DNA of 64,000 bases from Oscillatoriaceae cyanobacterium Prado104 (lineage in GTDB: Bacteria; Cyanobacteriota; Cyanobacteriia; Cyanobacteriales; Microcoleaceae). Under the pieces are notes generated by a model, which was not told where the DNA came from, made no database searches, and worked only from the letters and a program-made list of their open reading frames with translations. A program made the position numbers and the translations under genes. Within the stretch, counting starts at the first letter, position 1. Every line of letters starts with the position of its first letter. The stretch lies in contig JALOON010000034.1 of the NCBI GenBank assembly GCA_025454405.1, positions 1 to 64,000 of the forward strand, given 5' to 3'. Positions 1 through 64,000 of this stretch are shown here, one piece after another.

Positions 1-61
1 CCCACTCGCAGAACCGTTCCCAAACGTTGGCGCTTTCGCGCTGCTGTAAGGTTGTGGTCAT
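1..61 (-). CDS. psbA: Photosystem II D1 protein, N-terminal fragment
   Basis: The reverse strand from position 61 to the left edge reads MTTTLQQRESANVWERF and continues FCEW, which is the characteristic N-terminus of cyanobacterial D1, the core photosystem II reaction-centre subunit in the thylakoid membrane. Only the first 20 codons lie in the window; the transmembrane helices and ligand residues are outside it, so the D1 isoform cannot be judged. The start codon follows an untranslated leader, with a possible promoter near 167-195. Confidence rests on the very conserved N-terminal pattern. Confidence 0.85.
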   Translation of the reverse strand, partial: MTTTLQQRESANVWERFCEW

Positions 62-166
62 TTGCTTATGATTGCTATGAATGAATTTTCAAGGTTCGTT
101 GCGGGCTTTTGTTTCCCACATTTATACATTAGCGCCTTTGTTAAGGTTTGTAAAGAGTTTTTGACT

Positions 167-195
167 TCTATAATGATTTGTGTTGCTTATTCCAA
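167..195 (-). promoter_or_regulatory. Possible psbA promoter
   Basis: On the minus strand a TTGGAA hexamer (190-195) and a TATAGA hexamer (167-172) are separated by 17 bases, a sigma-70-like arrangement about 105 bases before the psbA ATG. The match is partial and no transcript start is known; this is an inference from spacing and position. Confidence 0.35.
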
Positions 196-316
196 TCATA
201 AGTTTTAGTTGTTTGACATACCTCTTAGCCTGCACGACGCATAGAGTTAAGGGTGCGTTGCGCGGAGCGCGACACACCCTACAGAATTAGAAGCAAAATT
301 TTTTGTTAAAATTAAA

Positions 317-398
317 TGCGGATGAAAGGACTTGAACCTTCACTCATTGCTGAACCAGAACCTAAATCTGGCGCGTCTGCCAATTCCGCCACATCCGC
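317..398 (-). tRNA. tRNA-Leu (anticodon UAG)
   Basis: The minus strand folds as a class II tRNA. The acceptor stem GCGGATG pairs with CATCCGC, followed by discriminator A. The anticodon stem CAGA/TCTG encloses the loop TTTAGGT with anticodon TAG, the variable arm is extended, and the T arm contains GGTTCAAGTCC. CCA is not encoded. It reads CUA-type leucine codons. The gene stands alone between psbA and the peptidoglycan-binding protein. Confidence 0.93.
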
Positions 399-656
399 GT
401 TGTGACATTTAACTATGATAGCACATAACGCACCGATCGCTCAACATATCGATCGACATCGAGAAACCCGGCTATTTTCTGAAACCGGGTTCATACCTTG
501 TTTGATTTGAGATTTTTTGATTTTCGATTTTAGATAACTTATGAAATAAGGGTTTGAACCTTGCCTAAAGTAGCTTTCTTTTGAGGAAGCAGCATTGCTT
601 CTCTGTTGTAGCCGCAGTTGCAGCCGCAGCAATTTGCCCGATTTTTCAAAGTTACC

Positions 657-1376
657 TCAGCTTTGGCCAAGTGCTTTCCAGGTGATTTCGTCCACCTCGC
701 CGTCAGCCTTCAAATCTTTACTCTCCTGAAAGCTCTTCACCGCCGCCGCAGTGCGAGCGCCAAAAATGCCGTCTATCGGACCCGGATCGTAGCCCTGCAA
801 GTCCAAACGCACCTGGAGGGTTTTCACCTTAGAACCGCTAGAGCCTTTAGATAGAGTTGTTGCAGGCCTAGTTGTAACTGCATTGCTGTTCTCAGTGATG
901 TTCTCAGTTGGAGCATTGCTCTCTACAGTTTCAGAAGATCCGGCTGGCTCGGCCGCTAAAGCCATCCAAGTTTCCTTGTTCACGGCACCAGTTTCTGCCA
1001 GTCCCTTCGAGTTTTGAAAACTGCTCACAGCCGTTGCGGTACGGGAGCCATAAGTACCGTCGATCTTCCCTACCTCGAAGCCGTGGGCTTGCAATCGCTG
1101 CTGGATTGCCGCAACTTCCGGCCCATCGGCTCCTTGCGCGATCGTTTTTTCCCTTTTCACCTGCGGCTGCTCTCCCGCATAAAAAGGTCTGTTAAACATA
1201 TCTTGGGAATTTGCCTCTGGCGATGCGACAATACCAGAATCGGCGGGATTTGTAAAGTCCCTGCGGTACTGCTCCTGGAGAAAGGGTTGGGTGTCTAAGT
1301 TGGCACTTGCCTTTTTAGTGAATCCGGGAGCTGTTAGAGCGATTAAGCTGAGAATGGCTGCGGTAGTTACACGCAT
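657..1376 (-). CDS. Secreted protein with two peptidoglycan-binding domains
   Basis: A 239-residue protein with a Sec-type signal peptide at residues 1-25 (charged MRV start, then a hydrophobic stretch, ending near KKASA). Two PG_binding_1 domains follow at about residues 80-140 and 178-236. Each has the family pattern of an LQ.RL..GF/Y segment, G.IDG..G..T..AV..FQ, and a final W.AL. Such domains anchor proteins to murein in the periplasm. No catalytic domain (amidase, transpeptidase) is present, so it is probably a wall-binding or scaffold protein. A Thr/Ser/Asn-rich linker joins the two domains. It is monocistronic, with the tRNA-Leu gene downstream. Confidence 0.85.
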   Translation of the reverse strand: MRVTTAAILSLIALTAPGFTKKASANLDTQPFLQEQYRRDFTNPADSGIVASPEANSQDMFNRPFYAGEQPQVKREKTIAQGADGPEVAAIQQRLQAHGFEVGKIDGTYGSRTATAVSSFQNSKGLAETGAVNKETWMALAAEPAGSSETVESNAPTENITENSNAVTTRPATTLSKGSSGSKVKTLQVRLDLQGYDPGPIDGIFGARTAAAVKSFQESKDLKADGEVDEITWKALGQS

Positions 1377-2038
1377 AGGTTTTGTCTTGTTGGTAAGGTT
1401 TGCCTGTTCATGATTTCTAAGTCCAATTGTAGTACCCGGAACGCTTTCTGAAAAATATCTCTACTAGCTTTTAGAGAGTGGATTCTGGGAGCTTTGAAAG
1501 TCTTGGGTTTGAAGTTTAGAGCAACCAGATGGGGGGTTTTACCATGCAGAGCGATCGGGATCGAAAGCAGATATTACAGTTGACTGTTGACTGTTGACTG
1601 TTAAAGGCGGGGTTTTTGGAACGGGGATTTAAATGAAGTCTTAAAAACCATCCGCCGATAGAGAGTGGGGGATGCAAACCTTAATATTTGGTAAAGCTGG
1701 CTGAGGAACGGTTCGGGGCATTTGTAGCCTGCGAATCAGGAGGATCGATCTCGGTTTGACTGTTGCCTGATGAAATCTCGATCGAGCAATTTCAGCATTT
1801 ACCAGAAAACTCTCTCTTAAGGGCTACGCACCGACACCAAAAAACCCGGATTTTTCATAAACCCGGTTTGTGCGTCCCAGAGTAGTTCTTTCTGGTGCGC
1901 AGAGCGTACCTGACATCGCATCCCGTTTGTAGTGCGGACTTTAATCCACGACATGAGAGCGGACTTTAGTCCGCACTATGAACCTTTTTTATCAGAAAAC
2001 TGGGTTGAAAACCCCGTCCTTTTAGGACGGCTTTAATC
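1377..2038. other. Repeat-rich intergenic region
   Basis: No convincing gene is seen. The stretch contains a short tandem repeat of ttgactg near 1578-1602, inverted accggg/cccggt segments near 1840-1870, and two copies of a gcggactt-type repeat (1930-1980) of which the second forms a gcggactttagtccgc hairpin. These are typical intergenic repeats of filamentous cyanobacteria. Confidence 0.5.
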
Positions 2039-2290
2039 TTAGAAATATATCCCAAAATTAGCGAAAACCAGGAAAAAGCATGGTATTAGGTAGGGTAGGG
2101 CATACCCGAACTCTAGGTGAAATATCCTAGTACGCTTTTGGAGATAGACCCGCTGGGGTGGCTGTGAATCAGGCTCGTTAATTGGTGCTATCGCACGGTT
2201 AAAAGGTCGGAGTATTGCCGCAAGGACGCAACATTTTAAGGTCAGTCGCTGAATTAAGAATCCCCGCACTTTTAGATCGGGGAGTGTCAA
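2004..2290 (+). mobile_element. IS200/IS605-type relic with right-end hairpin
   Basis: A ccgtccttttaggacgg hairpin lies at about 2014-2030. The segment ends in a second hairpin at about 2261-2289 (aatccccg, short loop, cggggagtgtcaa), the layout seen at the right end of IS605-group elements, where the 3' end of tnpB overlaps the guide RNA. No tnpA or intact tnpB reading frame is present. The 83-codon minus-strand frame here is judged a by-product. The piece could be a solo right end, a non-autonomous derivative, or an omega-RNA-like remnant. The assignment is by recalled resemblance, not by alignment. Confidence 0.4.
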
Positions 2291-2331
2291 AACTGTAATT
2301 GACCGGATACTATCTGGCGCGGAAGAGTTCA

Positions 2332-2393
2332 GAAACCGGGTTTTTCTCAGTATTAAAACCCCCGAGCGAGCTTTAATAAAAAACCCGGTTTCT
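2332..2393. repeat. Inverted repeat downstream of sucrose synthase
   Basis: gaaaccgggttttt at 2333-2346 is the inverse of aaaaacccggtttc near 2379-2392, separated by about 32 bases. On the minus strand it lies downstream of the sucrose synthase stop and could end its transcript, but similar accggg pairs occur elsewhere (470-490, 1843-1868), so it may simply be a dispersed repeat. Confidence 0.4.
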
Positions 2394-2458
2394 TAGAGCC
2401 TGGCGCACAAGTCCCGAACGTTCGAGTCTCAATCGATCGACTCTCAACTCTCAACTAT

Positions 2459-4879
2459 TTAACGGCTCATGTGCTGCGCTAGCAACTGCTTGGCTCTCGG
2501 TTTGTAAATCAGATAAAACAGCGCTTCAATATAGCGAAGCATATCTTCGCGATTTTCCTTAGAAGCATAGTTCCAAAAACCGTAAGTTCGCGCCAGAGTT
2601 AGCAGTTTTGTAGTGTGAATTTTCCAAGTATAGGTGCTGTACACTCGATCGATTCCTCGCGTCGAAATTTCATACCAATAATTCGGATTTTGCTCGCATT
2701 TCGAGATGAATTCCAGAATTTTTTGAGCTGTCTCCTCGTGGTTTGTCGGGTTGATATAAAACCCGTTTACCCGGTCTTGAATAATTTCCAGGGGACCGCC
2801 AAACTGCGTGCCAAAAGTCGGAATGCCGGTAATCATTGCTTCGAGAATTGTCAAACCGAAAGCTTCAAACAAAGCTGGCTGCACAAAGATACCTTGACGG
2901 TCTGCAATTACCCGATAAATTTCGCCCGACCAGCTTTTAGAAAGGCGCACTCCCAGCCAGCGAATTTTACCGTGCAGATTGTATCGATCGATAATTGCGT
3001 ACAGCTTTTTAATTTCCTCAGCTTCTTCGTAGTCTTCGGTTTCTTCCACTCGCAACTTGCCCGCCACTAAAATTAAGTTGCATTTTTCTTGCAGTTCCTG
3101 GCTGTTACCAAACAGTTCTGCCAAGCCTGTCAAATTTTTAATGCGATCGAGCCTCGCCATCGAAAATAAAGGGCGTTTTTGCGGGTCGTCGAGTTTGCCG
3201 AAGACCTGTTCCGGGTCTTCCAGACTAAACATTAATTCATTGAGTCGATCGCGATCGGTCAGCACCCTGTCTTCTGTCCGCGTGTAAGGGAAATACACGT
3301 TTTCATTCACTCCCGGCGGCACTACGTTAAATTTAGGGCTGAACAATTCAATTCCGTTCACCACATGATATAAATCCGGCATCGTAAAACAATTGTAAGA
3401 CTCGTATTGCCCTACGCTATCCGGTTTGCCGACAATCTCTTGATAGGTGCTGCTGATAATAAAATTAGCTGCATTCATGGCAATTAAATCAGCAGTAAAT
3501 TGCATCGCAAAATGGTATTTTTCCTCGGATTCTTGCCAGTAAAGGTTGCTGAACAAATATTTGGATTTTTCCAGGGCGTGGGCAACATTGCACTGAGTAA
3601 TCTTGAGTTTTCTTGACAGCAAAAATGCCACCAAATTGCCATCAGAATAATTTCCCACAATTAGATCTGGCTTGCCCTTGAACTCAGCTAATAGTTCTTT
3701 TTCAGCATCGATCGCGTAAGTTTCCAAATAAGGCCAAATCTCAAATCGCGAAATCCAATTCTGAGTTAATTTGGGATTGAAATCGCGGAACGGCACTCGC
3801 AAAATCCAGGCATTTTCAGTACCGTGAACTTTTTCCAAACGCTGGTTGCAGCGCGTGCCGTCGCTGTTGGGAATTAACCGAGTAAGAATAATTACTTTAG
3901 GTTGAACTCCTAAACTATCGAGTCCTGCAAGGTGAAGGTCTTCTTGCATTTGTTTTTCTAAATTCTTCGCTTGGTCGAGGACGTAAACTACCTGACCGCC
4001 CGTATCCGGCCGCCCCAAAACTCCTTCTTGACCGAACCAACCGTGAGGGGAAACCAAGACGATTTTAAAAATCATCGGGATGCGAGAAATAAATGCTTCG
4101 AGGGTTTGGTGGTCGGGAGAATCTATTAATTCGTCGAGAATTCCTAAAGTTTCTTGCACGCGGGCCGCAGTATTTCCCCAACCGGCTTCAAAACCCATCA
4201 TTTGCAGGACAAACCGAAATCTTTCGTAGGGTTCATCTTCAGCAAGTTCGCTAACAAAAGTCAAGCCTTTTTTGAGTTGTTCGGAAAGTTGCTGTTGGGA
4301 TTTAATGCGATCGTTAATCAGTAATTGCACGCCGTTGTAGTGGTGGAGGCGCAAGAAATCAAACAGGGTTTCCAGCCATTGTTTGGGATCTTGAAACAGT
4401 TTGCTGGACAAATATCGGTTGAGGAATTCAACTCCTTTGCCGATATTTTTGGGATCGCGAATGGCGGGAGAATAGTCGTAAAATGGGCCGAAATCCAGTT
4501 CGAGAATGTCGCCTTCCTGGGGATGAAATCGATCGACAAATCGATCGCGCCAGTCTAGCAGTTCTTGAACTGTCATCGGTTCGACCGTCATGTCGTCTCC
4601 CAGAAGCACTATTTCCATTGTGGCGATTTTCGGTCGCAGCAAAACGCAAAAGTTGTCCTCTTCAAGAATAATTTCTTGGATGTAATAAATCAGTTTTGCC
4701 AAATGGGAAGATTGCGAGAACTGTGCGGGTTTTTCGTATTTGGTACAGTAGTTAGCAAAAGCGCTAACGATGTCGTTGCGCAGTAAATACTTGTTGCCCA
4801 AAGCGCGCAATTCGCTGGCAAATTGTCGCAGGTCGGTTTTTTCGTCACTTTCAAGAACCGCCTGAAAAAGTTCAGACAT
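2459..4879 (-). CDS. susA: Sucrose synthase
   Basis: An 806-residue protein, the usual length of cyanobacterial and plant-type sucrose synthase (sucrose + UDP/ADP reversible to NDP-glucose + fructose). The N-terminal about 265 residues form the regulatory region. The GT-B catalytic part follows, with HGWFGQEGVLGRPDTGGQ near the start of the GT domain, the sugar/nucleotide segment SMARLDRIKNL, and the retaining-transferase E-x7-E motif in EAFGLTILEAM. The ATG at 4879 follows an agggg ribosome-binding site on the minus strand. It is transcribed alone. In filamentous cyanobacteria this cytosolic enzyme usually cleaves sucrose and supplies NDP-glucose to glycogen or polysaccharide synthesis, which fits the polysaccharide genes further right, although linkage to them is only inferred. 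Confidence 0.95.
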   Translation of the reverse strand: MSELFQAVLESDEKTDLRQFASELRALGNKYLLRNDIVSAFANYCTKYEKPAQFSQSSHLAKLIYYIQEIILEEDNFCVLLRPKIATMEIVLLGDDMTVEPMTVQELLDWRDRFVDRFHPQEGDILELDFGPFYDYSPAIRDPKNIGKGVEFLNRYLSSKLFQDPKQWLETLFDFLRLHHYNGVQLLINDRIKSQQQLSEQLKKGLTFVSELAEDEPYERFRFVLQMMGFEAGWGNTAARVQETLGILDELIDSPDHQTLEAFISRIPMIFKIVLVSPHGWFGQEGVLGRPDTGGQVVYVLDQAKNLEKQMQEDLHLAGLDSLGVQPKVIILTRLIPNSDGTRCNQRLEKVHGTENAWILRVPFRDFNPKLTQNWISRFEIWPYLETYAIDAEKELLAEFKGKPDLIVGNYSDGNLVAFLLSRKLKITQCNVAHALEKSKYLFSNLYWQESEEKYHFAMQFTADLIAMNAANFIISSTYQEIVGKPDSVGQYESYNCFTMPDLYHVVNGIELFSPKFNVVPPGVNENVYFPYTRTEDRVLTDRDRLNELMFSLEDPEQVFGKLDDPQKRPLFSMARLDRIKNLTGLAELFGNSQELQEKCNLILVAGKLRVEETEDYEEAEEIKKLYAIIDRYNLHGKIRWLGVRLSKSWSGEIYRVIADRQGIFVQPALFEAFGLTILEAMITGIPTFGTQFGGPLEIIQDRVNGFYINPTNHEETAQKILEFISKCEQNPNYWYEISTRGIDRVYSTYTWKIHTTKLLTLARTYGFWNYASKENREDMLRYIEALFYLIYKPRAKQLLAQHMSR

Positions 4880-5094
4880 GACAAGCCCCTAATTTATGAA
4901 ATGTTCGATGTTCTCTGCAAAATAGAGCGATAGAGGTTAGTATCGCCTCTTTTGCTTCAACTCTTGATTTTTTTAATATCAGTTTAAAGTCTGGAACTTG
5001 AGATCGCTTTTTCCCTACTGTAGGGTATAAATCTACACGGTTCAGTTAAGGATCGAGCCCACATTCCGCACTCCCAACTGTATATGTGCCAGTT

Positions 5095-5265
5095 ATCGAT
5101 CGCACCGCCACCATGGTACAACAAATTCGAGGCGACGTTGTAGCTAGCAGCATTTTTCTCCGACAGCAACCGATCGGATTTTATTCCCACCGCGGCCGCG
5201 CAGCCATAGTTTTAGCACTCACAGCAGTCACTGCTATTGTCGGTTGGTTTTGGAGATTTACCAAT
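5095..5265 (+). pseudogene. In-frame fragment duplicated from the polymerase gene
   Basis: These 171 bases correspond, without length change, to 14903-15073 inside the large polymerase/beta-helix gene. The encoded peptide keeps QQIRGDVVASSIF, QPIGFYSHRGRAAIVLAL and AIVGWFWRFTN with a handful of substitutions. The fragment has neither the N-terminal membrane helices nor the rest of the protein and runs straight into tandem repeats, so it is a non-functional relic. It marks one end of an ancient duplication or rearrangement spanning the paralogue array. Confidence 0.85.
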
Positions 5266-5456
5266 CGCCCGTTGAATTCGATCGCCCGTTCATTTCCATC
5301 ACCTATTAAGTTCGATCGCCCGTTCAATTCGATCGCCTATTAAGTTCGATCGCCCGTTCAATTCGATCGCCTATCAAGTTCGATCGCCCGTTCAATTCGA
5401 TCGCCTATTAAGTTCGATCGCCCCTTCAACTACATCACATAATAAGTTCGATCGCC
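5266..5456. repeat. 34-bp tandem repeats rich in cgatcg
   Basis: A unit combining ttcgatcgcccgttcaa with attcgatcgcctattaag recurs with a period of 34 bases (aattcg at 5326, 5360 and 5394) and then degenerates. Each unit has two gatcgcc cores related to the HIP1 palindrome. A related tail (ttcaactacatcacataataag) appears again near 9545-9565, beyond the first four array genes. The repeat lies between the polymerase fragment and a damaged zinc-ribbon gene copy. Confidence 0.8.
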
Positions 5457-5716
5457 TAGCAAGCAGAATCCAACTAGAGATTATTGGTCAACATTTCCAT
5501 CCCCTTCGCAGAGTATTGCTCAATACCAACAGCAATATGCTCGCCGAAGTTATTGGGATGGACGAGATAATTCTGTGCTGCTTAAAAATCTATCGGGGCA
5601 AGTGTTGGGATATTACGAGTATGTTTTGGTAACGCAGCCGCCCAAGTCAGGTAGTGGTGGTAAATTGTTTTGGTTGATGGTAATTGGTGGGGCGGTGTGG
5701 TTCTGGTTCTTTCGTT
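5457..5716 (+). pseudogene. 3' part of zinc-ribbon/membrane-tail gene (copy 1)
   Basis: This segment matches 10251-10513 nearly base for base. It encodes SKQNPTRDYWSTFPSPSQS, then YARRSYWDGRDNS, SGQVLGYYEYVLVTQPP, and a C-terminal LFWLMVIGGAVWFWFFR that looks like a membrane anchor. It lacks the N-terminal zinc-ribbon half and any start codon because repeats replace the 5' part. Its tail shows what the other copy read before a one-base deletion. The next gene starts about 24 bases later. Confidence 0.75.
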
Positions 5717-5739
5717 GATTGTCACAAGTCCAGAGGGCA

Positions 5740-6999
5740 ATGAAACATTTTTCGCGGTTTTTGTTGGCTTTAGCTCTCGCTTTCCTCCTGGTAGTAACAT
5801 CTGGGAGTAGAGCGCCTACGGAGAACGAACCTTTAGGAATTGGAAGGGTAGCAAACATGACATTTCGATCGAATGATAGATCTCGAATTAGAAGTGATGG
5901 ACTCGAACTGAAAATCGCTGAGCCCCAACCGATAGGGATATCTATCCCAGATAACCGATCTGGTATCGCTGTTCCAGTGAGCTTTAGTGTCAGCGTTACC
6001 AATAATACAACAGCTCCTATTCCCTTCATACTTTATGATGCTTTAATCCCAGAGATTATCGGACCTGATGGTCAAAAGCTCCACCGAACAGCACCGATAA
6101 ATAAGCTTGATGGCGGAGAATATAGCGGCAATTTGGTTGGTGTCACAGAGCAGATATCCACCTCTGTTGAGGCAAGACTTTTTTGGCAAAATAATTTGCT
6201 GCAACTCACATTCCCTCCTGATTCTGAGTTGGAAAAACAACAAATTAACCTCGATCGCTCTTGGTCTTTTGACACTGTGGAACCGGGGAGATATCAGATT
6301 CGATTCATTTACGAAAACCCGACAGGGACGATATCATACGCAGATCCGCTTACTTTTCTTCAGACTCGACAAAGAACGAAAATTGAAGTAACTGGCACGA
6401 GTAACTCGGCAACCGAATTCGCTACTTTTAGTCTACTGCAACCTGCTGGCGATCGTAAAAACGCAGTGCAATTAGATGGAATTAGTTTGGAAACATTCAT
6501 ACCGGAGCCAGTGTTAACTGTTCCCAAAAACAGTAGAAATGTCAGAAATCCCGTGCAGATTGGGATGCGGGTTACGAACAACACTCTCGCCCCATTTTAC
6601 TTCTCATTTTATGAATCTTTTACCCCAGACCTTGTGATGCCAGATGGTCAGATACAGCAGCAGAAAGGGTATAATTACGACTGGGCGAGAGGACCTAAAG
6701 AATCTGATTTTTTGTTAGTCGCACCTGGAAAAAGCGTGACTTTCTTTCCAGAAATCGCCCTGTCTTTGACGCAGCGCGGTACATTTTCCCTTCTTGTTAC
6801 TAATACCTCTGGTGGCTGGGGCGGTTTTGACCCACTAAAGCCAGGTAAATACCAGATCCGGTTCAAGTATGCAAATACGATCGATACCGTACATAGGACA
6901 ACTCCAACAGAGAAATCGATCGAAAATCGCCCCATAGAAAAAGTTTGGACTGGACGGGTGGATACTCCCTTTGTGGAATTCCGCATAAGCCAGCCTTGA
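5740..6999 (+). CDS. Secreted two-domain array protein (paralogue A)
   Basis: A 419-residue protein if the ATG at 5740, preceded by agaggg, is used. Residues 1-25 (MKHFSRFLLALALAFLLVV) form a signal peptide without a lipobox Cys. Two copies of a roughly 190-residue domain follow. Each has a VP...V.F...VTNNT segment, then a 'PEIIGPDGQ' or 'PDLVMPDGQ' segment, an aromatic hydrophobic stretch (LFWQNNLLQLTF in the first), and PGRYQIRF.Y or PGKYQIRFKYAN. The second ends in WTGRVDTPFVEF. Alternating beta-rich segments suggest an Ig-like or BsuPI-like beta sandwich, but I do not recognise a named family. It is the only array member with a signal peptide. Confidence 0.75.
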   Translation: MKHFSRFLLALALAFLLVVTSGSRAPTENEPLGIGRVANMTFRSNDRSRIRSDGLELKIAEPQPIGISIPDNRSGIAVPVSFSVSVTNNTTAPIPFILYDALIPEIIGPDGQKLHRTAPINKLDGGEYSGNLVGVTEQISTSVEARLFWQNNLLQLTFPPDSELEKQQINLDRSWSFDTVEPGRYQIRFIYENPTGTISYADPLTFLQTRQRTKIEVTGTSNSATEFATFSLLQPAGDRKNAVQLDGISLETFIPEPVLTVPKNSRNVRNPVQIGMRVTNNTLAPFYFSFYESFTPDLVMPDGQIQQQKGYNYDWARGPKESDFLLVAPGKSVTFFPEIALSLTQRGTFSLLVTNTSGGWGGFDPLKPGKYQIRFKYANTIDTVHRTTPTEKSIENRPIEKVWTGRVDTPFVEFRISQP

Positions 7000-7069
7000 G
7001 ATGAATTACGCTTAGTTCAATAGTCGATAACCGATTAAAAATTAGTTATTCAAAAGGAATGTAGGTAGT

Positions 7070-7654
7070 ATGAACACTGACAACAATAACAGTCATATCG
7101 TTGAAGAGAATGGCATCATATTTGAAACTTTGATGCCGGAAGTAGTAGTAAAAATTCCCGACACTAATAAAGGTGTCAGCCCGGTACAATTCGGAATTCG
7201 TGTTACCAATGTTTCCGATCGCTCTTATCATTTTATGCTCCCTTACGTGCTACCAGAACTTTTTTATTCAGACGGGCAAGCAATGTATAGGAGTTATGCC
7301 AGCAACGTGTATCTTCCAGCTAAACAATCTTATTTTCAGTTAGCTAGACCACAAAAAAGTTTGACTTTTTTTATGCAGGGTGAGTTTAAGTGGTATAAGA
7401 ATTTACTTATACTTAGAGGCAAGGCTACAGATGGAGGAATTTGGAGATTTTCAGACTTTAAAAATGGTATCTATCTAGTTCAATTCACTTACAGAAATGA
7501 CAATGCAAAAAAAGAAATAAGGTGGAAGAGTGGAAAATTTAGTGCTTGGCATGACTTATGGGTTGGTCAAGTATCAACTCCCCGGATCGAGTTTTGCCTG
7601 CATTCATTGAGCAATAAGGAGGACAAACATCATGAATTTAGGAGAACCAAGTAA
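7070..7654 (+). CDS. Single-domain array protein (paralogue B)
   Basis: A 194-residue protein starting MNTDNNNSHIVEENG, with no signal peptide. It has one copy of the array domain: IIFETLMPEVVVKIP, FGIRVTNVSDRSYHFM, SDGQAMYRSYASN, the aromatic stretch FKWYKNLLILRG, FKNGIYLVQFTYRN and a terminal VGQVSTPRIEF. The last 23 bases overlap the start of the next gene, so the pair is probably translated together. The final Lys/Glu/His-rich tail may be an extension created by that overlap. Function unknown; likely a beta-sandwich cytoplasmic protein. Confidence 0.7.
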   Translation: MNTDNNNSHIVEENGIIFETLMPEVVVKIPDTNKGVSPVQFGIRVTNVSDRSYHFMLPYVLPELFYSDGQAMYRSYASNVYLPAKQSYFQLARPQKSLTFFMQGEFKWYKNLLILRGKATDGGIWRFSDFKNGIYLVQFTYRNDNAKKEIRWKSGKFSAWHDLWVGQVSTPRIEFCLHSLSNKEDKHHEFRRTK

Positions 7655-8174
7655 CAACAATACCATTGAAGTTGATGGTGTTCAGTTTGAAACGTTAGTG
7701 CCGGAGCGAGAACTGAAAATACCAAATATAGAGAGTAAAACAAAGGTACAGTTTGGAATTCGCATTACTAACAATTCCCTTACATCCTATAGGTTTATGT
7801 TTTTCTGCTTGTCACCCGAAGTCAAGCGAGAAAACGGGCAATTCATACAACGAAGTTATGCGATAAATGCAACCAAAGTACCGACAGTATCAGATTTTTT
7901 GTTGGTTCAGCCCCAAGAAAGTTTGACATTTTTTATAAATGCTAAGCTCTGTTGGCGTGACTTCCAGCTCAGACTTACAGGCGATGACGGTACTGGTGGA
8001 GTTTGGAGTTTGTACAATCTGAAACCTGGTGTATATAGTGTTAGGTTTACTTATGAAAACCGCTCGGAAACAGGAAAAATTGATGGAGGGATGACACCCT
8101 GGCAATTCTTAGAATCTATGTGGACGGGTGCGGTTTCTACGCCCGATGAAGAATTTCGTATAGTGTGGCTATGA
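7632..8174 (+). CDS. Single-domain array protein (paralogue C)
   Basis: A 180-residue protein with a strong ribosome site (aaggagg) ahead of the ATG at 7632, inside the 3' end of paralogue B. It begins MNLGEPSNNNTIEVDG and contains the single array domain: VQFETLVPERELKIP, FGIRITNNSLTSYRFM, NGQFIQRSYAINA, LLVQPQESLTFF, LKPGVYSVRFTYEN, WTGAVSTPDEEF. It is closest to B and to the C-terminal domains of the two-domain members. The N-terminus is Asn-rich and not secreted. Confidence 0.72.
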   Translation: MNLGEPSNNNTIEVDGVQFETLVPERELKIPNIESKTKVQFGIRITNNSLTSYRFMFFCLSPEVKRENGQFIQRSYAINATKVPTVSDFLLVQPQESLTFFINAKLCWRDFQLRLTGDDGTGGVWSLYNLKPGVYSVRFTYENRSETGKIDGGMTPWQFLESMWTGAVSTPDEEFRIVWL

Positions 8175-8222
8175 ATCGACTTTTCAACTGCATTAACAGT
8201 AGTGCAATAGGATCTAACTAAC

Positions 8223-9479
8223 ATGACATCCGATCGAGCTAACAACAATAATATTGAATTCGATCGCCTTCATATAGAGATCGCGCTACCGGAACCCACG
8301 GTATTAGCTATCCCCGAAAACAAGCCTAATGCTAATGCTCCCGTATATATGAGAGTTGGCATTGCCGACAACTCGCTCGCTATGAATACTTTCAACTTTT
8401 ATGAAAACTGGTTGCCAGAAATCATCGCTCCAGATGGCGAAGTTCTACAGCCACATTTAACTGTTGACGATCGAGTATCGATCGCCGCACCCGATGTAAC
8501 AGTATGGAGACTCAGATTAGAACAATTTTTATCCATTTTTGTTCGCTTAATTCAATTAATATTACCATCTGTACCTGTAACTGACGAGTGGTTTTTCAAA
8601 TACTGGAAAAGATATCACTCTCTGTCATTAAGCCAGACTAAATTCAATACAGGCATTCTCGAAGCCCAACTATTTTGGCATAACAATTTGCTGCGGCTGA
8701 ATTTCCCCATAACTTTCTCTTGGAATAGATTTAACCAATTTTGGTCTTTCGATCTGAGAACCCAGGGAATTTATCAATTAAGGTTGATTTTTTTGAATAA
8801 CAGTGAGAACGAACACGAACCCGAGTCAGAGCTAATGGAATCCCAAGTTATGCAACCAGAAAACAGAGCGAATCAGCTAGCAACCCCTTTGGTGAATTTG
8901 CATTTAGTTGAACCGCTGAAATCAAACCGCAATGCCGTTGAACTTGATGGCATCCAATTTGAAACAATTGTACCCGATCGAGTGGCGATCGTTCGCTATG
9001 ACAAATCCGATGTGGAAAAGTATAATTATGTAGAATTAGGGATGAAAATTACCAACGGTACGCCGAATCCTCTTTATTTCAATGGATTTACAACATTAAT
9101 TCCAGAAATGCTGGAACCCGACGGTCAAATAATAGAGTGGGGTAGAGCCAGCAATTGGATTAGAGGACCATCAGCAGAAGATTTTCTTTTAGCCCAGCCT
9201 GGAGAAAGCGTGACTTTCTTTCCAATTACTGTTCTTTTTTGGCTCAAAGGCTATGGATCGTGTTTCAGCATAGCTTATGGAGATGGTAGTATTTGGGGTT
9301 CCGAAATGCTCAAACCAGGGAAATATCAATTTCGTTTCAGCTATCAAAAGATTTTGCATCCGAGAGGTGAAATTATTTATCGTCGCGGGAAAAGTGAACA
9401 ACTGTCATTAGAAGGAATTTGGTACGGAAGGGTGGATTCTCCCTTTGTAGAGTTAAACATAGTTGACTCCGCACAATAA
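8223..9479 (+). CDS. Two-domain array protein (paralogue D)
   Basis: A 418-residue protein with an Asn-rich cytosolic N-terminus (MTSDRANNNNIEFDRL). Its domain 1 starts like that of paralogue F: TVLAIPENKPNAN, then LPEIIAPDGEVLQPH. Domain 1 carries a long insertion (about residues 95-145) with hydrophobic character. Domain 2 follows the pattern NAVELDGIQFETIVP, MKITNGT, EPDGQIIEWG, LLAQPGESVTFFP, MLKPGKYQFRFSY and WYGRVDSPFVELN. D and F are clear paralogues. No catalytic motif is recognised. Confidence 0.75.
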   Translation: MTSDRANNNNIEFDRLHIEIALPEPTVLAIPENKPNANAPVYMRVGIADNSLAMNTFNFYENWLPEIIAPDGEVLQPHLTVDDRVSIAAPDVTVWRLRLEQFLSIFVRLIQLILPSVPVTDEWFFKYWKRYHSLSLSQTKFNTGILEAQLFWHNNLLRLNFPITFSWNRFNQFWSFDLRTQGIYQLRLIFLNNSENEHEPESELMESQVMQPENRANQLATPLVNLHLVEPLKSNRNAVELDGIQFETIVPDRVAIVRYDKSDVEKYNYVELGMKITNGTPNPLYFNGFTTLIPEMLEPDGQIIEWGRASNWIRGPSAEDFLLAQPGESVTFFPITVLFWLKGYGSCFSIAYGDGSIWGSEMLKPGKYQFRFSYQKILHPRGEIIYRRGKSEQLSLEGIWYGRVDSPFVELNIVDSAQ

Positions 9480-10014
9480 GCTTTACTTAATTTGCTATCG
9501 ATCGCCCATTCAACGCTATTAAATACTATATACGATCGCCCGTTCAACTACATTACATAATAAGTTCGATCGCCAGTCGCACTCTCAATTTCATGAATTA
9601 ATATGAACTTTTTCTGGGACTTTGAAACGTTTTTTTACTTTTAGTTGCATCTAAATTCCGTCACATAAGTTAAATACAACAAATTAAATTTATATATATT
9701 TTTTTTTAATAACAGTTGCCAATTCGATCGAGTGTGGCTTAATGTGAGGTCATTGATATCAATTCTCTTCGTCCATTCGTATCAGCTTAGTTATTGGGTT
9801 TGTTGTTGCGCTCTCAAGTCACCGTTGTTAAAGATTCATTGGGTTTGTGATTTGAGATCCGGTGTTGCGGTTTTCGTTTGTTTCAGAGCATTAAGTAATT
9901 AATCCGGTGTTGCGGTTGTAGTTTGTGTGCCAATCGTTCGTATTTTTTCAGGCGAGTGTCGAAGATTTTCGGCAAGATTTTCGAGTGCGCCTGCGTTAAT
10001 AATCAGGAGGAATC
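9480..10014. other. Intergenic region with duplicated repeat tail
   Basis: No gene is seen. The first 100 bases hold degenerate gatcgcccgttcaactac repeats like those at 5400-5455. Two copies of ccggtgttgcggtt occur near 9860 and 9904. A strong ribosome-binding sequence (aggagg) at 10005-10010 precedes the damaged gene that follows. Confidence 0.5.
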
Positions 10015-10521
10015 ATGTACTGGTAACAACCTAACAGTAATGAAAAACATTTCTGCGACAAACCTAATTGCTCTATCCCAGCAAATCTTACCAGCACTCG
10101 ATTATGCGGTAATTGCTGCCGACAAGTAGGCCCGCCTCCAGTTTCCGAATTGAAGCAGGAATTTGTACCGATTACTAAAAAGGAACTCTCACGACAACAG
10201 GATTTACCCCCATATTTTCGCAAGGAGTTATGCTACAGCACTCCGCCGGATAGCAAGCAGAATCCAACTAGAGATTATTGGTCAACATTTCCATCCCCTT
10301 CGCAGAGTATTGCGGAGTATCAACAGCAATATGCTCGCCGAAGTTATTGGGATGGACGAGATAATTCTGTGCCGCTTAAAAATCGATCGGGGCAAGTGTT
10401 GGGATATTACCAGTATGTTTTGGTAACGCAGCCGCCTCCTTCAGGTAGTGGTGGTAAATTGTTTTGGTTGATGGTAATTGGTGAGCGGTGTGGTTCTGGT
10501 TCTTTCGTTGATTTTCGGTAG
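10015..10521 (+). pseudogene. Zinc-ribbon/membrane-tail gene with premature stop and frameshift (copy 2)
   Basis: An ATG at 10015 behind a perfect aggagg site reads M-Y-W and then TAA (10024-10026), a likely CAA-to-TAA change since the next codon is CAA. The frame then stays open to 10521. It encodes a four-Cys zinc ribbon (FCDKPNC ... RLCGNC) like those preceding cyanobacterial kinase and FHA proteins, then a polar linker and YYQYVLVTQPP. Compared with copy 1 at 5457-5716, one base is missing near 10482, which turns the hydrophobic tail GGAVWFWFFR into ERCGSGSFVDFR. Both lesions suggest a dead gene. A shorter product from TTG 10150 would lack the zinc ribbon. Confidence 0.75.
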
Positions 10522-10537
10522 TTGAGAGGGCGAGGAT

Positions 10538-10585
10538 ATGAAGTATTTTTTGCTGTTTCTGATGGCGATACTTCTGTCTCGATGA
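10538..10585 (+). pseudogene. Signal-peptide remnant of a lost paralogue A copy
   Basis: An ATG at 10538, 17 bases after the damaged zinc-ribbon gene, encodes MKYFLLFLMAILLSR and then stops. Position and sequence mirror the MKHFSRFLLALALAF signal peptide of paralogue A, which also follows a zinc-ribbon gene copy. It therefore appears to be the truncated 5' end of a second secreted array gene. Confidence 0.6.
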
Positions 10586-10673
10586 ATAGCAGTAGCTCAT
10601 CCCTCTCACGAAGTATTTGATTTGAAAAATACTCGATACGGCAAAACTACTGAGTTCAAAAAGGGTAAGTATT

Positions 10674-11846
10674 ATGACAACTAGAGAATCTAACAACAAT
10701 CCCGTTGAAGTTGGAGGCTTTTGTCTCAACCTGAGAGAGTCGCATCTTATCGTGCTACCCATTCCGAACAGTAACTTGGGTCTCATTACTTCCGTCGAGT
10801 TTCACATTGGCATTACTAACAATAGCTCGAATCCTCTGCCCTTACATATTTATCAAAGCGTAGTTCCCCAACTCGTGACATCAGACGATCGAGAAATACC
10901 GATATCTGTTAAAGAATCAGAGTTAACTCCCAGTCCTGTTAATATACCTCAACAGCCAAATTGGATGGAGAAATTTACTCGCTTCTTTGCCAACTTAGTA
11001 AATTGGTTAAAATTCAGAAATTCGGCAGCAGAGTCAGAACAAATTTTATATCGAATGAGCTTGGAAAAGTACACCAGTTTAACTTTTACGGGCAAGTTAT
11101 TGTGGTATAACAACCAGCTTCAACTACAATTTACTGTCGGTAATGTCTTGTATTTTGACGCACTACAAGCCCAGGAGTATCGGCTGCGATTCGTCGGCAT
11201 AGATTTCAATACGAATCCACCTAATTCTGACATACAAATGACAGAGATTGCCGACTCCGAACAACCAGTCAGCCAGTTTGTCAACCTGCGTCTAGTTGAA
11301 CCGCTAGCAACTAACAAAAATGCTGTAGAAGTTGATGGCATTTGCTTTGAAACAGTAGTTGCAGAGTCAACCGTACAAGTATCCGGAGTGGAAATCGAGT
11401 CTCCTATATATGTGGAGTTTGGCATGAAAATTACCAACAATACCCTAGCTCCTGTCCGCTTTAACTTATTTAGTAGCTTGATTCCCCAGCTTGCAGAACG
11501 CGATCGGTATCGAGAACAAACTTGGCCCTTCTACCGCATGGAAATCGCACCTAAAGAATCACATTTCCCTTTAGTTATGCCTGGGGACAGTATCTCGTTT
11601 TTACCATTTTTGGCGAATTTTTACTGGGAAAAAAACCATCTTTTGTACTTGAGGATCGATGCAGCAGATGCAGGTATTTGGTGCTTTAGCAAACTCAATG
11701 TTGGTAAATATTATATTCATTTCGCTTACTACAATCAAAATACAGTATTAGAAATATATGATTCCGACTTAAAAAGTATAAAACTCATACCCGACCTATT
11801 GACTGGTTTTATATTTACACCTTATGTGGAGTTAAATTTAGTTTAA
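10674..11846 (+). CDS. Two-domain array protein (paralogue E)
   Basis: A 390-residue cytosolic protein (start MTTRESNNNPVEVGGF). Domain 1 contains FHIGITNNSSNPLPLHIY, VVPQLVTSDDREI and a charged or aromatic insertion (about residues 85-125), then LLWYNNQLQLQF. Domain 2 contains NAVEVDGICFETVV, FGMKITNNTLAPVRF, FPLVMPGDSISFLPF, LNVGKYYIHFAYYN and a terminal FTPYVELNLV. It is the most divergent two-domain copy: its repeat lacks the WTGRVDTPF ending of its relatives (GFIFTPYVEL instead). Confidence 0.75.
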   Translation: MTTRESNNNPVEVGGFCLNLRESHLIVLPIPNSNLGLITSVEFHIGITNNSSNPLPLHIYQSVVPQLVTSDDREIPISVKESELTPSPVNIPQQPNWMEKFTRFFANLVNWLKFRNSAAESEQILYRMSLEKYTSLTFTGKLLWYNNQLQLQFTVGNVLYFDALQAQEYRLRFVGIDFNTNPPNSDIQMTEIADSEQPVSQFVNLRLVEPLATNKNAVEVDGICFETVVAESTVQVSGVEIESPIYVEFGMKITNNTLAPVRFNLFSSLIPQLAERDRYREQTWPFYRMEIAPKESHFPLVMPGDSISFLPFLANFYWEKNHLLYLRIDAADAGIWCFSKLNVGKYYIHFAYYNQNTVLEIYDSDLKSIKLIPDLLTGFIFTPYVELNLV

Positions 11847-11902
11847 CCCTCAACTTATAATGAATCAAAATATTTATTCAATAGAAATAGGAGTTTAATA
11901 AC

Positions 11903-13210
11903 ATGACATCCGAACAACCTAACAACAATAATATTGAACTCGATCGCATTCATATAGAAATCCTAGGGTTGGCACAACCCACGGTATTAGCTATTCCCGA
12001 AAACAAGCCTAACGCTAATTATCCTGTACATCTGAGCGTTCGCCTTACCAACAACTCGCTAACTAATTATAACTTCAACTTCTATGGAATTTGGTTTCCA
12101 GAAATCATCGCTCCAGATGGTGAAGTCCTGCAGCCGCATTTAATTTTTGACGATCGAGCCGCGATCGAAAAGCCATCCGTCACCGTATGGAGAGCCAAAT
12201 TATTTCAATTTATCTCCAATTTATTCCGCCAGCCTTATCACTTAGCTAGATTTATATCCTCTATGATTCGCAACGATTCCCGTCCCCCCTTACAACTTGA
12301 AACATGGAGTCACTTTTATTTAGTTAAACCAGAAGCAAGTACAGGTGCTTCTCTCAGATCGCAGCTATTTTGGTGCGATAATTTGCTGCGAATTCAGTTG
12401 CCAATAATTGATTTTTATTGGAATATCGATCGGCCAAACTTGTATTGGTCTTTCACTCTGAAGGGAGGTGGAGTTTATCAGTTGAGGTATATTTATTTGA
12501 ATAACGATCGTACTGTACTAGGTTCTGATATAGAGTCGATCGAATCCCAACTCATACAAGAATCCAGGTTGAGTCAGTTAGTCAGTCCTTTTACGAACTT
12601 CCATCTAGTTGAACCGATAAAACCCGAGTGTACTGCTGTTGAAATTGATGGTGTTCAATTTGAAACTATTGTGCCCGATCCGGTATTTATTATACCCGCA
12701 GAAAGCCCTCAGAAAATATTTAAATTTCTCGATCGAACTTTTTGCTACGCAGAAACCTACGTAAAAATCGGAATAAAGATTACTAATAATACCGAAAAAC
12801 CGCTTCACTTTAGTTTTTACGCTACTTGTATTCCCGAGTTAATATCTGCTGACGGTCAAATGCAAGAAATGGGTGGTGGAAGCGATCGATATGTATTCCC
12901 TAGTGTCTCTGATTTTGAATTAGTTATGCCGGGAAAATGCTTGATTTTCTTTCCTGAAGCCAGAATTTTATGTTTCAGAGGTAATCTATTAACACTTGTA
13001 TTTAAATCGGGTTCCGGCAGTTACTTGTCGTTTAATAATCTGACTTACGGTATTTATCACTTGCGGTTTAGATATCAAAATTTTCCTCAATCTCTATCTC
13101 TTGATGATACAGGAGATTTATCGCTAAAACAAATTTTAGCACGGACAGCTTGGTCGGGGCGAGTAGATACTCCTTTTAGAGAATTAAATTTCCTCTTCGA
13201 CTCAAGTTGA
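11903..13210 (+). CDS. Two-domain array protein (paralogue F)
   Basis: A 435-residue protein, clearly paralogous to D (MTSEQPNNNNIELDRI, TVLAIPENKPNAN, FPEIIAPDGEVLQPH). The insertion after domain 1 (residues 95-150) is rich in aromatic and basic residues. Domain 2 has TAVEIDGVQFETIVP, IGIKITNNTEKPLHFSFY, SADGQMQEMGGGS, LVMPGKCLIFFPE, YGIYHLRFRYQN and WSGRVDTPFRELNF. An aggag site precedes the ATG. It is the last gene of the array; a secreted PEP-CTERM protein follows. Confidence 0.75.
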   Translation: MTSEQPNNNNIELDRIHIEILGLAQPTVLAIPENKPNANYPVHLSVRLTNNSLTNYNFNFYGIWFPEIIAPDGEVLQPHLIFDDRAAIEKPSVTVWRAKLFQFISNLFRQPYHLARFISSMIRNDSRPPLQLETWSHFYLVKPEASTGASLRSQLFWCDNLLRIQLPIIDFYWNIDRPNLYWSFTLKGGGVYQLRYIYLNNDRTVLGSDIESIESQLIQESRLSQLVSPFTNFHLVEPIKPECTAVEIDGVQFETIVPDPVFIIPAESPQKIFKFLDRTFCYAETYVKIGIKITNNTEKPLHFSFYATCIPELISADGQMQEMGGGSDRYVFPSVSDFELVMPGKCLIFFPEARILCFRGNLLTLVFKSGSGSYLSFNNLTYGIYHLRFRYQNFPQSLSLDDTGDLSLKQILARTAWSGRVDTPFRELNFLFDSS

Positions 13211-13306
13211 AATATAACTTTCATGTTCTTCCAGATCGATCGCAACAAACGATCTCAAGCCAAACAATTTTTTGTAGTAACCCTATGTATCAAGGAGTTG
13301 AAGAGT

Positions 13307-14395
13307 ATGCAATTATCCAAATATTTTCTGATTTTTGGTGCGACTACCTTGGCAATATCGCTGACAGGCTCTCCTGGAATTGCTTTTAATATTAAAGGAC
13401 AAGATCTTGGTAGATTACCAGAAAATTATCAAGCTATATCTCGGTTTCCAAGTGGTGAGGGTACAACAACGCTGAATGCCTTTGATTATTTAACTCCTTC
13501 TTCTTGGCTTGTACCCCCAGGAAGAGTCAGTGAAATCGCACGAGGAGGCACTTGGGGATTGAGGAGAGATCTGAGTCCTTTTAGACGCAGAGGTTGGACT
13601 TTTCAGAGAGGTGGCAATTTATCTGGCAGTTTTAACGTCAAAAAATATTACGCTTGTGGTGTTAACACTAGCTGTGGTGCCGGTGTAGGAGTTCCTATTG
13701 TAATTCCACAACGTGCCGTTGGCGCTACCATCAGAATTGATTACGAGCCCCAAAACTCCGATCCTATACCCCAACCTCCAATCAATAGATTGTATTGGAT
13801 TCAAAGAGTAATCACCAACTATAGTGGGAGTGTGGGTCCCCGTCGAAGCTTTATTGACAATGGAGGTAGTCTAGATGACCCCTTTTATAATGACTTTCCT
13901 TTGAGTTTCAGCGAGTCTTATTTCATAGATAATCCTCACAGAAATTTTGAGTTTAATAAAAGCTTTTACTGGTTTGCGGAACTGTATTTAGCTCAGCAAC
14001 AACCAAATACCAGAAAAGTCACGATTTATAATGGTGTTCGATGGGGCTGGCGATACGATTATCAACCTTGTATTGCTAGTAGTGGTGGCGGTGGATGTCA
14101 AACTATTAGAGCCACTAATAGTGTGAATGAACAAACGGCAACCTCCAATAGCGATGAATTTTCTGTCAATGACTTCTCTGCTAGTGACACAGACATCGCA
14201 GACATCAGCGCCGACTTGCTCGAAGACCCAGAATTATCTTCAGAAGATAGCAACTTTCTAGCCTCTAAAAACCCCAACCAAGACACCCTCGCCGCCGAAC
14301 CCACCCCCGAACCCACCACCGCATTCGGAACCCTTTTAGCACTCGGTGGATTGAGCCTACTCGCCAAACTCAAACACAGAAAAACCAAAGAATAG
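13307..14395 (+). CDS. PEP-CTERM sorted exoprotein
   Basis: The ATG at 13307 lies nine bases after aaggag and gives 362 residues starting with a signal peptide (MQLSKYFLIFGATTLAIS). The C-terminus has the tripartite PEP-CTERM signal: PEPTPEPTTAFGT, a hydrophobic stretch LLALGGLSLLAKL, and basic KHRKTKE. Such proteins are cut and anchored or released by exosortase, usually alongside exopolysaccharide production. The middle (residues 30-270) is Gly/Tyr/Trp-rich and has Cys pairs (YACGVNTSCGAG; QPCIASSGGGGCQ), but no known catalytic motif. An acidic Ser/Asp-rich linker precedes the sorting signal. The gene sits 66 bases before the polymerase gene. No exosortase is in the window. Confidence 0.85.
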   Translation: MQLSKYFLIFGATTLAISLTGSPGIAFNIKGQDLGRLPENYQAISRFPSGEGTTTLNAFDYLTPSSWLVPPGRVSEIARGGTWGLRRDLSPFRRRGWTFQRGGNLSGSFNVKKYYACGVNTSCGAGVGVPIVIPQRAVGATIRIDYEPQNSDPIPQPPINRLYWIQRVITNYSGSVGPRRSFIDNGGSLDDPFYNDFPLSFSESYFIDNPHRNFEFNKSFYWFAELYLAQQQPNTRKVTIYNGVRWGWRYDYQPCIASSGGGGCQTIRATNSVNEQTATSNSDEFSVNDFSASDTDIADISADLLEDPELSSEDSNFLASKNPNQDTLAAEPTPEPTTAFGTLLALGGLSLLAKLKHRKTKE

Positions 14396-14461
14396 TCAAG
14401 AATTTGTTGGAGTTGTTGTCTGTTTTTCTCCCTTGCTTTAACCACATAGCTACCAAGAGAA

Positions 14462-17362
14462 ATGAAAACCCCCTACACCATCCTCTACGCCCTCAGCATC
14501 ATCCTCATCAACCCCTGGGGAACCACTCGCGGCTTCATCTGGACTTCCCCCAAAGTATTTATTATTTGGCTGATAATTTCCCTCAACATCGCCCTCCTAC
14601 TATCGCCAAAAAAATCCCCCACCATTCCCCAAACCTGGAAAAATAGCCTGATACTTTGGACGGTATTTCTCACTCTCGGATTCATCTCCACCGCACGCAG
14701 TCCCTTCTCATTCACCTCCTTCCTCGGTCAAGATCAAATGGGAGACGGCTGGCTGTACTGGCTGTTAATTGCTGCCTTCACCCTCAGCAACAGCCTGCTG
14801 CTAACTGCCCGCCCGCAACTCATCAAATCCCAATTCCAAGGATTGCTAATTGGCGGCATCATCCTATCTTTAAGTATCTTCCCCCAAATCATCGACTGGC
14901 GCATCGACTACACCGCCACAATGGGACAACAAATTCGAGGCGACGTTCTAGCTAGCAGCATATTTCAAGGACAGCAACCCATCGGATTGTACTCCCACCG
15001 CGGCCACGCAGCCATAGTTTTAGCACTCACAGCAGTCACCGCTATTGTCGGTTGGTTTTGGAGATTTACCAATACCAAACTCACCGCAATTACTTTAATT
15101 TTAACAGTTCCCGCACTGCTGCTCACCTCCACCCGCAGCGCCATTATCGCCTTAATAATTGCTACTGCTTATTTACTCGGACGGCAATATTACAAGATCC
15201 TCATCGGTCTAGTTCTCATCAGTTTAATTGCAATCGGCATCATGACCGCCAACAGACCTCTCAACTGGCAAAAACCAAGCGTCGAACAAGTCATGTCCAG
15301 CCGTTCCCCAATGTGGGAGCTTGCAGCCAAAGCCATCAAAAAACGCCCGCTATTTGGCTGGGGATTTGACGGCTTGGGCATCGCCTCTCCCTACATCGAA
15401 GATCCTCAAATAACTCCCAAAATAGTCAACTTAAATGAATTTACTTACGACTATATTAACACAAAAGGTGAAATTAGCACCAAAGAAATTTCTACTTTTA
15501 AAGCACACAATTGGATTCTGGATACCACTCTATCTGTCGGCATTTTGGGACTGTTTGCTTCTTTAGCACTTTGGAGTTATTATTTATCTTTAGCACTGAA
15601 ATCATCTATTAAAGGTATTGAAGCAATTGCGATCGCCCACTTGATTTTCACTTTCACCTGGTTCGATTGCGCTCAATACACCCATATCGCCTGGTGGACT
15701 TTCAGCATCGCCGCCGTTGCAGATCCCCGCATTCCAGAAAACGAAAAGAAAAGATCGATCGCGCCTCAAGTTCAATCTTATCTATTTTTAACTCTATTTG
15801 CCATCTCCTTAATTGGCAGCTATTATTTAACTAACTTCCATCAGATCGATCGCGCGATCGCCCAAACAAAATCATCCCTATTTCCCGGACAACTGTTAGG
15901 CTGCGGCACTCCCAGCAGCGCGCCAAAAGACAATCCTATTGCTGCTAAATACGGCAAACAATCTTATCCCTGGATATCAGAAATTAAATGGAGTTGCACC
16001 TACAACATCCAAGACTTTCAAGGCGGCACTCTCATTGAAAAATTTAACTTTGCCAGAGACATTGCTGCTGCTAACGGCGGTGGAGTTATCTACTTTCCGG
16101 CAGGAACTTACGAATTTCCCGACAGCATCTATTTGAAATCGGGAGTAGTCATTCGCGGCGAAACTCCCGAGACAACAGATGCCAAACAAAGCGACTACAA
16201 TCCTCCCACAAAATTTGTATTCCCCAAATACAAGCCAAAACTTTCAGGAACAGGAACACCGAACAGTACGGCTTTTAAAAGAATCTTTACTTACGATCCG
16301 AATAATGACAGCAATATCGGCATTGTCAATTTAGATATCAATCGATCGACCGTTTATTTCATGAGCAATCTCGACTACAGTCAAAATAGAAATATTGTCG
16401 TTTACGGCTTGCGCAGCAACAACGTTGCCGAACCGATTCCCTTTGTTCCAGACTTAAATTTTCAAGCAGCGTGGCAGCGCTATGCCAATCCTTATGTTGC
16501 CAACATTAAAATTAACGCTTTGGCTAATGTTTTAATTGCCAACAACCGACTCAACGATAAGATTACCGATAATTACCAACAACCAGAATATCAAGTAAAA
16601 CTAGAGGAAGCAGGCGCGATCGATAAATACGATGTCAGATTCGATTACAGCAACCATTTCGGTATTTTAGTCAACCGTTCCCAGACAGGTAAATTTGAAG
16701 AAGACTTTGTACCTGCAGCCGAACCTAATACCGAACCGGGATTGTTTCGCAAAGGTATTGCAATTCGCGACAATTGGGTTTACCATACCATGAGAGCGGG
16801 AATTAGAGCGTCAGGTAATGGCTTAATTGTCCGCGATAATGTTATTAGAGATGAAGCTAAAAAACAGTGGTGGACGGACGATACGGGAACGGCTGTTGCT
16901 GGGGAAAAAACGAGTTTTAACAGTCGGGCGATCGAATGGTCGGGCTGGAATGTTTTAATTAAGGATAATGACTTTCAAGTGTACCGCCACCAACTTCAAG
17001 ATTCGGAATTTCTCAGCAATGACGGCGGGGGAATTACAATTCACGCTTGCTGCGGCGGAACTTCAGTGAGGCAAGCAGAGATTGTTGGCAATTCGGGCAA
17101 TTCTTTCATCGGTATTTCAGGAGTTCCCGAGATTCGAGATGTGCGGATTGCAGGCAACAAATTGCTGTCAAATATTAAGGGCGATTTCCCTTTGATTTAT
17201 GTGAATGCCGGTATAAATCGACATAGCAAGATGCAGGGTGTGAAAATAGAAAACAATATTATTGCCGGGAGTTTGTTGGTAGCAGCCAGTCGAAGAGGCA
17301 CGGGAAATATTATTAAAAATAACCGCAGTTTGATGTCATCTCCGCACGCTCGATCGCAATAA
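14462..17362 (+). CDS. Wzy/WaaL-like polysaccharide polymerase fused to a beta-helix domain
   Basis: A 966-residue protein. Residues 1-450 carry about a dozen hydrophobic segments and a large loop typical of O-antigen ligase/polymerase (Wzy_C) proteins, with TSTRSAIIALI and RSPMWELAAKAIKKRPLFGWGFDG as landmarks. After a last helix (SYLFLTLFAISLIGSYYL) the chain continues without a stop into a soluble domain, about residues 480-960. It begins FNFARDIAAANGGGVIYFPAGTY, then shows repeating short strands (GIAIRDNWVYH, NGLIVRDNVI, NVLIKDNDFQVY, VRIAGNKLL, VKIENNIIAG), the pattern of a right-handed parallel beta helix of the pectate-lyase fold. It could polymerise or transfer glycans and then bind or trim them outside. 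A terminator follows the stop. Confidence 0.85.
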   Translation: MKTPYTILYALSIILINPWGTTRGFIWTSPKVFIIWLIISLNIALLLSPKKSPTIPQTWKNSLILWTVFLTLGFISTARSPFSFTSFLGQDQMGDGWLYWLLIAAFTLSNSLLLTARPQLIKSQFQGLLIGGIILSLSIFPQIIDWRIDYTATMGQQIRGDVLASSIFQGQQPIGLYSHRGHAAIVLALTAVTAIVGWFWRFTNTKLTAITLILTVPALLLTSTRSAIIALIIATAYLLGRQYYKILIGLVLISLIAIGIMTANRPLNWQKPSVEQVMSSRSPMWELAAKAIKKRPLFGWGFDGLGIASPYIEDPQITPKIVNLNEFTYDYINTKGEISTKEISTFKAHNWILDTTLSVGILGLFASLALWSYYLSLALKSSIKGIEAIAIAHLIFTFTWFDCAQYTHIAWWTFSIAAVADPRIPENEKKRSIAPQVQSYLFLTLFAISLIGSYYLTNFHQIDRAIAQTKSSLFPGQLLGCGTPSSAPKDNPIAAKYGKQSYPWISEIKWSCTYNIQDFQGGTLIEKFNFARDIAAANGGGVIYFPAGTYEFPDSIYLKSGVVIRGETPETTDAKQSDYNPPTKFVFPKYKPKLSGTGTPNSTAFKRIFTYDPNNDSNIGIVNLDINRSTVYFMSNLDYSQNRNIVVYGLRSNNVAEPIPFVPDLNFQAAWQRYANPYVANIKINALANVLIANNRLNDKITDNYQQPEYQVKLEEAGAIDKYDVRFDYSNHFGILVNRSQTGKFEEDFVPAAEPNTEPGLFRKGIAIRDNWVYHTMRAGIRASGNGLIVRDNVIRDEAKKQWWTDDTGTAVAGEKTSFNSRAIEWSGWNVLIKDNDFQVYRHQLQDSEFLSNDGGGITIHACCGGTSVRQAEIVGNSGNSFIGISGVPEIRDVRIAGNKLLSNIKGDFPLIYVNAGINRHSKMQGVKIENNIIAGSLLVAASRRGTGNIIKNNRSLMSSPHARSQ

Positions 17363-17417
17363 GCCGACATTAGGAATTAAGAACTGATAAGACTTTTAAG
17401 TGCGGGCATTGTGGCAA

Positions 17418-17459
17418 CCCGCACCATACCCGATGCCGGGTTGGTGCGGGCAGTTTTTT
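17418..17459 (+). terminator. Rho-independent terminator
   Basis: cccgcaccatacccg pairs with cgggttggtgcggg (one bulged base, short atgc loop) and is followed by a T run (cagtttttt). It ends the polymerase gene transcript. The inverted form may also serve the convergent carboxypeptidase gene, which stops at 17458. Confidence 0.75.
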
Positions 17460-18924
17460 AGATAACGTAAAATTCCCCGTATTTGTGGCGGATGTAGCGG
17501 ACAAATGGATCGATACTTAAAGGAGCGCCCGTTACGCGATCGACCATTTCGGCGGCGGTGTATTTGCGACCGTGTTGGTAGATGTTTTGTTTCAGCCACT
17601 CGTGGAGGATTTCAAAGTTGCCTTGTTCGATTTCTACGGGAATTTCGGGATGGGCTTTGACTGCTGTTTCGTAGAATTGGGCGCTCATCAAGTTGCCGAG
17701 GGTGTATCCTTGGAACATTCCGCCGATCGTCCCGCAATACCAGTGTACGTCTTGCATCACGCCTTCGCTGTCGGTGGGGGGAACGATGCCGAGGTCGCTT
17801 TTGTAGCGTTCCCTCCAGGCTTCCGGCAAGTCGCGAATTGCCAGTTTGCCTTCTAGCATGTCTAATTCCAAGTCGAAGCGGATGGCAACGTGGAGGTTGT
17901 AGGTTACTTCGTCGGCGTCGGTGCGGACGAGCGATCGCGCGACTTTGTTAATTGCCCGGTAAAATTCGTCTGTAGTAATATGTCCCAACTGCCGCAAAAA
18001 CACGCCTTGCAGTTGCGGGTAGAAGCATTCCCAAAAGCCGCGGCTGCGCCCGACTAAATTTTCCCACAGCCGGGACTGGCTTTCGTGGACGCCGGAGGAA
18101 ACGCCGCCCGCCAGCATCGTCCCTTCCAATTCTGGCGAATTGCCGAGTTCGTAGAGGGCGTGTCCGGCTTCGTGGATGCTGCTGAACAAAGCTTGATCGA
18201 GTCTGTCTTCGTAGACGCGGGTGGTGATGCGCACGTGGAAGTCGTACCCCATGCGTTCGACAACTGTGCGGGTGAATTCTAACTGCTGGGGGGCGGGGAA
18301 TTCTTGTTGCAAACAGGAGTCGTCGGCGGGGGGGTTGGAGGTGATGGCTTCGACGATGGGGACTAATGCTTGGCGCAGTTGGGCAAACAGGGGGCGCAGG
18401 ATGGATACTTTCATGCCGTAATCGCTGCGATCGATTAGGGAATCGGCGATGTGTTCGCAGTTGGGGAAAAAGTCGGCGTACTGCCTGCTCAATTCTAGGG
18501 TTTTTTCGAGTTCGGGGGCGACGGCGGCGAAGTTGTTGTCTGCTTTGGCGACAGCCCAAGCTTCATAGCAGTCGGCTTGGTGGCGGCAGAGTTTTGCCAT
18601 GAAGGAGGCGGGGACTCTGACGGCGCGATCGTAATCCCTGCGGGCGATCCGGATCAGGCTGGCTGCGGTAGAGTCGCAGGGGAGACTTTGTTCGTAGTCG
18701 CGCAAGTCTTCTAAGAGTTCGCCAATTTTCGGATCTGTGAATTTTTCGTGGGATATCTGTTTGAGAGTTCCCAACTGGCGGCCTCGGGCGCTGGCACCCT
18801 TGGCGGGCATGTAGGTGGCTTGATCCCAGTACAGTACGGAGGAAGCTGATTCGATATCCACGATTTCGCTCAGGCGGGTGGCGAGTTGAGCGAATTTGGT
18901 TTGAGTTTTATCTAGGGTTTGCAT
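17458..18924 (-). CDS. M32 metallocarboxypeptidase (carboxypeptidase Taq family)
   Basis: A cytosolic zinc carboxypeptidase removing C-terminal residues from peptides. The ATG at 18924 gives 488 residues, normal for the family; an upstream in-frame ATG at 18975 would add 17 unconserved residues. The HEAGH zinc motif lies at residues 251-255, with HESQSRLWE following as in M32 enzymes. SSVLYWDQATYMPAKGA at the N-terminus is also a family hallmark. The TPR gene lies upstream on the same strand about 70 bases away, so the two may be co-transcribed. Confidence 0.93.
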   Translation of the reverse strand: MQTLDKTQTKFAQLATRLSEIVDIESASSVLYWDQATYMPAKGASARGRQLGTLKQISHEKFTDPKIGELLEDLRDYEQSLPCDSTAASLIRIARRDYDRAVRVPASFMAKLCRHQADCYEAWAVAKADNNFAAVAPELEKTLELSRQYADFFPNCEHIADSLIDRSDYGMKVSILRPLFAQLRQALVPIVEAITSNPPADDSCLQQEFPAPQQLEFTRTVVERMGYDFHVRITTRVYEDRLDQALFSSIHEAGHALYELGNSPELEGTMLAGGVSSGVHESQSRLWENLVGRSRGFWECFYPQLQGVFLRQLGHITTDEFYRAINKVARSLVRTDADEVTYNLHVAIRFDLELDMLEGKLAIRDLPEAWRERYKSDLGIVPPTDSEGVMQDVHWYCGTIGGMFQGYTLGNLMSAQFYETAVKAHPEIPVEIEQGNFEILHEWLKQNIYQHGRKYTAAEMVDRVTGAPLSIDPFVRYIRHKYGEFYVI

Positions 18925-18991
18925 GATTGGGAGTTTGCGGTGCTGTGAAAGCCTACCAAGGTTGCAGTGCGGCATTGATATCAGTTGTCAA

Positions 18992-20164
18992 TCATTGCTT
19001 ACCCTGAAATAAAGCTAAAAACCGCACGTCTTTTTGTATTGTATGCAATTTTGAGTCGTTTTTGCACATTTTTAGGTATTTATCTGGATCGAGTTCGATC
19101 GCCTTTTTCACGTTTTCAATGGCATTGGTGGTGCTGGTAGCTTGGGCTTCGGGGCTATTTTTTTGATAGTCTGCTTGTTTTTCTTGGGCGTACACGCAGG
19201 CTTTTTGATAGTAAAGGTTTGGGTCGTCGGGTTTGAGGGCGATGATTTTATCGTAGGAGACGATCGCTTCGGCATACCGTTTTAATTTTTTGAGGGCTAC
19301 GGCCTTGTTGTACCAGGCTTCGGTATTCTCTGGCTGCAACTCGACTGTTTTGTCCCAAGAGGCGATCGCTTCTTCGAGGTGCTTGAGGTTGGCCAGGGCT
19401 AAACCCCGGTTGTACCAAACTTCGCTGTCGTCGGATTTTAATTCTAGGGCTTTGTCCCAAGAGGCGATCGCTTCGGCAAATTGTCCGAGTTGCGCTTGGG
19501 CTGTGCCGCGTTTTTTCCAGGCTTCGGGGGAATTGGGGCGCAGTTCGAGGGTTTTGTCGTAGGAGGCGATCGCTTCTGGGTAGAGTTTGGCTTCTGCTAG
19601 GGCGATGCCGCGGTTGTACCAGGCTTGGTGCAAGTCGGCTTTGAGTTCGATCGCCTTGTCGTAGGCCGCGATGGCTTCGGCGTTTTGCCCGCTGTTTCTG
19701 AGGGCGAAGGCTTTGTTGTACCAAGCTTCGCAGTAGTTGGCACTAAAGGCTACTGCTTTGTTGTAGGATTCGATCGCTTCTGAGTATTTTTCCAAATTGG
19801 CCAGGGTGTTGCCGCGATTCGACCAAGCTTGGCAGTAGTCTGGCTTGAGTTCGATCGCTCTTTCGTAGGAAGCAATGGCTTCTGAAAGTCTGCCCAACTT
19901 CCGCAGGACATTACCCCGGTTGTACCAGGCTTCGGGATTCTCGGGTTTGATTTTTAAAGATTTGTTATAGCAGGAGACTGCTGCTTCTAGCTGTCCCAGT
20001 TTTCTCAGGGCTAAGCCTTTGTTGTACCAGGCTTCAGGAAATTTGGGTTCTAGTTCTATTGCCTTATCCCAAGATTCGATCGCTGCTGGCAACCGTCCCA
20101 TTTCCAGTAGGGCGTTGCCCCGTTCGTACCAAGTTTGTGCATCTTGGGGGTTGATTTCTATCAT
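18992..20164 (-). CDS. Tetratricopeptide repeat protein
   Basis: About nine consecutive 34-residue TPRs of the AWYNRG.AL..L....EAIASYDKAIEL.P type, plus one interrupted repeat near the C-terminus. The ATG at 20164, preceded by a gggga-like site, gives 390 residues; a TTG at 20212 would add 16. There is no signal peptide or membrane segment, so it is likely a cytoplasmic protein-protein interaction scaffold. Repeats are very regular, suggesting recent internal amplification. No enzymatic domain is attached. Confidence 0.88.
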   Translation of the reverse strand: MIEINPQDAQTWYERGNALLEMGRLPAAIESWDKAIELEPKFPEAWYNKGLALRKLGQLEAAVSCYNKSLKIKPENPEAWYNRGNVLRKLGRLSEAIASYERAIELKPDYCQAWSNRGNTLANLEKYSEAIESYNKAVAFSANYCEAWYNKAFALRNSGQNAEAIAAYDKAIELKADLHQAWYNRGIALAEAKLYPEAIASYDKTLELRPNSPEAWKKRGTAQAQLGQFAEAIASWDKALELKSDDSEVWYNRGLALANLKHLEEAIASWDKTVELQPENTEAWYNKAVALKKLKRYAEAIVSYDKIIALKPDDPNLYYQKACVYAQEKQADYQKNSPEAQATSTTNAIENVKKAIELDPDKYLKMCKNDSKLHTIQKDVRFLALFQGKQ

Positions 20165-20922
20165 TTTTTCCCCGCGTTCGATCGGCTTTTCTATACTGGC
20201 TACTTTTTGCAAGGGGTTTCACCTCAATGTTATCTCAAATTGCTGTTTTTTCTTTATATTATGGTTTGGCTAGCCGCCTGGGGCGATCTATCGCCAATAA
20301 TTAGTTTAGTTATTTATGGCAATTTTACAAGAACTCTGCAATTTTTGGCAATTTTTGCATTTTTTTCTAGCGTGCACGTAAGTATTGGGTTTGTATGTAT
20401 AGATTAATACTGATTTGTGGCGGTGGCACAGAAGTGGGGAGAGGGGGAGAGGGGGAGCGAGGAAGAGGGGGAGATGGGGAGGAGGGGGAGGAGAGGGAGA
20501 CATTAGCGATCGCTCTTGGTGGGATTAGTAGAATCAAAGTTCTCTGGCGATCGTTCATCCGTAGCAGTCCATGAGTAATTGTTACAGTTCTGGAGCTATC
20601 AATACCAAAGAAATTGGATTTTTCATCTATATTAAAAGCTCCAAAAAGCCCTGACGCATATTTTTGTAAAACTGGGCTGCTGCGTCCGTAACTGTGTAAT
20701 TGCTAAGTTATCATACATCTCACTTACTCGATTGCCACTATACATATATTAATGGGAGTACCTACGTTCGATCGATGGGGTGTAAAAAAATCAGTTGCTG
20801 GGCGAATAGCGGTGCCACGCGATCGCCAGACACCTGCCAAAAAATGCGAAAAATTTGTCTGCCGGACGTTATAACTTTGTAAAGTTAGTTTTGTTGGCGA
20901 TGAAAAATCAGCCCGATCGAAC
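20165..20922. other. Intergenic region with purine-rich tract
   Basis: A divergent promoter region of about 760 bases between the TPR gene and the histidine kinase. Positions 20432-20500 are almost purely purine on the plus strand (ggggagagggggagag-type repeats), which yields Pro/Ser-rich open frames on the minus strand that I do not accept as genes. Nothing else is recognisable. Confidence 0.55.
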
Positions 20923-22446
20923 ATGAACAGCGAACGCAATTCAAATAAAAAAACAATTCATTTGTACGCCCATTGGCGCAATTTTTTTGGGGAAGCCAGC
21001 ACCAGAATTACGCTCTGGTATGTCTTGCTAATGGCATTTTTCCTATTGCTAGCTATTCCCGCAATTCGCTATCGCTTGTTCGCGATAGTAGATGCGCGGG
21101 TTAAAGATGAGTTGGTTGAAGAAGTAATATTATTTCGGGAACTGTTGACCGCACAAATAACAGACAAAAACGGTGCTTTGACAAAGCAACTAAAATGGAA
21201 ATACGGTCCGCTGGCAAATTATTCGCCATCCGATCGATTGTCAGCACTCTTCGATATTTACTTGTCGGGTCAGCTCACAGAAGATGATACATTTTTGATC
21301 GCAATTGTCAAAGAAAAATTTTATAAAGCTAGTTCCAAAGCACTACCAAAATTGCTTCATCCAGATGCAGAATTGGTAAAAAATTGGGCAAAAGTGAGCC
21401 AGCCAGAACGCGGTGAACGTAAAGTTTCAGATACTGATGTGGGCAGCATTCTCTATATTGTAGAACCAGTCAAAATTCAAGGGGAAATAGCGGGAGTATT
21501 AATCGTAGCTCACATGACATCAGGGGAACGCCAAGAAGCCCTGGAAGCTTTTAAAGTTGTGACTGAGGTAACTCTGTTTGTAGTAATTTTAGCGGTAGCG
21601 CTGGCTTGGATTGCTGCGGGCAAGGTGCTCGCTCCCTTGCGGGTGCTGGCAACAACTGCTCGCGCGATCGAAGAGTCAGATCTAACTCAGCGGATTGCAG
21701 TGGAAGGAAAAGGAGAAATTGCGGAACTGGCAACTACTTTTAATGAAATGATGGATCGAATTGAGAATTATTTTGATGCTCAGCGTAATTTTATTAACGA
21801 TGCGGGACACGAACTCCGCACCCCGATTACAATAATTCGGGGGCATTTAGAGTTGATGGGTGACGAGCCGAACGAACAGCAAGAAACTATAGCTTTGGTG
21901 ATGGACGAGCTCGATCGCATGAGCCGATTTGTGGAAGATTTGGTGCTGCTGGCTAAGACCCAACAACCGGATTTTTTGCAGCTAGAAACTGTGGATGTAG
22001 GAACTCTAACTGAGGAACTTTTTGCTAAAGCCAAGGCTCTCGGAAATCGGAATTGGGGATTAGATTGTGTGGCATCCTGTCGGATTGTTGCCGATCGCCA
22101 GCGAATTACTCAAGCTATGATGAATTTGGCTCAAAATGCTGCCCAACACACTCAATTGGAGGGTACGATCGCAATCGGATCTGCTGTTAGCGGCAGTAAC
22201 GTGCGATTCTGGGTGCGCGATACAGGAGAAGGTATTGCCCCGATCGACCAACAACGAATTTTCGAGCGGTTTGCGAGGGCTGCAAACAGCCGCCGCCGTT
22301 CTGAAGGGGCTGGTTTGGGTTTGTCTATTGTCAGGGCGATCGCAGAAGCTCACGGCGGCAAAGTATCTGTTAACAGTCAATTAGGTACTGGCTCGACTTT
22401 CGCTGTTGTTTTGCCGATCGACGGGCCATCTGAATCTAGAAAGTAG
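20923..22446 (+). CDS. Membrane sensor histidine kinase
   Basis: A 507-residue two-component sensor. A first transmembrane helix (WYVLLMAFFLLLAIPAI, about residues 28-45) is followed by an extracytoplasmic region of about 160 residues, a second helix (VTLFVVILAVALAWIAAG, about 210-232), a HAMP linker, a HisKA box with GHELRTPIT (phosphoacceptor His296), and a HATPase_c domain with an N box (MNLAQNAAQH), DTGEGI, and GAGLGLSIV. The architecture matches OmpR-partner kinases. The response regulator starts about 140 bases downstream. The neighbouring polysaccharide genes suggest, but do not show, that it controls the envelope. Confidence 0.93.
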   Translation: MNSERNSNKKTIHLYAHWRNFFGEASTRITLWYVLLMAFFLLLAIPAIRYRLFAIVDARVKDELVEEVILFRELLTAQITDKNGALTKQLKWKYGPLANYSPSDRLSALFDIYLSGQLTEDDTFLIAIVKEKFYKASSKALPKLLHPDAELVKNWAKVSQPERGERKVSDTDVGSILYIVEPVKIQGEIAGVLIVAHMTSGERQEALEAFKVVTEVTLFVVILAVALAWIAAGKVLAPLRVLATTARAIEESDLTQRIAVEGKGEIAELATTFNEMMDRIENYFDAQRNFINDAGHELRTPITIIRGHLELMGDEPNEQQETIALVMDELDRMSRFVEDLVLLAKTQQPDFLQLETVDVGTLTEELFAKAKALGNRNWGLDCVASCRIVADRQRITQAMMNLAQNAAQHTQLEGTIAIGSAVSGSNVRFWVRDTGEGIAPIDQQRIFERFARAANSRRRSEGAGLGLSIVRAIAEAHGGKVSVNSQLGTGSTFAVVLPIDGPSESRK

Positions 22447-22585
22447 CATTTTATTTCTGGACGATCGCGAGCGGAGACGATCGAATTAAAAAATGTCAAA
22501 TATCGACGATCGACTGACGATTGCGAGTGGGGACAATCGAACTAAAAACTGTCAACTATCAACTATCAACTATCAACTATTTTTT

Positions 22586-23254
22586 ATGAGTCGAATTCTC
22601 ATTGCTGAAGACGAACCTAGAATCGCCGCTTTTATTGACAAAGGTTTGCGATCGCACGGTTTTATGACTGCAATTGCTGCTGATGCTCGCGATGCCTTAA
22701 TGATGGCTATAGAAGGCGAATTCGATTTAATGATTCTCGATTTAGGACTGCCGGGAAAGGACGGATTGCAAATTCTTGAAGAATTGCGCGGACAGGGAGA
22801 AGAATTACCAATTATTATCTTGAGCGGGCGCGACGACATCCAAACAAAAGTAGCCGGATTTGAAGGCGGTGCTGACGATTATTTAACTAAACCTTTCCGT
22901 TTTGAAGAATTGTTGGTGCGCTTGCGCGCGCGGTTGCGCGGTCGAGAGGATCGTACTGTTTCAGAGGAAATGATACTTAAAGTTGGTAATGTAATCCTCG
23001 ATCTGCGAACTCGGAAAGCTAAAGTGGGCGATCGAACTGTTGAATTGCCCGCCCGAGAGTTTACCCTCGCAGAAACCTTCTTTCGCCATCCCGGACAGGT
23101 GATGAGTCGCGAACAGTTGTTAGATCGAGTTTGGGGTTACGATTACGATCCCGGTTCCAATATAGTTGATGTTTATGTCGGTTATTTGCGAAAGAAATTA
23201 GGCTCCAAGCTCATTGAAACTGTACGCGGAATGGGTTATCGGCTGCGATCGTGA
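22586..23254 (+). CDS. OmpR/PhoB-family response regulator
   Basis: The ATG at 22586 gives 222 residues, the canonical length. A receiver domain (acidic pocket ED near residues 8-10, phosphoacceptor Asp52 in ILDLGLPGKDG, Lys in TKPFRFEELL) is followed by a winged-helix Trans_reg_C domain (EFTLAETFFRHPGQVMSREQL ... VYVGYLRKKLG in two parts) for DNA binding. The upstream gap is a short-tandem-repeat stretch (caactat units, 22551-22580). It is the likely partner of the kinase just upstream. Confidence 0.93.
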   Translation: MSRILIAEDEPRIAAFIDKGLRSHGFMTAIAADARDALMMAIEGEFDLMILDLGLPGKDGLQILEELRGQGEELPIIILSGRDDIQTKVAGFEGGADDYLTKPFRFEELLVRLRARLRGREDRTVSEEMILKVGNVILDLRTRKAKVGDRTVELPAREFTLAETFFRHPGQVMSREQLLDRVWGYDYDPGSNIVDVYVGYLRKKLGSKLIETVRGMGYRLRS

Positions 23255-23343
23255 AAATTTTCTCATAATAACTTCATAATTTCTTCACGGTAATTTGTCA
23301 TAATTTAAAGGTTATAGGTAGGTTGTCATTTAATACAAAAATT

Positions 23344-23727
23344 ATGTACCGAATTCTGATTGCAGAAGATGAAGTGAAAATTGCTGCTTTTATGGAGAAA
23401 GGCTTCAAAAAACAAGGATTTGCTACTGCGGTGGCGGAAAACGGTCCGCAAGCCCTGTCAATGGCAACAGAGAGCGAATTTGACTTATTATTGCTGGATT
23501 TGGGGTTGCCCGCGATCGACGGTATGACCGTCCTCCGGGAACTGCGCAACCGGGGAGAACAGCGGCCGATTATTGTAGTTACAGCGCGTACTGACCGACA
23601 AGAATTGGTTTCGGCATTGGAATCTGGTGCTAGCGAATGTGTCACTAAGCCTTTTAGTTTCAATGACTTGCTGTTGCGAGTGCGATCGCATTTAGAACGC
23701 ACAAAATCTTGTCTGTCCGCTACCTAA
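23344..23727 (+). CDS. Stand-alone receiver-domain response regulator
   Basis: The ATG at 23344 gives 127 residues comprising only a receiver domain (MYRILIAEDEVKIAAF; phosphoacceptor Asp52 in LLDLGLPAIDG; conserved Thr/Lys positions TARTD and TKPFSF). It is closely related to the receiver of the preceding regulator but lacks its DNA-binding half, stopping soon after RSHLERTKS. It may compete for the same kinase or work by protein contacts. It probably arose by duplication of the neighbouring regulator, with loss of the output domain. Confidence 0.88.
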   Translation: MYRILIAEDEVKIAAFMEKGFKKQGFATAVAENGPQALSMATESEFDLLLLDLGLPAIDGMTVLRELRNRGEQRPIIVVTARTDRQELVSALESGASECVTKPFSFNDLLLRVRSHLERTKSCLSAT

Positions 23728-24362
23728 TTAAAAAGTTTTTGTAAAGTTCATAAATTTTTTAACTAATGTAGTTTTTGTTAGGAATTCTCAGTGTAATTGC
23801 TGAGGCAATTTTAACCGCATCCCCCTCATACCAATTTCATTAAGTAGCGCGACAGATGCTTCTTGTCGCAGTATGGGTTTGACTGCTGTTATCTGTAGCA
23901 TAACTTTATGAAATTGGTATCAATGAGGGGGATTTTTGTGAGATTTTTAACAAGTCCCCAAGCAAAGCGAGGCAGAGCCTCTGGACATGGGTTCCCAGGC
24001 AGAGCCTGGGAACCAGTGTATGGGCATAGGTTCAATCGTTACCAGGCTCTGCCTGGTAATGCAGATTACTCGTTACTCGTTACCAGGCAGAGCCTGGTAA
24101 TGCAGATCTAGAGGCTCTGCCTCGAATGTTCCTAAATTCAGTAGTAATTCTGTGACATTCGCTACTAAATTCCTTGCAGAAATTCCATCTTGCGTAAGTA
24201 AATCCCCGGAGTTTCGTGAGAGTTTTCTCATCAAAGCTTCATGAAGATTTCATAAAGAATTGCGAAATTATATTTAGAGAGTCGCAATAAAACTTTAGGA
24301 CACTTAAGGGCGATCGCAACTTGTCCGAGTGCCTGTCTTCAATAACCCGATAGGAGAATTTC
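23728..24362. repeat. Intergenic repeats of the gaggcagagcctc type and upstream region of ugd
   Basis: From about 23965 to 24125 there are several palindromic segments built on ccaggcagagcctgg and taccaggctctgcctggta, the same family seen at 31380-31690. An inverted pair (taccaatttcatt at about 23829 and aatgaaattggtatc type at about 23908) flanks 70 bases just before. Near 24225-24262 the spaced motif ttcatgaagatttcat resembles a direct-repeat operator for an OmpR-type regulator, but this is speculative. No gene is seen. Confidence 0.6.
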
Positions 24363-25796
24363 ATGCGCGTTTGTGTCATCGGTACAGGATATGTTGGTCT
24401 GGTAACAGGGGCTTGCTTGGCCCAAATAGGACATCACGTAATTTGTGTAGATAATAATGCTGAAAAAGTAGCCTTGATGCAGTCGGGAAAATCTCCAATT
24501 TTTGAGCCCGGACTGACAGAAATCATGCACTCTGCTGTCGAAAAAGGACTGCTGGAATTCACGACAGATTTGGCTGCTGGCGTAGCACACGGCGAGATTT
24601 TATTCATTGCTGTCGGTACTCCTGCTTTGCCCACCGGTGAAAGCGATACTCGCTATGTTGAAGCAGTAGCCCGCGGCATTGGGAATCATCTCAACGGCGG
24701 TTACAAAGTAATAGTAAATAAATCAACTGTTCCCATCGGTTCGGGAGATTGGGTGCGCAGGATCGTGCTCGATGGTGTTGCCGAAAGCCAGCAAACAATC
24801 GCAGGATTTGATGTCGTCAGCAACCCGGAATTCTTGCGGGAAGGTTCGGCAGTTGCAGATACTTTCAATCCCGATCGCATTGTTTTAGGTAGCAACAGCG
24901 CGCGGGCGATCGAGTTGATGCAGCAACTTTACACTCCAATTATAGAACGCAAATTTGCCGCCGATCCGTCTTTGCCTCCGGTTCCCGTCGTCGTTACCGA
25001 TTTGAGTTCGGCAGAGATGATTAAATACGCAGCGAATGCGTTTTTAGCAACTAAAATTAGTTTCATTAATGAAGTAGCAAATATCTGCGATCGAGTCGGT
25101 GCAGATGTTACTCAAGTAGCCAAAGGAATTGGACTCGACTCCCGCATCGGCAACAAATTTCTGCAAGCTGGCATCGGTTGGGGAGGTTCCTGTTTTCCCA
25201 AAGATGTTTCGGCTTTAATTCACACTGCCAGAGACTACGGTTATGAAACTCAGTTACTCAATGCTGCTGTCAAAACCAATGAATCTCAGAGATTAATTGC
25301 GATCGAAAAACTCCAGCAAGTTTTGAAAATTCTCAAAGGCAAAACCATCGGCTTGTTAGGTTTAACTTTCAAACCAGACACTGACGACATGCGAGATGCA
25401 CCAGCTTTAGATTTGATTTGGCAACTCAATCGTTTGGGGGCAAAAGTCAAAGCCTACGATCCGATTATTTCTCCCGAAAGCCAGGACCCCAAATTGTCGC
25501 AAGTCACCCTCACCGCTGATGCCGAACAACTTGCCGATGATTGCGATGCCTTAGTATTAGTGACAGATTGGCAAGAGTTTCGCAAGTTAAATTACAGCAA
25601 AATTGCCCGCCGCATGGCGAATCCTGTTATGATTGACGGTCGCAATTTTCTCGATCCAGAGATGCTAGAAAAAGCTGGTTTTTATTACCTCGGTATCGGT
25701 CGTTCTGGTACAGGCAGCGTACCAATTTCAAAACGAGAAATTAGTCAGTCAAACGAAGCAGTTTCGGAAAAAAAATTAGCAGTTCAAATTGCTTAA
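24363..25796 (+). CDS. ugd: UDP-glucose 6-dehydrogenase
   Basis: A 477-residue enzyme oxidising UDP-glucose to UDP-glucuronate with NAD+, a precursor for acidic polysaccharides. The N-terminal Rossmann motif GTGYVGLVTGACLA is followed by NKSTVPIGSG, NPEFLREGSA, the central helix region, the catalytic Cys277 in GWGGSCFPKD, and the C-terminal UDP-binding domain (LTFKPDTDDMRDAP). An aggag site precedes the ATG. It opens the exopolysaccharide locus. The last about 40 residues (after FYYLGIGR) are polar and unconserved. Confidence 0.96.
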   Translation: MRVCVIGTGYVGLVTGACLAQIGHHVICVDNNAEKVALMQSGKSPIFEPGLTEIMHSAVEKGLLEFTTDLAAGVAHGEILFIAVGTPALPTGESDTRYVEAVARGIGNHLNGGYKVIVNKSTVPIGSGDWVRRIVLDGVAESQQTIAGFDVVSNPEFLREGSAVADTFNPDRIVLGSNSARAIELMQQLYTPIIERKFAADPSLPPVPVVVTDLSSAEMIKYAANAFLATKISFINEVANICDRVGADVTQVAKGIGLDSRIGNKFLQAGIGWGGSCFPKDVSALIHTARDYGYETQLLNAAVKTNESQRLIAIEKLQQVLKILKGKTIGLLGLTFKPDTDDMRDAPALDLIWQLNRLGAKVKAYDPIISPESQDPKLSQVTLTADAEQLADDCDALVLVTDWQEFRKLNYSKIARRMANPVMIDGRNFLDPEMLEKAGFYYLGIGRSGTGSVPISKREISQSNEAVSEKKLAVQIA

Positions 25797-25836
25797 CTTA
25801 GGAAATTAGTTGATATTCGATCGAAAAGTATTTCTT

Positions 25837-25868
25837 CTTCCTTCTTCCTTCTTCCTTCTTCCTTCTTG
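25837..25868. repeat. Heptameric tandem repeat (cttcttc) before the glycosyltransferase start
   Basis: About four and a half units of a 7-base repeat (ttccttc) end 14 bases before the ATG of the next gene. The complementary repeat gaagaag occurs at 50877-50913. This is a short tandemly repeated repetitive sequence, a known class in filamentous cyanobacteria. Confidence 0.75.
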
Positions 25869-25881
25869 AGGCATATTGACT

Positions 25882-27120
25882 ATGAGACTGATGGTTTACT
25901 CCCACGACGCATTTGGTCTCGGCAACATCCGCAGAATGCTGACCATTTGCGAACATTTACTGAGTTCGATCGCTGACCTTTCTATTTTAGTAGTATCCGG
26001 TTCGCCGATGCTGCAAAGTTTTAGATTGCCTCCGAGACTTGACTACATCAAAATTCCCTGTTTGAATCGGGGCGAAACTGGGGAAATAGCTGTTAAGTAT
26101 TTGCAGGCAGACGTTGCGGAAACTATCAAAATGCGATCGGACTTAATTTTGATGGCAGCAATGAACTTTAAACCCGATGCGATTTTAGTCGATAAAAAGC
26201 CTTACGGCATCAAAAATGAGTTGGTAACTACGCTAAAATTTTTGAAAAAACACTTGCCAGAAACCAAACTGCTACTGTTGCTGCGCGATATCTTGGACAG
26301 TCCTGAAAAAACAATTAGCGAGTGGCAAGAACACGGTTTTTACCAAGCAGTCGATCGATTTTACGACCAGATTTTGGTAGTCGGAATGCCCGAAGTATTT
26401 GACATTTGTCGCGAGTATCAATTCCCGGAAAAAGTTGCGCAAAAGGTGCGTTATTGCGGTTATCTGCGCAAAGAACCTGGCTTAAAAAGTCGGGAAGCCA
26501 GACGAGAAGAATTGCAAGTGCAAGAGCACGAACAGTTAGTTTTGGTGACACCGGGCGGTGGCGAGGATGGCTATCATTTGGTTGATACTTACTTAACTGG
26601 TGCGGCGCAAGAAGCAGCAAAAGCTTTTCGCAGCGTCATTATTTGCGGTTCGGAAATGCCCGCCGAACATCGCGATCGACTTTATCAGAAAGCTGCGCTA
26701 AATCCTCAAGTTGAAATGTTGGATTTTACCGACGATTTGATGAGTTATATCGATGCAGCGGATGCCGTTGTTTGCATGAGCGGGTACAACACAATTACGG
26801 AAGTGCTTTCATTGGGAAAAAGGACGATCGCGATTCCCAGAATCAAACCTGCTAGCGAGCAATTAATGCGAGCCGAAAAAATGTCAAAAATCGGTTTGTT
26901 AAAAATGATTCATCCCCAGAAATTGACACCCAAAAACTTGATTGAGTTGCTGTTAAGTAAATTAGAAAAAACGGATTGTTGCCCTGTTTCTCCCGGTTTG
27001 GACTTAGGCGGGTTGCCCCGGATTTCTCATTACATTTCTCACCTGTTATCTAACCCGCTAAGTTCGATCGATATTGATTTTTTAGGAATCAAACCAAAGC
27101 CAACTGTCATAGTTCAATAA
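25882..27120 (+). CDS. MurG-like (GT28-type) glycosyltransferase
   Basis: The ATG at 25882 gives 412 residues. N-terminal HDAFGLGNIRRML resembles the GHGHIRR loop of GT-B enzymes of the MurG/GT28 class. The C-terminal half has the nucleotide-sugar signature VLVTPGGGEDG and AVVCMSGYNTITEVLSLGK. The acceptor and sugar are unknown. A related but clearly distinct enzyme is encoded at 28559-29746, and a GT4 lies between the two. It probably acts at the cytoplasmic membrane face in exopolysaccharide assembly. Confidence 0.82.
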   Translation: MRLMVYSHDAFGLGNIRRMLTICEHLLSSIADLSILVVSGSPMLQSFRLPPRLDYIKIPCLNRGETGEIAVKYLQADVAETIKMRSDLILMAAMNFKPDAILVDKKPYGIKNELVTTLKFLKKHLPETKLLLLLRDILDSPEKTISEWQEHGFYQAVDRFYDQILVVGMPEVFDICREYQFPEKVAQKVRYCGYLRKEPGLKSREARREELQVQEHEQLVLVTPGGGEDGYHLVDTYLTGAAQEAAKAFRSVIICGSEMPAEHRDRLYQKAALNPQVEMLDFTDDLMSYIDAADAVVCMSGYNTITEVLSLGKRTIAIPRIKPASEQLMRAEKMSKIGLLKMIHPQKLTPKNLIELLLSKLEKTDCCPVSPGLDLGGLPRISHYISHLLSNPLSSIDIDFLGIKPKPTVIVQ

Positions 27121-27140
27121 GCCTATCGACCATAATATCC

Positions 27141-27252
27141 GGTCGGGGCGGGTTTATTAGATATCGGATTTGTACTGGAAATATTGGAAAACCCGCCCCT
27201 ACAGGAAACCATGTAACTGTCAACTGCCAACTGTCAACTGTCAACTGTCAAC
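27141..27252. repeat. Mini inverted repeat plus tandem caactgt units
   Basis: A ggggcgggttt segment (27148-27158) is the inverse of aaacccgcccc (about 27190-27201), followed by cta and then by several caactgtcaactgt units up to 12 bases before the next start codon. The same GC-rich inverted pair occurs at 36874-36933 and 46977-47152. Confidence 0.65.
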
Positions 27253-27263
27253 TATCTTTAAAT

Positions 27264-28559
27264 ATGTCTGAAAATCGCAAAACTGTAGGCTACCTGCTCA
27301 AAACTTATCCCAAACTTTCAGAAACTTTCATCTTGAATGAAATTCTGGAATTAGAACGCCAAGGGGTATCTTTGCACTTATTTTCCCTCCGCAAACCGAC
27401 GGATGAAAAAAATCACCCCGATGTTGCCAAAGTTAAAGCCAGCGTTACTTACATTCCCACGCTGCTGCCCGATTTCAACTTGCAAGATTTAATTAGTTTG
27501 CTAAAAGTTCACTGGCAGCTTTTGTCTCAAAGTCCGAGGCAATATTGGCAAGCGCTGCAATTTCACTTAGAGCGTCCCGAAAAGAAGCGCTGGAATGAAT
27601 TTTTGCAAGCTGGATATTTGGCAGCAACAATGCAGAAATTGGGACTTTCCCACCTGCAAGCACACTTTGCCAACATTCCAACAGCAACAACAGAAATTGC
27701 CAAGATTTTTGGCGGTTTTTCCTACAACATTTTTGCTCACGCTAAGGATATTTATTTGACAGAAACGGAAGTGCTCGATCGCCGGATTGCCAGTGCTGAA
27801 TTTGTACTTACTTGTACTGGATTCAATCACCGATATTTGCAATCTGTTTCTCAAAACAACACGCCGATTTACTTGTCCTATCACGGCATCGATTTGACTC
27901 GCTTCACCTCAGTATTTGCCAAACCAAAAACTGAAATTCCTTTAATTTTAAGCGTTGGCAGGTACTGCGAAAAGAAAGGATTTCCTTACTTAATCCAAGC
28001 TTGCCAGCAGTTGAAAAAACAAGGTCATAAATTTCAGTGCGATATCGTGGGTTACGGGCCTTTGCAAGGAGAACTCGCACAATTAATTGCCGATTTGGAT
28101 GTCGCGGATGTGGTTTCTCTCGCTGGCAAAATGACTCAGGATGAATTAGTCAAAATCTATCAAAAATCCAGCATATTTGTGCTGCCTTGTCAAGTGATGG
28201 ATAACGGCGATCGCGATGGAATTCCCAATGTTTTGTTAGAAGCAATGGCAATGGAAATTCCAGTAGTTTCTACCGATATTTCCGGCATTGGCGAACTTGT
28301 AGACAGCGGTAAAAATGGGTTTTTGGTTCCTGAAAAAAATCCGCCAGCTTTAGCCGATGCCTTGGAAAAATTGCTAACTCAGCCTGAATTGAGAGAACAG
28401 TTTGGCAAAGCAGGAAGACAGCGAGTTTTGCAGCAGTTTTCCCTAGAAAGAAACATCGGTGAAATTCGCGAATTGTTCGATCGAATGCTGAACTTAACTG
28501 TCATACCCAGCCAGCAACCAACAATCAAATTTACTGAAAAAGTGGAGGTTAAAGTCTGA
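27264..28559 (+). CDS. Glycosyltransferase family 4
   Basis: A 431-residue GT-B retaining glycosyltransferase. The C-terminal domain shows the GT4 signatures LSVGRYCEKKGFPYLI, the loop DIVGYGPLQGEL, and the E-x7-E motif in NVLLEAMAMEIPVVST. The N-terminal part (YPKLSETFILNEILELE) matches the colanic-acid/EPS transferase subgroup. Its stop codon overlaps the start of the next gene (TGATG), indicating translational coupling. The donor is likely a UDP- or GDP-sugar, not determinable here. Confidence 0.92.
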   Translation: MSENRKTVGYLLKTYPKLSETFILNEILELERQGVSLHLFSLRKPTDEKNHPDVAKVKASVTYIPTLLPDFNLQDLISLLKVHWQLLSQSPRQYWQALQFHLERPEKKRWNEFLQAGYLAATMQKLGLSHLQAHFANIPTATTEIAKIFGGFSYNIFAHAKDIYLTETEVLDRRIASAEFVLTCTGFNHRYLQSVSQNNTPIYLSYHGIDLTRFTSVFAKPKTEIPLILSVGRYCEKKGFPYLIQACQQLKKQGHKFQCDIVGYGPLQGELAQLIADLDVADVVSLAGKMTQDELVKIYQKSSIFVLPCQVMDNGDRDGIPNVLLEAMAMEIPVVSTDISGIGELVDSGKNGFLVPEKNPPALADALEKLLTQPELREQFGKAGRQRVLQQFSLERNIGEIRELFDRMLNLTVIPSQQPTIKFTEKVEVKV

Positions 28560-29746
28560 TGAAAAAGCTGATGTTTTACTGCCAACATATTTTAGGCATC
28601 GGTCATTTAGTTCGCAGCATGGAAATCGTGCGCGGCTTAGTTGCAGACTTCGAGATTTGTTTTATCAACGGCGGCAAAGCAATTGCCGGATTTGAAGTTC
28701 CCGCCGGAGTTGAAGTCGTGAATTTGCCCGCGATCGAAACCGATCCAGAATTTCAAAATCTTTCCGTTGTTGATGACAATCGCAGCCTTGAAGAAGTTCA
28801 AGAATTCAGGAAGGATCGACTCTTAGAAATCTTTAACTCTTTTCAACCGGATGTTTTGATGGTAGAGTTATTTCCCTTTGGCAGGAGGCGGTTTTCCTTT
28901 GAATTGATTCCACTGTTGGAACGGGTAAAAGCCCAGGGGCGATTTACCAAAGTAGTGTGCAGTTTGCGCGATATTGTTGTCACCAAACAAGACCAAGAAA
29001 GGCACGAAGAAAAAATTTGCAAGTTGATGAATCAATACTTCGATATGTTGTTGATTCACGGCGATCGCAAATTTCAGCCCTTAGAGGAAAGCTTTTCGAG
29101 AATTAGCGATTTAAACTGCCAAGTTCACTACACCGGATACGTAGTGCAACCTTCACCAGTAAATCCGGTACTTACCGCTGAAGACAAAGATGTTTTGAAT
29201 TTGGGAAAACCAATAATTTTAGCGAGTATCGGCGGCGGTAGATTCGGGCATGAATTGCTCGATTGTTTGGCAGAAACTGCACCAATTTTAAACCGAATAA
29301 TTCACCATCAAATCCAGATATTCACTGGTCCTTTTTTTCCAGAATCAAAGTTTGCCCAACTGCAAGCCCGCGCAGCCTATCGATCGAATGTCAACATTCG
29401 ACGTTACACCCCAAATCTGCTGGCATACATGGAAAAAGCCGATCTTTCTATTAGTATGGGAGGCTACAACACTACCATGAATATTTTGACAACAGGAGTG
29501 CGATCGATGATGCTGCCATTTGTGGGGAATGGCGATCTCGAACAAACTATCAGAAGCCAAAAACTGGAAAATTTGGGAATCTTAAATGTGATTCGTCCCG
29601 AAGATTTGGAACCTAGAAAATTTGCCGACAAAATTGTGCGGTGTTTGATTGAAACGCCGAATCCGGTGAGACTAGATCTGCAGGGAGTGGATAAAACTGC
29701 TGTTTTCTTGAAGGGTTTACTTCAAAAAGAGGCTGTTGCTGCTTAA
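28559..29746 (+). CDS. MurG-like (GT28-type) glycosyltransferase, second copy
   Basis: A 395-residue GT-B protein sharing a one-base stop/start overlap with the preceding GT4 gene. It begins KLMFYCQHILGIGHLVRSM, the GHGH-like acceptor loop, and continues to ILASIGGGRFG and SISMGGYNTTMNIL, the same donor-site motifs as at 25882-27120. The two enzymes are divergent paralogues. With the GT4 they probably add successive sugars to one repeat unit. Confidence 0.82.
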   Translation: MKKLMFYCQHILGIGHLVRSMEIVRGLVADFEICFINGGKAIAGFEVPAGVEVVNLPAIETDPEFQNLSVVDDNRSLEEVQEFRKDRLLEIFNSFQPDVLMVELFPFGRRRFSFELIPLLERVKAQGRFTKVVCSLRDIVVTKQDQERHEEKICKLMNQYFDMLLIHGDRKFQPLEESFSRISDLNCQVHYTGYVVQPSPVNPVLTAEDKDVLNLGKPIILASIGGGRFGHELLDCLAETAPILNRIIHHQIQIFTGPFFPESKFAQLQARAAYRSNVNIRRYTPNLLAYMEKADLSISMGGYNTTMNILTTGVRSMMLPFVGNGDLEQTIRSQKLENLGILNVIRPEDLEPRKFADKIVRCLIETPNPVRLDLQGVDKTAVFLKGLLQKEAVAA

Positions 29747-29814
29747 ACAGTTGACAGTTGACAGTTGACAGTTAACAGCGAGTTGGAAAATCTCGCTTTT
29801 ACCTTAAATCTAGA

Positions 29815-30112
29815 TCCCCCTAAATCCCCCTTAAGAAGGGGGACTTTGAGAGCTTCCAGTCCCCCCCTTCTTAAGGGGGGCTAGGGGGGATCTCATCCAT
29901 GAAAAACCGCAGTTTTTCACATCCTAAATCCCCCTTAAGAAGGGGGACTTTGAGAGCTTCCGGTCCCCCCCTTCTTAAGGGGGAGCTAGGGGGGATCTCA
30001 TCCATGAAAAACCGCAGTTTTTCACATCCTAAATCCCCCTTAAGAAGGGGGACTTTGAGAGCTTCCGGTCCTCCCCTTCTTAAGCGGGGGCGAGGGGGGA
30101 TCTCATCCATAA
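29815..30112. repeat. Three about 104-bp repeats with cccccttaagaaggggg palindromes
   Basis: The unit begins aaatcccccttaagaag (29822, 29926, 30031). Each contains a direct form and an inverted form of the palindrome about 40 bases apart and ends with tctcatccat and aaaaaccgc. Related units lie at 31703-31735, 32866-32998 and 56771-57037. Continuous open frames across it on both strands reflect the repeat, not genes. Confidence 0.88.
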
Positions 30113-30149
30113 AAAACCGCAAAAATTATCAAATTGAGGAGTGAATTTA

Positions 30150-31367
30150 ATGACAGTTAAAGTTTGCATTGCCAGTTTAGAATACCCGCCAGAAGTGGGC
30201 GGAGTTGGGGAATCAGTACATCGAATTGCCCACATGATGTTGGAGTTGGGCTACGAAGTTCACGTTGCTGTTTTTCATTCCAAACAGCGGAAGTTTGTGG
30301 CAGGAGAAACTCAGCGGGCTAGAATCGAAACCACAGATTGTGATGGTGTTTTAGTACACCGTTTGTATCCGCCGGCGCGATCGACTGAACCGATTATGCA
30401 GGATTTTTTGAGCGAGATTTATTCTCAATTAAAGAACCTGCATCAAATGTACAATTACAATCTGTTTCATGCTTTTTTTATCAATGAAACGGGTTTTATT
30501 ACTACTTTGCTAGCCCGCGAACAAAATGTGCCGGTTATCAACAGCATTCGCGGTAGCGACTTGCACAAACATATTTTCAATGCCAAACAACACGGTCAAA
30601 CTGTTTGGATCTTGGAAAATTCGTCTTGGGTAACTTTTGTCAGCCGCGATTTGCAAACAAGAGGCCGCATTTTAGCACCTGCAATTCAAGAGAAATCCTC
30701 AGCATTTTGGAATTCGATCGCCCCGATCGATTTCACTCAACTCACGCCCCCAATTGTACCCGGTAAATTGCGCGGAACTGTTATCGGTTCTGTCGGTCGT
30801 TTCCGCGACAAAAAAGGTATTGAATATTTGATGGAAGCCTGCGGCAAAATCAGTGCAGAAATCGATTTAACGCTGCTGTTAATTGGCGATTTTGCCGATC
30901 GCGAACGGGATTACTGGCAGCAAGAAGTTAAAAACAGCGGTTTGGGCGATCGACTGATTGTCACCGGACTTGTCAGCCGCGAAACAGCCCTTTCTTACCT
31001 GCCAATTATCGATATTTTTGCGATTCCTTCCCTGCACGATGGCTGTCCTAATGCGATGTTAGAAGCAATGTTAGCAGGCAAAGCGATCGTCGGTACAAAA
31101 GTAGATGCGATCGGCGATATTTTGGCAGATGAAGTAGATGCTTTGCTAGTAAATCCCGGTTCGGCATCAGAATTAGCAGTTGCTTTGCGCCAACTCGCCC
31201 TCAAGCCTGAATTGCGACAAAAACTCGGTTTTGCTGCTGTTAAAAAGGCGATCGAACAGTTAAATCCTGCTGTCGAAAAAGCCAATTGGCAAAGCGTTTA
31301 TCAGACTGTTTTGCGTGAATCTTTGCTAAATTTGCCCGCAGCTAATGCTCTCAAAGTTTACGCTTAG
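30150..31367 (+). CDS. Glycosyltransferase family 4
   Basis: The ATG at 30150 (nine bases after gaggag) gives 405 residues; a GTG at 30141 is less likely. N-terminal SLEYPPEVGGVGESVHRIAH is the family's acceptor/nucleotide loop. The C-terminal part has SVGRFRDKKGIEYLMEA, LIVTGLVSRE and the E-x7-E region in PNAMLEAMLAGKAIVGT. It is a cytoplasmic retaining transferase of the exopolysaccharide locus. It is isolated from its neighbours by repeat islands on both sides. Confidence 0.92.
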   Translation: MTVKVCIASLEYPPEVGGVGESVHRIAHMMLELGYEVHVAVFHSKQRKFVAGETQRARIETTDCDGVLVHRLYPPARSTEPIMQDFLSEIYSQLKNLHQMYNYNLFHAFFINETGFITTLLAREQNVPVINSIRGSDLHKHIFNAKQHGQTVWILENSSWVTFVSRDLQTRGRILAPAIQEKSSAFWNSIAPIDFTQLTPPIVPGKLRGTVIGSVGRFRDKKGIEYLMEACGKISAEIDLTLLLIGDFADRERDYWQQEVKNSGLGDRLIVTGLVSRETALSYLPIIDIFAIPSLHDGCPNAMLEAMLAGKAIVGTKVDAIGDILADEVDALLVNPGSASELAVALRQLALKPELRQKLGFAAVKKAIEQLNPAVEKANWQSVYQTVLRESLLNLPAANALKVYA

Positions 31368-31740
31368 AGCCCCCCAGCTCCAGGCCTGTTTCATTCTCTT
31401 AACTGGTTCCTAAGCTCTGCCTGGGAACCGAGATCTAGAGGCTCTGCCTCCAATTTTTAACTGGTTTCTAGGCTCTGCCTGGGAACCGAGATCTAGAGGC
31501 TCTGACTCCAATTTCCTCATTTTCTCATTCAAACCAGGCGAGGCAGAGCCTCGCGATCTGCGTTACCAGGCAGAGCCTGGTAACGAGTAGAACCAGGCAG
31601 AGCCTGGTAACGAGCAGACCAGGCAGAGCCTGGTAACGAGTAGACCAGGCAGAGCCTGGTAACGAGTAGACCAGGCAGAGCCTGGTAACGAGTAAATGCT
31701 CAAAGTCCCCCTTCTTAAGGGGGATTTAGGGGGATCTCTC
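31368..31740. repeat. Palindromic repeat island, including five tandem ccaggcagagcctgg hairpins
   Basis: The first part has two long repeats centred on gagatctagaggctctgcc. At 31566, 31593, 31619, 31645 and 31671 the hairpin ccaggcagagcctgg recurs with spacings of 27, 26, 26 and 26 bases, joined by taacgagtaga-type spacers. A cccccttaagggggatt element ends the island. Spacers are almost identical, so it is not a CRISPR array. Confidence 0.88.
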
Positions 31741-31806
31741 CTAATTTTTGCGAAAAGTCCGAATCAGAAACGTATAACTAATTAGAGAACAGGAGTTACC
31801 GCCGTG

Positions 31807-32859
31807 ATGTCACCAAAAGTTACAATTGTTGTCTCGCCCCGCGAACGTTTTAGTTACACTCGCGAGTCTTTAGAAAGCATATACCAACATACAGAAACAC
31901 CGTTTTCCCTCATCTATGTTGACGGAAATTCTCCAACTCCGATGCAGCAATATCTGGAAGCCCAGGCACAAGAAAAAGGTTTTCAATTACTGAGAGCGGA
32001 GGCTTATTTGTCGCCAAATGAAGCTAGAAATTTTGCTTTAGATCGAGTTGAAACTGAATACGTTCTCTTTATAGATAACGATGTTGTTGTCACTCCCGGT
32101 TGGCTCGATCGACTTTTGGAATGCGCGATCGAAACCAAAGCCTCTGTCGTTTGTCCCCTCACCTGCATTGGCAATCCACTGCACGAAACTATCCATTTAG
32201 CGGGAGGAGAAGCGCGGATTGTTTTGGAACAAAAACCTGGCAAGACTAAAGTCAAGCGGAAGGTACATGAAAAACACCATTTCGTCAACCGTCCGGTTGC
32301 TGAAGTGCGCGAACAACTTCACAGAAATCAATGCGAATTTGCTGAATTTCACTGCATGTTAGTCCGCACTGAAATTTTTACCCGCATCGGCAAACTGGAT
32401 GAAAAGCTGCTTAGCACGCGGGAACATATCGATTTTTGCATGAGCGTGACGAATGTAGGCGGAACTATTTATTGCGAACCAGCATCGGTAGTTACTTACG
32501 TTCCCGGCCCGCTGCAATGGTCTGATTTTGCCTTTTTTATGCTGCGCTGGAGCGATGCTTGGGAAGTGGCAAGTTTGGAACATTTCCGCACCAAATGGAA
32601 TCTAACTGAAGACAAGTATTTCAAAAAGCGCTACAGCAGATTGGGACAGCGCCGCCACCAGGGTATTGTCCGACCTTTTGTACGCAAAATTGCCTTCGGA
32701 AATCGCAATCCGCAGTTAGAAAAAATGTTGATTCGGTTCGATCGCATTCTCAATCGCTACATTACTTCTCGGTTCGATCGTGCGGGCGATCGTAAAGTCG
32801 AAGTAAAGGTATTGCAACCGGAGAAATTGCGGGTTTTGGAAGCAGCATCTTCTAGTTGA
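31807..32859 (+). CDS. Glycosyltransferase family 2
   Basis: The ATG at 31807 (GTG at 31804 also possible, aggag at about 31790) gives 350 residues. A GT-A fold is indicated by TIVVSPRERFSYTRESL, YVDGNSPTPMQQYL, and the metal-binding DxD-like segment LFIDNDVVVTPGWLD. LDEKLLSTREHIDFCM follows near the acceptor site. It is an inverting transferase, probably cytoplasmic, as no membrane helices are evident. The C-terminal 60 residues are basic. Confidence 0.9.
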   Translation: MSPKVTIVVSPRERFSYTRESLESIYQHTETPFSLIYVDGNSPTPMQQYLEAQAQEKGFQLLRAEAYLSPNEARNFALDRVETEYVLFIDNDVVVTPGWLDRLLECAIETKASVVCPLTCIGNPLHETIHLAGGEARIVLEQKPGKTKVKRKVHEKHHFVNRPVAEVREQLHRNQCEFAEFHCMLVRTEIFTRIGKLDEKLLSTREHIDFCMSVTNVGGTIYCEPASVVTYVPGPLQWSDFAFFMLRWSDAWEVASLEHFRTKWNLTEDKYFKKRYSRLGQRRHQGIVRPFVRKIAFGNRNPQLEKMLIRFDRILNRYITSRFDRAGDRKVEVKVLQPEKLRVLEAASSS

Positions 32860-32865
32860 GAAACT

Positions 32866-32998
32866 CGGAGATCCCCCCTAACCCCCCTTAAGAAGGGGGG
32901 GACCGGAATCTGCTCAAAGTCCCCCTTTTTAAGGGGGATTTAGGGGGATCGGAATCTGCTCAAAGTCCCCCTTTTTAAGGGGGATTTAGGGGGATCGA
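32866..32998. repeat. Repeats of the agtccccctttttaaggggg family
   Basis: Three related units of about 50-60 bases, each with a ccccctttttaagggggat hairpin and a gatcggaatctgctcaaa linker, lie between the GT2 gene and the ABC transporter gene. Confidence 0.8.
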
Positions 32999-33158
32999 GA
33001 CTCAGTAAAAACCTGAATTTCTCAATGATTTTAGTCTTAAGTTGACACCAAGACCTCGCGGTTGTCACCTCGTCAGAAATTTAGAGTCTGGACTGATTTT
33101 CTAGCATCTACCGGGAGAGAGATAAAATTGCACGATCCATCTTTTGAAGGAATCTAAA

Positions 33159-35012
33159 ATGCCGGAAACTAAAAGTATTAAAGAAACCATACCCGGAATG
33201 GGACGAATTATTGGCAAATTCTGGCCGCAGATTCGCAAACAAAACCTGTTGATTGTCATTTCATTTCTAGCACTAATTGCTGAAACTGTTTTTCGATTGC
33301 TAGAACCTTGGCCTTTAAAAATAATCTTTGATTACATTTTGCTATCGGGTTTTGAAAGCGCTTCTCAAGTATTTCCAATTATTCAACAGCTCAACACTTT
33401 GGAATTGCTAACAATCCTGGCTGTGGCAATTGTAGCGATCGCAGCTTTGCGGGCGGGTTGTGCTTATATAAGTACGATCGGCATGGCTTTAGCTGCTACC
33501 CACATCATGACAGAAATTCGCGGCACTCTTTACAGTCACTTGCAGCGGCTTTCCCTGTCGTTTCACAGTAAAGCTAAAAGCGGCGATTTAATTACCCGCG
33601 TTACCTACGATGTCGAGCGCATTCGCGAAGCTACTGTCACCGCAGCACTGCCGCTATTTACTAATGTTTTTACCCTCACGGGAATGCTGGGGGTAATGCT
33701 GTGGATGAATTGGGAATTAGCAATAATTGCGATCGCAGTTTTTCCGCTATTTATCCTTGTTTCTGCTCACCTTTCCAAACGGATTCAAAAAGTAGCTCGC
33801 AAGCAGCGCAAGCGCGAGGGCGCGATGGCCGCCACCGCCGCCGAAGCAATGGGTGCGATTAAAGTAGTGCAAGCTCTTTCACTGCAAGGAATGTTAGAAA
33901 GTTCCTTTTCTAAAGACAACCAAAAAAGCTTGCAGGAAGGTGCAGAAAGTCAAAAATTAGCAGCAGGATTGGAGCGAACTGTAGAGATGTTGGTTGCCGT
34001 TGCAACGGCTTTAATTCTGTGGCGCGGCGTGCAGTTAGTGCTGGATAAAATGGTTTCTCCGGGTGAGTTATTAGTCTTTATTAACTACCTCAAAACCGCT
34101 TTCAAACCGATGCGTCAATTGGCAAAATATACCGCTCAAATTTCTAAAGCAACTGCTTCGGGAGAACGGATTATCGACCTCTTAGATACTGTACCGGAAA
34201 TTCGCGATTCGCGGGGTGCAATTACAGCGCCTCATTTCCGAGGTGCAGTGGAATTTAAAAATGTCATGTTTGCTTACGAACCGGAAAAAGTGATTTTGCA
34301 AAACATGAGTTTTCGAGTAAAAGCCGGCCAGCAAATTGCTTTAGTCGGCCCTTCCGGCGGCGGTAAATCGAGTTTAGTCAGCTTGTTGTTGCGGCTTTAC
34401 GATCCTTTGGAAGGTAATATTTTAATTGACGGACATGACTTGCGCGAATACAAAGTTGATTCGCTGCGCCAACAGATTAGTATCGTACTTCAAGAGAGTG
34501 TTTTGTTTGCTGTCAGTGTCAGAGATAACATTGCTTACGGATGTTTGAACGCCACTGATGCGGAAATTGAAGCGGCCGCCCGTTTGGCCAATGCGCACGA
34601 TTTTATCGAAGCATTACCTCAAGGTTACGATACTATTTTAGGGGAAAGAGGAGCGACACTTTCAGGAGGACAAAGACAGAGAATTGCGATCGCCCGCGCG
34701 GCTGTGCGTCAATCTCCGATCGTTATTTTAGACGAACCGACAACTGGTTTGGACCAAGAAAACGAACGCGATGTCAGCGAAGCTTTAGAAAGATTGACTC
34801 TGAATTGCACGACTTTTTGGATTACTCACAATCTCCAAGCTGCCGAACAAGCAGATACGATTCTGTACATTGAAAGCGGTCAAGTTGTGGAACAAGGCAG
34901 TCATAAAGAATTGCTGAAATTGGGTGGAAAATATGCAGCAATGCATGCAGTGCAAAGTGCGATCGGCAATAATTTTTCTAATGAATCTGACTCGTTTGCT
35001 ATATTGAATTAA
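33159..35012 (+). CDS. ABC exporter (fused permease and ATPase)
   Basis: The ATG at 33159 gives 617 residues. The N-terminal half carries about six transmembrane helices of a type-1 exporter. The C-terminal ABC domain has Walker A GPSGGGKS (residues 397-404), signature LSGGQRQRIAIARA, Walker B IVILDEPTTG, and the switch histidine in FWITHNL. The half-transporter would act as a homodimer. Related proteins export lipids, peptides or glycans, and its place among glycosyltransferases suggests export of a glycan intermediate. An acyl- or peptide-export role cannot be excluded. Confidence 0.92.
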   Translation: MPETKSIKETIPGMGRIIGKFWPQIRKQNLLIVISFLALIAETVFRLLEPWPLKIIFDYILLSGFESASQVFPIIQQLNTLELLTILAVAIVAIAALRAGCAYISTIGMALAATHIMTEIRGTLYSHLQRLSLSFHSKAKSGDLITRVTYDVERIREATVTAALPLFTNVFTLTGMLGVMLWMNWELAIIAIAVFPLFILVSAHLSKRIQKVARKQRKREGAMAATAAEAMGAIKVVQALSLQGMLESSFSKDNQKSLQEGAESQKLAAGLERTVEMLVAVATALILWRGVQLVLDKMVSPGELLVFINYLKTAFKPMRQLAKYTAQISKATASGERIIDLLDTVPEIRDSRGAITAPHFRGAVEFKNVMFAYEPEKVILQNMSFRVKAGQQIALVGPSGGGKSSLVSLLLRLYDPLEGNILIDGHDLREYKVDSLRQQISIVLQESVLFAVSVRDNIAYGCLNATDAEIEAAARLANAHDFIEALPQGYDTILGERGATLSGGQRQRIAIARAAVRQSPIVILDEPTTGLDQENERDVSEALERLTLNCTTFWITHNLQAAEQADTILYIESGQVVEQGSHKELLKLGGKYAAMHAVQSAIGNNFSNESDSFAILN

Positions 35013-35063
35013 GGTAGCAACTGTAAATTGTAGATTTTGGAGTTTTGCAGGTTTTATTTGCTC

Positions 35064-36797
35064 ATGGTTTCTCAGTTTCCCCTGGTTTTTCTAATTGCTT
35101 TGACGGTGGCAACCCCTGTTTTTGGCAGCGAGTCGGCTGAGTTCGATCGAGAATTGCATTCCCTCGCTAATAGCAAAATTCCGCTCGATCGAAATGCCAC
35201 TGAACTTAAGTCCGCTGAAGCAGCAAATCAAGAATCTGAAAATTCCCAAATCTTGGAAATTCCGGCAGAATTGGCAAAGTCCGATCGCCCTTCAACAGTT
35301 GTAGAAATAGGTACTACCGAACGACTTCCTCCCGGTGCGGAAACGGGCGATCGCAACTCCTTAGCAACTATAACATCTGTCTCCGAATTGTCCGACGTTA
35401 AACCTACAGATTGGGCATTTAGCGCGCTTAAATCTTTGGTTGAACGTTACGGATTAATAGCAGGATATCCCGACGGAACCTTTCGCGGTAATCGCGCTTT
35501 AACGCGCTACGAATTTGCCGCAGCTTTGAATGCAGCGCTCGATCGCCTGCAGGAGAAAATTGGCAGCAATACAGCTAATTCGATCGCCCGCGAAGATTTG
35601 GATGTATTGCGCAAACTGCAAACAGAATTCGATCGAGAATTGGTAACTTTGCGGGGCAGAACCGATAATTTAGAACAGCGTTTGGATGCCTTACAGCAGT
35701 TTTCAACTACTACTAAATTGGAGGGAGAAGCGCTTGTCGGAGTTATTGGAGTTGAGGGAAATGAAAAAGCAGATGGTGAAGGCGATGTTGACAGCAATCT
35801 AACTTTAGGTTATAGAGTTAGGTTGAATTTTGACACGAGTTTTACAGGGAAAGACAGGCTGAGAACGAGACTGCAAGCTAACAACATTCCTAAAGTTAGC
35901 GATGCTGCGGAAACTGACATGGCTAATCTGAGTTTTCAAGGCGAAAGCGACAATGAATTTGAACTGAGTCGGTTAGAATATCGATTTCCAATTAACAGGC
36001 AAGCAGTGGTTTATGTAGAAGCTGTCGGCGGCAGTCTCAACGATTATACTGATACTCTCAATCCCTATTTAAGCGGTAGCAGTCGCGGTACGGTATCTCG
36101 TTTCGGACAGCGAAATCCTATCTACCGTCAAGGCGAAGGTAGCGGCATCGGAGTTAGTTATGCTTTCAGCAAAAGCGTGAGTTTAGATGCCGGATTTATC
36201 GCCGATAAAGCCAACGATCCGGCGATTGGTTTTGGCAAAGCAGCCTACGGTGCGATCGCCCAATTAACGGTTCGACCAACTAATAATATCGGAGTTGGTT
36301 TAACCTACATTCGCTCTTATAATAGCCTGGATACGGGAACGGGGAGCGATCGAGCAAACGACCCTTTTGATGGCGAAAGTGACGCGATTTCAGCGAATTC
36401 TTTCGGCATTCAATCTACTGTCAAAATCAACCGCCAAATTACTGCAGGAGGTTGGGTGGGATACACCCGAGCCCGAGCCCTCGATTTGCCCGATCGACCC
36501 GAATCCAGTATGTTTAATTGGGCGGTAACTTTAGCGTTTCCAGACTTAGGTTCAGAAGATAGTGTAGGAGGTATAATTATCGGCCAGCCACCTAAAGTAA
36601 TAGATAGCGATTTTATCGAGGACGATCGAGCATATACAGACCCGGATACATCGCTGCACTTGGAAGCATTTTATCGGAGGCAAATTACCGACAATCTAGC
36701 AGTAACCCTAGGTTTGCTAGCAATTACCAACCCGGAACACAACAGCAACAACGATCCAATTTACATCGGCACGTTGCGCACAACATTTAGTTTTTGA
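35064..36797 (+). CDS. Outer-membrane SLH-domain porin
   Basis: The ATG at 35064 gives 577 residues with a signal peptide (FPLVFLIALTVATPVFG). One SLH domain (about 110-170: DVKPTDWAFSALKSLVERY, GYPDGTFRGNRALTRYEFA) binds the pyruvylated wall polymer. A coiled-coil segment (about 175-210) and an OprB-type beta barrel follow, ending in the aromatic TLRTTFSF, a normal outer-membrane terminus. Cyanobacterial members are major porins taking up inorganic ions or sugars. Its position just after the exporter may be incidental or may provide an exit path. Confidence 0.92.
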   Translation: MVSQFPLVFLIALTVATPVFGSESAEFDRELHSLANSKIPLDRNATELKSAEAANQESENSQILEIPAELAKSDRPSTVVEIGTTERLPPGAETGDRNSLATITSVSELSDVKPTDWAFSALKSLVERYGLIAGYPDGTFRGNRALTRYEFAAALNAALDRLQEKIGSNTANSIAREDLDVLRKLQTEFDRELVTLRGRTDNLEQRLDALQQFSTTTKLEGEALVGVIGVEGNEKADGEGDVDSNLTLGYRVRLNFDTSFTGKDRLRTRLQANNIPKVSDAAETDMANLSFQGESDNEFELSRLEYRFPINRQAVVYVEAVGGSLNDYTDTLNPYLSGSSRGTVSRFGQRNPIYRQGEGSGIGVSYAFSKSVSLDAGFIADKANDPAIGFGKAAYGAIAQLTVRPTNNIGVGLTYIRSYNSLDTGTGSDRANDPFDGESDAISANSFGIQSTVKINRQITAGGWVGYTRARALDLPDRPESSMFNWAVTLAFPDLGSEDSVGGIIIGQPPKVIDSDFIEDDRAYTDPDTSLHLEAFYRRQITDNLAVTLGLLAITNPEHNSNNDPIYIGTLRTTFSF

Positions 36798-36873
36798 CAA
36801 CAACAACTATGAAATATCAATTCTCGACTTTTGCATGAGATATAAATTGTTGATCTTTGTTGTTGGCGTGGTG

Positions 36874-36935
36874 GGGGCGGGTTTTAAAGATTGTTAGTGC
36901 AATGCAAGATTGTCGGCGAACCCGCCCCTACAGAT
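36874..36935. repeat. GC-rich mini inverted repeat (ggggcgggtt/aacccgcccc)
   Basis: gggggcgggtttt and gaacccgccccta form an inverted pair about 35 bases apart, the same element as at 27141-27202 and 46977-47152. A tail of caactatcaacta and inverted gagttttgag/ctcaaaactc repeats continues to just before the phosphatase gene at 37078. Confidence 0.6.
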
Positions 36936-37077
36936 TGTGATTTGTGTTATCAACGATCGACTGTCAACTATCGGGAGTTTTGAGTTGTGAGTTGTGAATT
37001 AAGAAATCTCTTTAACTCAAAACTCAAAATTTAAAACTCAAAACTTTTCTTAACTGTCAACTATCAACTAGAAAATC

Positions 37078-38235
37078 ATGAACAACACCACTCGCGTTAT
37101 TCTCGTCCGTCACGGCCAAAGTATTTATAACGAAAGAGGACTGTATCAAGGTTGCTGCGACGATTCTTTACTCACCGAAAAAGGTCGTTTAACCGCCTAT
37201 CAAACAGGACTTTTTTTAAGCAAGATTTCCCTTGATGCAGTTTACAGCAGCCCCCTCCAGCGTGCTAGAGAAACAGCCAGCGAAATTTTAAGCGCGATCG
37301 CGACTATAGCCGACTCTCACCCCCAATTGCACGTTCATGAAAACTTGAAAGAAATTGACTTGCCTGCCTGGAACGGTTTATCATTCAAATACGTTCGAGA
37401 ACACCTTGCTGAAGATTATCGCTGTTGGAGAGAAAGCCCTCACGAATTTCAGATGTCTGCTGAAATAGAAGATAACTCTCCCGATGTCAATTCCGTTACC
37501 ACTTTAGTCAAACCGCAAAATTTCCCAGTACAAAACCTCTACCGCCAAGCCCAGAACTTTTGGGCAGAAATTCTCCCAAAATCTATTGGTAAAACCATCT
37601 TAGCGATCGCTCACGGAGGCACAATCAAAGCACTAATTAGTACCGCGATCGGGATGAAATGTCAAGACTTTCACACCCTGCAACAATCGAATTGCGGGAT
37701 TAGCATTCTGAGTTTTGATGGCACTGCCGATTTGGTTGAATTAGAAGCAATGAATTTGACAAATCATTTAGGAGAAATTTTGCCAAAACTCAAAGAAGGC
37801 AAACAAGGACTGCGTTTGTTGCTAGTACCCGCCGATAGCGAACAAGACTTTTATACCGATAGCGTCGCCAGAATCATCGAGAAAAGCCCGATCGATTTTT
37901 GTTTGAATAGCGAAGGAACAAACTCCGCCCAAATGGCAGCAAAATTGATGCGATCGCGCCCCCAGCCGACTGTACATTTATCCGTCGCTACTGAAAGATT
38001 CATGCAAACTTGGCACCAGACAATTTACGGCCGATCGCGCGAAAACTCCTCACTTTGCACGGGATTAGTTGTTGCCGAAATTCGCGAAATTCAAGGCGCA
38101 TTAAATCAAGTTTTAGGCTTGCCAAGCCAACAGCAATCTCTCAAAATTAAACCAGGTACGATCGACATTTTACACTATCCCGCCTCCGCCAAACATCCCG
38201 TACTGCAAGCGATGAATCTCTCAGGGGAAATCTAG
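37078..38235 (+). CDS. Histidine phosphatase (phosphoglycerate-mutase superfamily)
   Basis: A 385-residue cytosolic protein. Residues 1-215 are a full branch-2-type phosphatase: LVRHGQSIYNERG (RHG catalytic His), YSSPLQRARETA, ENLKEIDLPAWNG, and the second His in LAIAHGGTIKALI. Residues 225-385 form a second alpha/beta segment without RHG, resembling a degenerate duplicate domain. Substrate specificity cannot be read from the sequence; cyanobacterial relatives include phosphoserine and sugar phosphatases. It sits in the polysaccharide region, which would suit a sugar-phosphate substrate. Confidence 0.85.
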   Translation: MNNTTRVILVRHGQSIYNERGLYQGCCDDSLLTEKGRLTAYQTGLFLSKISLDAVYSSPLQRARETASEILSAIATIADSHPQLHVHENLKEIDLPAWNGLSFKYVREHLAEDYRCWRESPHEFQMSAEIEDNSPDVNSVTTLVKPQNFPVQNLYRQAQNFWAEILPKSIGKTILAIAHGGTIKALISTAIGMKCQDFHTLQQSNCGISILSFDGTADLVELEAMNLTNHLGEILPKLKEGKQGLRLLLVPADSEQDFYTDSVARIIEKSPIDFCLNSEGTNSAQMAAKLMRSRPQPTVHLSVATERFMQTWHQTIYGRSRENSSLCTGLVVAEIREIQGALNQVLGLPSQQQSLKIKPGTIDILHYPASAKHPVLQAMNLSGEI

Positions 38236-38323
38236 CTATTTACTCTAACAATAAACGAACAATAAACGAAGGGATTCGCGAAAACCGCAATCGAGGAAGA
38301 TCGACCCGGATTTGCTATAAGCC

Positions 38324-38557
38324 CTATCTAAGCTTCCTCCAGAGATTCCAGCAGCAAATCACAGCAAAAAGCAGGAAAAATACAACTGCTGGAATTGCCC
38401 AAAAAGCACCGCCCCCAATCAGAACATCGCCTTCTGGAGTGATGCAGCTAGATGCAGCAGCCTCGATACAGTCGCGCCATTTCCAGTACCGCACGTAAAA
38501 CAGATAAAAGAAGAAGGAGGAAAAAAACAGACAGAAACTCATTAGAATATAAAACAT
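38324..38557 (-). CDS. Small two-helix membrane protein
   Basis: A 77-residue protein with two hydrophobic segments: ILMSFCLFFSSFFFYLFYV near the start and AIPAVVFFLLFAVICCW near the end. They are separated by a short loop with two Cys (RDCIEAAASSC) that could bond outside. No family is recognised. It runs opposite to its neighbours. Expression is not proven; composition and predicted topology support a real gene. Confidence 0.45.
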   Translation of the reverse strand: MFYILMSFCLFFSSFFFYLFYVRYWKWRDCIEAAASSCITPEGDVLIGGGAFWAIPAVVFFLLFAVICCWNLWRKLR

Positions 38558-38772
38558 TGGCTCTAGCTATATAATTAATCTGACAAATCTAACAATCTTG
38601 CATCTTGTATGGTGCATAGCTGTCAGATTTGCGATTTTGTTTGTAGATTGTTGATGGCGACGCACCTTGCAGCTACCCATCCGATACTCGAACAGTTGAT
38701 AGATTAAAACTACTTATCAATCTCCAACCTCAAATCGACCATCTCCAATTATTCCCATTACCATTACCCCCA

Positions 38773-39768
38773 ATGAAAATTTTAGTAACAGGCGCAGCAG
38801 GCTTTGTCGGCTATCATTTAGCCCAAAGATTATTATCCGAAGGTCAACAAGTTTGCGGCATTGACAACTTAAATGACTATTATGATGTTAACCTGAAAAA
38901 AGCGCGATTATCGAAACTCCAGCCGCATTCAGAATTTAGTTTTCAGCATTTAGATTTGAGCGATCGCGCTGCCATATCCCAACTTTTTCAAGACCAAAAG
39001 TTCGATCGAGTCGTGCACCTCGCCGCCCAAGCAGGAGTTCGCTATTCCCTGCAAAATCCCCATGCTTACGCAGACAGCAATCTGATGGGATTTATCAACA
39101 TTTTAGAAGGCTGCCGCCACAGCAAAGTCGAACATTTAGTCTTTGCTTCTTCCAGTTCAGTTTACGGTAACAATACCAAAGTTCCCTTTGCTGTTAGCGA
39201 TAACGTCGATCGACCGATTTCCCTGTATGCAGCTACCAAAAAAGCTAACGAACTGATGGCTCATTCCTACAGTCATTTGTACGGATTGCCGGTGACGGGA
39301 TTGCGCTTTTTTACAGTCTACGGCCCTTGGGGCAGACCGGATATGGCTTATTTCAAATTTGTCAAAGCGATCGCGGAAAACAAACCCATTGATGTTTACA
39401 ACTTCGGTAAAATGCAGCGCGATTTCACTTACATTGACGATGTAATTGAAGGAGTCGTGCGAGTCACGGACAAACCGCCTCAAGGCAGCACTCAAAACCC
39501 CGGCAGCAGCGCCCCCTATAAAATTTACAATATTGGCAATAATTCCCCAGTGGAATTGCTGGCATTTATCGAAGTAATTGAAAAAGCAATGGGCAAAACA
39601 GCCGTGAAGAATTTGTTACCCATGCAGCCCGGTGACGTACCCTCTACCTATGCAGATGTAGATGATTTGATGGCAGATGTAGGATTTAAGCCCAGTACCC
39701 CGATCGAACAAGGCATCCATCAATTTGTAGAGTGGTATCTAGACTATTACGGCGGTGACAACCCTTAA
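38773..39768 (+). CDS. UDP-glucuronate 4-epimerase-like SDR enzyme
   Basis: A 331-residue extended short-chain dehydrogenase/epimerase. The Rossmann motif GAAGFVGYHLAQ is at the start, with the catalytic YAATKKANE (Tyr and Lys) after SSSSVYGNN, and RFFTVYGPWGRPDMA identifies the UDP-glucuronate epimerase (CapI/Gae) subgroup. It would make UDP-galacturonate from the Ugd product encoded at 24363-25796. It acts in the cytosol. It is the last clear polysaccharide gene of the region. Confidence 0.92.
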   Translation: MKILVTGAAGFVGYHLAQRLLSEGQQVCGIDNLNDYYDVNLKKARLSKLQPHSEFSFQHLDLSDRAAISQLFQDQKFDRVVHLAAQAGVRYSLQNPHAYADSNLMGFINILEGCRHSKVEHLVFASSSSVYGNNTKVPFAVSDNVDRPISLYAATKKANELMAHSYSHLYGLPVTGLRFFTVYGPWGRPDMAYFKFVKAIAENKPIDVYNFGKMQRDFTYIDDVIEGVVRVTDKPPQGSTQNPGSSAPYKIYNIGNNSPVELLAFIEVIEKAMGKTAVKNLLPMQPGDVPSTYADVDDLMADVGFKPSTPIEQGIHQFVEWYLDYYGGDNP

Positions 39769-39889
39769 CTCGCGCGCTCCAACTGCGACCAATATCGAAC
39801 ATCTTCCAGAGGGCGAGACAAGCACCGCAATTTGAGTAGGAAACACCTCCACTAATGCGCTGCAACTTAGAAACACATTAGTGTTCCTA

Positions 39890-40114
39890 CTATTGTTCGA
39901 CTAAAATTCTGGCAGAAAAATCGCGCAAATTAATCAATTCCAAAGACTCTTGTTTGACGCGACCGGCCATAGATGCTAACTGCAAACTCATAAAAGCATT
40001 CAAATCTTCCAAATCGCACTTGGCTGAGGCGAAAAGATGCTGCATCTGGTTTTCCGCTTCCAAACTCAGATAGCCAGCGGCAATAGCTTCTTGTACAACT
40101 TCACGAATCAGCAC
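39890..40114 (-). CDS. Small cyanobacterial protein, paralogue 1
   Basis: A 74-residue soluble protein (MLIREVVQEAIAAGYLSLEAENQ ... CDLEDLNAFMSLQLASM in two parts). It is paralogous to the 77-residue protein at 40242-40475, sharing GYLSLEAENQ/GYLTLESENQ, DLEDLNAFM.LQLA and VKQES. A helical, acidic protein of unknown function. The tandem pair is transcribed leftwards and likely arose by local duplication. Confidence 0.7.
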   Translation of the reverse strand: MLIREVVQEAIAAGYLSLEAENQMQHLFASAKCDLEDLNAFMSLQLASMAGRVKQESLELINLRDFSARILVEQ

Positions 40115-40241
40115 GATCGAAATTTTCCTTACGAAATTGGATAGAAATAGTAAAAAAGCAGAAACAAAAAAAAGAAGTAATTAAGCGTTAGTTATCGACC
40201 CCCCAACCGTCTTGTCATTTGCTGTGTCCACAGCAAATCAA

Positions 40242-40475
40242 TTACCAACTGGAAGTTTCAGAGATAACGCCGGATAAACCTTCGCGTTTCCTCAACTCGC
40301 GAGATTCTTGTTTTACCAAACCCGACATCGCTGCTAGCTGCAGAGTCATGAAAGCATTTAAATCTTCTAAATCGTATTTTGTGGTCATTAACATCCGTCG
40401 CAGTTGATTTTCGGATTCCAGAGTCAGATAACCTAAGGTCATAGCTTGTTGGGCGAGATCGCGAATCAGTAACAT
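40242..40475 (-). CDS. Small cyanobacterial protein, paralogue 2
   Basis: A 77-residue protein (MLLIRDLAQQAMTLGYLTL) sharing the DLEDLNAFMTLQLAAMSG core with the neighbour at 39890-40114; the two genes are 127 bases apart on the same strand. The C-terminus (KREGLSGVISETSSW) differs from paralogue 1. No catalytic motif; small helical protein. Confidence 0.7.
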   Translation of the reverse strand: MLLIRDLAQQAMTLGYLTLESENQLRRMLMTTKYDLEDLNAFMTLQLAAMSGLVKQESRELRKREGLSGVISETSSW

Positions 40476-40843
40476 AACACTTAAATGGGTTCGAGCAAGT
40501 TAACTCCTTCAGTATCGGGGATTTCCTCGATCGAAGCGGTGACGGCTATTGCTGCGCCCCAGTGACATTTCCAATCGCGAATCGTGACAGCCCAACTCGC
40601 AACTTGTGACTGGTATCAGCTTGAAGTGTGACGCCGATCGCATATTTCTGGGAGAGTGGGATGGGGAGAGAGTTTTGATGGCATCCAGCGTCCGTGAAAT
40701 CACTGAAATCACTGTCTCTGACATCGCGATCGTAAAGTTTTATCCAAAGCGCGATCGTCCTCGCTCGCGAGTTGGGTATGATGCCAACGGATTCGATCTG
40801 ACTCGTAACTAAGGGCCGCTAACTAACCATCGAAGGTCGAAGG
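40476..40843. other. Region upstream of the TnpB-like gene
   Basis: A GTG-started frame of 68 codons at 40606-40812 ends 31 bases before the TnpB-like gene, but it has no recognisable relatives or ribosome site and is not accepted as a gene. No inverted repeat marking a transposon left end was seen. Confidence 0.4.
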
Positions 40844-42145
40844 ATGCTTAAACGTCAAAAGGGATTCTCCATCGTCACCAAGTCGGTCAAAGCGAAATTG
40901 CTGCGGAATGGGTTTGATATGACCGAAACCAAAGTCGCCTATAACGAAGTAGTTCACTTTTACTTCTTGTTGGTTGACTCAGATCCAGACGGGTTAAGCA
41001 TTCCGGTCAAAGAAGACGGTGGGTGGCGATGTTACGAGTTAAAAACTCAAGCGCATCCATTCATTGAAGGTTTTCCTTCTCCCTTAAAACGAGCCGCTAT
41101 CCGTCAAGCGATAGGGGCTTGGGAGTCGTGGAATACAACCTATCAAAAATGGGTGAATCGCCCCAAGAAGATGCGGCATCATCGCCCACCAGTTCAGCCA
41201 AGGATGTTTAACTTTAATCCTCAGTACGATTCGGGGATGTGGAAAGAGGATGATGGTTTTTCCATTGTTCTCAAGATCTTGGTGGGTGGAACCTGGAAAT
41301 GGGTTAAACATTTCTACCAATGCACTGATATCAGTGCCGAATGGGTGAAAGGATCGCCCCGATTGCAGGTCAATAAGCAAGGTTTTTGGCTGGTTTTCCC
41401 ATTGGAAAAATATGTCCCCGCCACCGGAGGTATTAAAGGTGTCATGTCAAAAAGTTCATTTAGAACTTGTGGCATTGACATGGATTTAGATAAGCACATC
41501 GCGATTTGTACCATCTTAGAAACCAACGACAGAGGCGACACGACTGAGATCGCTAGACATTTTATTAACCAGTCAAGCCATGTAGCGCGTAGGAAGCGGG
41601 ATCTAGGACAGATTGCAATCTTGATGGGTAAGACCGGAATCGTTTCCAAAGACTTTGCTAAATCCTTTTGGGATAGGCTATCCACCCGTGAAGTGGAATA
41701 TGGTAGAGCGGTATCGCGCGAGATTGTCGAGTTTGCTAAGTATTGGCAAGCTGAAATTATCAGCTTTGAACATCTTGGCAACTTGCGCCCTAAAAGGGGC
41801 AAATATTCACGTCGCTCTAACCAAAAGCGGGCTTACTGGCTCAAAGGCAAAATCTACGAACAGGTGAAACGCATCGCCTATCAAGATTACGCTATCCTAA
41901 CAACGCGGGTTAATCCTCGCAATACGAGTAGGCTATCGCCTTGGGATGAAATGGTGTGGCGCGGGAATGTTTTCCCAGCTTCGATTCTTGAATATGAAGA
42001 ATACCAATTCGGCGCTCCATTGGTGGCAACTATCAATGGGTACAAAGCTCATTCTGGCATCAATGCCGCTCGGAATATTGCCCTCAAAGCAATTAAGCGC
42101 CACCTCCTATCGGTCAAGCTCGATCTTAAAAGCCCTGAGCAGTAA
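40844..42145 (+). CDS. TnpB-like protein with altered RuvC-III motif
   Basis: A 433-residue member of the IS605 OrfB/TnpB superfamily (RNA-guided nucleases ancestral to Cas12). RuvC-I is intact (CGIDMDLDKHIAICTI, Asp) and RuvC-II is intact (ISFEHLGNLRPKRG, Glu). In RuvC-III the usual D-x-N-A-A-x-N-I reads G-I-N-A-A-R-N-I, so the third catalytic Asp appears replaced by Gly. The segment before it (NPRNTSRLSPWDEMV) lacks the CxxC..CxxC zinc finger normally following NP..TS. No TnpA is nearby. It may be a nuclease-weakened or guide-RNA-binding derivative (as in TldR repressors or Cas12k) or a decaying transposon gene. An aagg site precedes the ATG. Confidence 0.8.
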   Translation: MLKRQKGFSIVTKSVKAKLLRNGFDMTETKVAYNEVVHFYFLLVDSDPDGLSIPVKEDGGWRCYELKTQAHPFIEGFPSPLKRAAIRQAIGAWESWNTTYQKWVNRPKKMRHHRPPVQPRMFNFNPQYDSGMWKEDDGFSIVLKILVGGTWKWVKHFYQCTDISAEWVKGSPRLQVNKQGFWLVFPLEKYVPATGGIKGVMSKSSFRTCGIDMDLDKHIAICTILETNDRGDTTEIARHFINQSSHVARRKRDLGQIAILMGKTGIVSKDFAKSFWDRLSTREVEYGRAVSREIVEFAKYWQAEIISFEHLGNLRPKRGKYSRRSNQKRAYWLKGKIYEQVKRIAYQDYAILTTRVNPRNTSRLSPWDEMVWRGNVFPASILEYEEYQFGAPLVATINGYKAHSGINAARNIALKAIKRHLLSVKLDLKSPEQ

Positions 42146-42409
42146 TGCTTGAGGTGTGCAATTAGACTAGAACGGTGTTTAGCGACTACCACTCTAATTG
42201 TACTGGGCTTGGGTAGACTGCCCAAAAATCCTTACTCCACTACGCTCTATTTGGTCGGGACTAGTCCCACTCGCTGAAAGACGCGCTTACAGAAGGGTTG
42301 AAAAAGTGAACAAATAACTGAAAAGATATGATTCGCTCTATCTGAATACGTTACTTGGCTACTCTATAATTCAGCAAGTTAAATTTAGGTCACGATTTAC
42401 GTCACGAGT
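42146..42409 (+). ncRNA. Possible guide-RNA region downstream of the TnpB-like gene
   Basis: The 264 bases after the TnpB-like stop hold hairpins, including gggactagtccc (about 42259) and tgggtagactgccca, followed by acagaagggttgaaaaag near 42291. TnpB genes typically carry their omega RNA over the gene end and right flank, and Cas12k-type repeats end in ggttgaaag. The resemblance is suggestive only. An alternative is a plain intergenic region with the promoter of the next gene. Confidence 0.3.
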
Positions 42410-44152
42410 ATGGAACCAGTTCATAAAGATTTACTACAACAAATAGCTCGGTTATCTGAAACTTATCCTAATTTAGCCGATCGCCTGTTAGCTGCAGCCA
42501 AGCAACTGCAAGACACGGGGCTGCCTCCCGCTGAAAGCTTGCTGCAAGAAACCGCCACTTACGGCCGCAACTTTGCGACAGTCAAAAAACAAGCAATCGA
42601 GCTCGACAAATCCGCCGCGCCCGGAGAAATTGCTTCCCTCCAAGACGTGAAAAACTTAGTCGAGACGATCGCAGTTTCCGGCGGTAAAGTAGGAATTCGC
42701 GACGCTGCCTTAAAAGTGCTCGATCGAGTATTAGCCCTCATCCACCGCGAACAAAGCGATTTCGCGCCCCTGCAATCGGTACAAGCCAGAGCCCGCCAAC
42801 TGCATCGCGCGATTTCCGAATCAACTGCCAGCCAACTGCATTCCGATGCAGAATCGATAACCGCCGGCAAACACCCAGTTGCAGCAGTCTTGACTTTAGT
42901 CGAACAGCAAGACAAATTGGATGACGAACAGTGGGTAATCCTCGAAGAAACAGTCAGCGCAGCTTTTGGCAAACAGCTAGCCGTAGCCATTTCCCGAGGC
43001 AAATTAACCATTAACGAGACATTAACGGTTGCACCGGTCAAGCTGGAACCCGCAGTCAAAGCAGCGCCCGAACCCAAAACCGCCCAACCCCTACCCGAAG
43101 TCATCGTCATTCCCTCGGGAAATGTCGCGCCGAAACAAGTTGCAGCCGTACCCGACATCAAGATTTTGGAATCGCCAGCGCCCTCAGCCCCGATGCACGA
43201 GGTGATTATCGTTCCCAGCGTTGAAATACCGAAATCTCTCCAAACTTCCGGATCGGGAAATATCGTTTTCGGCGAACCTCCCAAAACCCAAAAGATGGCG
43301 GCAGAGGGGACTTTGGGACTGAAAGTTTTGGCGCACATTCAGGGAATCGGCGATCGAACTTTTGGTTCTCAAGAATATGCCGGTACTAAGGGGAAAGGAC
43401 TGCGCGTTGAAGGATTTCAAATCAATCTGGAACCGCCGATTTCCGGCTTAAAAGTTGAGTACATGGCTCATGTTGAAGGAGTTGGCGATACTCCTTGGAT
43501 GGGTGAAGGAGAATTAGCTGGTTTTCGCAGTCAAGCAAAACGAATTGAAGGTTTTGCCGTGCGATTGAGCGGACCGGAAGCTGCTAAATACGATGTATTT
43601 TACAGCGCGCACATTCAGAATATCGGCGACACCGAAGTATCGTCCAACGGTGCTTACTGCGGCACTCGCGGCAAAGCTTTGAGAATCGAAGGTATCAAAG
43701 TTTGGATCGGGCGATCGACCTCGTTTCAACCAACGGCACCTGTCAGTTTAAAAGTGTTAGCGCACATTCAAGGAATCGGCGATCGCACTTTTGGCGATCG
43801 AGAATATGCCGGCACTCGCGCTCAAGGCCGCCGCGTGGAAGGATTTCAAATTAAAATAGATCCGCCGGTTTCCGGTTTAAATTTGCAGTACATGGCCCAC
43901 GTGGAAGGAGTTGGCGATACTGCTTGGATCGACGAAGGAGAATTGGCTGGTTTCCGAGGCAAAGCGAAGCGAATTGAAGGATTTGCCGTGCGTTTGACGG
44001 GGACCCAAGCTGATAAATACGACGTATTTTACAGCGCGCACGTTCAGAATGTCGGCGATACTCCTACTATTGCTAACGGTCAATATTGCGGCACTCGGGG
44101 TAAAGGTTTGAGGGTTGAGGGGTTCAAAGTTTGGGTCGAGCCGAAAGCGTAA
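42410..44152 (+). CDS. ChW-like six-repeat protein with helical N-terminus
   Basis: A 580-residue protein. Residues 1-200 are helical and charged. Residues 200-300 are a Pro/Ala-rich linker. Residues 303-580 hold six repeats of about 46 residues with AHI/VQG.GD, aGtrGkg.RvEGF.I.L, matching the Clostridial hydrophobic-W (ChW) repeat except that the signature GW reads GD in every copy. The six repeats form two blocks of three with a 429-base period (43319 and 43748). There is no signal peptide, so it may be cytosolic or use another export route. Function is unknown. Confidence 0.75.
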   Translation: MEPVHKDLLQQIARLSETYPNLADRLLAAAKQLQDTGLPPAESLLQETATYGRNFATVKKQAIELDKSAAPGEIASLQDVKNLVETIAVSGGKVGIRDAALKVLDRVLALIHREQSDFAPLQSVQARARQLHRAISESTASQLHSDAESITAGKHPVAAVLTLVEQQDKLDDEQWVILEETVSAAFGKQLAVAISRGKLTINETLTVAPVKLEPAVKAAPEPKTAQPLPEVIVIPSGNVAPKQVAAVPDIKILESPAPSAPMHEVIIVPSVEIPKSLQTSGSGNIVFGEPPKTQKMAAEGTLGLKVLAHIQGIGDRTFGSQEYAGTKGKGLRVEGFQINLEPPISGLKVEYMAHVEGVGDTPWMGEGELAGFRSQAKRIEGFAVRLSGPEAAKYDVFYSAHIQNIGDTEVSSNGAYCGTRGKALRIEGIKVWIGRSTSFQPTAPVSLKVLAHIQGIGDRTFGDREYAGTRAQGRRVEGFQIKIDPPVSGLNLQYMAHVEGVGDTAWIDEGELAGFRGKAKRIEGFAVRLTGTQADKYDVFYSAHVQNVGDTPTIANGQYCGTRGKGLRVEGFKVWVEPKA

Positions 44153-44259
44153 AAATCTGAAATGAATGGAAATTCGATCGGCTATTTTCCATTCATTTTA
44201 GATAGTTTTATCTGTAGGGTGCGCTTCGGCGCACCTTACCGCTACTTTTCGATCGCCCG

Positions 44260-44670
44260 CTAAGAATCGGCGGCAAAATATTTAATTAAGACGCTCATTA
44301 CTTCACCGGGATTTTGAGTCGGGACAAACGGACTCCAGTCAGTAGCGCAGGCAAAATTATCGCGGTGAAAAGAATGAATGACGCGGGAAACAACAGGGCG
44401 GGAACTGATAATAAAAAGTTTCAGGAGTTGTCGCTTATCGGAAGTTTGCAAGTTTGGTTCTTTAGCAGGGGGCTGAATTGGTGCGGTAGCGGGATTTTCT
44501 GGTGCAATCTCGAAAGCGAGTATTAATTCGGTATCGGGTAGCAGTTGCCGCATGACTTTCATGGAAGATTCTGCTTCGCTGCGGCTGCGAAATTGCGCGA
44601 CTGGCAAGCGCTGAAAGTTTGGCAGGAGTCGGTAAATAGTCCAAGTATTTCCAGTTTCTGAAGTGTTCAT
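44260..44670 (-). CDS. Conserved-looking hypothetical protein
   Basis: The ATG at 44670 gives 136 residues; an upstream start at 44727 would add 19 weak residues. The first half (WTIYRLLPNFQRLPVAQF and RSRSEAESSMKVMRQLLPD) has the shape of a short alpha/beta domain. The middle is Pro-rich (NPATAPIQPPAKEP), and the C-terminal half is basic then polar. No family is recognised. Confidence 0.6.
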   Translation of the reverse strand: MNTSETGNTWTIYRLLPNFQRLPVAQFRSRSEAESSMKVMRQLLPDTELILAFEIAPENPATAPIQPPAKEPNLQTSDKRQLLKLFIISSRPVVSRVIHSFHRDNFACATDWSPFVPTQNPGEVMSVLIKYFAADS

Positions 44671-45065
44671 GGTTGTATTGTAAATTTGGTATGTTTGCCC
44701 ATAGGAATCTGACAGACTTGCACGCAATCGTCAGGGCGATCGAGCATCAAGCTGCTGCAATAAATATGCGTCCTAGTTGATGATTTTTTCTCGATCGCTG
44801 TCGGGCGATCGAAAACTATATCGAGTTGAGCAATGAGGTTATGTTAGATCGGAAATCAACTTTATATCGAATTATTTACAGAAATTAACATCCAATCTTT
44901 TTCTATTCAATATTTAGTTTATTGTTCGATTTAAGCGCTTAAAATAGGTGCTTAAAATAGGTGCTTAAAATGAACAATAATTATAAATCAACGTTAGATA
45001 ATGCTAAAAATAGACAATTAAGCTATAAATTAATTTAAGTTTTCGCACCAGGACACGGCAGTGCC
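44671..45065. other. Intergenic region with 13-bp repeat and REP-like palindrome
   Basis: Three 13-base copies of gtgcttaaaatag occur at about 44936-44970. At 45052-45120 the inverted pair gacacggcagtgccgtgtc and gacacaacactgttgtgtc flanks a 30-base centre, a REP-like or MITE-like insert. It has destroyed the 5' end of the HTH gene next door. Confidence 0.6.
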
Positions 45066-45121
45066 GTGTCCCTACAAATGATAAAAAAGATTACCTGTAG
45101 GGACACAACACTGTTGTGTCA

Positions 45122-45290
45122 TTTAGCTGTGCGGATGGGGGTGTCGGCTTCGTCGGTGCGGCGCTGGGAAAAGGGAGACGAACCTAGGATGACTGTTCGG
45201 CAAATGAGGGATTTTTGCGGTTTGGTGGGGGTATCTTTTGATGAATTGCCGGATTATCTCAGCCGGCAAGTAGATGAGGAAGATTCATAA
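45122..45290 (+). pseudogene. XRE-type HTH gene truncated by a palindromic repeat
   Basis: The reading frame from 45122 to the stop at 45290 encodes LAVRMGVSASSVRRWEKGDEP, a helix-turn-helix with the XRE/DNA-binding pattern, and MTVRQMRDFCGLVGVSFDEL. The reading frame upstream (from 45066) is made of the palindromic repeat rather than gene sequence, so the original start and first helix are lost. The remaining frame may still be expressed from an internal start but is probably a relic. Confidence 0.55.
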
Positions 45291-45466
45291 AAGCTCGATC
45301 GGGCGATCGGACTTTCGATTAAAATAAGCGCATTAGCGAAGCTTGTCGCAGCAATCGACCTTTTATTTCTCGCTATTCTCGATCGGACGATGACACAGTA
45401 TAGAGAGGCCGATCGCTTTCCCTCAAAGAGTAAGCTACGATCGTAAAATCAGGCTAGAGATTGACG

Positions 45467-45973
45467 GTGAAGCCAAATTATATCCAGCAAAGTCAGAACA
45501 TCTACAACCTTGCCGATCCTGAGTATGAACGGTATTATTATGATGAGGATACAGGCGGCTTTGTACTCATCCATCAAAACCACAATACCAATAATTCTGA
45601 GCGGTTTATTGCTGAAGTTTTGGCGAGACTTGGGTGGCGAGTGAAGTTATTGAGCGAGCAAGCTGCACCAGGCATCAGAACACCTGATGCTGAAATTGAT
45701 GGAGAAATCTGGGAGTTTAAAGAACTAAGTCCAGAGGCAGTCAGTATCAAGAATACAGTTCAAAGGGGGGTAGCTGTAGCTAAAAAACGCGCTCCTAATG
45801 TAGGTTATCATATAAACACTGAGGCTGATATTGCAGATATCAATAAAGGAATTACCAGAGCGATGGTTTGGGATACGGAAAGGCTGTTGCAAAAAATCGC
45901 ACTGATTTTTAATGATGGTAGAGTTCAAGTTTTAACTAGGGAGGAATTGGACAATGGAGAATCTTTTCAGTAG
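45467..45973 (+). CDS. CdiA-CT-like nuclease toxin candidate
   Basis: About 168 residues from a GTG at 45467 (TTG at 45461 also possible). The core NNSERFIAEVLARLGWRV, then RTPDAEIDGEIWEFKEL, has the D...E-x-K layout of PD-(D/E)xK nucleases and resembles the tRNA-nuclease CdiA C-terminal domain. KNTVQRGVAVAKKRAPN follows as in such toxins. It lacks any secretion domain. The next gene overlaps its end by 20 bases, as in toxin/immunity pairs. The assignment is by pattern and has not been checked by search. Confidence 0.5.
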   Translation: MKPNYIQQSQNIYNLADPEYERYYYDEDTGGFVLIHQNHNTNNSERFIAEVLARLGWRVKLLSEQAAPGIRTPDAEIDGEIWEFKELSPEAVSIKNTVQRGVAVAKKRAPNVGYHINTEADIADINKGITRAMVWDTERLLQKIALIFNDGRVQVLTREELDNGESFQ

Positions 45974-46184
45974 TTTTAAAGAAAGAATCGAGCTGGGCAT
46001 CAAAAATAATATTCCTGTTGAAGCTAGGTTGATTGTACTTGGGGAACTGATTTACGCAGCGGAACGGAGAGATTTGACTCCGAAGGAAGCACGAGAATTA
46101 GAAGCTTTGTTGAGGTTGCCGGAGATTTTGAAAAATTATCAGGCTATTCGAGAACAAGCAATTTTTGGTGAGTTACTGGTTTGA
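45954..46184 (+). CDS. Small overlapping partner of the nuclease candidate
   Basis: A 76-residue helical protein (MENLFSSFKERIELGIKN ... EARLIVLGELIYAAER in two parts) behind a gggaggaa site at 45939-45946, with its ATG inside the end of the upstream gene. The overlap, small size and Glu/Lys-rich helical composition suit an immunity or antitoxin protein, or simply a co-translated partner. No domain is recognised. Confidence 0.55.
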   Translation: MENLFSSFKERIELGIKNNIPVEARLIVLGELIYAAERRDLTPKEARELEALLRLPEILKNYQAIREQAIFGELLV

Positions 46185-46295
46185 ATTGCGACAAGTATCA
46201 AAAGTAACTCATTGTCGATCGCACTTTCGATCGCCAGCAGCATTAATGCTAAAATTAGGGCGATCGAAAATTTCCTCATCAAAATCATACTTTTT

Positions 46296-46901
46296 TCATT
46301 CTTTCCTGACACTATCCGGCACGCCAACCGCCGAAATACCCGATATCGCCCTTAAATTTTGACATCGAATTAACTCGTTAAAATCCAAACCTCTCCCTTC
46401 AATTTGCGCTAAAGTTTCGATCGCCCCTAACAAACTTTTCGCCGCTTCCGCCTCGCTATAACCGCGCCTGAGAGCCACTCGAATCGCCGCTTCGTCGGCA
46501 TCTAATTCTACTTGGGAACTGCGATTGTCGCGCCAAATTCGCGTCATTGCCAATCCCGTCAAACCGCCCGCGATCGCAATTCCGATCGCGTCTCCCTGCA
46601 ACAATTCTACTGCTGTGCCGATGAGTCCTGCCAGTGCTGCACCTTGATAAATATCCGGTTTAAACCACTTAAAATTGCACAAAAAACTGACATATCTCAA
46701 TATCAATAAATCCCGCTGCGCTTTAGATAAAAATTTCCACAAATCGAAATTAATATAAATCGGGCGCGATCGATTCCAAGGTAAGGGAAATTCGCAGTCA
46801 ATTACTTTGGATTGTTCTGGTTTATTAATAATTCTACAATTCATGCGACCGGAGGCGGGCATCACATCTAACAGGCGGCGAATTTCTGGATCGGGATTCA
46901 T
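46296..46901 (-). CDS. DUF3318-family membrane protein
   Basis: A 201-residue protein of a cyanobacterial family annotated DUF3318. It begins MNPDPEIRRLLDVMPASGRM, followed by NRSRPIYINFDLW. Two hydrophobic segments (GAALAGLIGTAVELLQG and AIGIAIAGGLTGLAM) suggest a membrane hairpin. Then come the acidic/helical ELDADEAAIRVALRRGY and a C-terminal Ile/Gly/Val-rich end. The DADEAAIR region is reminiscent of metal-binding segments in M48-like proteins, but no function is known. Confidence 0.8.
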   Translation of the reverse strand: MNPDPEIRRLLDVMPASGRMNCRIINKPEQSKVIDCEFPLPWNRSRPIYINFDLWKFLSKAQRDLLILRYVSFLCNFKWFKPDIYQGAALAGLIGTAVELLQGDAIGIAIAGGLTGLAMTRIWRDNRSSQVELDADEAAIRVALRRGYSEAEAAKSLLGAIETLAQIEGRGLDFNELIRCQNLRAISGISAVGVPDSVRKE

Positions 46902-46976
46902 AATCTTTGGTAATTGATAATTGGTAATTAGTAATGGGCGATCGCATCAACAATCATAATATTTGTTAGGGACTTG

Positions 46977-47152
46977 TAGGGGCGGGTTCGCCAACCAGAT
47001 CTGCCAATAATTGACAATCTGTGAAACCCGCCCCCACCCAACAGAAAACCTCCTAAGACATTCTTGGTGCAAATTATTAATGGTATGGGGGCGGATTTAT
47101 AAGATGGTTGGCTGCTATTAAATATTGTTTGTAAAACCCGCCCCTACGATTT
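46977..47152. repeat. Two GC-rich mini inverted repeats
   Basis: gtaggggcgggttcg pairs with aacccgcccccac at about 47023-47035, and gggggcggattt pairs with aacccgcccctacga up to 47152. It lies between DUF3318 and the nucleoside transporter. It is the third occurrence of the element described at 27141-27202 and 36874-36935. Confidence 0.65.
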
Positions 47153-47163
47153 CTTAAACGGCA

Positions 47164-48783
47164 TTAAGGACTTTTTCTCAGTTCGGGAGAAGGTGATTTG
47201 CTATTAGCTTTTGGTGATGGCGAAGCTTCAGATTTTTCAGATTCTTTAGCTTTCGGATCTACTTTTTCAGCTTTGGGCGAAGGCTTCGGACTGGTAATTG
47301 CTGGCGCAATTGACGGACTGGGACTGGCGGCTGGAGATGCTGCTGGCGTCGGGGATGCGGGGGCTGTAAATGGGGCAGCAGGGGCTGTTTTTGTGCCTAA
47401 AATGCTGGCATCTCCAGTGTCAAATAATCCGGCAATGCAAGCAATCATCATGGTGGCTAAAGTACCGACAAATAATGCTTTCCAACCGAGTTCGGAAATG
47501 TCTTTGCGGCGGGAGGGAATTAAAGCAATTGTACCGCCGACAAATATGCCGACTGAGGCTAAGTGGGCGAAACCGGAAAGGGCGTAACTGACAATTAAAA
47601 CCGTGCGATCGCTCACCGTGCCATTAGCGGCTGCTTCTGCTAAACTTTGATAGGGCGGAATTGCGGTTTCTAACAGTCGCCGTCCGATAATTACTGAGGC
47701 TGCCCAAGAGTCGTCAAAGGAAACTCCCGTTAGTAGCGTGAAGGGATAGAATAAGAATCCCATAATGTTAGCTAGGGTAACAACTTTAAAGAAGCCGCCG
47801 ATCGGTCCCGGTAAAATTGCCAGCCAGCCAAAGAATTGATTGATTAACGAAACTAAACCCAAAATTAAAATCAAAACAGCCGCGATCGCCACTGCCATTT
47901 TTACGCCGTCTAATGCACCAACAATTGCTGCATCTAAAGGGCTGACGCGCTCGATCGGTTCTCCGCCAACTGTCTCTTGTTTGGGCATCTCGCCATCGTT
48001 TTCCCCAATTTCTTCGCCGATAAATTCGTGACCTTGAGGCTTCTTATCTTCCTTGGGAATGCCGCCCATTGTCAGCGGAGTTCCTGTTTCTGGCACCAGA
48101 ATTTTGGAAATCACGAAGCAAGCGGGAATTGCAATAATTGAAGCTGAAACTAAATGCCCTAAAATATTGGGAAAAACTGGCTTGAGGAAGCTGACATAAA
48201 TTGCTAAAGTTGAGGAAGCGGCCGTCCCAAAACAACAAGAAAGGATGGCACAAAGTTCGGAACGGGTCATTTTTGCCAAATACGGCTTGACGACAATTGC
48301 TGCTTCTATTCCTACGAAAATATTGGCTGCCCCGCTGAGAGCTTCCGCACCGCTCAAGCGCATTGTCAGGTAAAATATTTTAGCAAAAACTTCGGTGATA
48401 ATTTGAATGACGCCGATGTTGTAAAGCAGTGCCATTAATCCCGAGAAAAATATCACCGTCGGCAATGCTCGAAAGGCGAAAATATATCCTAAATTAATTG
48501 GCGGATCTTGACCGGCTATCGGTACGATGTTTCTGCCGAAGACAAATCTTGCTCCCGCATCAGCCGCGGTAAATACGCCGTCCAGCAAGCTAGTAAACCA
48601 TTCTAAGGCGGTGCGAGTCGGGGGGAACAGAAATACTAAAAATCCCAAAACTAATTGCAGCCCGATACCCCAGATGATGACGCGCCAAGGTATGTACTTA
48701 AATTGGCGATTTTCTGAAAAAACCCAGGCGATCGCGCACAAGCCAAAAATGCCGAGAAACGAGATAAAGTTGTAGATAGACAT
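47164..48783 (-). CDS. Concentrative nucleoside transporter (CNT/NupC family)
   Basis: A 539-residue inner-membrane symporter with about ten transmembrane helices. Family hallmarks are FVFGRNIVPIAGQDP, IFFSGLMALLYNIGV, NIFVGIEAAIVVKPYL, MTRSELCAILSCCFGTAASS, and SYALSGFAHLASVGIFVGG. It imports nucleosides with Na+ or H+. The C-terminal 90 residues are an unusual low-complexity tail rich in Ala, Ser, Pro and Lys (ASPTPAASPAASPSPSIAP), with no predicted membrane role, and not typical of bacterial CNTs. Confidence 0.93.
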   Translation of the reverse strand: MSIYNFISFLGIFGLCAIAWVFSENRQFKYIPWRVIIWGIGLQLVLGFLVFLFPPTRTALEWFTSLLDGVFTAADAGARFVFGRNIVPIAGQDPPINLGYIFAFRALPTVIFFSGLMALLYNIGVIQIITEVFAKIFYLTMRLSGAEALSGAANIFVGIEAAIVVKPYLAKMTRSELCAILSCCFGTAASSTLAIYVSFLKPVFPNILGHLVSASIIAIPACFVISKILVPETGTPLTMGGIPKEDKKPQGHEFIGEEIGENDGEMPKQETVGGEPIERVSPLDAAIVGALDGVKMAVAIAAVLILILGLVSLINQFFGWLAILPGPIGGFFKVVTLANIMGFLFYPFTLLTGVSFDDSWAASVIIGRRLLETAIPPYQSLAEAAANGTVSDRTVLIVSYALSGFAHLASVGIFVGGTIALIPSRRKDISELGWKALFVGTLATMMIACIAGLFDTGDASILGTKTAPAAPFTAPASPTPAASPAASPSPSIAPAITSPKPSPKAEKVDPKAKESEKSEASPSPKANSKSPSPELRKSP

Positions 48784-49201
48784 GAGCCTAGTCCTTGAAA
48801 TATTTGAGCAGGCCGATCGACGCTTTACTTAATGCCCAGTTCAACTATCTTCAGCTTGCAGCTAGAGGTGCAGTCCCCTCGATGATTTTTCGCCATCAAG
48901 GACTGAAGTCCTGACTGCAAACTGGTTCGATCGCGCGTCGCGAACCGGACACGATACAAGATCGAATCAGTTATAGTCTCGATTTAAGACAAAATGTCAA
49001 AACAAAATGTCAAAAAATTAACTGCCAGACTGTAAAATAGACAGGAAATATTATAATCGATCGCACATTCAAGATTTGCTTGCGGTCAGCCCATTAGTTG
49101 GTAACAGTCTTGTAGCAACACTTTTGCGGCAAGTGCGATCGTGGCAGTCTTGAGGGTCTCGAACTCTCGCGTACCAGAATTTTAAAGAGAAACTCGACAA
49201 C
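48784..49201. other. Intergenic region upstream of the zinc-ribbon gene
   Basis: An imperfect inverted repeat (gcagtcc ... ggactgaagtcctgactgc) lies near 48870-48925. Otherwise nothing is recognised. The zinc-ribbon ATG at 49202 lacks an obvious strong ribosome site. Confidence 0.4.
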
Positions 49202-49483
49202 ATGGAAGCTTTCGCTCCACATCCTCCCGAATGGACTGCGACGGCGGTTCACGCTACTGAATTTTGCTGTCCCAAGTGCGGTGCTAGCTGCACGGAGGCT
49301 CACGAGGTCTGGATCAATCGCCGATCGCCAGTATACACCGAGTTTAACCGGCGCAAGTGGCAGGAATTTTACCGCTGTCAGTGCGGTTGCGCGTGGTGGG
49401 CATGGAGTAGCGACAGACCTGCTTCTGAACTCGCGCGCAGCGATGAGAGTTCAGATGATAACCCGATTGATGATGATTTTTAG
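49202..49483 (+). CDS. Small zinc-ribbon protein
   Basis: A 93-residue protein with CCPKCGASC near residues 22-30 and YRCQCGCAWW near residues 58-67, together a probable zinc-binding ribbon. A basic WINRRSPVYTEFNRRKW segment lies between. The C-terminal tail is acidic (SDDNPIDDDF). Zinc-ribbon small proteins are common regulators or nucleic-acid binders; the role here is unknown. Confidence 0.7.
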   Translation: MEAFAPHPPEWTATAVHATEFCCPKCGASCTEAHEVWINRRSPVYTEFNRRKWQEFYRCQCGCAWWAWSSDRPASELARSDESSDDNPIDDDF

Positions 49484-49879
49484 CAGGATTTCGGAAGTTT
49501 CGATCGCCCTAAATCCCCCTTCAAAAGAGGGACTTGAAGGAGGTGCGCGCTGCGCACCTTTTGTATCGCGTTCGATCGAATAAAATCACCCCTCTCAGAC
49601 GCACCATCGCCCTACCTGCAAAATTGTCAACAGTTTAACACCAATCACCCTGGACGGTAAAAGCAGCCCAATAATGAGGTTAAAAATATCGTGCAGGCGC
49701 AAAAAACCATCTTGGGATTTGCCTTACGACTCTAAATGCACGTCGAGACGGAGTAAAACTACTTCGGTAGTATCTGTCAATGAAGCGTGAAGAATCCCCG
49801 CGCGTTCACGCCGGGGAGTATTTCAAACTTCTCGCTAATCACTTGATAAGCTGCCATTACCTTGTCAAATTCAGACTGT
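49484..49879. mobile_element. IS605-type right-end relic
   Basis: A 3'-tnpB-like flank (cgtcgagacggagtaaaac near 49741-49760, then acttcggtagt) leads to the hairpin aatccccgcgcgttcacg / ccggggag at 49792-49829, ending in tatttcaaac. The same arrangement is seen at 2255-2290. No transposase gene remains. Its 5' half holds a short aatcccccttcaaaagag repeat and unassigned sequence. The hairpin supplies the end of the broken antitoxin-like gene next to it. Confidence 0.4.
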
Positions 49880-50020
49880 TCAATGGTTAAGAGAATTCTC
49901 CGCGTGAGTCTTCTGTACCTTTTCTGCGAGAGAATGCAAAAATACCAGAGCTTCTGCTAACAATTCATCAGGTAATTCTCTTGCTATAGCAACGATTTCT
50001 TGACGCATTTCTTGAGTCAT
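49880..50020 (-). pseudogene. Frameshifted antitoxin-like small gene
   Basis: From ATG 50020 (minus) a 46-codon frame reads MTQEMRQEIVAIARELPDEL, then LAEALVFLHSLAEKVQKT, and stops at 49880. In the +1 frame the sequence continues RRILLTIEQSEFDKVMAAYQ and VISEKFE until it runs into the IS605-type hairpin. That looks like one gene split by a single-base change. The helix-rich N-terminus resembles small DUF2281/antitoxin-like proteins of cyanobacterial toxin-antitoxin operons. No toxin gene is adjacent. Confidence 0.55.
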
Positions 50021-50211
50021 AGTTATTCCATGAAATATGTTAAACCATCAAATTTTGAGTCCCTGTGAAATAATTTGACGATTGGGGGTTAGTTTGAGAG
50101 CGCTAAAGATAAAATAAGGAATGAAAATTTAATAATTTCAGCATCTTCACGCCCGCCGGTACAGGCATTGCTTAAGTTATTAAATTGCCATTCCTCAGCT
50201 ATAAAATAGAT

Positions 50212-50406
50212 CTAATAAAGTACATCAAGGATGCCTTTGAGAACTCCATCCATGACTTTTTCAATCAGACTCAATTCATTTTCATCAATCGCCTCGTTGG
50301 AAAGCACTGCTTGAAGTTGGTGTCTGTCCGATCGGCTGAGTTCGCCAGATTGAAAAATGCGGCTGACGATTTGTTCGGTAGGAAATGGTAAAGTTTGAGC
50401 TTGCAT
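50212..50406 (-). CDS. Small cyanobacterial conserved-type protein
   Basis: A 64-residue helical protein: MQAQTLPFPTEQIVSRIFQS, then SDRHQLQAVLSNEAIDENEL and LIEKVMDGVLKG. This layout (SG.LSR.D...L followed by E..LI.KV.DGV..G) is typical of a small uncharacterised cyanobacterial family, to my recollection. No motif indicates activity. It is transcribed leftwards. Confidence 0.65.
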   Translation of the reverse strand: MQAQTLPFPTEQIVSRIFQSGELSRSDRHQLQAVLSNEAIDENELSLIEKVMDGVLKGILDVLY

Positions 50407-51111
50407 GGTAGGTCTCTAAAAAAATAAATATTTTGTTTTTAACTTTGTTAGAGGCACTGGCTGTTGAATGAGTTTTTGTGAATTCTGTGAATTAATTTTT
50501 GCCGATCCCTCAAAAAGTCCCCATACTTTACCATCTGGCGGGACATTTTGTCAAGGGACTGAGCGCGCTTGCAGGCAAGCTTTGCATTGGTTTGAGTGTT
50601 TTTCGGCAACGGGTGCTTTGAAGGGCGATCGATTCGTGCCAAAACCGGATGAAAAATTCCTCGTTTCTTGAAGGGTAAGGGGGAGAGGGAAATAGGTGGG
50701 GAGGAAGAAAATGGTTTGCGCTATCCTCAAAGGGCTGACTGACCTGGATTTAGCAGCGGCAGATCGGTTTCGAGGGTTAAACCCCGCGTTTCCTAAGGCT
50801 CGATCGAGCTTTGGCATTCGATCGACCGTTCGCCGGAACATTGCAGCTTAAAATAAATCAAAAATACCAGATATTAGAAGAAGGAAGAAGGAAGAAGGAA
50901 GAAGGAAGAAGTAGGTGGCGTGGTGGTGGCTGGGAAGGACTAAACCTCAAACCTAACACCTCAAACCTAATACCTAATACCTAACACCTAACACCAAAAA
51001 TCCAGATCGAGAAGAAGGAATAAGGTCAATCGGGGCGCGATCGTTAAACTGACTGATGACTGCTGACTGCTCGCTGCTAGCTGCTAACAACTAACTACTG
51101 ACCGATGGCTA
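50407..51111. repeat. Intergenic region with gaagaag and aacctaat tandem repeats
   Basis: The gaagaag heptamer tract spans 50877-50913 (the complement of that at 25837). Tandem aacctcaaa / cctaatacctaac units follow at about 50945-50995, and tgactgctgac-type units at 51050-51105 precede the large CDS. An open frame on the minus strand at 50551-50841 appears to be a by-product. Confidence 0.6.
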
Positions 51112-54100
51112 ATGACTAACTTTCGCTGTTCCCTCCCGTTGGCTTGTGCTTTAATGCTGCTACCGCTAGCAGCCCGATCGCAGCCGATCGTTCCCGCTAG
51201 CGACGGCACCAATACTGCTGTCAATGCCGAGCAAAATCGCTTCAACATTACTGGCGGACAGTTGTCTGGTGACGGCACAAATCTGTTTCACAGTTTCAGT
51301 CAATTTAATCTTAACGAAGGTCAAACTGCCAATTTCTTAACTAATACCAGCATTCAAAATATTTTAACCCGAATTTCTGGCGGCGATGTTTCTGTCATCA
51401 ACGGACTCATTTCTGTTAGCGGCGGTAACTCGAATTTATTTTTAATGAATCCGGCGGGAATCGTCTTCGGTCAAAATGCTAGATTGAACATTCCCGGTGC
51501 TTTTTTCGCGACAACTGCTACGGGTATCGGTTTCGGCGATCGCGCGTTTAATGCTACCGGAATTAACGATTACCAAACTTTGCTCGGCAATCCCAATCGC
51601 TTTGAGTTTAACTATTCACAAACAGGTGCAATTGTCAATGCAGGTAACTTAGAAGTTGGCAGCGGTCAAAATTTAACTTTACTGGGCGGTACAGTCATCA
51701 ATACCGGGCAATTATCCGCACCGTCAGGTCAAATTACAGTGGCTGCAGTTCCCGGTCAAAATACAGTCCGCATCAGTCAAACTGGCAACTTATTGAGTTT
51801 AGAAATTGCACCAATTGTCGGAGCAGAAAACAGCTCGATCGCGCCCGTAGATTTACCTCAGTTGCTGACAGGACCGGGAGTAGCTGCAGCCACGGGTTTA
51901 ACGGCCAACGCGCAAGGTCAAGTGGTACTCACCAACGGGCAAACAGTGATAGCAGCACCGGGAAGCGCGATCGCGGGCGGTACGATCGCGGCCAGCGCGC
52001 TCGATCGCGGTAACGGCGGTACAGTGTCGGTATCTGGAGCGAATACTAGCTTTTTCGGCAGCATTGCAGCCCGCGGCGGTACGGCGGGCGGTGACGGCGG
52101 CAGCGTCGAGATTGCGGGCAAAAATTCTTTAACCTTCGCGGGCGCAGTCGATACGCGGGCGGAGAATGGCGCGATCGGCACTTTGCAACTGGCAGCACCA
52201 AATACTGCGATCGGCACCGCACAACTCCAAGCAGCACAACAGAGCGATCGACCGTTTACATTTATCTCGGAAGCGCAGTTGGAACAGATGGCAGCCGGCA
52301 GCAACGTCGTTGTCGATAGCGCCAGCGATATCACCGTCCAAGACTTGCCCGACAACACCCTTTCCCTGCAAGCAAGAACCGGAGATACCGTTACCTTTCG
52401 ATCGGGCGGAGTGTTCTTTGTCAACGATCCCAACGACTTAATCGAAACTAGAGGCGGCAGTATCAACATCAACGCTAGCAGCATCTCCCTCGGCAGGATA
52501 AATGCCGGCGGCGGCAATATCGCCCTCACCGCTAACGGCATCGACTTGCGGGGCGGCAGCAGTTCCGTTACCAGTACGGGCGGGACAATTAGCTTGCAGC
52601 CTCCCGACAGCAGGCAAATTCGGATCGGCGGGGGTGGCGATAATTTAGGAATTTTGGACTTGACGGCTGCCGATCTCAGCGCTCTGGCCCCCAGTTTTCG
52701 ATCGATCGCGATCGGGCGCGCCGACAGCAGCAACCCGATCGCAGTTGTTGCACCAACCACCTTCACCAGCCCGCTGACGCTGCGGGGAAGTTCGATCGCG
52801 GTGGAGAATCCTCTCAGGGCAACCGATAGCGCTGGCATCGCTTTCAATGCGCCGACAACCGCAATCGGCGCTAACATCGCTACTTCCGGCGGCGATCTCG
52901 CTTTTACCGGCAGCGTCTCCCTGACTGCGGACGCGGTTTTGAGCACTCAAGCTAGGGGCAACATTCTGTTCCAGTCGGTGGACGGATCTCGCGCCCTGAG
53001 GCTGGATGCCCAGCGAGTGCTGTTCGGCGGGACGATCGGTCAAACATCTCCCCTGGCAAGTTTGACTGTCAACGGGCGCAGTACGGAAATATCGGGGGTG
53101 ATTTCAACTACTGGCAACATCGCTTTCAACAGTGCCGTCACCCTCGATCGCAGCAGCACGATTACTTCCAGCGCCGGCAGCATCATTTTTGCCAATTCCC
53201 TCGACAGCTTGGTGGGAACTACCAATAATTTGACGCTGCAAGCTAGGGACAGCATTACGCTTGGCGGGCCTGTCGGTCAAACTCACAGGCTGGGCCAGTT
53301 GGCGGCGGACAGCGCTACCTTGACGGCTGCGGGGGCAGTAACAGCCGATCGCCTGACCGCGAAAGCCCGAGATAATGCAATTTTACGGGGCAATACTGCG
53401 GTGAGTTCGGGGGCCCGCATCGAGGCGGGAAACCTGCTGTTAGAAGGGAATTTAACCGCAACTGGCGGCAATTTGGAGTTGCAGGGAACTCGTGAGGTGC
53501 GGGCTGGCAGCATTACCTCGCAGGGAGGGAGGGTTCAAGTGCAGGGCGATGCGGTAGCGACAGGCGCGATCGATACTTCACAAGCTGCGAGTTTGGGGGG
53601 CGAAATTACGATTGTGAGCGGTTCGGGAGGATTAACGGCAGGTAGTTTGAACGCTTCGGGAGCGATCGGGGGGAATATCGCTCTTACTTCCAGTGCGGGC
53701 ATTACTGCGAGCAATCTCAACTCTAACGCTACTGTGGGTAACGGCGGCAGCGTGTTTTTCAGCGCGATCGGAAACGTTCAATCGGGTTTTATCAACGCTC
53801 AAGGCGGCAGCAGGGGTACGGGCGGCAATGTCAGCATTTCCACAACCGATCTGTTCCGCTCGAACGCCGTCTTTACAGATTTATCGGGCAATCTTTCCAG
53901 CATTTCTACCGTCGGAAATTTGGGGGCCGGAGCAATTTCAATTAGGCATGCTGGCGGGAGCGATCGGCCTTTTGTTATTGGCGGGGCGATCGAAAATGGC
54001 ACGCAGGGAACAATTAATGCCGGTGGGGGAAATGCAATTTTTCCTGCGATTGCTTTTGGCGAAACTTACACTCAAGGCAGTTTTCCCAATCAGATTTCAC

Positions 54101-55734
54101 TAATTACCCCAAGCGCGCCACAGTCTCCCGCACCGCCACCGCCGCTAACTCCCGAACCAACTCCCGCACCAACTCCCGCTCCTGTTACGCGATCGATAAA
54201 TCCTGCGGCAGCACTGTCAATTGCTACAGATTTACAAGTAGATGTGCGTCCGAATGAGGGCAGAAATTCTCAATTTAGAAGCGATCTGCAGCCTCCTACA
54301 AGCAGGTTTGATTCGAGTTCGGCGGCTGTTTTGGCCTTCGAGCAAACCTTCACTCGCGAATACGAAAAATATCTGGAGTTACCTCCGAGAAGGGCGATTA
54401 CTAATATGTCGGTTATTTACGAAGCCCTGCGCCGAAATGAAGCATTTACTGGGGTGAAAACAGGAATTATTTATATGAATTGGGTCAGCCGCAGCGATGC
54501 AGCAACAGGCAAAACTCGCCCTGAAGTGCTGGTAGCCAGTCGGGGAAATAACTTGACTCTGCCAGCCCCTTTTGCCTACGGAGAAAAAGGAGAGAGGAAA
54601 CAGGAAAACAATTCTCCCCGGTTGGCAGGCGAGGTTTTTTTGCAGCAGTCAAAGGAAGTTGCCGACGTTCCTAAAGGAGAGGGTTTAGAGTTAATTTTTG
54701 TGAGCGCTAATGCCGAACCGAAGCGCGTTTTAGTGCCGGCAGCTACGCGGTGGCAAGTCCTGCAATTAGCTGACGCGCTGCAAAGCGAAATTACTAACCC
54801 GAGAAGGCGCAGCAGTATCAGTTATTTGGATGCGGCGCAAAAACTTTATCGGTGGTCGATCGAGCCGATCGCAGCAGAATTGGCAGCTTCAAAAACCGAA
54901 AATTTGATTGTAATTCCGGCGGCGGGTTTGCGGAGCGTGCCTTTTGCTGCCCTGCACGACGGCAAACAATTTTCGATCGAAAAATTCAGCATAAGCGTGA
55001 TTCCAAGTCTGAGTTTGACTGATATTCGCTACGACAATATTTCTGACGATGAAGTTTTGGCGATGGGAATATCCGTGTTTGAAGATAAGCCTCCACTGCC
55101 TGCCGTACCGGTGGAGTTGCAAACCATTGCACCGCCCGATCGCGGCAAAACTTTTTTGAATCAAGAGTTTACTTTAGCAAATTTGCAAACTCAGCGATCG
55201 AGGCAACCTTTTGGCGTAATTCATTTAGCAACTCACAGCGAATTTCAGCCGGGGGAACCGAGCAATTCTTACATTCAGTTGTGGGATACTAAGTTGCGAA
55301 TTGATGAAATGCAGCGGTTGCGGTGGAACGAACCGCCGGTGAATCTATTAGTTTTGAGCGCGTGCAGTACCGCTTTGGGCGACGAACAAGCAGAGTTGGG
55401 ATTTGCGGGTTTAGCGGTGGCTTCCGGTGCCAAATCAGCTTTGGCTAGTTTGTGGGAAGTCAGCGATGAGGGGACTTTGGGGCTGATGACCGAGTTTTAC
55501 CGGCAGTTGCGAATTCCTCAGCGCAACGGTAAGGTGACGATTAAAGCGGAGGCTTTGCGGCAGGCGCAATTGCAGATGCTGCGCGGGCGGGTGCGGATTC
55601 AAGATGGAATGCTGCGAGTCGAAGGGCTTAACGAGACTGTGCCTTTGCCCGAGGAACTTGCGATTCGGGGCGATCGAATTCTTTCCCATCCTTATTATTG
55701 GGCGGCTTTTACGACGATCGGCAATCCTTGGTAG
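51112..55734 (+). CDS. Secreted haemagglutinin-type beta-helix protein with C-terminal CHAT protease domain
   Basis: A 1540-residue protein. A signal peptide (residues 1-23) precedes a two-partner-secretion (TPS/FhaB-type) domain, about 25-150, with FNITGGQLSGDGTNLFHSF and NLFLMNPAGIVFGQNA. Residues 150-1000 are Gly/Ser/Thr-rich with repeated short strands, a predicted beta helix. A Pro-rich linker (PAPTPAP) at about 1000-1035 precedes a linker and then a CHAT (caspase-like) domain. Its catalytic dyad is probably His1375 (HLATH, the second His) and Cys1418 (LSACSTALG). Such TPS-CHAT fusions are cyanobacterial. No TpsB partner is nearby. Confidence 0.92.
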   Translation: MTNFRCSLPLACALMLLPLAARSQPIVPASDGTNTAVNAEQNRFNITGGQLSGDGTNLFHSFSQFNLNEGQTANFLTNTSIQNILTRISGGDVSVINGLISVSGGNSNLFLMNPAGIVFGQNARLNIPGAFFATTATGIGFGDRAFNATGINDYQTLLGNPNRFEFNYSQTGAIVNAGNLEVGSGQNLTLLGGTVINTGQLSAPSGQITVAAVPGQNTVRISQTGNLLSLEIAPIVGAENSSIAPVDLPQLLTGPGVAAATGLTANAQGQVVLTNGQTVIAAPGSAIAGGTIAASALDRGNGGTVSVSGANTSFFGSIAARGGTAGGDGGSVEIAGKNSLTFAGAVDTRAENGAIGTLQLAAPNTAIGTAQLQAAQQSDRPFTFISEAQLEQMAAGSNVVVDSASDITVQDLPDNTLSLQARTGDTVTFRSGGVFFVNDPNDLIETRGGSININASSISLGRINAGGGNIALTANGIDLRGGSSSVTSTGGTISLQPPDSRQIRIGGGGDNLGILDLTAADLSALAPSFRSIAIGRADSSNPIAVVAPTTFTSPLTLRGSSIAVENPLRATDSAGIAFNAPTTAIGANIATSGGDLAFTGSVSLTADAVLSTQARGNILFQSVDGSRALRLDAQRVLFGGTIGQTSPLASLTVNGRSTEISGVISTTGNIAFNSAVTLDRSSTITSSAGSIIFANSLDSLVGTTNNLTLQARDSITLGGPVGQTHRLGQLAADSATLTAAGAVTADRLTAKARDNAILRGNTAVSSGARIEAGNLLLEGNLTATGGNLELQGTREVRAGSITSQGGRVQVQGDAVATGAIDTSQAASLGGEITIVSGSGGLTAGSLNASGAIGGNIALTSSAGITASNLNSNATVGNGGSVFFSAIGNVQSGFINAQGGSRGTGGNVSISTTDLFRSNAVFTDLSGNLSSISTVGNLGAGAISIRHAGGSDRPFVIGGAIENGTQGTINAGGGNAIFPAIAFGETYTQGSFPNQISLITPSAPQSPAPPPPLTPEPTPAPTPAPVTRSINPAAALSIATDLQVDVRPNEGRNSQFRSDLQPPTSRFDSSSAAVLAFEQTFTREYEKYLELPPRRAITNMSVIYEALRRNEAFTGVKTGIIYMNWVSRSDAATGKTRPEVLVASRGNNLTLPAPFAYGEKGERKQENNSPRLAGEVFLQQSKEVADVPKGEGLELIFVSANAEPKRVLVPAATRWQVLQLADALQSEITNPRRRSSISYLDAAQKLYRWSIEPIAAELAASKTENLIVIPAAGLRSVPFAALHDGKQFSIEKFSISVIPSLSLTDIRYDNISDDEVLAMGISVFEDKPPLPAVPVELQTIAPPDRGKTFLNQEFTLANLQTQRSRQPFGVIHLATHSEFQPGEPSNSYIQLWDTKLRIDEMQRLRWNEPPVNLLVLSACSTALGDEQAELGFAGLAVASGAKSALASLWEVSDEGTLGLMTEFYRQLRIPQRNGKVTIKAEALRQAQLQMLRGRVRIQDGMLRVEGLNETVPLPEELAIRGDRILSHPYYWAAFTTIGNPW

Positions 55735-56109
55735 TTGATAGTTGGTAAGGAGTTTTGAATTTTGAGTTGTGAGTTTTGAGTTAAAGACAGTTCTGAAGTT
55801 CAAAACTCAAAACTTAAAACTCAGAACTTCCCGACTCGCGATCGTAGACAGTTGACAGTTGACAGTGAGATTCGATCGAAAATCCAATATAGAAAAAGTT
55901 AAAGAACAGTTAAAAAGTAGAATCCGCCTGTCAGTAAAAATTAGATCGCACCTTTTAAAGCGAAGACTGACGCGCCATACAATATGATTTTTATGAAGTC
56001 AAAATTATGAAATTTATGAATTGACTTTAAGTTGAGCCAGTCCTACAATAACAGTTAAGTGGTGTGAGGTAAGCCGCCTGCATAAAAAACTATTATTGCG
56101 TTCCTAGCT
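55735..56109. other. Intergenic region with inverted gagttttgag repeats
   Basis: Inverted gagttttgag and ctcaaaactc segments at 55758-55822 form a long hairpin, followed by ttgacag repeats near 55850. The remainder to 56109 shows nothing recognisable. Confidence 0.5.
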
Positions 56110-56733
56110 ATGGAAAATCGGCTGAACGAAACCCAACTCCAGCAAATAGTAGCTGAAGTAGAACGCCTTTCTCAGATCCGGCAATCTCAACCTGATGCTG
56201 AAGCAATCAAAGAAATCTTGCGGGAATTAAACTTGCCTCCAGAGTTGCTAGATGACGCTTTAATCCAGTTGCAGCGCCGGAAAGCCTTAGCGCGGCAGCA
56301 GCGATTTCGCTGGATTGTGGGAGTAGTGGCGGTGGTGGTTGGGGCGATCCCGATCGCACTTACCGGATTTTACATATACCAAAACGAACAAGCGATCGAG
56401 CGCGTTTTTAGCCAACAAAATCGCATAACTTTAGTGCAGGATAACGGTGACAATTTAACAGTTATTTCCCGGCAAAACAATCCAGAAATATTTTACCGCG
56501 TCACCTTAAAAGATGCGCCGATCGGGAAAAAACTCTCACTATCTTGCGATTGGATCGACCCCAAAGGTCAAGTTGTCAAACAAAACCGCTATCAAACTCG
56601 CGAAATCAACACAACTATCTGGAATACTTACTGCCGCCAACGAATCGGCAACGTTGCTGCTGCGGGAAATTGGCAAGTAAAAATGTTCCTGAAAAATCGC
56701 ACGATCGGGACTGCATCATTTGAAGTTCAATAA
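56110..56733 (+). CDS. Single-pass membrane protein of unknown function
   Basis: A 207-residue protein: a helical cytoplasmic N-terminus (residues 1-70, MENRLNETQLQQIVAEVERL and LPPELLDDALIQLQRRKALA), one transmembrane segment (WIVGVVAVVVGAIPIALTGF, about 75-95), then a beta-rich C-terminal domain with two Cys (LSCDWIDPKGQ; NTYCRQRIG) that could form a disulphide outside. No family is recognised. It is isolated, with a repeat island downstream. Confidence 0.7.
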   Translation: MENRLNETQLQQIVAEVERLSQIRQSQPDAEAIKEILRELNLPPELLDDALIQLQRRKALARQQRFRWIVGVVAVVVGAIPIALTGFYIYQNEQAIERVFSQQNRITLVQDNGDNLTVISRQNNPEIFYRVTLKDAPIGKKLSLSCDWIDPKGQVVKQNRYQTREINTTIWNTYCRQRIGNVAAAGNWQVKMFLKNRTIGTASFEVQ

Positions 56734-56770
56734 TCCAAGATAATCGCGATCGTATTTGTGCATTAGATCT

Positions 56771-57037
56771 CGATCCCCCCTAGCCCCCCTTAAGAAGGGG
56801 GGGACCGGAAGCAGTCAAAGTCCCCCCTTTTTAAGGCGGGACTGGAAGCAGTCAAAGTCCCCCTTTTTAAGGCGGGACTGGAAGCAGTCAAAGTCCCCCT
56901 TTTTAAGGCGGGGACTGGAAGCAGTCAAAATCATTCTTTCTCAGAGAGGAGACCGGAAGCAGTCAAAATCACTTTTTCTCAGAGAAGGAAACTAGAAACA
57001 ATCAAAGTCCCCCTTTTTAAGGGGGATTTAGGGGGAT
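56771..57037. repeat. Tandem array of the agtccccctttttaagg family
   Basis: Six or more degenerate units of about 40-56 bases, each with ggaagcagtcaaagtcccc and an aag-hairpin, fill the gap before the AsnB-like gene. It is the same family as at 29815 and 32866. Open frames across it are artefacts. Confidence 0.85.
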
Positions 57038-57179
57038 CTAAACTCAGGTAAAAGCGACATTTATTTAAGGGCATTGAGGGTAATCTCAACTCATTTAATA
57101 GATTCTCTGCTACCTCTCTCTCTGCGTTCTCTGCGTTCTCTGCGGTAAAAAAAACAATTTATTTCCCAGCATCTTGCCT

Positions 57180-58994
57180 ATGAAACTCGCCAACAAATCG
57201 CGCCTAGTTTTAGGATACTGGGGCTGCGATTCCCGCCAAAAACTAGAAGCAATGCTAGCCAAAAGTATTGCCGATTCTTGCAGCGAAACCCCACTGCAAA
57301 AAATCGCAGATTCCATCGCAGTTGGCGAAACATATCCGATTTGGAATGTTGTCAGTACCGAATTAGATCGCCCGCCCGATCGAGCAAAACATCATACTTT
57401 TCAAATCGCCGCCCTCTCAGCATCAGGACTGTTTGTATATCCATCAAATAACGGTGAAATGCTACCCGACGCCTGGGCAAACATTCGCGAAAACTGCCTG
57501 ATTTTGGGACGCGAACCCTTCGGGCGAGTAACGCTTTACTGGACGCAAATCGGACAGACTATTTGGTTTGCATCGAGATTGCAACTGCTGTTAAATATTC
57601 GGGAATCGCCAGAAGCAAGCATTCCCGCTTTGTACGGTTATAGCTGTTTTTCCTACGTACCAACTCCCTTAACTCCCGTAGAAAATGTGTTTGCAGTTCC
57701 CGCAGGAACAGAATTGACTTGGAGGTGCGATCGAGATGCTGTAATTATTTTTGAACCTAAATCGCAACGCTTGTTAGAATGGCAAGAAAGTTCGGAACAA
57801 ATACATGATGAAACAGAGGCGATCGACCATTTACAAAACTTACTTAAAGATGCTATTTACCGCCAAATTACCGATATCAACAGCGACGAAACAGTCGGAG
57901 TATTTCTCTCGGGCGGTTTAGATTCCTCAGTTGTCGCAGCTTTATTAATCAAAGCCGGAGTCAAAGTGCGCGCTTACACTCTCGACTTCGGCGAATCTGG
58001 AATTCCCGAATATCCTTGGGCAGAAAAAGTAGCCAGCGCCCTGCAAATTCCTTTAGTAAAAGTAGATGCCAAACCGCAGCGAATCAAACAAGTTGTGAAT
58101 GCTGCCGTGCAAGCCTTAGATTTGCCTTTCGGCGACGGAGTTACTGTGCCTCTTTACCTGTTAAATCAAGTTGCGAGTCAAGAAAGTGCGATCGTTTTCA
58201 ACGGCGAAGGTGGCGATCAGTTATTTGCTGGCTGGACGAACAAACCCCTAATTGCAGCCGCTGTTTATCAAGCAGCAAATCCAGACAGCAATGATAATTT
58301 TGCCCTGCAATACTTGCGAACCTTTCACCGCCTCTGGGGATGCGAAACAAAAGTTTTTCAGCCAGATTTTTACAGTCAAATTCAGAATTTGCACCCTCAA
58401 GATTGGCTGTTAGAGGCGCTAAATCCTGCGTTAGGCGCGTCTTTGCTGCACCGCCTCCGGCGCGCGAGTTTGATGTTGAAAGGCGCGCAAAACATCCATC
58501 CCCGCGCTACTAATTTAGCATTAGCTTGCGGTTTGAAAGTCCGATCGCCCTTTTGCGATTTTCCCCTCGCAAACTGGACTTTTCAACTGTCAGGAGAATT
58601 GTGTTTGCGCGGCGCTTGCGAGAAATACATCCTCAAGCGGGCTGTGGAAAATTGGCTGCCTGCGGAAATAGTTTGGCGGGAAAAACGGGGGATGGGAGTA
58701 CCTTTAACTTCCTGGTGTTTTAATGAATTTTGGCATCAAATTGGCGATTGGTTGAATCCGGCGGTATTGCTGTCAGAAAAATGCTGGCAACCCGATTTAG
58801 CCGATCGAATTATCTCCGGCAAATTCGCAGCAGGAATTCAAGGGCGGCGCATTGGCGAAATTTTGTGGCTGTTAATTATGTGGCAAATTTGGCGATCGCA
58901 AATTTTAGGCGAGGAAGTCAAACATAAATCTTGGAATCATCCGTTTTGGTTGCCTCGATCGATTTGGAGTTACCGCCAGAAGTGGCAAGAATAA
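57180..58994 (+). CDS. Asparagine-synthetase-like protein lacking the glutaminase Cys
   Basis: The ATG at 57180 gives 604 residues. The N-terminal half shows an Ntn-hydrolase-like segment (LILGREPFGRVTLYW, FASRLQLLL) but the chain starts MKLANKSRL, without the Cys2 needed for glutamine hydrolysis. The C-terminal half is an ATP-pyrophosphatase synthetase domain with PP-loop SGGLDSS (244-250), NGEGGDQLFAGW and LACGLKVRSPFCD. It may adenylate a carboxylate and use ammonia or an amine. It lies 84 bases before a LysA-like gene. Related proteins in natural-product pathways perform amide or lactam formation. Confidence 0.85.
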   Translation: MKLANKSRLVLGYWGCDSRQKLEAMLAKSIADSCSETPLQKIADSIAVGETYPIWNVVSTELDRPPDRAKHHTFQIAALSASGLFVYPSNNGEMLPDAWANIRENCLILGREPFGRVTLYWTQIGQTIWFASRLQLLLNIRESPEASIPALYGYSCFSYVPTPLTPVENVFAVPAGTELTWRCDRDAVIIFEPKSQRLLEWQESSEQIHDETEAIDHLQNLLKDAIYRQITDINSDETVGVFLSGGLDSSVVAALLIKAGVKVRAYTLDFGESGIPEYPWAEKVASALQIPLVKVDAKPQRIKQVVNAAVQALDLPFGDGVTVPLYLLNQVASQESAIVFNGEGGDQLFAGWTNKPLIAAAVYQAANPDSNDNFALQYLRTFHRLWGCETKVFQPDFYSQIQNLHPQDWLLEALNPALGASLLHRLRRASLMLKGAQNIHPRATNLALACGLKVRSPFCDFPLANWTFQLSGELCLRGACEKYILKRAVENWLPAEIVWREKRGMGVPLTSWCFNEFWHQIGDWLNPAVLLSEKCWQPDLADRIISGKFAAGIQGRRIGEILWLLIMWQIWRSQILGEEVKHKSWNHPFWLPRSIWSYRQKWQE

Positions 58995-59078
58995 AATCAA
59001 CACCGCAAAATCTTCCTCTTCTCTTCTCTTCTCTTACTTCGTGTCCTTCGCACCTTCGCGGTTCATTTAAAACTACTT

Positions 59079-60305
59079 ATGTTCGCACTTACAGATCGCA
59101 CTTCAACCCTCAAACAACCGCCTTTTACTTTCGCTATAACTGAAGAGTTATTAGCGACTTACGGTTCGCCACTTTACGTTTATCAAAGCGATGTTTTGCG
59201 CCGGACTATCGCCCGCATTACTAACGCCATTTCTTATCCGCAAACTCAATTTTGTTTTGCCAGCGTCACGAACGGCAACATCGCCTTGCTGCAAATTTTT
59301 CAAGCTTGCGGGTGGGGATTGCACGCCAATACACCGGGAGATATTTATTTAGGAATTAAGGCGGGTTTTGCGCCCAAAAACATTGTTTACAGCGGCAGCA
59401 ACCTGCACCGCAGCGAGATGGAACAAGTTCTCAGGTGGGGTGTCACAACTCTAAATTTGGACAGTCTCAGTCAGTTGCAATTGTGCTGTGAAGTTTATCA
59501 ATTTTTGAGGGAAAACCAACAGGTTTTAGCACCGCCTCGTTTGGGGTTGAGATTAAATTTGCCCGAATTAACTGGAGACAGTCGCATCGGAGTGCGATCG
59601 ACCGAATTTCTTGAGGCAATTTCCATCGCTAAAGCAGCCGGATTAAAGCTTAGTGGCTTGCATTTCTATCGCGGTACTGGAACTAATTCCACCGCAGCTT
59701 TTACTCAAGTAATCGACACTGTAATTGCCATCTGCCAGCAATTGCCAGATTGGGAATATCTCGATTTTGGTGGCGGTTTTGGCTATCCATATCGCGGGGG
59801 AACGGCTTTTGATTGGGAACTGTTCGGCGCGGAATTAACTGACAGAATTAATCAGCTCGATCGCCCGATTGAATTAATTATTGAACCGGGGCGATCGGCT
59901 GTAGCGGGATGCGCTACTTTACTCGCGCGAGTTGTTTCGACAAAATGGCAGGAAGCCAAACAAATTGTCGGTGTAGATACTACGGTTGCCAATATTTCAG
60001 TACCCTCAGTTCACGGCGGTTATCGAGAAATTTGTACTTGGAATTGCCAGGATTCTCTACACCTTACCGATGTTTGCGGCAATACTACTTATTCGCGAGA
60101 TTACCTGGGAAAAAACTGTCAGTTGCCAGCTTTAGCAGTGGGAGAAATCCTGGCTATTTTAGATGTTGGCGCTTACGGATATGCGATGTCGTCGCATTTT
60201 TTACACCGTCCGAGACCAGCGGAAGTGCTGTTAGAAAATAGCCAGCACCGCCTAATTCGCCGCAGGGAAGATTACAGAATTTTGTTAGCAAATCAAGTTT
60301 TTTGA
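59079..60305 (+). CDS. LysA-fold (type III PLP) protein lacking the PLP lysine
   Basis: A 408-residue protein of the diaminopimelate/ornithine decarboxylase family by fold: SPLYVYQSDVLRRTIARI, LDFGGGFGYPYRG, ELIIEPGRSAVAG, AYGYAMSSHF, PAEVLLEN. At the position of the PLP Lys (YA.KAN in LysA) it reads FASVTN, so Lys is Val63; the substitution appears genuine if the N aligns. The active-site CESGD-like segment is also changed (DVCGNTTYS). It might bind PLP or another ligand without catalysis. Its close spacing to the AsnB-like gene suggests one unit. Confidence 0.85.
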   Translation: MFALTDRTSTLKQPPFTFAITEELLATYGSPLYVYQSDVLRRTIARITNAISYPQTQFCFASVTNGNIALLQIFQACGWGLHANTPGDIYLGIKAGFAPKNIVYSGSNLHRSEMEQVLRWGVTTLNLDSLSQLQLCCEVYQFLRENQQVLAPPRLGLRLNLPELTGDSRIGVRSTEFLEAISIAKAAGLKLSGLHFYRGTGTNSTAAFTQVIDTVIAICQQLPDWEYLDFGGGFGYPYRGGTAFDWELFGAELTDRINQLDRPIELIIEPGRSAVAGCATLLARVVSTKWQEAKQIVGVDTTVANISVPSVHGGYREICTWNCQDSLHLTDVCGNTTYSRDYLGKNCQLPALAVGEILAILDVGAYGYAMSSHFLHRPRPAEVLLENSQHRLIRRREDYRILLANQVF

Positions 60306-60325
60306 AAGATCGGGAGGAGATTTTT

Positions 60326-60553
60326 ATGAAGTGCATTAAATGCGGAACTGATAATAATTTAAAAACCCGCAGGGCTAAGGGCGATCGCTGCAAACAATGC
60401 AACCATCAGTTTGTTTTTGAATGGACTACTATCAATGGCGTCAAAATAACTGATGCCAGGTTTGCCAAGGCAATCGCCGATCTTTCTGTTAACGATACGC
60501 TGTTTTTTACTCACAAACAGTTAGCTTATTTTTTATGCAAGCACTTGAAGTAA
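60326..60553 (+). CDS. Zinc-ribbon protein, N-terminal half of a split paralogue
   Basis: The ATG at 60326 follows ggaggag and gives 75 residues: MKCIKCGTDNNLKTRRAKG, a four-Cys zinc ribbon (CIKC ... CKQC), then ITDARFAKAIADLSVNDTLFF as in the intact paralogue at 61707-62996. It stops at HKQLAYFLCKHLK, where the paralogue continues into a membrane region. It may be a separate short gene or the first half of a broken gene. It begins 21 bases after the LysA-like stop, suggesting co-transcription. Confidence 0.65.
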   Translation: MKCIKCGTDNNLKTRRAKGDRCKQCNHQFVFEWTTINGVKITDARFAKAIADLSVNDTLFFTHKQLAYFLCKHLK

Positions 60554-60647
60554 AAAAATCTTAGTGCCTTGTACGCATTTCAAACTAGGTCGCTCTTGAT
60601 AGAGCAAATAATTTGCATGATTCACAGATCTTGGAAAGAATACTCTT

Positions 60648-61610
60648 ATGTTAGCCACAATCATTATTCTAATCGCATTCACGATTTTTTTGTTGTTTTT
60701 AAACCCATCCTTGGTTATATGTCTTTGGACGTATGTTATAATTCTGTTTGTTTTTCCTTTAAGGGGAAAAGGAGCAATAAATATCGATAAACTAACTCAA
60801 AGAGGAATCAAAAAAGAGAGAATCCAACCCAAAAACCCACCTCAAATACCCCTTGACAGAACACATGGAACGGCTGAAGATGTTTTACTTAAATTAAATC
60901 GGTATCACTATAAATACTGGATTAATAAATGGAATGCAATCAACCCGATCGCCAAAATGCTGCCACCTCCCCACGATACCAATGAAAATGCTGCCATCAG
61001 TCCCGATGTTAGCGCTTACAGTTTCGATCGAGTGGTGGTGTGCGATCGACCGGAAATTGCCCAGTTTTTAATCGCCAACAATTTTCACTTTGAAAACAAC
61101 TGTGCAGTCCTCAGCATTACCGAATATCCTCAAAGTATCTTTGAGGCAACTATGCAAATGCTGCGCCGAAATCCCGACTTAAAAGTTTATGCTTTGCACG
61201 ATTGCAACCCCCAAGGAATAGGTTTAGCCAACCACCTGCGTACCAGTCCTAATTGGTTTGCAAATAACAGCGCGGTAATTATCGATCTTGGATTGCTGCC
61301 CCGGCAAGTTATTGCAGCGCGCCACAGTATGCTTGTTTTAAATTCTCAGGAATCTGCAGGAGAAGCAATGCAGTTGCCTCCTGAAATTCGGCAAAATTTA
61401 TCCGCTGAGGAATTGCAGTGGCTTGAAGCAGGTAATTATGTAGAATTAGAATCATTTAATCCTCACAGATTCATTCAAACTCTAGGTTTGGTAATTGCCA
61501 GTTGTTCTCGGGATTTACGACAACACAATAATAGCAGGTTTGTTGCGATCGAAGAGGAGAATATAGAAAAGTGGGATATTTATATCTATGCTGATGGCGG
61601 TTTTGGGTGA
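60648..61610 (+). CDS. Membrane protein matching the C-terminal half of the split paralogue
   Basis: 320 residues: a hydrophobic N-terminus (TIIILIAFTIFLLFLNPSL), a polar linker, and then a domain shared with the paralogue (YWINKWNAINPIAKMLPPP, ISPDVSAYSFDRVVVCDRPE, ENNCAVLSITEYPQS, NPDLKVYALHDCNPQGIGL). The ALHDC.P.GIGL segment has a distant look of the TOPRIM-fold DxD loop, with Asp retained but the second Asp replaced; this is weak. Its own ATG has a ggaaag site 11-16 bases upstream, so it may be expressed. Function unknown. Confidence 0.65.
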   Translation: MLATIIILIAFTIFLLFLNPSLVICLWTYVIILFVFPLRGKGAINIDKLTQRGIKKERIQPKNPPQIPLDRTHGTAEDVLLKLNRYHYKYWINKWNAINPIAKMLPPPHDTNENAAISPDVSAYSFDRVVVCDRPEIAQFLIANNFHFENNCAVLSITEYPQSIFEATMQMLRRNPDLKVYALHDCNPQGIGLANHLRTSPNWFANNSAVIIDLGLLPRQVIAARHSMLVLNSQESAGEAMQLPPEIRQNLSAEELQWLEAGNYVELESFNPHRFIQTLGLVIASCSRDLRQHNNSRFVAIEEENIEKWDIYIYADGGFG

Positions 61611-61706
61611 AGTTAGTACAGCAAATTATCGCCAGATATGCCGAACAGAAAATTGCATAATTTTGTTGGTATATCGAGTTTTTTTAATCATCAAAAGGAG
61701 ATTTTT

Positions 61707-62996
61707 ATGAAGTGCATTAAATGCGGAACAGATAATAAGTTAAAAGACCGTACAGCCTGGAGAGGTCGCTGTTTAAGGTGCGGCCATCCGTTTGTTTTTG
61801 AACCGACGGCGATGAGAGATTTCAAAATAACTGACCCGTTGTTTTCCAAGGCGATCGCAGATATTTCAGTTAACGATACGCTGTTTTTTACTCCCCGACA
61901 GTTATTTTACCTTTTAGACCAGCGATCGAGGCTAAGAATATCTAATGGATTAAATGTTCCAGCCTACATATTTATTAACATATTTTGGGGTTTCTTGTTT
62001 GGTTTTGCAGCAGCAATACTTTCGGAATTGAATGTATTTATTTTCGGAATGTTGGCAGTTAACATTGTTTTGCTATTGCTAACTTTTAGTGATATCCGTT
62101 CTAGTAAATACCTGTATCAAGAACGCCAGAATTTTGCAAGATCTTTGCAAATTTGGGGAGGAATAGTTACGATCAATGGCCTGATTAGTAGTCTGTTATT
62201 AAATTCCTCCATGCAATTTTTATGCAGTTCTGCTTTCGGGCTGCTATCTATCTTTTTGGGAAGCCTAAAAGTTCCTAAAATAACTAAAGAAGTTATTATT
62301 ACATACAGCCTGTTTCAAGACTGGATTAATAAGTGGACAGAAATCAACTCCTCGATCGCCAAAATGCTGCCATCTCCCCGCGATACCAATGAAAATGCCG
62401 CCATCAATCCCGATGTCAGCGCTTACAGTTTCGATCGAGTGGTGGTGTGCGATCGAGCGGAAATTGCCCAGTTTTTAATCGCAAATAAATTCCATTTTGA
62501 AAACAACTGTGCGGTGCTCAGCGTTACCGGATATCCTCAAAATATCTTTGATACAACGATGCAAATGCTGCGCCGCAATCCCGACTTAAAAGTGTACGCT
62601 TTGCACGATTGCAGCCCCCGAGGAATTGGTTTAGTTAACCACCTGCGCACCAGTCATAATTGGTTCCCAGATAACAGCACAATAATTATTGATATCGGAC
62701 TGCTACCCCGACAAATTATGGTGGCTGGCAGCAATATGTTTGTGCTAAATTCAGAGAGTTCGGCACGAGATGCTAGAGAACTGCCGTCAGGAATTCGCCA
62801 AGATTTCTCTTCTGAAGAATTGCAGTGGTTGGAGTCAGGTAATTATGTAGAACTGGAATCGTTTAGCCCTCAAAAAATCATTCAAATTCTGAATCTAGGC
62901 ATTGCCGGCAGTCGAGATTTAGACAGCGATGATAGTGGCTTGATTCTGGTAGGGGATGCGGGTAGTTCTATCTATGTTGTTGACAGTTTTGGTTGA
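61707..62996 (+). CDS. Zinc-ribbon/membrane/TOPRIM-like protein (intact paralogue)
   Basis: The ATG at 61707 follows aaggag and gives 429 residues. A four-Cys zinc ribbon (MKCIKCGTDNKLKDRT, RCLRCGHPF) is followed by ITDPLFSKAIADISVNDTLFF, four hydrophobic segments (about 90-205), and a C-terminal alpha/beta domain like that of 60648-61610 (VVVCDRAEIAQFLI, CAVLSVTGYPQN, NPDLKVYALHDCSPRGIGL). It is one continuous protein where the neighbours are two. Localisation would be the membrane with the alpha/beta domain in the cytosol. No enzyme family is recognised. Confidence 0.72.
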   Translation: MKCIKCGTDNKLKDRTAWRGRCLRCGHPFVFEPTAMRDFKITDPLFSKAIADISVNDTLFFTPRQLFYLLDQRSRLRISNGLNVPAYIFINIFWGFLFGFAAAILSELNVFIFGMLAVNIVLLLLTFSDIRSSKYLYQERQNFARSLQIWGGIVTINGLISSLLLNSSMQFLCSSAFGLLSIFLGSLKVPKITKEVIITYSLFQDWINKWTEINSSIAKMLPSPRDTNENAAINPDVSAYSFDRVVVCDRAEIAQFLIANKFHFENNCAVLSVTGYPQNIFDTTMQMLRRNPDLKVYALHDCSPRGIGLVNHLRTSHNWFPDNSTIIIDIGLLPRQIMVAGSNMFVLNSESSARDARELPSGIRQDFSSEELQWLESGNYVELESFSPQKIIQILNLGIAGSRDLDSDDSGLILVGDAGSSIYVVDSFG

Positions 62997-63061
62997 GGTT
63001 TGTAGGGATGCACTTAGCAGGGGTTCCGCATCTCACTCTACTTAACGTAACAAGCAGCATC

Positions 63062-63275
63062 CGGCAGGGGTTTAAACCCCTGCCTCAAAGCGAAAGTCCT
63101 CTAAAAGAGGACTAATAGACATCTCCAAAGACGAATAAACATCTCCAAATGAGAACATGAAACCCTTTTTTTGCCCGATCGGAAATCTAATTTATTGGTC
63201 TGGATAATAAATTAATTCTTCAGTCCTCTTTGAGAGGACTTTCGCTATTAGCCAGGGGTTTAAACCCCTGGCGGT
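63062..63275. mobile_element. MITE-like element with about 52-bp inverted ends
   Basis: ggcaggggtttaaacccctg followed by aaagcgaaagtcctct and agaggact (63063-63113) is nearly the inverse of agtcctctttgagaggact, tttcgct and aggggtttaaacccctgg (63223-63274). About 110 bases separate the two. No coding sequence is inside. It lies between the intact zinc-ribbon gene and the second asparagine-synthetase-like gene. Confidence 0.7.
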
Positions 63276-63347
63276 GTTTGGGGTTAATCGATATTTCGGA
63301 CTTCGGTAAAATTTGACAATACTTAGAAACATATTGAGGTGCCAAAA

Positions 63348-64000
63348 ATGTTTTTTCTAAAACCATTCCTAAGTTCCAAAAGCCACACGCAACAACCCTC
63401 TCTCTCTCCAAATTCTGAGGTTGAATCTGCCTCAAATTGGCGGATAGCTTGGGGTAAACTAGATGCGATCGACCAACATACAACAGCTTGGCGTGAAGGT
63501 AAAATTGCAATTATTTGCTCGAGTCCCCAAACTCAAATAATTCTCAGTCCCTCAAAACAATTTGTTGTAGTGGGCGATATTTGGCTGAGCAACAGATTGG
63601 AATTGCTGGAAAAAAGGGGGATTCCTGCTAGTAATTGGCAGGGTTGCGATCGCCAATTAATCGCTCGATTGTGGGAACGTTGGGGAGTTGCATGTTTGCC
63701 GCTATTGGCGGGTATGTTTTGCTTTGCAATTTGGGATCGAGAAAGTCAAATTTTGCGGCTGGTGCGCGATCGCGCGGGGGCACGAACTCTCTACTATACT
63801 AATGCTGGCGCGACTCGTTGGATTGCTCCTCAATTGCGCGCGATCGCACCTTACCGTTCCAGCGAACTCGACCTCGTAGCCCTGCGAGATTACCTCTGTT
63901 GTTCCTTCGTTCCGGGCGATCGAACCCTCTGGCAACAAGTGCGAGAACTCCGTCCAGGAAGCATTTTAAGCTTCCCTGACGGCACGATTTCCGCTTACTG
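63348..64000 (+). CDS. Second asparagine-synthetase-like protein, N-terminal part (runs off the right edge)
   Basis: From ATG 63348 an open frame of 217 codons reaches the window end. It reads MFFLKPFLSSKSHTQQP and lacks Cys2. The Ntn domain is recognised by LLAGMFCFAIWDRESQILRL, RDRAGARTLYYT and RELRPGSILSFPDG, the usual pattern of the glutamine amidotransferase half. The synthetase half, if present, lies outside. It is likely a paralogue in type of the gene at 57180-58994. Its product may be non-glutaminase. Confidence 0.8.
   Translation, partial: MFFLKPFLSSKSHTQQPSLSPNSEVESASNWRIAWGKLDAIDQHTTAWREGKIAIICSSPQTQIILSPSKQFVVVGDIWLSNRLELLEKRGIPASNWQGCDRQLIARLWERWGVACLPLLAGMFCFAIWDRESQILRLVRDRAGARTLYYTNAGATRWIAPQLRAIAPYRSSELDLVALRDYLCCSFVPGDRTLWQQVRELRPGSILSFPDGTISAY

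Follow-up and report, generated by a model that had tools for sequence, protein, structure and literature searches.

In the XrtA/PEP-CTERM system, an AsnB-like gene (TIGR03108, an amidotransferase by family name) shares its locus with a LysA-like one (TIGR03099, by name a decarboxylase), and elsewhere in the AsnB family the lasso peptide cyclases and beta-lactam synthetases use an amine as nucleophile. These two groups, whose chemistry is other than asparagine synthesis, are named in the available part of PMC13060819, as are three AsnB-family enzymes that act on peptide C-termini: TsrC and ScdTA, which amidate, and PesC, which forms a nitrile with glutamine-derived ammonia. RimK-type ATP-grasp ligases likewise use ATP to change the C-terminus of a protein (available part of PMC12239564).

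In this work, we analyse a window of 64,000 nucleotides (positions 1 to 64,000 of contig JALOON010000034.1) from Oscillatoriaceae cyanobacterium Prado104, where an AsnB-like and a LysA-like gene, here AsnB-A and LysA-V, lie next to each other. The initial annotation suggested that they may form a new enzyme pair with complementary losses of key residues. We find that both are members of an old four- or five-gene set, which comprises a transmembrane (TM) protein (g1), AsnB-A, LysA-V, a protein with zinc-ribbon, TM and Toprim-like parts and a further AsnB-family protein, AsnB-B, and we suspect from the sequences that this cassette chemically modifies a Phe-Gly (FG) tail.

The likeness to XrtA/PEP-CTERM does not extend to identity, as the two proteins reach 155.9 of the 816.9 bits demanded by TIGR03108 and 93.8 of the 478.45 demanded by TIGR03099. 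Identity as a lasso peptide cyclase (NF033535, cut-off 525 bits) is rejected as well, with 49.6 bits for AsnB-A, 117.5 bits for a Streptomyces homologue of AsnB-B and no recurrent small precursor-like frame within 7 kb. With TsrC, ScdTA and PesC the cassette AsnB proteins share the PP loop and, we infer, a C-terminal carboxylate as target, but their Glu-Tyr pair is replaced, their proposed substrate is the tail of a membrane protein and not a RiPP precursor and, in contrast to PesC with its glutamine-derived ammonia, both lack the glutaminase cysteine. From the RimK-type ligases they differ in fold, which is that of PP-loop AsnB proteins and not ATP-grasp. A limited full-text literature search found no such cassette described by title or abstract opening. 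The one annotated record examined labels the cassette proteins asparagine synthetase, decarboxylase and hypothetical protein.

A conserved gene set around AsnB-A and LysA-V

The coordinates and strands first given for AsnB-A and LysA-V hold (Table 1). Relatives of LysA-V were collected by scanning genome contigs, with the best 80 of 86 matches retained. AsnB-A and LysA-V share a strand in all 79 loci that have both, no more than 1.5 kb apart in 75 of them. The g1 family, found in 72 of 81 loci, lies upstream and on the same strand in all 75 loci where it was seen among the 86 examined; of 24 members compared with Pfam at E values up to 1, 16 match MG2 and 13 match DUF3859. Outside the cassette, families of frames of at least 100 aa reach at most 21 of 81 loci, and those of 30–99 aa lying within 7 kb of LysA-V at most 20 of 86; thus, no carrier, precursor or tailoring protein recurs near the cassette.

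Table 1 Features of the cassette, in positions of the window.
Feature	Position	Strand	Remarks
g1, 207-aa protein	56110..56733	+	One hydrophobic stretch, then a weak MG2/DUF3859-like domain (hydropathy, Pfam)
AsnB-A	57180..58994	+	Glutaminase Cys absent; SGGLDSS and KRGM lysine kept; GEGGDQLFAGW for GEGxDE...Y
LysA-V	59079..60305	+	DAP-decarboxylase fold, Val at PLP lysine, CGNTTYSRDYLG at CESGD loop
Val63 codon, place of the Schiff-base lysine	59265..59267	+	
Zinc-ribbon/TM/Toprim-like gene, first copy, broken	60326..61610	+	In-frame stop in the N-terminal part, rest in another frame (60648-61610)
Zinc-ribbon/TM/Toprim-like protein, intact	61707..62996	+	Mechanical ORF from 61638; start common to relatives is M24
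C-terminal Phe-Gly-stop of the intact protein	62988..62996	+	End of a low-confidence, variable tail
AsnB-B	63339..64000	+	Further AsnB-family protein lacking the Cys; truncated at the window end, complete gene at contig positions 63339-65102 (L083:8340-10103)

Across 292 Cyanobacteriota genomes (match thresholds of 1e-90 for LysA-V, AsnB-A and AsnB-B and 1e-10 for the Toprim-like protein), LysA-V occurs in 26, of which 24 have all four enzyme-like genes, as raw counts uncorrected for shared descent. AsnB-A is present in 25 of the 26 genomes with LysA-V and LysA-V in all 25 with AsnB-A, so that the pair does co-occur across genomes. In G174, all four enzyme-like genes are present though unlinked, and g1 adjoins AsnB-A though LysA-V sits elsewhere. 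All five cassette genes are also present on one plasmid. The genome survey covered Cyanobacteriota; beyond them, a plasmid collection yielded one Streptomyces record.

A minimal form is found in G004, G018 and G038, where a Toprim-like gene with an FG end overlaps AsnB-B, and LysA-V and AsnB-A have no match at 1e-90. In three genomes, G087, G116 and G011 (in pieces in the last), AsnB-B is present but the Toprim-like protein has no match at 1e-10, and in the first two no FG-ending frame lies near AsnB-B. The orphan AsnB-B of G116, whose partners are lost, reads SGGLESS in place of SGGLDSS. Conversely, the Toprim-like gene with its FG end is present in G123, where AsnB-B has no match at 1e-90, and in G121 just a fragment of Toprim is found. 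G123 also has a single open frame (L093) that joins parts of AsnB-A and LysA-V with pieces of both missing, which we read as a deletion and not a working fusion.

A search of a phage collection at an E value of 0.01 found no homologue of the Toprim-like protein, and in viral contigs the AsnB-B pattern gave 41 and 2 matches, none of them confirmed. PADLOC, searched with the five cassette proteins at E values up to 0.1, returned no more than a PP-loop similarity of the QueC type, at 25.3 and 13 bits, and a match of 11.8 bits for g1; with matches this weak, we rejected identity as an anti-phage defence system.

A decarboxylase fold with valine at the lysine position

FASVTN of LysA-V aligns to YAxKAN, placing Val63 opposite the lysine that holds pyridoxal phosphate (PLP), as originally read. 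Valine stands there in the window and in all 80 named relatives (L003-L082); in the alignment this makes 83 of 83 rows, three of which are the window itself (window, L001 and L083), with one row for each of L003-L082. The same residue is found in L085-L088, L090, L091, L097-L099 and L110. The CESGD loop, also correctly called altered, is CGNTTYSRD, with Thr337 aligned to the Cys and Tyr338 to the Glu. Two lysines, K345 and K289, are invariant in the LysA-V A1 set, but K345 is Arg in L090, L091, L098 and L110, and the place of K289 is Lys in ordinary LysA enzymes too. Hence, the alignments hold no family-specific substitute for the PLP lysine, which the initial annotation had named as the finding that would speak against it.

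The best curated-family match of LysA-V is lysA (TIGR01048), at 243.1 bits under a cut-off of 297.9. Its AF2 model (mean pLDDT 78.8) has the expected barrel plus beta domain, and the first 15 Foldseek matches in the PDB are diaminopimelate decarboxylase chains (best E value 2.4e-29). As in these enzymes, the contacts to the PLP phosphate and ring nitrogen are kept or alike (Thr200, Glu269 and Tyr366). Besides the Schiff-base lysine and the CESGD cysteine, LysA-V departs from them in a shortened substrate lid and, by the Thermotoga numbering in the available part of PMC8277567, at Asp65 (His82), the stacking His179 (Tyr197), Arg285 (Val308) and Glu315 (Tyr338). LysA-V would be unable to make the internal aldimine typical of these enzymes and is not expected to act as a decarboxylase. 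A Lys-bearing LysA is encoded elsewhere in this genome, on contig C47, so that lysine production need not fall to LysA-V. In a tree, the ten V-type rows included cluster together and separately from six LysAs that bear the Lys, with a support of 100/100 that carries a long-branch warning. BtrK is a related decarboxylase of solved structure whose PDB molecule name refers to a carrier-bound amino acid.

Two AsnB-family proteins lacking the glutaminase cysteine

AsnB-A matches Pfam Asn_synthase with 180.5 bits, and its best curated family is asparagine synthase (TIGR01536), at 164.7 bits under a cut-off of 267.1; AsnB-B entered the NCBIfam scoring with its first 220 aa. The initial description of AsnB-A as a protein without the glutaminase Cys that keeps SGGLDSS is borne out, as it has no Met-Cys start. 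The start type M/V/L-C-[GS]-I is absent from the starts of 80 AsnB-A and 54 AsnB-B frames (one per locus, window included), and among 17 N-termini inspected no AsnB-A or AsnB-B has a Cys start of any kind; the distant AsnB-A of L091 begins MSGI. The one match to this pattern, in L057, is internal to the protein. A glutaminase Cys upstream of the assumed start, which had been put forward as a counter-argument, was not found either: no Met occurs in the stretch that stays open from 57180 back to the stops ahead of 57102. Another AsnB of the same genome does start with MCGI.

In E. coli asparagine synthetase B, the catalytic lysine is K449. Both cassette proteins retain the PP loop and a lysine of this type: the L243-S249 region, E343 and K502 are invariant or nearly so in AsnB-A (n = 24), as are, without exception, S264-S270, E364 and K516 in AsnB-B (n = 25), which retains its PP loop, GEG Glu and RPK lysine. 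Five AS-like enzymes share a conserved Glu-Tyr pair in their synthetase site, and in PesC the change of Tyr to Phe abolished and that of Glu to Ala reduced activity (available part of PMC13060819). At the place assigned to this pair by spacing, AsnB-A has Gln-Trp and AsnB-B Pro-Pro. Because both AsnB proteins lack the pair, the losses are not simply complementary. Of the suggested new enzyme pair, it holds that the losses are genuine, fixed and ancient and that the genes are linked in evolution, but the two are part of four or five conserved genes.

A Toprim-like membrane protein ending in Phe-Gly

In 75 of 76 loci, the Toprim-like protein has Phe-Gly as its last two residues, after a variable tail that is modelled with a pLDDT near 33 and presumably disordered; even the broken copy in the window still ends in GGFG-stop. 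Among 1,510 non-overlapping open frames of the fetched loci, 98 have an FG end, and 94 of these are Toprim-like. A Toprim fold, as in Topo VI A/Spo11, is a tentative assignment, with 1d3y as the best Foldseek match (E value 2.1e-4, TM 0.43 by target length) and a Pfam Toprim match of 22.0 bits, under the threshold of 24.1. Toprim enzymes carry an acidic DxD motif, in whose place these proteins read HDxxPxG or HNASxNG. On the Streptomyces plasmid, a single record, two of three Toprim-like proteins retain HDAD, and the FG tail belongs to a small TM protein of its own, encoded immediately upstream of the AsnB-B homologue.

Discussion

The sequences show which genes form the set, that these co-occur, which residues are lost and that the FG end is conserved, whereas the substrate, the chemistry and the role of LysA-V are our predictions. 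At a probability of roughly 40%, the cassette is membrane-linked, AsnB-B activates the FG C-terminus as an adenylate and couples it with ammonia or an amine, and LysA-V is a ligand-binding partner that does not decarboxylate. The zinc-ribbon/TM/Toprim-like membrane protein would present its flexible tail to AsnB-B, a Cys-less ATP-pyrophosphatase that would most likely adenylate the carboxylate of the terminal glycine and pass the tail to free ammonia or an amine, which would yield an amide or conjugate at the C-terminus. AsnB-A may be another enzyme of this kind, perhaps working with LysA-V, which would most likely bind a PLP-type phosphate ligand, an amine or an amino acid and might supply or gate the amine.

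This FG-tail modification is suggested by an end that is near-invariant while the tail before it varies, by the minimal pair in G004, G018 and G038, by the separate FG protein next to the Streptomyces AsnB-B homologue, by the PP loop, GEG Glu and RPK lysine of AsnB-B, by the precedent of PesC, TsrC and ScdTA (available part of PMC13060819) and by the co-occurrence in 292 genomes. Against it stand the missing Glu-Tyr pair in both AsnB proteins, the AsnB-B genes of G087, G116 and G011 without a Toprim-like match, the reverse cases of G123 and G121, and the single record behind the Streptomyces support. Docking or the marking of the protein for degradation would be an equally good reading of the conserved FG.

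The latter roles belong to a serious rival, a non-catalytic sensor or regulatory complex at the membrane in which the Toprim-like protein, LysA-V and the two AsnB proteins would all be metabolite-binding pseudoenzymes (for a PLP-like ligand and ATP), with FG as docking motif or degron. LysA-V has lost the Lys, the Cys and Glu of CESGD and the distal Arg yet keeps its contacts to PLP phosphate and ring nitrogen, and the AsnB proteins lack Cys and Glu-Tyr, as the Toprim-like proteins lack DxD. All this would suit such a complex, but both AsnB proteins retain the PP loop, GEG Glu and catalytic-type Lys, SGGLESS is seen in an orphan whose partners are lost, and HDAD persists in Streptomyces, so that we hold it to be rather unlikely, if well worth weighing.

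Closer to the initial annotation, which envisaged the LysA-like protein holding an amino acid for amidation, is a small-molecule pathway in which AsnB-A would amidate such an amino acid or derived ligand, AsnB-B would form a second amide and the Toprim-like protein would serve in transport or regulation. The amidation itself is possible, and the co-occurrence and close linkage of AsnB-A and LysA-V, as well as the name of BtrK, fit the pathway. It is nonetheless improbable, since it lacks a recurring carrier or tailoring protein and leaves unexplained the invariant FG end and the minimal pair; in our view, the FG C-terminus is a better candidate carboxylate for AsnB-B than an amino acid on LysA-V. 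Ordinary lysine and asparagine metabolism by divergent enzymes, although lysA and asparagine synthase are the best curated matches, is discarded as extremely unlikely, because both proteins fall under the cut-offs and lack the defining residues, and the genome also has a Lys-bearing LysA and an MCGI-start AsnB.

Returning to FG-tail modification, a broader proposal, which we regard as tentative and somewhat doubtful, is that the cassette represents an undescribed system for the modification or conjugation of protein C-termini in Cyanobacteriota and at least one actinomycete plasmid. In this system, a ligase of the AsnB type would recognize a portable acidic Phe-Gly tail on membrane proteins and couple the C-terminus to an amine, and the cyanobacterial form would add a second ligase and LysA-V to select or deliver that amine. 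If AsnB-type enzymes do modify the tails of membrane proteins, the family would be widened beyond metabolites and RiPPs. This work names a concrete conserved cassette whose FG end offers a handle for testing its function, and LysA-V would provide a well-bounded family in which to study how a PLP-enzyme fold survives without its lysine.

Residue losses in the AsnB-like and LysA-like pair

The adjoining AsnB-like (AsnB-A) and LysA-like (LysA-V) genes lie where the initial annotation placed them, and the residue losses it described in both proteins hold. The synthetase domain of AsnB-A is complete (Pfam Asn_synthase, 180.5 bits). The protein lacks the glutaminase start Cys; its glutaminase domain is only a remnant (20.1 bits, cut-off 25), and the same frame, checked for an upstream glutaminase Cys, holds no Met there either. 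LysA-V has the LysA fold, with Val63 on the PLP lysine position and an altered CESGD loop (Cys to Thr337, Glu to Tyr338, by motif and spacing).

Features of the cassette region in the window and in three fetched loci
Feature	Location	Strand	Remark
Large ORF	window 51112-55734		Upstream of cassette; 1540 aa, signal-peptide-like start and repeats (ORF list)
g1	window 56110-56733	+	207 aa
AsnB-A	window 57180-58994	+	
LysA-V	window 59079-60305	+	
Toprim-like, broken copy	window 60326-61610		Between LysA-V and intact copy
Toprim-like, intact copy	window 61707-62996	+	
AsnB-B	window, from 63339	+	
AsnB-A/LysA-V joined frame	L093:9106-10965		G123; single frame, AsnB-A (63-476) with LysA-V (211-408), parts of both missing
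AsnB-B	L107:6486-8225		G087; apparently intact
Actinomycete version	L113:10211-18031		Streptomyces sp. NBC_01237

Residue roles in Thermotoga DAPDC, taken from PMC8277567, were transferred to LysA-V by motif and spacing, the steps 246-249-285-315-343 and 269-272-308-338-366 being identical. It follows from this mapping that the phosphate and ring-nitrogen contacts stay, unchanged or little changed, whereas losses affect the Schiff base, the stacking His, one distal Arg and both the Cys and the Glu of CESGD. We infer that LysA-V has probably retained a ligand pocket but not decarboxylation. Its AF2 model (mean pLDDT 78.8) falls below 50 in three segments (302-314, 332-346 and 367-375) that homology places in loops close to the active site.

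Correspondence of Thermotoga DAPDC and LysA-V residues by motif and spacing
Thermotoga DAPDC	LysA-V
Lys46	Val63
Asp65	His82
His179	Tyr197
Ser182	Thr200
Glu246	Glu269
Arg249	Arg272
Arg285	Val308
Cys preceding Glu315	Thr337
Glu315	Tyr338
Tyr343	Tyr366

Scanning GTDB species genomes for LysA-V yielded 86 relatives; the best 80 were kept, and all carry cyanobacterial names in their record titles. Position 63 is Val in 83 of 83 alignment rows, comprising 80 loci (L003-L082, one row each) and the window three times (as itself, L001 and L083). Val recurs in two genomes from other classes of the phylum (YAVVCN in G010, YAIVCN in G044) and was read directly in 10 of the 26 LysA-V genomes described below (G000, G010, G022, G027, G030, G044, G125, G174, G197 and G278); the LysA-V-matching part in G123 lacks the Val site. 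In a 16-row tree with long branches flagged, the ten V-type proteins cluster together, apart from the six Lys-bearing LysAs (support 100/100). Judged from these alignments, the losses in LysA-V are fixed and old.

A conserved gene cassette

Clustering of frames of at least 100 aa from 81 loci recovered AsnB-type proteins in 79, the zinc-ribbon/TM/Toprim-like protein in 77 and the single-TM protein g1 in 72; the next commonest such family beside LysA-V occurs in 21, and families of 30-99-aa frames within 7 kb reach at most 20 of 86 loci. Across the 86 LysA-V loci, AsnB-A, where seen, always shares the strand of LysA-V (79 of 79; upstream in 78, at most 1.5 kb away in 75), g1 lies upstream (75/75) and the Toprim-like gene downstream on the same strand (82/82). 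AsnB-B, a second Cys-less AsnB-family protein, was seen in 54, in 44 of these downstream on the opposite strand. Because no locus exceeds about 21 kb and contig ends truncate many of them, absences mean little. All five genes occur on a plasmid of Gloeothece verrucosa PCC 7822, and touching or overlapping frames form one-strand runs in G044 (LysA-V, AsnB-A, Toprim-like, AsnB-B) and G010 (LysA-V, Toprim-like, AsnB-B). Tandem Toprim-like copies, as in the window, are found elsewhere (for example, L005 and L064).

Among 292 Cyanobacteriota genomes, LysA-V is present in 26 (E value 1e-96 or better), the Toprim-like protein in 30 (1e-10; the same 26, G004, G018, G038 and a fragment in G121), AsnB-A in 25 (1e-90; all LysA-V genomes except G010) and AsnB-B in 31 (1e-90; 25 LysA-V genomes, G123 giving no match, and G004, G011, G018, G038, G087 and G116). 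The four occur together in 24 of the 26 LysA-V genomes, a raw count that ignores kinship. They are dispersed in G174 (LysA-V and Toprim-like at roughly 0.19 Mb, AsnB-B at 3.49 Mb, AsnB-A and g1 at 4.44 Mb), and AsnB-B lies at least 150 kb from LysA-V in G099, G125 and G231. This retention after dispersal, uncorrected for shared descent, argues for the cassette being a working unit.

In G004, G018 and G038, where neither LysA-V nor AsnB-A has a match at 1e-90, the Toprim-like and AsnB-B frames overlap. The orphan AsnB-B gene of G011 (L109) is split into two parts separated by about 1 kb, and that of G116 (L108) reads SGGLESS instead of SGGLDSS; both genomes are without a Toprim-like match at 1e-10. 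G087 has no LysA-V, AsnB-A or Toprim-like match at the thresholds used, and the 16 kb around its AsnB-B contain no frame of at least 40 aa ending in Phe-Gly.

The Phe-Gly end of the Toprim-like protein

One Toprim-like frame per locus, covering more than 85% of the query, was read in 76 of 82 loci, including the window. In 75 it ends in Phe-Gly (the FG end); the sole exception is L062, where the frame stops about 100 bases short of the locus end, which is the contig end. Six further Toprim-like frames (L090, L098, L104-L106 and L110) and both window copies, intact and broken, share this end. The fetched loci contain 1510 non-overlapping open frames; 98 are FG-ending and 94 of these are Toprim-like, the others being two that look like MIF-type tautomerases, one spurious-looking frame and one Streptomyces protein. 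The sequence preceding the FG end varies; across the 98 frames, the final 30 residues are 18% Asp/Glu and 2.4% Lys/Arg, and the modelled Toprim-like tail has pLDDT below 50 over 430-452 and about 33 at the last residues. We conclude with strong confidence that the FG end is a highly constrained feature.

The zinc ribbon has four invariant Cys (26, 29, 45 and 48). Foldseek places topoisomerase VI A subunits best (1d3y, E value 2.1e-4, TM 0.43 by target length), and the Pfam TOP6A-Spo11 Toprim match scores 22.0 bits, under its 24.1 cut-off. Toprim enzymes carry an acidic DxD motif; the consensus at this site is HDxxPxG (HNASxNG in G004, G018 and G038), a replacement that makes nuclease or topoisomerase activity unlikely for the cyanobacterial form. 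Two Streptomyces Toprim-like proteins have HDAD here.

A plasmid of Streptomyces sp. NBC_01237, a single unannotated record, encodes an AsnB-B homologue (42% over 536 columns) with Toprim-like proteins upstream (two tblastn matches and a third between them by eye), none FG-ending. The gene between these and the AsnB encodes 179 aa with a single hydrophobic segment and a Gly-rich, acidic tail that ends in DDDFG; thus, in this record, the FG tail is on another polypeptide, still beside AsnB-B. The surrounding 31.6 kb hold no LysA-V or separate AsnB-A. Neighbouring genes, one cupin-like (by eye; no NCBIfam match) and one nearest to aminobutyraldehyde dehydrogenases, might point to an amine or an aldehyde as substrate.

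Synthetase sites of AsnB-A and AsnB-B

In an alignment that includes E. coli AsnB and an N-acetylglutaminylglutamine amidotransferase, both proteins keep SGGLDSS (SGGIDSS or SGGVDSS in some AsnB-B), the GEG Glu (E. coli 348, Met uncounted) and the Lys that corresponds to E. coli 449. Each forms one group in a 17-row tree, and the two are sisters when rooted on three outside enzymes. According to PMC13060819, PesC, TsrC, ScdTA, AsnO and E. coli AS share a conserved Glu363-Tyr368 pair. If, as its five-residue spacing suggests, this pair sits at GEGxDE...Y, it would be replaced by Gln and Trp in AsnB-A and by Pro and Pro in AsnB-B, which speaks against ordinary amidation chemistry in either. Beta-lactam synthetases are likewise not known to have this pair.

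Support is weak for the exact chemistry of the cassette and the role of LysA-V, moderate for AsnB-B acting on the FG end of the Toprim-like protein, and strong for a conserved system comprising these genes.
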